Origin: Desulfuromonadales bacterium | GTDB lineage: Bacteria > Desulfobacterota > Desulfuromonadia > Desulfuromonadales > BM103 | Length of the DNA stretch: 32,954 nucleotides | NCBI GenBank assembly: GCA_023701265.1 | Contig: JAMPXI010000016.1 | Coordinates: forward strand, 1-32,954 | Direction of reading: 5' to 3' | Part shown: in pieces, positions 1 to 32,954 of the stretch | Position numbering within the stretch: the stretch's first letter is position 1 | Layout: each line of letters opens with the position of its first letter | Notes under the pieces: model-generated | The model's database searches: none | Seen by the model: the letters and a program-made list of their open reading frames with translations, nothing else | Told to the model about the DNA's origin: nothing | Position numbers and translations under genes: made by a program

Positions 1-1439
1 GCATCGAACAGGGTATTGACGCCGCGGCTGCCGAGCAGGTTGCCGCCTGCCAGCACCGGCCGCTGCGCCGCTGCCAGTTGCGTGCGCAGCTCGCCCAGTT
101 TGGCCTGCCAGGGTGCGTCGAGGGCACCCGAAGCCTCCTCGGTGAAAAAGTGCAGGGCATCGTCGAGCTGTTCGGCGGGCAGGGGCAGATGGGTGAAGCT
201 GCAGGGGAGTTCCACCGGGCGTGGATCGATGACCACGACCCGGCCGCCGGCCCGTACCGCCTGGCGGATCGCCAGGGCGAGCAGCGGTCCCTCGGCCAGC
301 GGGTCGGCGCCGACCAGCACCACCAGATCGCTGCGGCGAACATCGGCCAGGCTGCGGGCGTAGCGTTCAAGGTGAGCTTCAGTAATGCGTGCGGCGCGAT
401 CGCGCTCAGCGTGCGCATCGAAGACCAGCCGCGTGGTGCCGAGGGCCTGTGCCCAGTCGCGCAGCAGCACGTTGGCTTCGAGACTGGCGCGCGGTGAGCC
501 GAGCAGGGCCACACTCTGCGGGCCGTGGCTGGCGATGATCGCGGCGAGCCGGTCACGGACCGCGTCGATGGCCGTGTTCATGGCCACGTGAAGTCCGTCG
601 ACGTGCGCGCGGCGGGGTCGCGCCGGATCGTTGTTGGTCCCGGCGCCGAAACGGCCGCGGTCGCAGATGAAAAAGCCGTTGACGTCGCGATTGATCCCCG
701 CACGCACTCGCTGCAGCTCGCGAAAACGTGCGCCTGGAACGGTCGCGCATCCCAGGCTGCACAAGGGACAGATCGACGGCGCTTCCTGCAGGTCCCAGGG
801 GCGGCTCTTGAAACGGAAGGTTTTATCGGTGAAGACCCCGGTCGGGCAGACGTCCACCAGGTTGCCGGAAAACGGGCTCTCCAGCTGACCGTCACGGACC
901 CGGCCGAAGTAGACCCGGTCGCGCGAGCCGAACACGCCGAAATCGGTGCCGCCGCAGTAGTCGCGGTAGGTGCGCACGCAGCGGTAACAGGCGATGCAGC
1001 GATTCATCTCGTGGGCGATGTACGGGCCGAGGTCCTGATTTTGGTAGGTGCGTTTTTTGCCGGTGTAGCGGCGGATGCCGTGGCTGCCGGCCACAGTCAT
1101 CTCCTGCAGCTGGCACTCCCCCCCCTCGTCGCAGACCGGGCAGTCATGGGGGTGGTTGGTCATCAGCCATTCGATCACGTGGCTGCGCAGCTCCATGGCG
1201 GTCGGGTCGAGCGTGGAGACAATCATGCCGTCTTTCGCCTTGACCATGCACGCCATCTGGATTCCGCTGGCCTTGCCGTCGCTGATCCGCATGGCGCACA
1301 GCCGGCACGCCCCCACCGCCCCGAGCGCTTCGTGGTAGCAGAAGTGCGGGATGACGATGTCGAGGGCGCGCGCCGCCTCGAAGACGTTGGTCCCCTCGGG
1401 CACGGTAATCTCGCGGCTGTCGATGGTCAGGGTTGGCAT
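1..1439 (-). CDS. nuoG: NADH-quinone oxidoreductase subunit G (NuoG), C-terminus beyond the left edge
   Basis: This is the iron-sulfur subunit of the peripheral arm of complex I, which passes electrons from NADH/FMN toward the membrane. The frame starts at the ATG at 1439 (MPTLTIDSRE) and stays open to base 1, about 479 codons; it is missing from the ORF track because no stop lies in the window. Visible ligands are C34/C45/C48/C64 for the [2Fe-2S] cluster, H96-x3-C100-x2-C103-x5-C109 for N5, and C148/C151/C154 plus a later VCPTG cysteine for a [4Fe-4S] cluster. A further CPLCSLGC motif matches the extra N7 site of the E. coli-type NuoG. The molybdopterin-like domain follows (LVVLVGADPLAEGPL). 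It lies 23 bases after the ykgJ-like gene on the same strand. The rest of the nuo operon is expected to the left. Confidence 0.95.
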   Translation of the reverse strand, partial: MPTLTIDSREITVPEGTNVFEAARALDIVIPHFCYHEALGAVGACRLCAMRISDGKASGIQMACMVKAKDGMIVSTLDPTAMELRSHVIEWLMTNHPHDCPVCDEGGECQLQEMTVAGSHGIRRYTGKKRTYQNQDLGPYIAHEMNRCIACYRCVRTYRDYCGGTDFGVFGSRDRVYFGRVRDGQLESPFSGNLVDVCPTGVFTDKTFRFKSRPWDLQEAPSICPLCSLGCATVPGARFRELQRVRAGINRDVNGFFICDRGRFGAGTNNDPARPRRAHVDGLHVAMNTAIDAVRDRLAAIIASHGPQSVALLGSPRASLEANVLLRDWAQALGTTRLVFDAHAERDRAARITEAHLERYARSLADVRRSDLVVLVGADPLAEGPLLALAIRQAVRAGGRVVVIDPRPVELPCSFTHLPLPAEQLDDALHFFTEEASGALDAPWQAKLGELRTQLAAAQRPVLAGGNLLGSRGVNTLFD

Positions 1440-1462
1440 GGGGTCTTACTTTCCGACGAGCC

Positions 1463-2083
1463 CTAAGGGGACGCCGGGATCCTTCCGATTTCAGCAAGGC
1501 GTTTCAGAACCTGCCGGGAGATGTCGAGGCGGTCAGAGTGGGCGCCTCCGATACTTTTCGACAGTTTTCTCAACGCCTGCCTGGTTTCAGCGAGAAGCTG
1601 GTTCATTGCAGCAGACATGCTCCCTTTCGGATCGCTGGCACAGATCCGCGGTGGCACGATGGAGACGAACGAAGCGCATGTCATCGGCCGAATCTCGTAA
1701 ATCTGGCATCGATCGTTGTCCAACAGTGCGCAGGGTATCTTCAGGCGCATGAAATTCTGAGCCGCCAGGCTTCCGGCCTCACCCGGGTCCTCGCAGGCAT
1801 TGAGCAATTCCGCGTGATTCATGAGTTGTCTTTCCCGCTGTGCTGCCCGCTCAATGAAGCGGGCCAAAAGCATCTCATCCTGCAACAGTTGCGCGGCGAT
1901 AATATCAATCTCGGCACTGCTCACGAAAAAAATATGGTTGCAACAGTGGGCACAGCCTTCCTTGCAGAAAGGCGATTCACGAGTGCCCAGTACTGACATT
2001 TTGCGGTTGAATTCGGCCAACAACTGCTTTGCTCTTGTCAGGTACCGCTGATACAGAAAATCGTCGAATTGCCTGCTCCCCAT
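1463..2083 (-). CDS. YkgJ-like cysteine cluster protein inside the nuo operon
   Basis: This 206-residue protein has the cysteine layout of the YkgJ/zinc- or iron-chelating cluster family (often called Fe-S oxidoreductase): an N-terminal C40-x3-C44-x2-CC motif, then IPCALLDNDRCQIYEIRP followed by TCASF, which matches the family pattern C-x-LL-D-x2-x-C-x-IY-x2-RP-x2-C. The start is the ATG at 2083, preceded by an AGGGGGA-type ribosome binding site. There is no signal peptide or membrane segment, so it is probably cytoplasmic. It sits between nuoF (49 bases upstream) and nuoG (23 bases downstream), in the same direction, so it is probably cotranscribed with complex I. A role in complex I cluster assembly is only a guess from position. 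The family function is poorly known. Confidence 0.8.
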   Translation of the reverse strand: MGSRQFDDFLYQRYLTRAKQLLAEFNRKMSVLGTRESPFCKEGCAHCCNHIFFVSSAEIDIIAAQLLQDEMLLARFIERAAQRERQLMNHAELLNACEDPGEAGSLAAQNFMRLKIPCALLDNDRCQIYEIRPMTCASFVSIVPPRICASDPKGSMSAAMNQLLAETRQALRKLSKSIGGAHSDRLDISRQVLKRLAEIGRIPASP

Positions 2084-2132
2084 GAAGTCCCCCTTCAGTA
2101 GGCAAATGAGATTGAAAAATATAATCAGGTTA

Positions 2133-3404
2133 TTAGCTTATCGGGCATCGTCCCCGCTTCACGTGATCTTCCAGTTCGTCGCCGAATTTCGTCAGCAGGG
2201 AGCCCACTGGCCCCATCGCCCCTTCGGCAAGGGCGCAGAACGAGCGGCCGCTGATGTTTTTCACCTGGTCGCGGAACATGTCGAGCAGTTCCTGGCTGCC
2301 GCGCCCGGCCTCGATCTCCTCCAGCAGCCAGACCACCATCGGCAGACCGTCGCGGCACGGCGTGCACCAGCCGCAGCTTTCGCGGGCGAAGAAGCGCGCC
2401 AGGTTCAGCGTCGCCGCGACCATGCAGGTCGTTTCGTCGAACACCGTGATCCCGGCGGTGCCGAGGCGGCTCCCCGCCTGCTCCATGTGCACGTGATCGA
2501 GGGGGGTGTCAAGCTGTGCCGCAGTCAGAAACGGTGTCGACGCCCCGCCCGGCAGGCAGGCCTTGAACGTGCGCCTGCCACGCACTCCGCCACCGCACTG
2601 CTCGACCACTTCACGCAGCGGAATCCCCATCGGCAGCTCGAAGCATTCGGTGCGCTCGAGATGCCCGGAAAGCCCGACCAGCAGGGTGCCTGCCCCCTCG
2701 GGGGTGCGCGCCAGGCTCCGGTACCACTCGGCGCCGCCGGTGAAAATGTGCGGCACGTTGGCGAATGTCTCGACGTTGTTGACGTTGGTCGGCTTGCCGA
2801 ACAGCCCAAACTGTGCCGGGAACGGCGGCTTGCTGCGCGGGTTCGGCCGGCGTCCCTCCAGGCCGTTGATCAGGGCGGTCTCTTCGCCGAGGATGTAGCG
2901 GCCGGCGCTGCGGTGCACGTGCAGCTCGAAGCCGAATCTCGAACCGAGGATGTCGCGGCCGAGATAACCCTTGCCTGTCGCCTCGGCGATGGCGCGCTCG
3001 ACATTTTGCGCACAGGTCTCATAGGCATAGCGCAGGAACACGTAGCCCACGGGGATCTGCATGGCGTAGGCGGCGATCGCCATCCCCTCGACCAACTGGT
3101 GCGGGTCGGCCAGCAGCAGCTGATGGTCCTTGTAGGTGCCCGGCTCCATCTCGTCGCCGTTGGCCAGCAGGTACTTCTCCCCCGGTTGGTCGGTCGGGAA
3201 GAACGACCACTTGAGTCCGGTCGGAAAGCCGGCCCCGCCCCGCCCGCGCAGGTTGGCGGCCTTGACCTGCTCGCGCACCTCCTGCGGCGCCATCTTCAGC
3301 GCGGCGCGCAACCCCTGGTAGCCGCCGCCGGCCTCGTACTCGGCCAGGAAAGCGGTTGCGCCGGGTCGGCGGTTCTTGAAGAGAATTTGCGGGTAATTGT
3401 TCAT
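2133..3404 (-). CDS. nuoF: NADH-quinone oxidoreductase subunit F (NuoF), NADH/FMN-binding
   Basis: NuoF is the subunit that oxidises NADH, holding FMN and the [4Fe-4S] cluster N3 at the tip of the peripheral arm. The 423-residue product is near the usual length. It carries the glycine-rich nucleotide-binding loop GRGGAGFPTG (residues 54-63), the GDEMEPGTYKD FMN-site segment, and the cluster ligands C344, C347 and C350 (CGWCTPC) with C390 (SFCALAEG). The start at 3404 agrees with the family N-terminus. The upstream bases show no clear Shine-Dalgarno sequence. A twin-hairpin repeat separates it from nuoE, so translation or mRNA stability of this part of the operon may differ from that of nuoABCDE. 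Confidence 0.97.
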   Translation of the reverse strand: MNNYPQILFKNRRPGATAFLAEYEAGGGYQGLRAALKMAPQEVREQVKAANLRGRGGAGFPTGLKWSFFPTDQPGEKYLLANGDEMEPGTYKDHQLLLADPHQLVEGMAIAAYAMQIPVGYVFLRYAYETCAQNVERAIAEATGKGYLGRDILGSRFGFELHVHRSAGRYILGEETALINGLEGRRPNPRSKPPFPAQFGLFGKPTNVNNVETFANVPHIFTGGAEWYRSLARTPEGAGTLLVGLSGHLERTECFELPMGIPLREVVEQCGGGVRGRRTFKACLPGGASTPFLTAAQLDTPLDHVHMEQAGSRLGTAGITVFDETTCMVAATLNLARFFARESCGWCTPCRDGLPMVVWLLEEIEAGRGSQELLDMFRDQVKNISGRSFCALAEGAMGPVGSLLTKFGDELEDHVKRGRCPIS

Positions 3405-3431
3405 TCAGTTGAAATCAATTCGTGTGTCCCG

Positions 3432-3490
3432 GTAGGGGCAGGCCCCCGTGCCTGCCCTGCTTGTGGGCGGCCACAGGGGGCCGCCCCTAC
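3432..3490. repeat. REP-like twin-hairpin palindromic repeat between nuoE and nuoF
   Basis: A 59-base element is bounded by GTAGGGGC and GCCCCTAC in inverted orientation. It contains two hairpins, each with a perfect 8-bp stem and a 6-base loop: GGGCAGGC/GCCTGCCC and GGGCGGCC/GGCCGCCC. It begins immediately after the nuoE stop codon and fills most of the nuoE-nuoF gap. The shape is that of a REP/BIME-type or small MITE-type dispersed repeat. Only one copy is in this window, so dispersal across the genome is inferred. Confidence 0.8.
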
Positions 3491-3491
3491 A

Positions 3492-3974
3492 TCATGCCTC
3501 ATTGCGGTAACCATCAAGAATTGCATCGATCTTCTCAGGCGTCAGCGTCCCAAAGGTGGTCAGACCGATCATCATCGCCGGCGCCTCGCCGCAGGCGCCG
3601 AGGCAACAGGTCGGCAGCAGGGTGAACATTCCATCGCTGGTGGTCTCACCGAAACCGATGCCGAGGACCTTCTGCAAGTGCGCGGCAATCGCGTCCCCGC
3701 CGTCGGCCCAGCAGCAGATCGAATCGCAGACATGGATCACCCGTTTCCCCACGGGCCGGCGGAAGATCTTGTCGTAGAAGGTGGCGATCTCCTCGACCTC
3801 CACCGGTAGCACGCCGAGCAGTTCGGCAACCAGATCGACCCCGGCGTCCGGCACCCAGCCGTGGTGTGCCTGAACCGCCCGCAACGCATCGACGATCAGC
3901 TCGTGCGGATGCTCGATCGCCGCAGCCTTGGCGCGGAAGGCATTGACCTGGACCTGTGGCAGCAATTCGCTCAT
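3492..3974 (-). CDS. nuoE: NADH-quinone oxidoreductase subunit E (NuoE), thioredoxin-like [2Fe-2S]
   Basis: NuoE holds the N1a [2Fe-2S] cluster beside NuoF in the NADH dehydrogenase module. The 160-residue protein has the expected four ligands in two pairs, C83-x4-C88 and C124-x3-C128, in a thioredoxin-like fold, and ends with the usual [14 protein letters not shown] helix. I start it at the ATG at 3974 ([10 protein letters not shown]), not at the 4508 start in the ORF track, because the extra 178 residues are a shadow of nuoD. With this start, its ATG overlaps the nuoBCD stop by 4 bases (ATGA), implying translational coupling. Confidence 0.96.
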
Positions 3975-6334
3975 CGGTCCAGATCCGCCAAAACGAAATC
4001 GACGGCGCCGAGGATGGTGATCAGGTCGGAGAGCAGCCAGCCCCTGGACATGGCCGGCAGCGCCTGCAGGTGCGGGAAACTCGGGGTGCGGATGCGCAGC
4101 CGGTAGGGGATGCTGTCGCCATCGCTGACCAGATAGTAGCCGCACTCCCCCTTGCTCGACTCGATCGCCCGGTAGCATTCGCCGCGCGGCGGCGTCATCC
4201 CGCGACTGACGTTGAGGAAGTGAGGGATCAGCGTCTCGATGTCGTTGAGCCCGGCCTCGCGCGGCGGGTAGGTGTAGCGGCAGTCGGCGTTGACATAGGG
4301 GCCGCCCGGCATGTCCGCCGCCGCCTGTCTGACGATGCGCAGGCTCTGGCGCATCTCGTGCAGGCGCACGATGTAACGGCTGAAGCAGTCGCCGCTGCCA
4401 TGGGTCGGGATGTCGAAATCGAAGCGCTCGTAGCCCGAGTAGGGCATTTTCTTGCGCAGATCCCAGGGGATCCCGCAGGCGCGCAGGTTCGGTCCGGTCA
4501 TTCCCCAATCGAGAGCCTGGTCGAGGGTGGTGACGCCGATTCCTTCGGTGCGCCGGCGGAAGATCGGCCCGTCGGTCATCAGCTTGTCGAAGTCATCGAC
4601 GGTCCTGGCAAAGTCGCGGGTGAAGGCGTCCACGGTCTCGCGCCAGCCTGCGGGGAGGTCGGCCGGCAACCCGCCGATCCGGAACCAGGCCGGGTGCATG
4701 CGTCCGCCGGTGATCAGTTCGACGATGTCGAAAATCCGCTCGCGGGCGTCGAAGGCATAGAAGACCGGGGTCATGGCGCCGACGTCGTGGGCGTAGGTGC
4801 CGAGCCACACCAGGTGGTTGGCGATGCGGAACAGCTCGCAGAGCAGCACGCGCACCACCTGCGCCCGCTCCGGCACGGTGACGCCGAGCAGCGTCTCCAG
4901 CGGGTAAAGGTAGGCCAGGTTGTTCTGCACCCCGGAGATGTAGTCGATCCGGTCGGTGTACGGAATGAACTGGTTCCAGTGCTGGCGTTCGCCGATCTTC
5001 TCGGCCCCACGATGATGGTAACCGAGGTCGACGTCGATATCCTCGACCTCCTCGCCGTGCAGCTTGAGCACCAGGCGCAGCACACCGTGGGTGCCGGGGT
5101 GGTGCGGGCCGAGGTTGAGGATCATGGTGTGCTTGTCGGCCCGCAACGGCCCGGCCGCCGGTTTCATCGCCAGCGCCGCTGCAGCCGTGAAGGGGGCCAT
5201 CTCGGTCGCGCGCGACGGATGCTCCTTGCGTAGCGGGTGCCCGTCCCACTGCTCCGGCATGAGGATGCGGCGCAGGTCGGGGTGGCCGGTGAAGCGGATG
5301 CCGAACATGTCGAAGGCTTCGCGCTCGTACCAATTGGCCGAACTCCAGACCCCGGTGGCGGTCGGCGCCTCGGGATAATCGCCATGCAGCGGCACCTTGA
5401 CCCGTACGTAGCCCGGCTCGTCGAAAGAGAGCAAGTGGTAGACCAGGGTGAAGGGGTGCTCCGGACGACGATGGCGCTCGCGTTCGTCGATGGCCGTGAG
5501 GTCTTCCAAGCGGCGGAAACGGCGCGGCGCCCCTTCCTTGAGAAAGCGCAGCAGGTTGATCGCATCGGCCGCTTCCGCTCGGAAGGTCGGCATGTCGGCG
5601 GCATCATCCTCGCGAACCCGGCCGCCGAAACGCTCGAAAACGGCGTGGCGCAGAGCGGGGATTGACGGCGAAAATTCGATCCTGGGTTGCGGTGGGCGCC
5701 AGATCTCGCCGTCGCGCCGCCCCCAGAAGCGCGGATGCTGTTGCGCGCTGCCGCGCAGCGGCGTGTTGCCGTAGCCCGGACCGCGCGGGTCACGACTCTT
5801 GCTGACGCCGTCGACCAGCACCGGCCCGGTCGACCCCTCGCTACCGCCCTGAAGGCCGAACACCTTGCGGGCCGGACGCTCCTCCTTGGCGATCTTCTCC
5901 TGGAGGAGCAGCAGCCCCTGGATGAACGCCTCGGGTCGCGGCGGGCAGCCGGGAACATAGACATCCACCGGCAGGATCTGGTTGATCCCCTGCATGACGC
6001 TGTAGACGTCGTACATCCCCCCGGAGTTGGCGCAGCTCCCCATGGCCATGACCCACTTGGGATTGGCCATCTGTTCGTAGACGCGCAGGATGGCATCACC
6101 CATCCGCTTGAACGGGGTCCCGGAGATAATCATCAGGTCGGCTTCGCGCGGGGAGTTGCGCAGCACCTCGGCGCCGAAACGGGCGATGTCGAAGCGCGGC
6201 GTCATGCTGGTCATCATCTCGACAAAGCAGCACGACAGGCCGAAGAACATCGGCCAGAGACTGTTCTTTCGCCCCCAGTTGATGGCGTCGTCGAGAGAGG
6301 TGAGAACGATGTTGTCGGGCAGGGCGTCGTTCAT
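3971..6334 (-). CDS. nuoBCD: NADH-quinone oxidoreductase subunit B/C/D triple fusion (NuoBCD)
   Basis: One 787-residue chain joins three complex I subunits that form the connecting Q module. Residues about 1-180 are Nuo[23 protein letters not shown] and [10 protein letters not shown] supply the four cysteines of cluster N2 next to the quinone site. Residues about 200-395 are NuoC, with the signature [17 protein letters not shown] and [10 protein letters not shown]. The remainder is NuoD, opening with [15 protein letters not shown] and [11 protein letters not shown], which form part of the quinone cavity. A basic, glycine/proline-rich linker joins B to C. The start at 6334 overlaps the nuoA stop by 4 bases; the ORF-track start at 6388 would read back into nuoA and is rejected. 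Fused NuoCD is common, and NuoBCD is known in some Geobacter-type genomes. Confidence 0.95.
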
Positions 6335-6735
6335 TCGCCGCTCCGCCGGTCGGCGCTGGGCCCCCAGTCGAGGCCGCCCGATTTCCACAGGTGGACCAGG
6401 CCGAGGAACAGCACCAGAATGAAGAACGCCACCTGGGCGAAGCCGGCCCAGCCGAGCCGGTCATAGGCGACCGCCCAGGAGACGACGAAGATCATCTCGA
6501 CGTCGAAAACGATGAAAAAGATAGCCACCAGGTAGAACGGCACCGGTTCGCTCAGGCGCGCCGGCCCGGTCGGCTCGATCCCCGACTCGTAGGCTTCGTC
6601 CTTGGCCTTGCTGTGGGTGCGCTGGCCGATCCCCCAGGAAAGGAGCATCAGCAGGCCGACGAGGCCGACGGCGATCGCGGTGTACAGCCCCAGCGACAGC
6701 AGCGCTTCGAACGATGGCAGGGTCTCGATTGGCAT
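6331..6735 (-). CDS. nuoA: NADH-quinone oxidoreductase subunit A (NuoA)
   Basis: NuoA is a small membrane subunit of complex I near the quinone chamber. The 134-residue product has three hydrophobic helices (about 15-37, 66-88 and 97-115) and the conserved acidic loop [12 protein letters not shown] followed by [16 protein letters not shown], diagnostic for NuoA. It is the first gene of the nuo operon, which reads leftward, and overlaps nuoBCD by 4 bases. No strong Shine-Dalgarno sequence precedes the ATG at 6735. A weak promoter candidate lies about 65 bases upstream, between this gene and rnhA. Confidence 0.96.
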
Positions 6736-6798
6736 GATCAGATGACCAGAAATGTCCCGGATGAAGTGTGAGCCGGATTCAACTTACACAAAGAGTAA

Positions 6799-6827
6799 TT
6801 TTTAGCACATGATCCCCCGTGAACCAA
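6799..6827 (-). promoter_or_regulatory. candidate sigma-70 promoter for the nuo operon
   Basis: Reading on the minus strand, TTGGTT and TAAAAA are separated by 17 bases, and a TGC just before the second box gives an extended -10. Each box matches only part of the consensus. It sits between the rnhA stop and nuoA, where a nuo promoter would be expected. Confidence is low because AT-rich matches of this quality occur by chance. Confidence 0.35.
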
Positions 6828-6831
6828 GTGC

Positions 6832-7305
6832 TTATTTGCCGCGGCCAATGTCGATCGCGGCCCGCGCCAGGGCATCGCAGCGCTCGTTTTCGGCATGGCC
6901 GGCGTGGCCGCGGACCCAGTGCCACTCGACCCGGTGCCGGCTGCTCAGTTCGACCAGCTGCTCCCACAGGTCGCGATTGGCCACCGGTTGCCTCTGGCTG
7001 TTCTTCCAGCCGCGCTTGATCCATCCCGCGACCCATTCGGTCATCCCCTTCTTGAGGTACTCGGAGTCGGTGGTCAGGTGCACCCGGCAGGGGCGCTTGA
7101 GGGCCGCCAGCCCGGCGATGGCCGCGGTCAGCTCCATGCGGTTGTTGGTGGTCTCCGGGGCGAAGCCCGAGAGTTCCCGCTCGTGGCCGCCGCTGCGCAG
7201 GATCGTCCCCCAGCCGCCCGGGCCGGGGTTGCCGGAGCAGGCGCCGTCGGCGAAGATTTCGACCAGCGATGCGACGTGGTGTTCGGTTTGACGGGATTCG
7301 GACAT
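6832..7305 (-). CDS. rnhA: ribonuclease HI
   Basis: RNase HI cuts the RNA strand of RNA-DNA hybrids, removing primers and R-loops in the cytoplasm. The 157-residue protein has the full catalytic set, offset by 10 from E. coli numbering: D20 ([16 protein letters not shown]), E58 (MELTAA), D80 ([10 protein letters not shown]), H134 (VRGHAGH) and D144 (ERCDALA). It includes the basic handle region around [15 protein letters not shown]. The start at 7305 gives a short N-terminal extension before the first strand. No clear ribosome binding site is visible. It precedes nuoA on the same strand but has no evident functional link to it. Confidence 0.96.
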
Positions 7306-7676
7306 TGGCGCTCGCTTGAGAATGGAGTGATAATGCCCAATCGTAATGGCAGTCGCGCATTGTGTCCACCGTCACGTCGCGGTTCGCCCGACAAAAAGGC
7401 GCACGAGGAAACCCCCGCGCGCCATTGCCCGTCCCGTCGGCACGACCTTGTGCCTGGTGATGCTGATACGATTAATTCAAAAGCACCGATCGTGCCAACC
7501 TTAAGGGAATGGGGGAATACGAACAACGTCTGCCTGTAACTGTCGGTCGTTGCCTAATTTGTCGGCGCCGGGCGGCCCGTTTTTTCGACATGCCGGGGAA
7601 AACTTCCTTGACAGTGCCCCGCGGGTTATTTCATCGTGAGACATTGTTTTGCTGACGATGCATTGCCGGAGTGTTC
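7306..7676. other. non-coding gap between rnhA and the Ehr operon
   Basis: This 371-base divergent intergenic region holds no convincing reading frame; the ORFs crossing it are out-of-frame extensions of rnhA shadows. It must contain the promoters for rnhA (minus) and the Ehr operon (plus). A perfect TTGACA occurs at 7608-7613, but the bases 16-18 positions downstream (TTCATC/TCATCG region) are a poor -10. A short GC stem followed by six T residues (about 7569-7586) is at best a weak terminator. It could hold a regulator site or small RNA that I cannot identify. Confidence 0.5.
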
Positions 7677-9647
7677 ATGATCTGGTTTGTTGCAGGGATG
7701 CTGCTGACCGCGTTGTCCGGAGTGCCGGGGCTGTTCGCCGACCGGTTCGGGCGCGGCGGTGAGCGGCTTGCCTGTCTGCTGGTGCTGGCCGGAACGGCAA
7801 GCGCGACCGGCGGAGTGATCGCTGCCCTGGCCTCAGGGGCACCGGCCCTGTTGACGCGGCCATGGTCGGTTCCCGGTGGCGAACTGGCCCTGCGGCTCGA
7901 CCCTCTCGCCGCGCTGTTCATCCTGCCGCTGTGCCTGGTGGTGGGCGGCGGCGCGGTCTACGGCCTCGGCTACTGGCCGCAGCGTGATCACCCCGGCAAC
8001 GGCCGGCGCTTCCGGCTCTTCTACGGGCTGCTCGGCGCCGCCATGATGTTGGTGCTGGCCGCCGACAACAGCCTGCTCTTTCTCTTCTCATGGGAAGTGA
8101 TGGCGGTCGCCGCTTTCTTCCTGGTCACCACCGAGCAGGAACGCGCCGAAGCCCGCCGGGCCGGCTTCATCTACCTGGTTACAGCCCATGCCGGAGCCCT
8201 GGCCCTGTTCGCCATGTTCGCCCTGCTGGCACAGGAGACCGGTTCCCTGCACTTCCCGGCCGCGGCCAGCCTGGCCGGCGGCAGCGCCACCCTGCTGTTC
8301 CTCCTCGGTCTGTTCGGCTTCGGTTTCAAGGCCGGTCTGATGCCGCTGCACATCTGGCTGCCGATCGCCCACGCCGCCGCCCCCAGCCACGCCTCCGCAC
8401 TCCTTTCGGGAATCGTCCTCAAGACCGGGATCTATGGCTTGCTGCGGCTGACCTCGTTTTTCGCCGTCATCCCTGCCTGGTGGGGGTGGACGGTGCTGCT
8501 GCTCGGGGTGGTTTCCGGGGTTTTCGGCGTAGCACTGGCGCTGGCCCAGCACGACCTGAAGCGCCTGCTTGCCTACCACAGCGTCGAGAACATCGGCATC
8601 ATCACCATCGGTATCGGCCTGGCCCTGCTCGGGCGCAGCTTCGGCATGAGTGAGCTGACACTGCTGGGGATGTCCGGCGCGCTGCTGCACGTGGTCAATC
8701 ACGGGCTCTTCAAATCACTGCTTTTTTTCAGTGCGGGGTCGGTGGTCCATGCCACCGGCAGCCGCGAAATCGATCACTACGGTGGTCTGCTCCGGCAACA
8801 GCCATGGACGGCGGTCTGTTTTCTTGGCGGGGCCGTGGCGATCTGCGGCCTGCCGCCGTTCAACGGCTTCGTCAGCGAGTGGCTGATCTACCTGGCGGCC
8901 TTCGGCGCCAGTCGGGGCGAGGGCCTGAGCCTGCGCCTGGCGGTGCTTGCCGCGCCAGCCCTGGCGCTGATCGGTGGGCTGGCGGTCGCCTGCTTCGTCA
9001 AGGTGTTCGGCGTGACCTTCCTCGGCGCGCCGCGTTCCGCGGCGGCGGCAGCCGTCCACCACGATGCCGCGCCAAGCATGCGCGGACCGATGCTGACCCT
9101 GTTGCTGGCCTGTGCCTGGATCGGCCTGCTCCCCGGCACCCTGGCGCCGCTGCTGCAAAGCGCGGTAGCAACCTGGGTGATGCCGGCTAAGGCTGTCAGC
9201 CTGGCGGCGCCCCTTGCGCCGCTGCCGTTGGTCGGCGCGACCGGGTGGGTGCTGCTGATCTATCTTGCCGGGCTCGGTTGGTGGCTGCATCGGCGCACCC
9301 GGCAGGCGCCGCGCGATGTGTCGACCTGGGGGTGTGGCTATGTGGCGCCGACGCCGCGCATGCAGTACACGGCCTCGTCGTTCGCCGACTCCCTGGTCAG
9401 CCAGTTCCGTTTTGGCCTGTGGACCGAGCGCCATGGCGGCAAGGTCAAGGGGCTTTTCCCGGCGACCGGGGAGTTTGCCAGCCACACGCCCGACGCGGTG
9501 CTCGACCGTGCCCTGCTGCCGGGGTTCCGGAGGCTGGCACGCGGCTGCAGCTGGTTGCGCGCCCGCGTCCAGAACGGCCGGGTGCCCACCTATCTGCTGT
9601 ATGTCGCCCTGACCCTGCTGATCCTGCTGATCGTGACCGCGCGCTGA
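7677..9647 (+). CDS. hyfB: Ehr/hydrogenase-4 subunit B-like antiporter-type membrane subunit
   Basis: This 656-residue, very hydrophobic protein belongs to the NuoL/MrpA-type ion-translocating family in its HyfB/HycC form. It has about 14-16 predicted helices, the antiporter signature PLHIWLPIAHAAAPSHASA, the lysine-bearing QHDLKRLLAYHSVENIG segment, and the HyfB-type C-terminal tail with WGCGYVAPTPRMQYTASSF. Length is close to E. coli HyfB. I chose the ATG at 7677 because GGAG at 7668-7671 lies 5 bases upstream; the GTG at 7671 overlaps that site. It is the first gene of a six-gene plus-strand operon and probably corresponds to EhrA of Geobacter (name from memory). Its expected role is to move protons or sodium ions across the cytoplasmic membrane. 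Confidence 0.9.
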   Translation: MIWFVAGMLLTALSGVPGLFADRFGRGGERLACLLVLAGTASATGGVIAALASGAPALLTRPWSVPGGELALRLDPLAALFILPLCLVVGGGAVYGLGYWPQRDHPGNGRRFRLFYGLLGAAMMLVLAADNSLLFLFSWEVMAVAAFFLVTTEQERAEARRAGFIYLVTAHAGALALFAMFALLAQETGSLHFPAAASLAGGSATLLFLLGLFGFGFKAGLMPLHIWLPIAHAAAPSHASALLSGIVLKTGIYGLLRLTSFFAVIPAWWGWTVLLLGVVSGVFGVALALAQHDLKRLLAYHSVENIGIITIGIGLALLGRSFGMSELTLLGMSGALLHVVNHGLFKSLLFFSAGSVVHATGSREIDHYGGLLRQQPWTAVCFLGGAVAICGLPPFNGFVSEWLIYLAAFGASRGEGLSLRLAVLAAPALALIGGLAVACFVKVFGVTFLGAPRSAAAAAVHHDAAPSMRGPMLTLLLACAWIGLLPGTLAPLLQSAVATWVMPAKAVSLAAPLAPLPLVGATGWVLLIYLAGLGWWLHRRTRQAPRDVSTWGCGYVAPTPRMQYTASSFADSLVSQFRFGLWTERHGGKVKGLFPATGEFASHTPDAVLDRALLPGFRRLARGCSWLRARVQNGRVPTYLLYVALTLLILLIVTAR

Positions 9648-9665
9648 GGGGAGAAACCGACTTTC

Positions 9666-10586
9666 ATGGAGATGCTGGCCCGCACCGCGTTGCACCTGAC
9701 CCTGCTCCTGCTCTTCGCCCCGCTGCTGCAGGGGGTGATCGTCAGGACCAAGGCGCTGTTTGCCGGTCGGGTCGGGGCCCCGCTACTGCAGCCGTATTAC
9801 GATCTGGCACGGCTGCTGCGCAAGGAGTGCGTTTTCAGCCGCACCACCACCTGGGTCTTCCTGGCCGGACCGGCGGCCGGCGTGGCGGTGCCGATCCTCG
9901 CCGCCCTGTTCATGCCGTTCGGCGCGCTCCCCGCCCCGATTGCCTTCACCGGCGACCTGCTGCTGTTCGTCTATCTCTTTGGTGTGGCACGTTTTTTCAC
10001 CGTGGCGTCGGCGCTGGACACCGGTTCGAGTTTTGAAGGGATGGGGGGGGCCCGCGAGGTGACCTTTGCCTGTCTGGCGGAGCCGATCGTGCTCTTCTGC
10101 CTGATCGTCCTGGCCTGCATCGCCGACGCCATGTCGCTCACCGCGCTGCTCGGTCCGCACCTGGCCGCAACCTGGCGCGGACCCGCCGGCCTTTCCCTCG
10201 GGCTGGTGGTGGTCTGTCTGCTGGTGGTCCTGCTGGTGGAGAATTCGCGCATCCCCTTCGATGACCCGAACACCCACCTGGAACTGACCATGATCCACGA
10301 AGTCATGGTCCTCGACCACAGCGGACCGCCCTTCGCGATGGTACTCTACGGCGCGGCCCTCAAGCTGATGGTGCTCGGCGCCCCGATCGTGCGCCTGCTC
10401 CTGCCGGTGAACACCGGTTTCTGGGTGGTGGATGCCTTGGTGTTCCTGGGCGGGATGCTGCTGCTGGCGGTGCTGGTTGGCGTGATCGAATCGATCATGG
10501 CCCGTTTAAAGCTGGTGCGCATCCCGCAAGTGCTGATCGGTACCACCATGCTCTCCGGGTTCGCCCTGGTCCTGGTGCTGCGATGA
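9666..10586 (+). CDS. hyfC: Ehr/hydrogenase-4 subunit C-like (NuoH family) membrane anchor
   Basis: The 306-residue protein is a NuoH/HyfC/HycD relative, the membrane subunit that docks the soluble module and links it to the ion-pumping subunits. It has about eight helices and the cytoplasmic-loop signature NSRIPFDDPNTHLELTMIHE, whose acidic residues are conserved in group 4 hydrogenases and complex I. An early QPYYDLARLLRKE segment is also typical. It lies 18 bases after the HyfB-like gene. A GGGGAG upstream is rather far (about 12 bases) from the ATG, so translation may depend partly on coupling. It probably corresponds to EhrB. Confidence 0.9.
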   Translation: MEMLARTALHLTLLLLFAPLLQGVIVRTKALFAGRVGAPLLQPYYDLARLLRKECVFSRTTTWVFLAGPAAGVAVPILAALFMPFGALPAPIAFTGDLLLFVYLFGVARFFTVASALDTGSSFEGMGGAREVTFACLAEPIVLFCLIVLACIADAMSLTALLGPHLAATWRGPAGLSLGLVVVCLLVVLLVENSRIPFDDPNTHLELTMIHEVMVLDHSGPPFAMVLYGAALKLMVLGAPIVRLLLPVNTGFWVVDALVFLGGMLLLAVLVGVIESIMARLKLVRIPQVLIGTTMLSGFALVLVLR

Positions 10587-10611
10587 ACGCGGCCGCCGGA
10601 GGCGTGAAGCC

Positions 10612-11250
10612 ATGACCGAACTGAGCAACCTCTGTCTGCTGCTGGTCATCCTGGTCAACTTCTTCGCCCTGGGGAGTTCCCGACTCGGTGCCTGCATCCA
10701 TGCGGTGGCCCTGCAGGGGGCGGTGCTGGCGCTACTGCCGCTGGCCACCCACGGCCTCAGCGTTCACACCCTGTTGCTGGCCGCCGGCGCCCTGGCCCTC
10801 AAGGGGATACTGATCCCCTGGCTGCTGCTGCGCGCGATCCGCGAGGTGCGCATCCGCCGCGAGATGGAACCGCTGATCGGTTTCGTCCCGACCCTGCTGC
10901 TCGGTGCGCTGGCCACCGCCGGGGCGTTCATCTTTGCCGACCTTTTGCCGCTGATCGACGCGCACCAGGGTGGACTGTTCATCCCGACCTCCCTGGCGAC
11001 CCTGTTCGCCGGATTTCTGCTGCTGATCAGCCGGCGCAAGGCGATCACCCAGGTGGTCGGCTACCTGATCCTGGAGAACGGCATCTTCATCTTTGGCATT
11101 CTGCTCGCCGAAGCGATGCCGCTGATGGTCGAGGCCGGCGTGCTCCTCGACCTGCTGGTTGCCGTGTTCGTCATGGGGATCGTCCTCGACCAGATCAACC
11201 GTGAATTCTCGACGCTCGACACCGAGCAGCTCTCCGCCCTCAAGGAATGA
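10612..11250 (+). CDS. hyfE: Ehr/hydrogenase-4 subunit E-like (NuoK-related) membrane protein
   Basis: The 212-residue protein has about six to seven hydrophobic helices and matches the HyfE family, whose C-terminal half resembles NuoK. The segment KAITQVVGYLILENGIFIFG carries the conserved buried glutamate, and the protein ends with an IVLDQINREFSTLDTEQL tail typical of HyfE. GGAGG lies about 8 bases upstream of the ATG. It follows the HyfC-like gene by 25 bases and precedes the HyfF-like gene by a single base. It probably corresponds to EhrC. Confidence 0.88.
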   Translation: MTELSNLCLLLVILVNFFALGSSRLGACIHAVALQGAVLALLPLATHGLSVHTLLLAAGALALKGILIPWLLLRAIREVRIRREMEPLIGFVPTLLLGALATAGAFIFADLLPLIDAHQGGLFIPTSLATLFAGFLLLISRRKAITQVVGYLILENGIFIFGILLAEAMPLMVEAGVLLDLLVAVFVMGIVLDQINREFSTLDTEQLSALKE

Positions 11251-11251
11251 G

Positions 11252-12682
11252 ATGATGCTCGCCGCCCTGATCCTTCTGCCGCTGGCGCTCGTCCCGGTCG
11301 CCTGGCTCGCTCCCTGGTACCGGGTGCGCTCGTGGCTGCTGCCGTTGGCCGGCACCATTCACCTGCTGCTGGTGGTGCTGGCACTGGGGAACGTCCCCGA
11401 CGCCGCTCCCGGCGAATGGATCGGTCTCGACCCGCTGTCGCGCCTGGTGCTGCTGGTTGCCAGCCCGCTCTACCTGGGGTGTGCCCTGTATGCGGTCGAC
11501 TACCTGGAGATGCGCCGCGAACGCGGCAACCGGACCATGGTTCCCTGCCTGCTGCTGTTCCTCTCCGCCCTGAGCATGGCGGCGATGTCCCGCCATCTTG
11601 GCCTGATGTGGCTGGCGCTGGAGACGACGACTCTGGCCAGTGCGCCGCTGATCTACTTCAATCGCAACCGGCTCTCCATCGAGGCGACCTGGAAATACCT
11701 GCTGATCTGCTCGGTGGGCATCGCCCTGGCCATGCTCGGCCTGCTCTTTTTCGCCTATGCCGCCCTGCGCGGCGGGGTGCCGGTCAGCCTGCTGCTCAGC
11801 GATCTGCTGGCCGCCGGTCCGGTCCTCTCCCGTCCCTGGCTGCATGCCGGCTTCGTCCTGCTGCTGGTCGGTTTCGGCACCAAGATGGGACTCGCGCCGC
11901 TGCATGCTTGGAAGCCGGACGCCTACGGCGAGGCGCCGGGGCTGGTCGGTGCGCTGCTCGCCGGGGGGCTGACCAGTCTGGCCTTCCTTGCCGTGTTGCG
12001 GACCATGCAGGTGATGGCGGCGGCCGGTGCCCAGGGAGTGGCCCGCCCCCTCCTCCTTGGCCTGGGGCTCCTCTCCCTGCTGCTGGCGGCGCTGTTCATG
12101 ATGCGCCAGGGCGATTTCAAGCGCATGCTCGCCTACTCCAGCATCGAACACATGGGGCTGTTGGCGGTGGGGGTCGGGATCGGCGGGCTGGCGACCTTCG
12201 GCGCGCTGCTGCACATGATCAACAACTCCTTGGCCAAAGGCTGCCTGTTCCTGAGCGCCGGCAACATTCACCGCGCCTTTGCCAGCAAGCGCCTTGCCGA
12301 CGTGCGCGGGGCGCTGGTCGCCCTGCCGTTCTCCGGGGCGCTCTTCCTCACGGCTTTCCTGGCCGTGACCGGCACGCCGCCCTTCGGCATTTTTCTGAGC
12401 GAGTTCACCATCCTGCGCGGCATCTTCGGCGCCGGGCAGCTCTGGGTCGGCCTGGCGGTGCTGGTGCTGCTGGCCACCGTGTTCATCGGCATGGGCGCCT
12501 CGGTGCTCGCCGTCTCCCAGGGTGAGCCGACCGAGCGCGACCTGGCCTTCACCGACCGCTTCCTGCTGGTCGCTCCGCCGCTGCTGCTGCTGCTTGCCGT
12601 CCTGTTCCTCGGCCTGTACATTCCCGAGTCGTTGCGTCTGCTGCTCGAGCAGGCGCAGGCGCTGGTCGAGGGGGGGACATGA
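11252..12682 (+). CDS. hyfF: Ehr/hydrogenase-4 subunit F-like antiporter-type membrane subunit
   Basis: This is a second NuoN/NuoM-type ion-translocating subunit, 476 residues with about 14 helices. It has the family signature GLAPLHAWKPDAYGEAPG, a helix-breaking glutamate in LGLMWLALETTTLASAP, and the lysine motif GDFKRMLAYSSIEHMGL. The ORF track begins at 11159 inside the previous gene. I place the start at the ATG at 11252, 5 bases after AAGGA; a second ATG directly follows at 11255 and is equally possible. Its stop overlaps the next gene by 4 bases (ATGA). It probably corresponds to EhrD. No HyfD-like third antiporter subunit is present. Confidence 0.9.
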   Translation: MMLAALILLPLALVPVAWLAPWYRVRSWLLPLAGTIHLLLVVLALGNVPDAAPGEWIGLDPLSRLVLLVASPLYLGCALYAVDYLEMRRERGNRTMVPCLLLFLSALSMAAMSRHLGLMWLALETTTLASAPLIYFNRNRLSIEATWKYLLICSVGIALAMLGLLFFAYAALRGGVPVSLLLSDLLAAGPVLSRPWLHAGFVLLLVGFGTKMGLAPLHAWKPDAYGEAPGLVGALLAGGLTSLAFLAVLRTMQVMAAAGAQGVARPLLLGLGLLSLLLAALFMMRQGDFKRMLAYSSIEHMGLLAVGVGIGGLATFGALLHMINNSLAKGCLFLSAGNIHRAFASKRLADVRGALVALPFSGALFLTAFLAVTGTPPFGIFLSEFTILRGIFGAGQLWVGLAVLVLLATVFIGMGASVLAVSQGEPTERDLAFTDRFLLVAPPLLLLLAVLFLGLYIPESLRLLLEQAQALVEGGT

Positions 12683-14196
12683 GTCCGCTGCGCGCCGCAG
12701 TCCCGCTGGCCAACGGCGGTGCGGTCCCCCTGGCCAATCTGCCGCTGCTCGGCCGGGGGCATTTCACCGGGGCGCTGCTCGCCGAAGTTGCCGAGGGGGC
12801 GCGGGTTGCCGCCTGTTTTGCCGTCCCCGTCGGCAGCGCCCTTGAACTGTATGCCGTGCTGGCCCGCGATGCGCACGGCGATCTGGCGATCCTGCGCACC
12901 GAAATCGGCGGCGAATATCCCTCGCTGGCGTTGCGCTGTCCCGAACTGCAGCTGTTCGAGCGCGAGATCGCCGAACAGTTCGGCAGCATCCCGACCGGTC
13001 ACCCCTGGTTCAAGCCGGTGCGTTTTCACCGCAGCTGGAACGAGCGGGACGCCTGGGGGCGCGGTTTGGAGCGGCCGCAGCCGGCGGTGCAGGAGTTCTA
13101 CCGGGTGGAGGGGGAAGAGGTCCACGAGGTGGCGGTCGGCCCGGTGCATGCCGGGGTGATCGAGCCGGGGCACTTCCGTTTCCAGTGCCACGGCGAGCAG
13201 ATCATGCACCTGGAGATCGCCCTCGGCTACCAGCACCGCGATGTCGAACGGCTGCTCCTTAACGGCCCGCATCCGGCCACCCCCCACCAGATCGAGACGG
13301 TCGCCGGCGATACCAGCATCGGCCACGCCAGCGCCTGGAGCCAGGTGAGCGAGGCGCTGGCCGGCAGTGACCTGCCCGCGCGCGGCGCGGCGCTGCGCCT
13401 GGTAGCCATGGAACTGGAGCGGCTCGCCAACCACGTCGGCGATATCGGCGCCCTGGCCGGCGACATCGGCTTTCTTCCGACCGCGGCCTACTGTGGCCGG
13501 CTGCGCGGCGATTATCTGAATGCCACCGCCGTGCTGTGCGGCAACCGTTTCGGCCGCGGCCTGGTGCGCCCCGGCGGAGTGGCCGCCGACCTGAGCGATG
13601 AGCAGGCCGCCGCCCTGCGCGAGTGCCTCGTTGCGGTGGCTCGCGACACCCATGGCGCCCTGGAGCTGTTCTTCGACACGCCGTCGGTGCTTGCCCGCCT
13701 CGAAGGAACCGGGCATGTCGCCGTCGAAGACGCCGCCGCCGTCGGGCTGGTCGGCGTGGCGGCCCGCGCCTGCGGCCTGCAGCGTGATGCACGCAAGCAC
13801 CACCCGCTGGGGGCCTACCGGACGGCCGGGATCGAACCCGCCGTCAAATGGGGCGGCGATGTCTTTGCCCGGGCCGCGGTCCGGCAGCGGGAGATCGAAG
13901 ATTCGCTGGTCCTGATCGACAGCACCCTGGCCGCGCTGCCGTCGGGGCCGGTGCGGGCGGAGGGCGGAGCGCCACGGCCAAAAGCTCTGGCTGTGGCGCT
14001 GGTCGAGGGCTGGCGGGGGGAGATCGTCCACGCCGCCCTGACGGATGCTGCCGGCCGCTTCTCCCGCTACAAGATTGTCGACCCGTCGTTCCGCAACTGG
14101 ACCGGGTTGGCGCTGGCGCTGCGCGGCGAGCAGATTTCCGACTTCCCGCTATGCAACAAGAGTTTCAATCTGTCGTACTGCGGGTTTGACCTGTAG
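12679..14196 (+). CDS. ehrL: hydrogenase-like large subunit lacking the [NiFe] ligands (EhrL-type)
   Basis: The 505-residue protein is a fused NuoC-NuoD-like large subunit of group 4 hydrogenase architecture. Residues about 1-145 are the NuoC-like part; VGPVHAGVIEPGHFRF (about 153-168) and MHLEIALGYQHRDVE (about 176-190) mark the large-subunit domain. True group 4 enzymes have R-x-C-G-x-C-x3-H next and D-P-C-x2-C near the C-terminus. Here the first is replaced by GDTSIGHASA (about 210-219) and the second by NKSFNLSYCGFDL, leaving one cysteine (C501) of the usual four. There is no C-terminal extension for maturation protease cleavage and no hyp gene nearby. It therefore should not carry a Ni-Fe centre. 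This matches the Ehr complexes described in Geobacter, whose reaction is unknown. Confidence 0.88.
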   Translation: MSPLRAAVPLANGGAVPLANLPLLGRGHFTGALLAEVAEGARVAACFAVPVGSALELYAVLARDAHGDLAILRTEIGGEYPSLALRCPELQLFEREIAEQFGSIPTGHPWFKPVRFHRSWNERDAWGRGLERPQPAVQEFYRVEGEEVHEVAVGPVHAGVIEPGHFRFQCHGEQIMHLEIALGYQHRDVERLLLNGPHPATPHQIETVAGDTSIGHASAWSQVSEALAGSDLPARGAALRLVAMELERLANHVGDIGALAGDIGFLPTAAYCGRLRGDYLNATAVLCGNRFGRGLVRPGGVAADLSDEQAAALRECLVAVARDTHGALELFFDTPSVLARLEGTGHVAVEDAAAVGLVGVAARACGLQRDARKHHPLGAYRTAGIEPAVKWGGDVFARAAVRQREIEDSLVLIDSTLAALPSGPVRAEGGAPRPKALAVALVEGWRGEIVHAALTDAAGRFSRYKIVDPSFRNWTGLALALRGEQISDFPLCNKSFNLSYCGFDL

Positions 14197-14213
14197 TCGG
14201 GTAGAGAAGGACT

Positions 14214-14969
14214 ATGCTGAAGATCATTCGTGAACGTATCCGCCAGGGGCACCGCACCGCCAGCTATCCCAAGGAGGCGCCGGTGCTCCCCGAGCGTTTC
14301 CGTGGCGCTCCGCGGATCGTTCCGGAACTTTGCCGCGAAGGTTGCGGCGACTGCATCAAGGCCTGTCCGTTCGGGGCCATTGAAGGAACCGCCAACGGTC
14401 CGCGCCTCGACCTCGGCCGGTGCATCTTCTGCGGCGCCTGTGCCGCGGCCTGCCCGCACGGCGTGCTGGAATTTTCCCGTGACCACCGTCTGGCCGCGCG
14501 CCGCCGCGAGGATCTGCTGGCTGGTGCCGACGGGCACCGTCTGGCCGGGGCACTGGAGGGGGAGATGCGTCGCCTGTTCGGGCGATCGCTGAAGCTGCGC
14601 CAGGTCTCGGCGGGGGGGTGCAATGCCTGCGAGGCCGATCTCAACGTCCTCAATACCCTGGTCTTCGACCTCGCCCGCTTCGGCATCCAGTTCGTTGCCT
14701 CGCCGCGCCACGCCGACGGCCTGATGGTCACCGGGCCGGTCACCGAGAACATGCGTTTCGCCCTGCTCGAAACCTACGCGGCGCTCCCCGCGCCAAAGCT
14801 GGTCATCGCCTCCGGTGCCTGCGCCATCGCCGGCGGTCCGTTCCGCGGTTCTCCCGAGTGCCACGATGGCATCGGCGACCTTCTTCCCGTCGACCTTTAT
14901 ATCCCCGGCTGCCCGCCACACCCCTACACCGCCCTCGACGGTCTGCTGCGCCTGCTTGGCCGGCTGTAA
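14214..14969 (+). CDS. ehrS: ferredoxin-small subunit fusion of the Ehr complex (EhrS-type)
   Basis: The 251-residue protein joins a two-cluster ferredoxin domain (residues about 35-95) to a NuoB/HyfI-like small subunit (about 125-251). The second ferredoxin motif is canonical (C70-x2-C73-x2-C76-x3-C80-P). The first has a wider spacing, C40-x3-C44-x2-C47-x3-C51-P. The small subunit keeps all four ligands of the proximal [4Fe-4S] cluster: C136 and C139 (GGCNACE), C203 (GACAIAGG) and C233 (PGCPPHP). So electrons can plausibly pass from a soluble donor through three clusters to the EhrL site. It is the last gene of the operon, followed directly by a strong terminator hairpin. Confidence 0.88.
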   Translation: MLKIIRERIRQGHRTASYPKEAPVLPERFRGAPRIVPELCREGCGDCIKACPFGAIEGTANGPRLDLGRCIFCGACAAACPHGVLEFSRDHRLAARRREDLLAGADGHRLAGALEGEMRRLFGRSLKLRQVSAGGCNACEADLNVLNTLVFDLARFGIQFVASPRHADGLMVTGPVTENMRFALLETYAALPAPKLVIASGACAIAGGPFRGSPECHDGIGDLLPVDLYIPGCPPHPYTALDGLLRLLGRL

Positions 14970-14974
14970 CGCAA

Positions 14975-15004
14975 AAAGGGCACCTTCGCGAGAAGGTGCC
15001 CTTT
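14975..15004. terminator. bidirectional terminator between ehrS and the RDD gene
   Basis: A perfect 13-bp stem, AAAGGGCACCTTC/GAAGGTGCCCTTT, encloses a 4-base loop. The minus-strand transcript ends in five U residues; the plus-strand one has three. The element lies between the convergent ehrS and RDD genes and can stop both. Confidence 0.85.
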
Positions 15005-15026
15005 GAAGATTCGTGCAGAGCTTAAG

Positions 15027-15467
15027 CTAAGCCGCCGCCCCGGGCGCGCTCCGTGCGCTCGCCTGCGCGGCGGCCCGTTCGTCGACAATCACGCAGCCGG
15101 ACACATAATCATGAAACGTCTGGTGCTTTTCGGTGAAAAACATCACCGCGAAACCTGCCCCAAGCGATACCACGGAGATCAGCTTCCCCCAATATCTGCC
15201 ACTCGCCCGCAAAAATCCCACGCGGTTTCCCTGCAGGCCGGTCACCTTCAGGCCGAGAACCTGCTTCCCCAGCGTTGCCTGCAACCCTGAACTTTCCATG
15301 GCCGCGTAGTAGATCCAGCCGGCGACATATTCCAACCCCTCGAATTGCGTCAACAGGGTGCGGCATATTGCCGTCAGAATGACCAGCACCGGCAGGTCGA
15401 TGAGGAAGGCAACCAGCCTTTTCCACGGGGATGCGTATTGCGGTTGGCTGGAAGACGAGCTGCTCAT
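15027..15467 (-). CDS. RDD family membrane protein
   Basis: The 146-residue protein has the RDD-family signature RLVAFLIDLPVLV at about residues 17-29, a second membrane segment near YVAGWIYYAAME, the GKQVLGLKVTGLQG motif, and a third helix near ISVVSLGAGFAVMFF. RDD proteins are small cytoplasmic membrane proteins of mostly unknown, sometimes transport-related, function. I start at the ATG at 15467 because AGGAGG lies 6 bases upstream; the longer ORF-track start at 15545 adds a non-homologous stretch. The serine run after the initiator and the alanine-rich tail look disordered. It converges on ehrS and shares its terminator. Confidence 0.85.
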   Translation of the reverse strand: MSSSSSSQPQYASPWKRLVAFLIDLPVLVILTAICRTLLTQFEGLEYVAGWIYYAAMESSGLQATLGKQVLGLKVTGLQGNRVGFLRASGRYWGKLISVVSLGAGFAVMFFTEKHQTFHDYVSGCVIVDERAAAQASARSAPGAAA

Positions 15468-15569
15468 GCGATGCCTCCTGATAAACGCAGTTCCCGTCAA
15501 CGGTGGCTGCGACCAAAGCAAAGGGAATAGCCGGCACTTCTCCAATGGTCAAGGCGGGAGAAATTACCC

Positions 15570-15598
15570 TTGAGCATTGGAATCCAACCGGGTATTTT
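15570..15598 (+). promoter_or_regulatory. candidate sigma-70 promoter for the small membrane protein
   Basis: TTGAGC and TATTTT are spaced by 17 bases, about 75 bases upstream of the ATG at 15675. Each box matches four of six consensus positions. Confidence 0.4.
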
Positions 15599-15674
15599 GT
15601 CGATATTGTACGGTTTATCAGGCAGCCGAGCCAGTTTTTTCATCATCAATAGGATAATGGCGAGGATATGAAGA

Positions 15675-16175
15675 ATGATCACCGAAGCTGAAATCGACAA
15701 GGGACTTGTTACGCTTAAGGTTATCTGGTTCGCCATGCTGTTTTCTCTGGTCGTGTACCTGCTGGTCGCCATGCAGGTCGGAGACACGGTCAAAGTGTCC
15801 ATGGAGCCTAAGGTCGTTGAAATCCTCAGGGGGGTATTCTACGTCTTCTCATTCGTAATTCTGTTTGTGACAAAATTCATTCGCAAGATGGTCTTGTCAG
15901 CGAAAGGACGTTCCGCCAACCGTCCGGCGCAATCCTTGAGTCATCCAGTTCTTCAGAAATATATAACCTCAATGATGATCTCGCTGGCACTGTCCGAAAG
16001 TATCGGGATTTTCGGTTTTGTACTCTTCCTCCTGGGAAAGAACGCCCTGGACCTTTATGTGCTGATAGCGATTTCCGCCGCCGCCATGTTCATCTATCGC
16101 CCGAAAAAGGATGAGTTGGTCAGCCTGGCGCAGGAAGAGCAAATGAAGGCGGCCATCGATGGCACGGCCGGATGA
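15675..16175 (+). CDS. uncharacterised four-helix membrane protein
   Basis: I do not recognise a named family for this 166-residue protein. It has four predicted membrane helices (about 14-34, 49-66, 98-119 and 124-140), a basic loop between helices 2 and 3, and a charged C-terminal tail. Helix 3 carries ALSESIGIFGFVLFLLG, which resembles the glutamate-bearing helix of F/V-type ATPase c subunits. That likeness is short and may be coincidental. GAGGA lies about 8 bases upstream of the start. Codon use is somewhat less GC-biased than in the neighbouring operons. Confidence 0.7.
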   Translation: MITEAEIDKGLVTLKVIWFAMLFSLVVYLLVAMQVGDTVKVSMEPKVVEILRGVFYVFSFVILFVTKFIRKMVLSAKGRSANRPAQSLSHPVLQKYITSMMISLALSESIGIFGFVLFLLGKNALDLYVLIAISAAAMFIYRPKKDELVSLAQEEQMKAAIDGTAG

Positions 16176-16252
16176 GATCGAAACCATCAAACAACGCATG
16201 TCCAGGGCAATATATTGCAGAGAGTGTGGAGGGGCTGTAGATAAAGTTTAAC

Positions 16253-16281
16253 TTGATCTTGCATTTTTCTGATTTTGTATT
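16253..16281 (+). promoter_or_regulatory. candidate promoter of the mucR-like gene
   Basis: TTGATC and TGTATT are spaced by 17 bases in a strongly AT-rich leader of about 80 bases that contrasts with the GC-rich surroundings. Confidence 0.5.
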
Positions 16282-16283
16282 TA

Positions 16284-16295
16284 AATAACGTTATT
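16284..16295. promoter_or_regulatory. 12-bp perfect palindrome at the mucR-like start site, possible operator
   Basis: AATAACGTTATT is a perfect palindrome a few bases after the candidate -10 box, close to the predicted transcription start. MucR/Ros proteins are known to bind AT-rich sites and repress their own genes, so autoregulation is a reasonable inference. Confidence 0.45.
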
Positions 16296-16326
16296 CACGA
16301 TAATTAAAATCTAAAAGGAGAATGCA

Positions 16327-16818
16327 ATGGCAACGTTATTGGAAATGGCAGCTGAAATCGTATCCGCCCACGCATCGGCAACCAGCATGAGCAAAGAAGA
16401 GCTTATTTCGGAAATCGCCAGCGTCTATCAGGCACTGGCTTCACTCGAAAAGGGTGAGGCCGTCACTGCTGGAGTTGCTGCCGAAGAAGCAGGTCCTGCA
16501 GTCTCGAAAAAGAAAGCCTTCGGCAAGGACAAGGTGTTCTGCATGATCTGCGGCAAGGGGATGAAGACCCTGTCCCGTCATCTGAAGACCGCTCACGATC
16601 TGAAGCCTGGTCAATATCGCAAGCAGTTCGGTATTCCCCGTACCCAGTCGCTGGCGGCCAAGAGCTATTCCGAATCCCGCCGGCAGATGGCTATCGATCG
16701 CGGCCTGGGTGACAAACTGGCGCTGGCTCGTGCCGCCAGGGGGAAGAAGGCGGCAGCGAAGCCTGCTGCTCCGAAGGCCAAGGCTGCGCCGAAAGCGAAA
16801 GCTGTGAAGAAGAAGTAA
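16327..16818 (+). CDS. MucR/Ros-family zinc-finger regulator with a basic tail
   Basis: The 163-residue protein belongs to the MucR/Ros family of DNA-binding regulators. The finger is C-M-I-C-x9-H-x4-H (CMICGKGMKTLSRHLKTAH) at about residues 72-90, followed by the family segment LKPGQYRKQFGIPRTQSLAAKSYSESR. The N-terminal 50 residues are helical and probably oligomerise, as in MucR. The last 25 residues are almost entirely K, A and P (KAKAAPKAKAVKKK), like a histone H1 tail, beyond the usual MucR end. GGAG lies 6 bases before the ATG. It has its own AT-rich promoter and is followed by a strong hairpin, so it is probably monocistronic. Confidence 0.93.
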   Translation: MATLLEMAAEIVSAHASATSMSKEELISEIASVYQALASLEKGEAVTAGVAAEEAGPAVSKKKAFGKDKVFCMICGKGMKTLSRHLKTAHDLKPGQYRKQFGIPRTQSLAAKSYSESRRQMAIDRGLGDKLALARAARGKKAAAKPAAPKAKAAPKAKAVKKK

Positions 16819-16848
16819 ATCATAAGTAAATCATACATTCTGAGTTGA

Positions 16849-16888
16849 AACGCTAAGGGCCGGGGATCAATCCCCGGCCCTTAGCGTT
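16849..16888 (+). terminator. hairpin after the mucR-like gene
   Basis: A perfect 18-bp stem, AACGCTAAGGGCCGGGGA paired with its complement, closes a TCAA loop 30 bases after the mucR-like stop. No long T-run follows, but the stem is strong enough for a terminator or 3'-end protection. Confidence 0.75.
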
Positions 16889-16892
16889 TGCT

Positions 16893-16961
16893 GGTGTCCT
16901 GGGCCGAGCAAGATGACAGGGGCTCGAATTCTTTCAAGTACCCCGTGGGAGCTGAGCCCGC
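16893..16961 (-). repeat. tRNA-Glu 5'-half remnant with its leader (copy A)
   Basis: Bases 16893-16921 match the 5' half of the intact tRNA-Glu (17781-17811) at about 24 of 31 positions, including 13 identical bases (GGCCCAGGACACC on the minus strand). Bases 16922-16961 match 17857-17894 with few differences, including TGAGCCCGC. The gene-like part breaks off before the anticodon stem, so it is a non-functional fragment. Confidence 0.7.
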
Positions 16962-16982
16962 GCCCGGCAAGCGTTGTAGCTG

Positions 16983-17011
16983 TTGACAACAGGCAATGGT
17001 GTTGTTATGTT
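16983..17011 (+). promoter_or_regulatory. sigma-70 promoter of the toxin-antitoxin pair with two operator-like palindromes
   Basis: A perfect TTGACA at 16983-16988 is followed after 17 bases by TATGTT (17006-17011). Two near-identical dyads, TGTTG-A-CAACA (16981-16991) and TGTTG-TC-CAACA (17008-17019), cover the -35 box and the expected start site. They are good candidates for operators used by the antitoxin. The predicted start falls at or next to the ATG at 17019, which would make the message leaderless. Confidence 0.7.
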
Positions 17012-17018
17012 GTCCAAC

Positions 17019-17300
17019 ATGAAGGCATTGCTGATGTTGAAGGAACGGCATCCGGTTTCCGAGGTCGCTTTTGTCGAACTGGTGGTATGGCGTTTGCCGT
17101 CTCCCCTGCCGGGATGCGATCACGGTTTCAAGTATCGGCTGGCCCTGGTTGTGAATGGCCGTTGCGTGTTGCGTTACGATAACGAATCCGGCAAGGGCGA
17201 TCACAGGCACGCGGGCGAAAAGGAGACTCGCTACCGGTTCACAACTCCGCAGAAGCTGCTCAACGATTTCTGGAACGACGTCGACAACTGGAGGCCATGA
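17019..17300 (+). CDS. TumE-family (DUF6516-like) toxin
   Basis: The 93-residue protein matches the TumE/DUF6516 toxin family, recognised by its opening (MKALLMLKER), VAFVELVVWRLPSPLPG, HGFKYRLALVVNGRCVLRYD, the NESGKGDHRH motif and a closing FWNDVDNWRP. The target of the toxin is not known to me. I start at the ATG at 17019 because the upstream TTG at 16983 is the first base of the -35 box and the ATG at 17007 lies in the -10 box. No Shine-Dalgarno sequence precedes it. One base separates its stop from the HTH antitoxin gene, the usual toxin-first order for this type. Confidence 0.82.
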   Translation: MKALLMLKERHPVSEVAFVELVVWRLPSPLPGCDHGFKYRLALVVNGRCVLRYDNESGKGDHRHAGEKETRYRFTTPQKLLNDFWNDVDNWRP

Positions 17301-17301
17301 G

Positions 17302-17643
17302 ATGCGTACCGTAACCCTGGAAATTGCTTCCCGTGAGAAAGTCAGTCGCCGTTTTTTGCGGGCATTCGACGGTGAGCCACAAGGATCTTTCATCAGCTTT
17401 GAATCGCCTGAGCTGCTTTTCAAACTGATTTCCGGCAAGCGCTGGGATCTGCTCAAGGTTATGACCGGGGCCGGCCCGCTGACCATCAGGGAGGCAGCCC
17501 GGCGCATGAACCGGGATGTCAAGGCTGTGCATGGTGATGTTCACGCGCTGCTGAAGGTTGGCATTCTGGAGAAAACTGACAAAGGACAGATCGTTTTCCC
17601 TTACGATGCGGTCCATGTTGATTTCATGCTGAATGCGGCATGA
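17302..17643 (+). CDS. TumA-like winged-helix antitoxin/DNA-binding protein
   Basis: The 113-residue protein has a winged helix-turn-helix at about residues 49-90: LLKVMTGAGPLTIREAARR, MNRDVKAVHGDVHALLKVGI, then a wing with EKTDKGQIVFPYD. This is the partner fold usually found beside TumE toxins. It probably neutralises the toxin and represses the operon through the TGTTG/CAACA dyads. GGAGG is 7 bases before the ATG at 17302; the ORF-track start at 17155 lies inside the toxin gene. Confidence 0.82.
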   Translation: MRTVTLEIASREKVSRRFLRAFDGEPQGSFISFESPELLFKLISGKRWDLLKVMTGAGPLTIREAARRMNRDVKAVHGDVHALLKVGILEKTDKGQIVFPYDAVHVDFMLNAA

Positions 17644-17691
17644 CAGTTCCCAATTCACTCCTGGTTTAGCAACACCCTTGCCGCACCACAG

Positions 17692-17724
17692 AAAAAAGCC
17701 CCTCCGCACCGAGCAGAAGGGCTT
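17692..17724 (-). terminator. rho-independent terminator of the tRNA-Lys/tRNA-Glu transcript
   Basis: On the minus strand a 12-bp stem AAGCCCUUCUGC/GCGGAGGGGCUU, with G-U pairs that form only on this strand, is followed by a run of six U. It begins 10 bases after the CCA end of tRNA-Glu. Confidence 0.85.
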
Positions 17725-17733
17725 TCTCTTTTT

Positions 17734-17811
17734 TGGTATCCCGTAGCGGATTCGAACCGCTGTCGCCGCCGTGAAAGGGCGGTGTCCTGGGCCAGGCTAG
17801 ACGAACGGGAC
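17734..17811 (-). tRNA. tRNA-Glu (anticodon TTC)
   Basis: On the minus strand the sequence folds as a cloverleaf: acceptor GTCCCGT/ACGGGAT with a G1-U72 wobble, D arm CGTCTAGCCTGGCCCAGGACAC, anticodon loop CTTTCAC (anticodon TTC), T arm AGCGG-TTCGAAT-CCGCT, discriminator A and an encoded CCA. It is the distal member of a tRNA-Lys/tRNA-Glu pair and is followed by a terminator. Confidence 0.95.
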
Positions 17812-17830
17812 CTGAGGTTTGCGCCCCTGT

Positions 17831-17894
17831 CTGTCTACCGGGCTAGACGATAGGGACTCGATTATCTCAAGTGCCCCGCGGGAACTGAGCCCGC
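17831..17894 (-). repeat. second tRNA-Glu 5' fragment with leader (copy B)
   Basis: On the minus strand, GTCCCTATCGTCTAGCCCGG repeats the first 20 bases of tRNA-Glu with two or three changes and then diverges. It is preceded by the same leader (GCGGGCTCAG...) as copy A. It lies between tRNA-Lys and the intact tRNA-Glu. Confidence 0.65.
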
Positions 17895-17912
17895 AGCAAC
17901 GCAATGTAAAAG

Positions 17913-17988
17913 TGGTGAGCCGGGGGGGGATCGAACCCACGACCATCTGATTAAAAGTCAGATGCTCTACCGACTGAGCTACCGGCTC
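17913..17988 (-). tRNA. tRNA-Lys (anticodon TTT)
   Basis: A 76-base cloverleaf on the minus strand: acceptor GAGCCGG/CCGGCTC, D arm AGCTCAGTCGGTAGAGC, anticodon stem-loop TCTGACTTTTAATCAGA (anticodon TTT), T loop TTCGATC and an encoded CCA. The T stem GTGGG/CCCCC has one mismatch (position 50 T opposite 64 C) within a run of eight C residues. It lies about 50 bases after purA and 5 bases after a good promoter's predicted start. Confidence 0.95.
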
Positions 17989-17999
17989 ACGGAATTGCT

Positions 18000-18029
18000 C
18001 TTATAGATCCGTTTCTCCCGCAGTGTCAA
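18000..18029 (-). promoter_or_regulatory. sigma-70 promoter of the tRNA-Lys/tRNA-Glu transcript
   Basis: On the minus strand a perfect TTGACA is followed after 18 bases by TATAAG, ending about 11 bases before the tRNA-Lys 5' end. It lies just after the purA stop, so the tRNAs need not depend on purA transcription. Confidence 0.8.
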
Positions 18030-18037
18030 CCCTTTTT

Positions 18038-20647
<2,610 letters not shown>

Positions 20648-20651
<4 letters not shown>

Positions 20652-22231
20652 AGTTCGATCTGGCGGACGGCCAGGATGCTCGGGTGAGTGCGCAGCTCTT
20701 CGAGTTGCGCGTCGGGGATGCGGCTGTCGACGTTGACCATCGAGATCGCCTTGCCGTTGATCTTGTGCCGGGTCAGATTCATCATGGCAATATTGATTCC
20801 GGCGCTGCCGAGGACCTGGCCGATGAAGCCGACCATTCCCGGACGGTCCTCGTTGTGCAGGACCAGAATATGCCCTTTCGGCACCGCCTCGACGTTGTAG
20901 CCGTCAACCCGCACGATGCGGAAATCCTCTTCGCCGAACAGGGCGCCGCAGACGAAATGCTCGCCGTCGCTCCCCTTGACGGTCAGCCGGATCAGGCTGG
21001 CATAGCCTTCGGTGCGCGGGCTCTTGGTCTCGGTGATGCGAATGCCGCGCTCGCCGGCCAGGTAGGGAGCGTTGATGTAGTTGACCTCGGGACCGACCAT
21101 CGGCGTCAGCAATCCCTTGAGCGCCGCGGTGGTCAGCGGCTCGGTCGGGAAGGCGGTCACCGCGCCGGCGAACTCCAGCCGGACCTCCGTCAGTTCACGG
21201 GCATAGAGCTGGGCCACGAAGGAGCCGAGGGTTTCGGCCATGGCGATGTAGGGGCGCAGGGTGTCGAGCAGTTCGGTGCTGATCGACGGCACGTTGACCG
21301 CATTGACGATCACTCCGCGCTGCAAAAAGTCGACGATCTGCCGGGCGACCTGCACGGTGACATTGATCTGGGCATCGAGGGTGGCGGTGCGCAGATGGGG
21401 GGTGCAGATCACTTGATCGAGGGCCAGCAGAGGGTTGTCTGGCTCCGGCGGTTCCTTGGCAAAGACGTCGATGGCTGCTCCAGCCACCTTGCCGCCGCGG
21501 ATCGCCTCGGCCAGGGCCGTTTCATCGATCAGCCCGCCGGTGGCGCTGTTGACGATCAGGCAGCCGGGCTTGACCCGCGCCAGGGTCTCGGCGTTGAGCA
21601 GTTCGGTGGTTTCGGAGGTCAGGGGGACGTGCAGGGTGATGAAGTCGGCCCGTTCCAGCAGTTCATCGAAGCTGACCGGTTCGGCGCCGTACATGCGGAT
21701 GGTCTCGGCGGCCAGGTAAGGGTCGTGGACGATCGGCAGCATCTTCAGGGCCTGGGCCCGCTCGATCACCAGTCGGCCGACCTTGCCGGCGCCGATCACG
21801 CCAAGGGTCTTGCCGGTCAGTTCGACGCCGAGGAAGCGCTCGCTCTCCCATCGGCCGCTCTTGGTGGAGGCGCTGGCGGCGGCAATCTGCCGGGCCAGGG
21901 CCATGAGCAGGGCGAGGGTGTGCTCGGCGGTGGTGGTGGCGCTGCCGAAGGGAGAGTGCATGATGACCACGCCCTTGCGGTTGGCGGCGGCCAGATCCAT
22001 GTTGTCGGTGCCGACCCCGGCCCGGCCGACCACTTTGAGCTTGTGGGCCGCCTGGAAAACTTCTTCGTTGACGAGGGTTCCGCCGCGCACCACCAGCGCA
22101 TCGGCCTCGGCCACGGCAGTCAGCAACTGGTCAAAGGAAAGGCCTGGCTGATAATCAACCTCGAGCCCTTCGGCCTGATCAAAAACTTCCAGCCCTTCGG
22201 CGGGGAATCTGTCGGAAATGAGAACTTTCAT
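20648..22231 (-). CDS. serA: D-3-phosphoglycerate dehydrogenase-like protein with substituted catalytic Arg
   Basis: This 527-residue protein has the long SerA layout: substrate and NAD domains (about 1-315), an intervening domain, and a C-terminal ACT domain (about 455-527; GHILVLHNEDRPGMVGFIG). The NAD fold is intact (GVIGAGKVG, then D170). Of the catalytic triad, E260 (FAKEPP) and H279 (TPHL) are present, but the arginine of the usual N-x-ARGG motif is T231 (NSATGG, codon ACC). The substrate loop also reads HSPFGSATTTAEH rather than the usual N-x-P-x-G-N/S-x3-A-AEHT. The start is at 22231, without a strong ribosome binding site. It heads serA-hisZ-purA. SerA normally oxidises 3-phosphoglycerate for serine synthesis; activity or substrate may differ here. 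Confidence 0.88.
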
Positions 22232-22263
22232 GCGTCGCCGTCTGAAGGAATGCCGAACACTGT

Positions 22264-22292
22264 AAACTAGCAACCCCCCTCTTTGCTGTCAA
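22264..22292 (-). promoter_or_regulatory. sigma-70 promoter of serA-hisZ-purA
   Basis: On the minus strand a perfect TTGACA is followed after 17 bases by TAGTTT, about 33 bases before the serA ATG. It lies in the 126-base gap after pepA. Confidence 0.75.
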
Positions 22293-22357
22293 GCTTCGCT
22301 TCAATTTGTCCCGTCTGATTTTGCATTCCACATCAAGGGAGAGGGAGACCGCTCCAT

Positions 22358-23866
22358 TCAACGCTTTCCGTGTGCCTGTTCGCGCAAAAAACCTGTCAGC
22401 AGACGGACGCCGACACCGCTCGCTCCCTTGGGGTGACAGGGGCGAGCCTGATCGATCCAGGCGGTGCCGGCAATGTCGAGGTGCGCCCAGTGCAGTCCTT
22501 TGGTGAAGCGCTGCAGGAAGGCGGCGGCGGTAATGGTGCCGGCCGGGCGGCCGCCGGTGTTCTTGACATCGGCGACGTCGCTATTGATCTGCTGGTCGTA
22601 GTCAGCCCAAAGCGGCAGCTCCCAGAGTCGCTCGCCGGTCTGTTCGCCCGCCTGCCGCAGCGCCTTCACCAGGGCCGGGTCGTTGCCGAGTACGGCGCTG
22701 GCGTGATGGCCGAGGGCAATGATGCAGGCACCGGTGAGGGTGGCAATGTCGACCACCAGTCGGGGTTGGAAGCGCCGGACGTAGGTGAGGGCGTCCGCCA
22801 GAATCAGGCGGCCCTCGGCGTCGGTGTTGAGAATTTCGATGGTCTGCCCGGAGAGACTGGTCAGGATGTCGCCGGGGCGGATGGCACTGCCGGAGGGGAG
22901 ATTCTCGACGGCCGGGATCACCCCGACCAGGTTGACCGGCAGCTTTAGCAGCGCCGCGGCGAGACAGGTGGCGATCGTCGCCGCGCCGCCGGCCATGTCC
23001 ATCTTCATCTCATCCATTTTTTCGGCCGGTTTCAGGGAGATGCCGCCAGCGTCGAACACCACCCCTTTGCCCACCAGGGCGATAGGCGCCACCCCTGTCT
23101 TGCCGCCCTGATATTCGAGGACGATCAGGCGCGGTTCGCGCACGCTCCCCTGGGCCACGCCGAGCAGCGCTCCGCACCCCTCCCGCGCCAGTTCGTCCCG
23201 TCCCAGCACGGTGCAGAGAAAGCCTCCCTCTGCTGCGGCAGCGACAGCCTGTTCGGCCAGATAGGCGGGGGATTTGATGTTCCCCGGTTCATTGACCAGG
23301 TCGCGGGCCAGGGTCACGGCACGGGCCAGCACCTGGGCCGTGGCCAGCGCTTTTTCCAGTTCCGGCCGGTTGGCCCCGCGCGCGAGCAGCAGGGTGACGG
23401 AACGAGGACCCGCGCCCTTTGGCCGGTTGTCCCCGGTGCGGTAGCGATCGAAGCGATAGCCGGCCAGGAGCAGCCCCTCCGTGACGGCTTCAATCCGGGC
23501 GGCCGGCGTGGTGCCGGGCAGGTCCAGCAGGTGCAGGGCACAGCTCAGTTCGGCGAGGCGCTTCCCCCTGAGCTGGCCGATGGCGGTGCCGGCCGCCTGT
23601 CGGAGTTGCTCAAGACCGGCGCCGCTCCGTTGGCCAAGACCGACCAGCAGAATCCGCCGGGCGGGCAGCGTGGCCGGCTGCAGCAACAGACTTTCATTGG
23701 CCCTGCCGGTGAATTCGCCGCTGCGGCGGGCCTCTTTCAGCCGGCCGTCGAGTTGCCGGTCGAGTTCGATTAGCAACGGGTCGTGCCAGCGGTCGGCGAA
23801 GGCGCCGAGAACCAGGCAGGCGGTGCGGGTTTTCAACGGTTCGGCAATGCGGAGGGTCAGCTTCAT
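22358..23866 (-). CDS. pepA: leucyl aminopeptidase (PepA/M17 family)
   Basis: This is a cytosolic metallo-aminopeptidase that removes N-terminal residues from peptides; the family works as a hexamer with two metal ions. The 502-residue product matches the usual length. The C-terminal catalytic domain has GKGVVFDAGGISLKP, MKMDMAGGA, the diagnostic NTDAEGRL, and LTGACIIALG. The N-terminal domain is more variable, as is normal. Its ATG overlaps the glpD stop by 4 bases, so the two are translationally coupled even though their pathways are unrelated. PepA also binds DNA in E. coli; nothing here tests that. Confidence 0.96.
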   Translation of the reverse strand: MKLTLRIAEPLKTRTACLVLGAFADRWHDPLLIELDRQLDGRLKEARRSGEFTGRANESLLLQPATLPARRILLVGLGQRSGAGLEQLRQAAGTAIGQLRGKRLAELSCALHLLDLPGTTPAARIEAVTEGLLLAGYRFDRYRTGDNRPKGAGPRSVTLLLARGANRPELEKALATAQVLARAVTLARDLVNEPGNIKSPAYLAEQAVAAAAEGGFLCTVLGRDELAREGCGALLGVAQGSVREPRLIVLEYQGGKTGVAPIALVGKGVVFDAGGISLKPAEKMDEMKMDMAGGAATIATCLAAALLKLPVNLVGVIPAVENLPSGSAIRPGDILTSLSGQTIEILNTDAEGRLILADALTYVRRFQPRLVVDIATLTGACIIALGHHASAVLGNDPALVKALRQAGEQTGERLWELPLWADYDQQINSDVADVKNTGGRPAGTITAAAFLQRFTKGLHWAHLDIAGTAWIDQARPCHPKGASGVGVRLLTGFLREQAHGKR

Positions 23867-25509
23867 GCAAGGGCTCCTTGGTGTCGGCCTGAATAAGGGT
23901 CTGAATACGTTTGGCGGTAGTTGCCGGCGAGCGTGGCCAGATGCTCGGGTGGCAGGGACAGGCGCCGGCCGAGCACCGCGGCCACCGCATCGACGGCCGC
24001 CAGCCCGTGCCCGGGCAAGAGCGCTTGCGGGGAGCGGCGGCGCAGGATGTCTTCAGGGGTGCGGGCCATTTCAAAGTCGACCGCGTAGGCGATTTCCACG
24101 CCCAACGGTGCTCCCGGAGCAACCGGGGCCGCCAGTTCCGGCTCCTGGTCAAGGAGGTTCAACAGATGAGCTGTCCGCGTCCCGTAGCGATCGACCAGGC
24201 GGTGCAGGGTATCGGGATCAAGTCCGTGTCGATGGATGTTTGCCGGTGGGTCACGAAGGAGATCGTCCCATCCCGGCTGTCCGCCCGGCAGGGGCAGCGC
24301 GTGGGTTCGCACCTCCCCGCGCGGCCGGCCGAGGCGGGCCATGACCCGATCGGCGACCTCGGCGGCCATGGACCGATAGGTGGTGTATTTGCCGCCGCCG
24401 ATGGAGATCAGTCCGTCCGGAGACTCGAACAGGGCGTGCTCCCGGGAGACGCTGCTCTCATGGCCGGGGTGTCCGGCGAGAAGGGGCCGGATGCCCGCAA
24501 AGGTGCTCACGATGTCGCGCGCGGAAAGCTTTGCTCCGGGGAGGTATCGGGCCGCTTCCGCAAGGAGATAGTCAACTTCTCCGGCGGTGACGGCGACATC
24601 TTCCGGAGGGCTGCAATCATCGAGATCGGTGGTGCCGATCAGCGACAGATCTCCCCAGGGGATGACGAAGAACCTCCGGTCATCCCGGTCGGCGCTCAGG
24701 TACAGGGCCTCTTCGCCGCCGGGCAGGCGTGAAACCAGCAGATGTGCACCGCGGGTCGGGCGCAGCCGTGGTGTCCAGTTCCCGGCCATGGCGCCGACCC
24801 GGTCGAGCCAGGGGCCGGTGGCGTTGACCACGACCTTGGCGGAAACTTCCAGCGTGTCCTGGTTTTCCCGGTCCTCAACCACGGCGCCGGCAATTCGTCC
24901 ACCGTGCCGCAGCAGAGTGGACACCCTGGTGTAATTGACCGCGACTGCCCCGGCCTCGCGCGCGGCAATGACATTTTCCAGGCAAAGCCGGGCATCGTCC
25001 ATGCGGCAGTCCCAATAGAGGGCGGCACCGGTCAGCCCGTGCGGGTCGAGCAGCGGCTGGCGCTGGCTGGCTTCGTCGCTGGAGAGCATGCGGTGCGCAT
25101 GGGTGTTGCGCCCGAGGGCGAGCAGGTCATAGAGCGTCAACCCGGCATGCACCAGGGTGCGGGAGCGCCGCGCGCTGCGGTAGAGCGGGATCATCAACGG
25201 CAGGGGGCGCACCAGGTGAGGGGCAATCTGTTGCAGGATAAAGCGTTCGCGGCACGCCTCGAACACCAGGCCGAGGTCGAAGTTTTCCAGGTAGCGCAAG
25301 CCACCGTGGATCAGCTTGGTGGAACGGGACGAAGTGCCGCTGGCGAAGTCGTCCTGTTCCACCAAGACCACCGTGGCCCCGCGCAGGGCCAGATCGCGGG
25401 CGATTCCGGCGCCGGTGATGCCGCCGCCGATGATCAGGACATCGAAACGCTCTCCGCTGAGCCGGCTGGTATCCCTGGGTTTGGGGGTGACGAATGACGA
25501 TTTGGGCAT
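23863..25509 (-). CDS. glpD: aerobic-type glycerol-3-phosphate dehydrogenase
   Basis: GlpD oxidises glycerol-3-phosphate to dihydroxyacetone phosphate with FAD and passes electrons to membrane quinones. The 548-residue protein has the FAD fold FDVLIIGGGITGAGIARD, then SSRSTKLIHGGLRYLE, FVIPWGDLSLIGTTDLDD, FAGIRPLL and GGGKYTTYRSMAAEVADR, all typical. I chose the ATG at 25509; the extra 62 residues in the ORF track are not conserved-looking. No Shine-Dalgarno sequence is evident, and a possible TTGCCA-17-TAGCAT promoter ends only 7 bases before the ATG, so the message may be leaderless. No glpK or glpF is adjacent. Confidence 0.94.
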   Translation of the reverse strand: MPKSSFVTPKPRDTSRLSGERFDVLIIGGGITGAGIARDLALRGATVVLVEQDDFASGTSSRSTKLIHGGLRYLENFDLGLVFEACRERFILQQIAPHLVRPLPLMIPLYRSARRSRTLVHAGLTLYDLLALGRNTHAHRMLSSDEASQRQPLLDPHGLTGAALYWDCRMDDARLCLENVIAAREAGAVAVNYTRVSTLLRHGGRIAGAVVEDRENQDTLEVSAKVVVNATGPWLDRVGAMAGNWTPRLRPTRGAHLLVSRLPGGEEALYLSADRDDRRFFVIPWGDLSLIGTTDLDDCSPPEDVAVTAGEVDYLLAEAARYLPGAKLSARDIVSTFAGIRPLLAGHPGHESSVSREHALFESPDGLISIGGGKYTTYRSMAAEVADRVMARLGRPRGEVRTHALPLPGGQPGWDDLLRDPPANIHRHGLDPDTLHRLVDRYGTRTAHLLNLLDQEPELAAPVAPGAPLGVEIAYAVDFEMARTPEDILRRRSPQALLPGHGLAAVDAVAAVLGRRLSLPPEHLATLAGNYRQTYSDPYSGRHQGALA

Positions 25510-25567
25510 GAGCGCTATGCTACCCCGTCTGCCGGCGAGTGGCAATGACTGCCGTTGGCGACTGCTT

Positions 25568-25595
25568 TTGACATTTGCAGGGAGGCATTTAGACT
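25568..25595 (+). promoter_or_regulatory. candidate sigma-70 promoter of the lipoprotein gene
   Basis: A perfect TTGACA is followed after 16 bases by TAGACT, about 60 bases before the lipoprotein ATG, in the gap that separates it from the divergent glpD. Confidence 0.6.
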
Positions 25596-25657
25596 GTGAA
25601 GGCAAGCGGGGCAGGGAATGTCTGCCATTACTACAGGAACGGTCCAGGAGGAAAATC

Positions 25658-26512
25658 ATGCACGATCGACTCTTCTTTTTCAGGCTGGCGATCATGGCCG
25701 GGGTCGCCCTGGTGCTGGCGGCCTGCCAGGCGGCGACTCCACAGGGTGCAGCGCAGCTGGAATGCGCCCAGTGGGTCGGCAGCTACATCGACGGCCAGGG
25801 GCGCACCGGGCTTCAGGGACAGATCGTGCTCAAGGAAGCCGGTGCGCCGCTCGCCGGGGCATTCGTCAACGTGTATCCGGACACCATTTCCAACCTGCTC
25901 GGTCCTTCGCAGTTCATTTCGAGCCCGACCGACGAGCAGGGGCGCTACCGGATCGAGGTGCCCCCCGGTGTCTACTATGTAGTGGCGCGCAAGCGGCTCA
26001 GCGGACAGGCGACGGGGCCGCTCGAGCCCGGCGACTTCTACTCCGAGCACCAGCGCATCATGGTCCGGGTCGAAGCCGGTAAGGTCGCTTTGGTTGATCT
26101 GCCGGTAGCGGTGATGAAGGCGCCGATGTTCTTCAAGAGCCGGGTGGTCGATCGTGCGACCTCGACCGGGATTCGCGGGGTGCTGGTCGATGCGGCCGGC
26201 AAACCGGTCATGGGTGGCTTTGCCATGGCTTATGCCGATCCCGAGATGAAGCGCCTCCCCGATTTTGCCTCGACCCTCTCTGACGAACAGGGGAATTTCA
26301 CCATCTATCTGCCCGAAGGCGGCACCTATTTCCTGGCCGCCCGCATTCATGCCTGGGACATGCCTACGCCGGGCGAGCCCTACGGCAAATACGGCGGGGC
26401 GACGGCCACGCCGGTCACCGTGGCGACCGGTGGGTTTGTCGAAGACATCAGCATCGGGATGGCGCCATTCACCGGAGCGTATCAGCCAGGGAAAAGCAAA
26501 AGACCCTTCTAG
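25658..26512 (+). CDS. lipoprotein with carboxypeptidase-regulatory-like (CarboxypepD_reg) repeats
   Basis: The 284-residue protein starts with a lipoprotein signal peptide (charged start, hydrophobic helix, lipobox LAAC at about residues 20-23), so it should be lipid-anchored in the envelope. The mature part has two beta-sandwich repeats of the carboxypeptidase-regulatory type: GAPLAGAFVNVYPD...DEQGRYRIEVPPGVYYVVARK and TGIRGVLVDAAGKPVMGG...DEQGNFTIYLPEGGTYFLAAR. No enzyme motif is seen. AGGAGG lies 5 bases before the ATG at 25658; the ORF-track start at 25316 is within glpD antisense. It is a single-gene unit. Function is unknown; such repeats usually act in protein or glycan binding. Confidence 0.85.
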   Translation: MHDRLFFFRLAIMAGVALVLAACQAATPQGAAQLECAQWVGSYIDGQGRTGLQGQIVLKEAGAPLAGAFVNVYPDTISNLLGPSQFISSPTDEQGRYRIEVPPGVYYVVARKRLSGQATGPLEPGDFYSEHQRIMVRVEAGKVALVDLPVAVMKAPMFFKSRVVDRATSTGIRGVLVDAAGKPVMGGFAMAYADPEMKRLPDFASTLSDEQGNFTIYLPEGGTYFLAARIHAWDMPTPGEPYGKYGGATATPVTVATGGFVEDISIGMAPFTGAYQPGKSKRPF

Positions 26513-26524
26513 CCACCGGGGGCT

Positions 26525-26635
26525 GATGAAAAGCACCCATCTGCGGCGTTGCCCTTGCTCTCGTCGCTGCGACGTCCCTTCCGGTACGCCTCACTCCTCG
26601 GGCTGTGGGCGCCTTGCACCTGGGCACTTTTGATC
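26525..26635. repeat. MITE-like intergenic inverted repeat
   Basis: A 111-base element has imperfect terminal inverted repeats of about 29 bases: GATGAAAAGCACCCATCTGC at the left, and the complement of GATCAAAAGTGCCCAGGTGC at the right. The middle reads GCTGCGACGTCCC...GTACGCCTCACTCCTCGG. From memory, related intergenic repeats occur in many proteobacteria. No coding capacity. Only one copy is in the window. Confidence 0.65.
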
Positions 26636-26675
26636 CGCCCTGTGGCCGGCTGCCAAGAGAATTCAAGTGAATTGC

Positions 26676-26705
26676 CGGAGTGGCGGGAACTATCTCGCCA
26701 CTCCG
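26676..26705. terminator. hairpin between the convergent lipoprotein and TPR genes
   Basis: A perfect 10-bp stem CGGAGTGGCG/CGCCACTCCG with a 10-base loop lies just beyond the TPR gene stop. It lacks a T-run on either strand, so it is a plausible but not classical terminator. Confidence 0.5.
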
Positions 26706-26715
26706 TAGTTTGGAG

Positions 26716-27156
26716 CTAACGGCTGCCGACGCGGGTGAGTAACCTGCCAAGCGATTTATTGAGGATGTGGTCGCGGGGCAGCGAGGTGAACACCGGCGGT
26801 TTGCGTACGCCGAGGCGGCGCAGCTCGTCGATGATCGGTTGGTAGCGCTGCTGCTTGAGGCCACGGCGGAAGGCCGCGAGGGCGGAGCTTTTCTGCTTCA
26901 TCAACAAGTGGATGCGGCCCAGCTGATAATAATGGCGGGCTTCGGCCGGTTCGGCCCCCAGTGCTTCCCGGCAGAGGGCCAGAGCCTTCTGGTAGTGCTG
27001 TCGCTCCTTGGCCAGGCAGTAGGCAAGAGCCGACTGTACGGCCGGCACCTGGCGCAGGCGGTCCGCAGTTTCAAAGTGCACCAGGGCGACCAGCGTCTCA
27101 CCGTTGGCGAGTGCCTTCTCCCCCTTGGCGATCAGGCTGTGCAGATCTTCATTCAT
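26716..27156 (-). CDS. small TPR-repeat protein
   Basis: The 146-residue protein is mostly helical with about two to three tetratricopeptide repeats, for example AEARHYYQLGRIHLLMKQKS followed by ALAAFRRGLKQQRYQP, and an earlier copy around VQSALAYCLAKERQHYQKAL. TPR proteins are protein-protein adaptors. There is no signal peptide or membrane helix with the chosen start (ATG at 27156, MNEDLHSLIAKGEK); the ORF-track start at 27210 adds an unlikely stretch. The tail (PPVFTSLPRDHILNKSLGRL) resembles the ends of similar small TPR proteins, but I cannot name the family. Confidence 0.8.
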   Translation of the reverse strand: MNEDLHSLIAKGEKALANGETLVALVHFETADRLRQVPAVQSALAYCLAKERQHYQKALALCREALGAEPAEARHYYQLGRIHLLMKQKSSALAAFRRGLKQQRYQPIIDELRRLGVRKPPVFTSLPRDHILNKSLGRLLTRVGSR

Positions 27157-27247
27157 GGTTTGAATAGAGTAATCCTTCTTCAAGAATATCCGCAAGCCAC
27201 ATCTTCGCAAGTTATGACAGGCTCTGTTGCGGTCGTTGGGTTTCCTG

Positions 27248-27276
27248 TTGCCAGTCGACTAAGTAAATGCTAACTT
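27248..27276 (+). promoter_or_regulatory. candidate promoter of the binding-protein gene
   Basis: TTGCCA and TAACTT are 17 bases apart, with TGC forming an extended -10, about 65 bases upstream of the ATG. The match is moderate. Confidence 0.35.
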
Positions 27277-27341
27277 TATCCATTGGTTATCACTTTCCCT
27301 CCGGGTTCGCCGCCCCGGCCTTCACCATCAGGAGAAACGCC

Positions 27342-28148
27342 ATGTTCGAACGCTATCGGTTGCTGCTAGTGATTGTCATGAGTTTTCTGCTGATTCCTGC
27401 CGTGGCTTCCGCCGAGGAGTTGCTCCGCTACGCCGGGGCCACCACGCTGCAGCGTTCCTTCATGCCGGAAGCCGCCCGTACCTTCCAGTCCGATACCGGG
27501 GTGCGCATCCAGATCGAGGGCGGGAATACCAACCCCGGCATCCGCGCCTTGCTGGCCGGCGAAATCGACATGGCCGGCGCCGGCCGGCATCTTACCGCGG
27601 ACGAGAAGAAGCAGGGGCTGGTCGAGCATTTTGTCGGCTGGGATGTTCTGGCGATCGTGGTGCAGCGGATCAACCCGGTGGAAAAGCTCAGCCTGGAGCA
27701 GTTGCGCGCCATCTTTTCCGGCGAGATCCGCAACTGGAAGGACGTCGGCGGCAAGGATGAGCCGATTGTCGTCGTCACCAGCCCAAAAGGGTCGGGAATG
27801 CGTACTTCCGTGCAGGATCTGATCCTCAAGGAGAAAGCATTCACTGCCAACGAGGTGGTGTCCGGCGTGGTTGGCCAGGCCGACCAGCAGGTGGCGATGT
27901 TTCCGGCAGCCGTTACCGCGGTCAGCCTGAGCATGGTTGATAATGCCCGGGTCAAGACGCTCTCCGTTGACGGCGTCGCACCGACCGCGGTCAATGTGGC
28001 GGCCGGTCGCTATCCGCTGGCCAAGCCGCTGGCGCTGGTGACGCGCGGCCAGCCCAAGGGGCAGTTGCAGCGGTTCGTTGATTTCGCCACCAGCGCGCGC
28101 GGTCAGGCCATAATGGCCAAACAGTTCGTCCCCTTGACACAACCCTGA
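27342..28148 (+). CDS. PstS-like periplasmic substrate-binding protein
   Basis: The 268-residue protein has a Sec signal peptide (about 1-26, cleavage after AVASA) and a PBP-like domain of the phosphate-binding PstS/SphX type: LRYAGATTLQRSFMPEAARTF, IQIEGGNTNPGIRALLAGEIDMAGAGR, LEQLRAIFSGEIRNWKDVGG and TSPKGSGMRTSVQD. Phosphate or a similar oxyanion is the likely ligand, but this cannot be fixed from the sequence. AGGAGA lies 7 bases before the ATG at 27342. No pstCAB transport genes are adjacent. A chemoreceptor gene follows after 87 bases, which suggests ligand delivery to a sensor rather than uptake. Confidence 0.85.
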   Translation: MFERYRLLLVIVMSFLLIPAVASAEELLRYAGATTLQRSFMPEAARTFQSDTGVRIQIEGGNTNPGIRALLAGEIDMAGAGRHLTADEKKQGLVEHFVGWDVLAIVVQRINPVEKLSLEQLRAIFSGEIRNWKDVGGKDEPIVVVTSPKGSGMRTSVQDLILKEKAFTANEVVSGVVGQADQQVAMFPAAVTAVSLSMVDNARVKTLSVDGVAPTAVNVAAGRYPLAKPLALVTRGQPKGQLQRFVDFATSARGQAIMAKQFVPLTQP

Positions 28149-28235
28149 TCCATCCCCGTTTGTGCTAGCATAAACCTGCCGGGGGTTTGTTCGTGTTTGC
28201 CCCCGCCGAGAAACCAGAGGGTTGAGACGCAAGCG

Positions 28236-29915
28236 ATGAAGATTCGGACTAAAATCCTTCTGGCGATGATTGTGGCTTCGGTCGCGCCGATGACCTTGAC
28301 CCTGGCAATCGTCGGCAACCTGGCAGCTTATGATCAGGACCATTGGCAGGTTCTTCTGCTGACCGCTTTCGGGGTGATCGTCCTGGCGGTGCTGATCGCT
28401 TTTGCACTCGCCAAGGCCATCGTCCGGCCGCTACGCGAGATTGTCGATAACCTGGGGGAAATTGCCGATGGCGGCGGTGACCTCAGCCGCGAACTGCCGG
28501 TGCGCAGCAGCGACGAGATCGGCGAACTTTCCGAAAGTTTCAACCGGTTTCTGGTCCGTCAGCGCGAGATGATCGGGCGGTTGAATGCCGTCACCGGCGA
28601 GTTGGGAAAGGCCAACGAGCGCATCCGCAATTCTTCCCACGAAGTCATGGAGGGGGCGGTGCGTCAGTCGCAGGCTCTTGAAAATACGTCACGGGCGATC
28701 GAGGGGATCGACGAGGCGGCTGGCGGCATCGCCGAGAGCACGGGCTTTCTGGTCGGTTCCGTCGAGGAAAGTTCCTCGGCGACCCTCGAACTGGGGGCGA
28801 CCATCGAGGAAATTGCCGGGCAGATGGAGAAACTTTTTTCGACGGTCGAGGAAATCTCCAGTTCAATCAGCCAGATGTCGGTCGCCAGTCAGGAAGTCTC
28901 CGAGAACGTCGGCATCCTCTCATCCTCCACCGAGGTGACCGTCTCCTCAATGCTGGAGATGGATGCCTCGATCAAGGAAATCGAGGACAATGCCGCGCTC
29001 ACCAGCCAACTGTCCAGTGCTGCCGCCGAGGATGCCCAACTGGGTAAGCAGGCGGTCGACGAAACCATCCGGGGGATCGAGATCATCCGCGAGACGGTTG
29101 ACCGCGCCGGCGAGGCGATCATGGAACTCGGCCGCCAGTCGGGCGCCATCGGCAAGATTCTCACGGTGATCGACGAGGTGGCCGACCAGACCAGTCTGCT
29201 CTCCCTGAATGCGGCCATCATCGCTGCCCAGGCCGGCGAGCATGGCCGCGGGTTTGCCGTGGTGGCCGACGAGATCCGCGAACTGGCCGAACGCACCGCG
29301 GTATCCACCCGTGAGATTGCCACGATCATCGGTTCTCTCCAGGAGGGAACGCAGGAGGCGGTTCTTGCCATGAAGGAAGGGAGCGAGCGGGTGCACCAGG
29401 AGGTCAGCCGCTCCCGAGGGGCCGGAACCGCCCTGGAAAAGATCCGGACCAGCACCCTGAAGGCGATGGAACAGGTCAACGGCATTGTTCGGGCCACCCA
29501 GGAGCAGTCCCGCGGCAGCCGCCAGGTGACCGCTTCGATGAACCAGGTAGCCGCCATGCTCGAACAGATCGCAGCCGCCATCACCGAACAGTCCCAGGGG
29601 GCGCGGCAGTTGGCCGAAGGGGCCGAGATCATGCGCGATATCGCCGCCCACGGCAAGCAGAGTACCGGTGAACAGGCCAAGGGGAGTCGTCAGATCAATC
29701 AGAATATGGAGCAGATCCGGCAGATGATCGGCCGGATCGATGCCTCGACCAAGGAACTGACCCAGCGCAGCCGTCAGGTGGTCGAAGGGGCGGGGAGCGT
29801 GCACAAGGTTGCCGAGAGCAATGCCAGCCGGACCGCCGAACTCGATCAGGTGGTGGAGACCCTCAGCCGTCTGACCCGCTCGCTGGAGGAGGAGGTCGGG
29901 GCCTTCAAGGTATGA
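28236..29915 (+). CDS. methyl-accepting chemotaxis protein with minimal periplasmic segment
   Basis: This 559-residue chemoreceptor has two membrane helices (about 7-27 and 39-60) separated by only about 11 residues ([11 protein letters not shown]), so it lacks a normal periplasmic ligand domain. A HAMP domain follows (about 61-113), then a long helical signalling domain. The kinase-contact hairpin is clear: [20 protein letters not shown], then [20 protein letters not shown]. No C-terminal CheR-tethering pentapeptide is seen. I start at the ATG at 28236 (MKIRTKILL). Its stop overlaps the next gene's ATG (ATGA). It likely signals through a CheA/CheW system encoded elsewhere. Confidence 0.94.
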
Positions 29916-30694
29916 CTGCCGGCTCCCTGACCCTGACCATTCTCGGGTCGGGTACCAGCACCGGCGTCCCCGTGCTTGGCTGCCGTTGCACGGTGTGCCG
30001 CTCGACAGTACCCGAAAACCGGCGAACCCGTTGCAGCGCTTTATTGAGGTGGGGCGGGCATGGGGTGTTGATCGATACCGCCACCGATTTTCGCCAGCAG
30101 GCGCTGCGTGAAGGGTTGGAGCGGGTCGATGCGGTGTTGTTCAGCCATACCCATGCCGACCACGTACACGGCATCGATGACCTGCGGACCTTCACCCTGA
30201 AGGGTGAAACGATCCCGGTCTATGGCTCGGCGGAGTCGATGGCGACCATTCAGCGGGTGTTCGCCTACATCTTCAGCGACGAGATGGAACCCGGGTTTCG
30301 GCCCCGGCTGACACTTAGTGCTGTGGATGCGCCATTCACGCTGTTCGACCGGACGGTTGTCCCCGTACCGCTCCGGCATGGCCAGGTCGCATCGTTTGGC
30401 TACCGGGTCGGCGGGCTCGCCTACCTGACCGACTGCAGTGTCGTTCCGGAGGCGTCATTGCCGCTCCTGGACGGGGTGGAGTTGCTGGTTATCGACGCGC
30501 TGCGCTTCACGCCGCACACCACGCACTTCAACGTGGCCGAGGCAGTCGCCGCTGCCCGCCGCATCGGTGCCCGCCGTACCTTGCTCACCCATCTCAGTCA
30601 CGAGGTGGATCATCATCGGCATGCGGCTGGCCTTCCCGAAGGCGTGGAATTCGCCTACGACGGGCAGACAATAACGTTGCCGCTCCCGGACTGA
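29912..30694 (+). CDS. PhnP-like metallo-beta-lactamase-fold hydrolase
   Basis: The 260-residue protein has the metal motif [15 protein letters not shown] (H-x-H-x-D-H), further histidines at PLRHGQ and [10 protein letters not shown], and an N-terminal structural-zinc loop GCRCTVCRS that is typical of PhnP and related phosphodiesterases. PhnP hydrolyses 5-phosphoribosyl 1,2-cyclic phosphate in phosphonate use; many homologs outside phn operons act on other cyclic phosphates or are uncharacterised, and no phn genes are nearby. It overlaps the chemoreceptor gene by 4 bases and is therefore probably coupled to it. Confidence 0.88.
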
Positions 30695-30721
30695 CCGGGG
30701 CGGTCCAGGTGATCAGAGAAC

Positions 30722-32548
30722 ATGCACCAGGAAATCCGGCTGCACGGCCATCTTGACGATACCATCGAATACTTTGCCGTGATGGCGGCGCGCGACGCCT
30801 ATACCCGCTACTTCTTCGAAGCGGCCGGTGAAAACCTGCGCTTCTTCTCCCCCGGCAACGAGTTCGTTCTCGGGCGCGAGCAGATCGTTCATCGTGGCAA
30901 CGGTGGTTCGTTCTGCGAGTACATGTTCGGCGTCGACCAGCCGATTGCCGATCTGGCCAAAACCGAGGTTCGCAACCGGCTGGTGCTCTACGGCGCCATC
31001 TACAAAGATGAAAACCAACTTGAATTTACCGGGCAGACCGAGGGGTACAGCAGCTACGAAAAGCTCTTTTTCGAAGGCAATGCCCTCTATAACTGCTTCT
31101 TCTTTCTGACCGGCTCGGTTGCCGGAACCCTGCGCGAGCAGCAGGAGAACATCGCCCGCCTGCTCGGCAAGACGCTCAAACGCTCTGAAAATGTCGGTCT
31201 CGGCGACGATGCCGAGCTGCTCGACGAGATCTACAGCCTGCTCGGCCATCGAAGCTCCCTCTATCTGGTCAAGCTGATCCACAAAAAACACAAGGCGTAC
31301 CATGACGCCTTCAAGGAACTCTATTTTTCCTACAAGTCGATTCCCGACGAAGAGTTCCAGTCCCTGCAGGGGCGCGCCGAAAAATGGGGGATCGACCGCT
31401 ACCAGCAGGAACGGATCCGCATCGATGTGATGTACAAGCATCCCGACAACCAGCGGATCGTCGATGAATACAAGAACATTCTGATCGACTGCAATCGCAA
31501 GGGGAGCATCAATCAGCCGGAGAATGCCCGGCTGACCCGGCTGAAGACCCTGTCGGTGCGCAACAAGATCCCTTCGGCCCTGTTCTACACGATCGACGAG
31601 ATGCTCAAGCACGACAAGCTGGTCGACCTTGACGAGCAGGACTACCTGGCCGAAACCCGCCAGGTGCTGGAGGGAATCTTCCTCACCGAGGCGCAAATCG
31701 ATGCCAGCATCACTGCCGAAGACATGAAGCTGCTGCTCCATGCCAAGCGCCAGGCCACGGAGAACCGCGACCACACCTTCGAGCACATCCTGCTCGAGAC
31801 CGGCAAGGCCTGCGACGAGAAAATTCACGAAGGGGGCGACCTCGCGCCGCTCGAGCACTTCTCCTATATCATTACCTACTTCGACCGCTACGATAACACC
31901 TACGCCAACATCAACGAGCTGGCGTTCATGGAAAACATCAAGTACAGCGAGGAGAAGATCCGCAGCCTGCTCGGCAACAAGAAGGAGTTTGACATCATCG
32001 ACCCGGGTCTCTGGAAGGGGCTGTTCTTCCAGCAGGTCTACGAGAATAAGTACCTTGGCCAGTTTGGCCGCAAGAAAATCCAGTGCCTCGCCAAGGGGCT
32101 GAGGGCCATCGAGGAGAGCCGCCTGGCGGTCCCCGACCTGCTCGGCCAGCTGCGGGGTATCGAGGAGGAGGAGCACCTCTACAACATTCTGCTCTCCCAT
32201 GTGAAAGATCGCATCCGCAACTTCTACTCGCGTTACAATACCCGTGTTGAACAGGATGCCCTGCTCCTCGAAATTGCCGAGGAACTGCGCAACAAGGGGC
32301 TGGTGGCCGAGGAGATCCCGCCGGCGTTGTTCCGCGACGTGGTGGTCAATATCAAAAAAGAGGCGATCTACCTGCACAACCTCCTGCCGAAGATCGTTGC
32401 CGAGCGCGACGTGGCCCTGCGCGAGGATTTCCTCGACAACAGCGGACTCGATCGCTTCTACGTCGAGGAACTCGAACGTGAATACTTCGAGCTCAACAAC
32501 CTCGACATGGAGGACCTTTACCTGATCCGCAAAGGATACGCCGCCTGA
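30722..32548 (+). CDS. uncharacterised 608-residue protein
   Basis: I do not recognise a characterised family with certainty, although similar large soluble proteins occur in Geobacter-type genomes. It has no signal peptide and no membrane helix. The first 150 residues look mixed alpha/beta (RYFFEAAGENLRFFSPGNEF, EYMFGVDQPIADLAK), and the rest is strongly helical and charged (EEIYSLLGH, HKKHKAYHDAFKELYFSYKS, LEREYFELNNLDMEDLYLIR). Only a handful of cysteines are present and none form a metal motif. The gene begins 27 bases after the PhnP-like gene and 30 bases before fusA, so it may be cotranscribed with either. Confidence 0.8.
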   Translation: MHQEIRLHGHLDDTIEYFAVMAARDAYTRYFFEAAGENLRFFSPGNEFVLGREQIVHRGNGGSFCEYMFGVDQPIADLAKTEVRNRLVLYGAIYKDENQLEFTGQTEGYSSYEKLFFEGNALYNCFFFLTGSVAGTLREQQENIARLLGKTLKRSENVGLGDDAELLDEIYSLLGHRSSLYLVKLIHKKHKAYHDAFKELYFSYKSIPDEEFQSLQGRAEKWGIDRYQQERIRIDVMYKHPDNQRIVDEYKNILIDCNRKGSINQPENARLTRLKTLSVRNKIPSALFYTIDEMLKHDKLVDLDEQDYLAETRQVLEGIFLTEAQIDASITAEDMKLLLHAKRQATENRDHTFEHILLETGKACDEKIHEGGDLAPLEHFSYIITYFDRYDNTYANINELAFMENIKYSEEKIRSLLGNKKEFDIIDPGLWKGLFFQQVYENKYLGQFGRKKIQCLAKGLRAIEESRLAVPDLLGQLRGIEEEEHLYNILLSHVKDRIRNFYSRYNTRVEQDALLLEIAEELRNKGLVAEEIPPALFRDVVVNIKKEAIYLHNLLPKIVAERDVALREDFLDNSGLDRFYVEELEREYFELNNLDMEDLYLIRKGYAA

Positions 32549-32578
32549 AAAGCAGCGTAGACCCGACCCTCGCCTCTT

Positions 32579-32954
32579 ATGCTTCCGTCCTCTGTCGCTC
32601 AGATCCGCAACCTCGGCATCATCTCCCATATCGATGCCGGCAAGACCACTGTCTCCGAGCGGTTTCTCTTTTACACCGGGGAAATCCACAGGCTCGGCGA
32701 GGTCCACGATGGCGAAGCCACCATGGACTGGATGGATCAGGAGCGGGAACGCGGCATCACCATCACCGCCACCGCCACCACTTGCCGCTGGCACGACGTC
32801 TCCATCAACCTGATCGATACCCCGGGGCACATCGACTTTACCATTGAGGTGGAACGCTCCCTGCGGGCGCTGGACGGCGCGCTGGCCATCTTCAGCGCGG
32901 TCGAGGGGGTGCAGCCGCAGAGCGAGTCGGTCTGGCGCCAGGCCGATCGCTATA
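32579..32954 (+). CDS. fusA: elongation factor G, C-terminus beyond the right edge
   Basis: The open frame from the ATG at 32579 encodes about 125 residues of an EF-G N-terminus: the G1 loop [19 protein letters not shown], then the switch region [19 protein letters not shown], the G3 motif DTPGHIDF and [21 protein letters not shown] moves tRNAs and mRNA through the ribosome using GTP. It is absent from the ORF track because no stop lies in the window. It is not next to rpsL, rpsG or tuf, so it may be a second copy rather than the str-operon gene. No strong ribosome binding site is visible. Confidence 0.93.

Follow-up and report, generated by a model that had tools for sequence, protein, structure and literature searches.

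Known Ehr complexes and their relatives

Ehr complexes are encoded by group 4-type operons that combine antiporter-like subunits with a large subunit in which the [NiFe] ligands are missing (PMC6349859, PMC10284858). Such complexes without [NiFe] ligands have been described in Geobacter (PMC7894505, PMC8691401, PMC13194489), cyanobacterial siblings (PMC6349859), Nitrospira (PMC10284858, PMC12342949), ammonia-oxidising archaea (PMC10432482) and Mycobacterium (PMC6728331), and HydDB files Ehr as a non-hydrogenase class (PMC5037454). Geobacter produces its Ehr proteins in vivo, at levels that vary with the electron donor (PMC7894505). Among the unexplained relatives of complex I, Ehr is one of the most widespread. 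Another group 4 relative, Pyrococcus MBS, resembles Ehr in having lost the [NiFe] site and in lacking the quinone residues (PMC7684303). MBS keeps two of the four Cys ligands and has a three-Cys proximal cluster, whereas Ehr keeps none of the four and has a four-Cys proximal cluster.

Organization of the ehr operon

The DNA analysed here (the window) is a stretch of 32,954 nt from a Desulfuromonadales bacterium (GCA_023701265.1, contig JAMPXI010000016.1, positions 1-32,954, forward strand). Its + strand carries a six-gene operon, ehrA-ehrB-ehrC-ehrD-ehrL-ehrS, with the following genes:

ehrA, 7671..9647, + strand: HyfB/NuoL-like antiporter-type subunit of 658 aa, start GTG 7671 or ATG 7677; PF00361 (E 4.5e-54), top NCBIfam model hydrogenase 4 subunit B
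ehrB, 9666..10586, + strand: HyfC/NuoH-like membrane anchor; PF00146 (E 1.3e-29)
ehrC, 10612..11250, + strand: HyfE-like, NuoK-type subunit; PF00420 (E 4.5e-5, below the cut-off), NCBIfam hydrogenase 4 membrane subunit (E 1e-24)
ehrD, 11252..12682, + strand: HyfF/NuoM-like antiporter-type subunit; PF00361 (E 1.3e-47)
ehrL, 12679..14196, + strand: HycE/HyfG-like large subunit of 505 aa without [NiFe] ligands
ehrS, 14214..14969, + strand: HyfH-like 2x[4Fe-4S] ferredoxin domain fused to a NuoB/HyfI-like small subunit; PF12838, PF01058

The start of ehrD is ATG 11252; the listed ORF begins at TTG 11159. Pfam and NCBIfam assign HyfB-, HyfC-, HyfE-, HyfF- and HyfG/NuoD-like subunits and one HyfH+HyfI-like fusion, bearing out the plan of a group 4 energy-converting hydrogenase that the initial annotation had read in positions 7677-14969, and the operon encodes a complete Ehr (Ech-hydrogenase-related) complex. 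By the same assignments its genes include no module for hydrogenase maturation, NADH, formate or CO, no HycI-type protease gene was seen among them, and no NADH module NuoEFG lies within the operon; the nearby nuo genes on the opposite strand form a separate NuoBCD-type complex I cluster.

The Ehr of Geobacter sulfurreducens (GSU0739-0745) and its relatives have the same subunits and have likewise lost the [NiFe] ligands. The EhrL proteins of Geobacter and Geomonas are about 53-57% identical to that of the window and carry the same signature at the C-terminus. Geobacter Ehr has both EhrA-1 and EhrA-2, whereas the window operon has a single ehrA; it also has no HTH-EIIA gene in front and adjoins a nuoBCD/E/F cluster. 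In a quick tree, the window EhrL falls inside a 91-row type 1 clade (SH-aLRT 100) together with Geobacter, Geomonas and representatives of many phyla. This placement and the absent [NiFe] ligands confirm the proposed relatedness to the Geobacter complexes, and the window complex is a further member of the already named Ehr family. A distant type 2 Ehr, with EhrL 36-40% identical, accompanies type 1 in some genomes.

The only extra genes that recur at 80 ehr loci are a second ehrA and the HTH-EIIA gene. The latter combines an excisionase-type HTH with a PTS EIIA(Ntr)-like domain (PF12728 + PF00359) and is found near ehr in 36 of the 80 loci, mostly directly in front. Neither a formate dehydrogenase nor any other redox partner is a recurrent neighbour of ehr at these loci. 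Other gene clusters present at three or more ehr loci are antisense ORFs or scattered.

EhrL has lost the [NiFe] site

EhrL matches PF00346 (E 2.9e-39), and phmmer gives HycE, from the formate hydrogenlyase of E. coli (7z0s_E, E 7e-48), as its closest solved relative. An AF2 model built with 86 sequences (pLDDT 92.6) also has HycE as its top fold match (TM 0.88), making the E. coli Hyc/Hyf systems (formate hydrogenlyase/hydrogenase 4, group 4a) the best match in both fold and sequence. A residue map was made by aligning EhrL with E. coli HycE, HyfG and NuoCD and with 87 type 1 EhrL, the EhrL being drawn from 80 loci of GTDB genomes. The segments that form the pocket are:

TVAGDT (residues 207-212), 13297..13314, + strand: counterpart of HycE RVCGIC (239-244); RxCGxC replaced
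NLSYCG (residues 497-502), 14167..14184, + strand: counterpart of HycE DPCYSC (529-534); DPCxxC replaced
beta1-beta2 loop (residues 153-169), 13135..13185, + strand: Glu162 retained, Ile161 at the complex I quinone-His position
EGWRGE (residues 443-448), 14005..14022, + strand: carries the retained canopy Arg446

All four [NiFe] ligands are absent in the alignment, with C241, C244, C531 and C534 of HycE corresponding to A209, T212, S499 and G502 of EhrL, and no type 1 relative among the 87 EhrL has the ligand set. The initial annotation was correct in stating that both cysteine motifs are replaced, the second by NLSYCGFDL; the stretch it quoted for the first, GDTSIGHASA, begins three residues downstream of the exact counterpart TVAGDT, which is immaterial. 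The alignment is sound, since a genuine group 4 hydrogenase that the search also recovered (L055), serving as a positive control, has all four Cys and the canopy Asp in the matching columns. Displacement of the four cysteines to shifted positions elsewhere in EhrL is ruled out by the alignment, by the absence of any CxxC motif in the window EhrL, and by its C-terminus: the protein ends at Leu505, three residues past the former motif, with no C-terminal extension to cleave. The conclusion that the Ehr complex of the window cannot be a [NiFe] hydrogenase is supported by these results. Cys501 lies one residue ahead of a ligand position. A new metal site made up of the conserved cysteines C170, C272, C287, C492 and C501 is unsupported as a general feature, as these residues are mostly missing in type 2 EhrL. 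Loss of the ligand cysteines for want of nickel maturation is ruled out, because the host has [NiFe] hydrogenase large-subunit genes (PF00374 loci) on three contigs, as well as HypA.

A rebuilt and conserved pocket

Two residues of the hydrogenase pocket are retained in EhrL, namely E162, the counterpart of the beta1-beta2 proton-donor Glu193 of HycE (87/87 relatives), and R446, the counterpart of the canopy Arg478; the roles of these residues, of the quinone His and Tyr and of the canopy Asp are taken from PMC9474812 and PMC7684303. Ehr shares both counterparts, and the CxxC cluster of the small subunit, with Hyc/Hyf. In contrast to Hyc/Hyf, Ehr lacks the [NiFe] ligands, the C-terminal extension, the protease partner, HyfA/HycB and FdhF, has HyfH and HyfI fused, and carries Asn497 in place of the canopy Asp529 (86 of 87 relatives). 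Asn is also found at this position in two distant type 2 Ehr. The canopy Asp is described as strictly conserved in the superfamily, and its mutation impairs quinone reduction in complex I (PMC9474812); we found no report of the Asp-to-Asn change in the open-access papers searched. A lysine, K494, takes the place of Gly in all 87 relatives. Complex I (NuoCD/NuoB/NuoH) resembles Ehr in belonging to the same superfamily, in its pump residues and in having no [NiFe] ligands, and H252, R363 and E405 of EhrL align with proton-path residues common to complex I. Ehr differs from it in lacking the NADH module and the quinone pair, the His (NuoCD H224) and Tyr (NuoCD Y273) being replaced by I161 and G210, respectively, in all 87 relatives, and in having CxxC rather than CC at the proximal cluster. 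The residue map thereby narrows the chemistry of the pocket, with no [NiFe] site, no complex I quinone pair, Asp changed to Asn and a new Lys. With the canopy Asp gone and Lys494 gained, the canopy would become more positive and could suit an anionic substrate, an idea based on these two residue changes in the alignment.

The replacement motifs are near-invariant in relatives across many phyla, which argues that they did not arise by chance. Mean conservation is 0.97 in the beta1-beta2 loop, 0.98 in the EGWRGE loop and 0.83 in the first-motif loop, compared with 0.66 for the whole of EhrL, and the stretch that contains the C-terminal signature DFPLCNKSFNLSYCGxDL ranks 4th of 486 20-mers in conservation. 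Few parts of EhrL are as conserved as the replacement loops, and the pocket therefore reads as a maintained, selected site and not as a ruin. Comparison with two congeners gave pN/pS values of 0.09-0.28, indicating purifying selection. From these sequence comparisons, the rebuilt pocket is judged to be under selection. A pseudogene is ruled out by the same pN/pS values and the near-invariant loops.

Fe-S clusters of EhrS and their loss across the family

The cluster ligands of EhrS are encoded as follows:

ferredoxin-type ligands, 14331..14453, + strand: cluster I C40, C44, C47, C80; cluster II C51, C70, C73, C76
proximal (N2-position) ligands, 14619..14912, + strand: C136, C139, C203, C233, with hydrogenase-type CxxC spacing

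All 12 Fe-S cysteines are present in the window EhrS. Its proximal motif, GGCNACEAD, aligns without gaps with HycG/HyfI and has the CxxC arrangement, the tandem CC of NuoB being absent. Among 143 EhrS, cluster II is nearly always retained. Cluster I, on the ferredoxin side, is missing in 18 of the 143, corresponding to about nine changes on a tree from which Cys columns were excluded; the losers include relatives of the same GTDB family as the window (L008-L010) and Geobacter argillaceus (L032). The proximal ligands are kept in 137 of the 143 and lost in six, which represent two events on the tree. One event lies in a Verrucomicrobiota clade, where the four positions read CACW (L062), DVCW (L082) and SEEW (L087 and L169), and the other in a Planctomycetota clade, where they read NEEW (L033) and DAS- (L208, cut by the contig end). 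In both clades Cys233 is changed to Trp, as checked at the codon level. Sequencing error is an unlikely cause of these losses, as whole codons differ and the EhrS come from six separate genomes. Inside the Verrucomicrobiota clade, EhrS has pN/pS values of 0.17-0.24, indicating purifying selection. Both clades retain the C-terminal signature of EhrL and all tested pump residues, and AGDTxxxH is kept in the loci checked, with one T-to-V change in L087. The draft genomes of L033, L082 and L087 show no second Ehr. We found no report of an Ehr without the proximal cluster in the open-access papers searched. The claim of the initial annotation that the Fe-S chain is intact is therefore true of the window EhrS but not of the family, in which cluster I was lost repeatedly and the proximal cluster twice. 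Its further claim, that selection has kept an ion-pumping redox machine, stands as far as purifying selection is concerned; the argument from an intact chain fails to generalise in view of the family-wide cluster losses.

Pump subunits

The Glu and Lys residues of the antiporter-like subunits are conserved in EhrA (E142, K220, K297, K348, E403) and kept in EhrD (E155, K242, K321, E415), and EhrB has the acidic path residues common to HyfC/HycD. EhrA E142, K220, K348 and E403, the four EhrD residues and the acidic path of EhrB are family-wide and agree with those of HyfB, HyfF and HyfC, respectively. The pump parts are intact, as had been proposed, with the residues kept in all antiporter-like and NuoH-like subunits.

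Possible reactions of the complex

The explanation that we favour, with a probability of about one half, is that Ehr is a ferredoxin-fed ion-translocating oxidoreductase that acts on a small substrate other than H2 in the rebuilt EhrL pocket. The most likely entry point for electrons would be the two ferredoxin-type clusters of EhrS, supplied by a ferredoxin-like carrier, and the proximal cluster would then pass them on to the EhrL pocket. There, a conserved polar pocket, putatively formed by E162, D211, N251, H252, R446, K494, N497, S499 and Y500 in place of [NiFe], would reduce or oxidise the small non-H2 substrate, the nature and direction of the reaction being presumed, and this reaction would drive, or be driven by, ion movement via EhrB, EhrC, EhrA and EhrD. 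Knowledge of the family and residue conservation are the grounds on which electron flow, the ferredoxin partner and ion translocation are proposed. The subunit plan without an NADH or formate input module, the pump residues and the 12 EhrS cysteines point to such an oxidoreductase, as do the pN/pS values, the conserved loops, the retained E162 and R446, the absent quinone His and Tyr, the canopy Asn, the proximal CxxC, the host hydrogenases with HypA, and the donor-dependent levels of Ehr proteins in Geobacter. The two clades without proximal ligands speak against it, as an obligate electron route to EhrL leaves them unexplained.

The initial annotation had suggested a quinone as the electron acceptor, as in complex I. 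An ion-pumping ferredoxin:menaquinone oxidoreductase holding the quinone in the former [NiFe] pocket in this manner would fit the strong fold and large-subunit homology to NuoD and the shared proton-path residues, and the host has futalosine-pathway genes, with two PF02621 matches. MqnA/D occurs in 13 of 26 Ehr hosts and a MenD above the cut-off in one, and Rectinema and Treponema hosts keep UbiA flanked by apparent UbiD and UbiX genes. These spirochaete hosts, which include the isolate Rectinema subterraneum, have no MqnA/D or MenD above the cut-off, and their UbiA keeps the absence of those genes from refuting the quinone idea. However, the invariant I161 and G210, the Asn497 at a position where mutation impairs quinone reduction, and the CxxC in place of CC leave the comparison with complex I unsupported, and a quinone bound as it is in complex I is probably not the substrate. 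In addition, 12 of the 26 hosts lack both MqnA/D and MenD above the cut-off, a count in which MAG gaps and other pathways may play a part, and in one Omnitrophota MAG UbiA-family proteins are missing as well. Taken as a whole, we regard the menaquinone reading as doubtful, with an appreciable chance of being right. A reductase of sulphane sulphur or polysulphide of the Pyrococcus MBS type, its chemistry taking place at the proximal cluster, seems very improbable: MBS also lacks the quinone residues and a complete [NiFe] ligand set, but its catalysis needs a three-Cys proximal cluster in a motif three residues shorter, and it has no counterpart of MbhL Glu21 (PMC7684303), whereas EhrS aligns without gaps at its CxxC and retains all four Cys, and EhrL keeps the beta1-beta2 Glu as E162. 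We give almost no credence to formate-linked H2 evolution of the formate hydrogenlyase type, which was proposed for Geobacter from proteomics and for which the greater abundance of Ehr proteins on formate in G. sulfurreducens (PMC7894505) could be cited. It is contradicted by the missing [NiFe] site throughout type 1, and a formate dehydrogenase gene does not recur beside the 80 loci.

A complex that is not primarily redox appears rather improbable to us. In it, a ligand bound by EhrL would gate ion movement, making the complex an antiporter or ligand-driven transporter, with a secondary or regulatory role for the Fe-S clusters. Such a complex would account for the proximal ligands having been lost twice and stably, under purifying selection in the Verrucomicrobiota clade and with EhrL loops and all tested pump residues intact, three of the genomes showing no second Ehr, and for the loss of cluster I in about nine changes. 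Against this, the great majority of EhrS keep the proximal ligands, cluster II is nearly always kept, and the losing clades may be specialised derivatives. Since two clades without proximal ligands keep both the pocket loops and all tested pump residues, ion movement may be gated by a ligand that binds in the pocket. That Ehr could work without electron delivery to the EhrL pocket, as a ligand-gated, non-redox member of the complex I superfamily, is a tentative proposal drawn from these sequences, and one that we consider unlikely. With the proximal cluster naturally missing, the two clades allow a direct test of the need for electrons in pocket and pump, a question relevant to the way in which chemistry and pumping are coupled in complex I.

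Cluster ligands of EhrS and conserved cysteines of EhrL

The ligands of the ferredoxin-type cluster I have been lost from EhrS in many lineages, and this loss extends to members of the window's own family outside its genus. Loci encoding such an EhrS, among them that of Geobacter argillaceus (L032), and the sites of five EhrL cysteines are as follows.

L008–L010, L032, L034, L076, L077, L090, L092, L098, L100: EhrS without cluster I ligands
Window 13186–14181: EhrL cysteines 170, 272, 287, 492, and 501

In six loci (L033, L062, L082, L087, L169, and L208), which fall into two clades, the ligands of the proximal cluster at the N2 position of EhrS are replaced, the last of them by tryptophan in place of cysteine in both clades, while EhrL and the pump residues are intact. 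The five EhrL cysteines all lie outside the former ligand positions, and roughly 95% or more of the type 1 EhrL proteins, a clade that includes those of the window, Geobacter, Geomonas, and many phyla, share them.

Genes neighboring or accompanying ehr

Three gene arrangements are located as follows.

Window 2133–6388, minus strand: genes of a separate complex I (nuoBCD, nuoF, and a frame resembling nuoE)
L169:1280–11050 (genome G187): complete operon of the distant type 2 Ehr, located between type 1 ehrD and ehrL
L029:4253–4963: example of an HTH-EIIA gene

The nuo genes of the window lie directly upstream of the ehr genes on the opposite strand, with nuoBCD encoding a single fused protein of 805 amino acids. 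NuoBCD is likewise encoded near ehr in both congeners of the window organism, and a second NuoD is carried on host contig C128. Type 1 and type 2 Ehr are adjacent to each other in L079 and in genome G006.

The genomes of Rectinema subterraneum (L113) and Treponema sp. (L114) contain no MqnA/D and no MenD above the cut-off. Both hold a UbiA-family gene flanked by genes reading as UbiD and UbiX, which may indicate an unknown quinone, a salvaged quinone, or another prenylated product.

Of 80 loci covered by a scan of the genome contigs, 36 have a gene close to ehr whose product combines an excisionase-type HTH with a PTS EIIA(Ntr)-like domain; in most of them it is directly upstream, and no such gene stands in front of ehrA in the window. 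A GxGxAxPH-type motif is kept in 25 of these 36 proteins. The HTH-EIIA protein may link Ehr expression to PTS phosphorylation.
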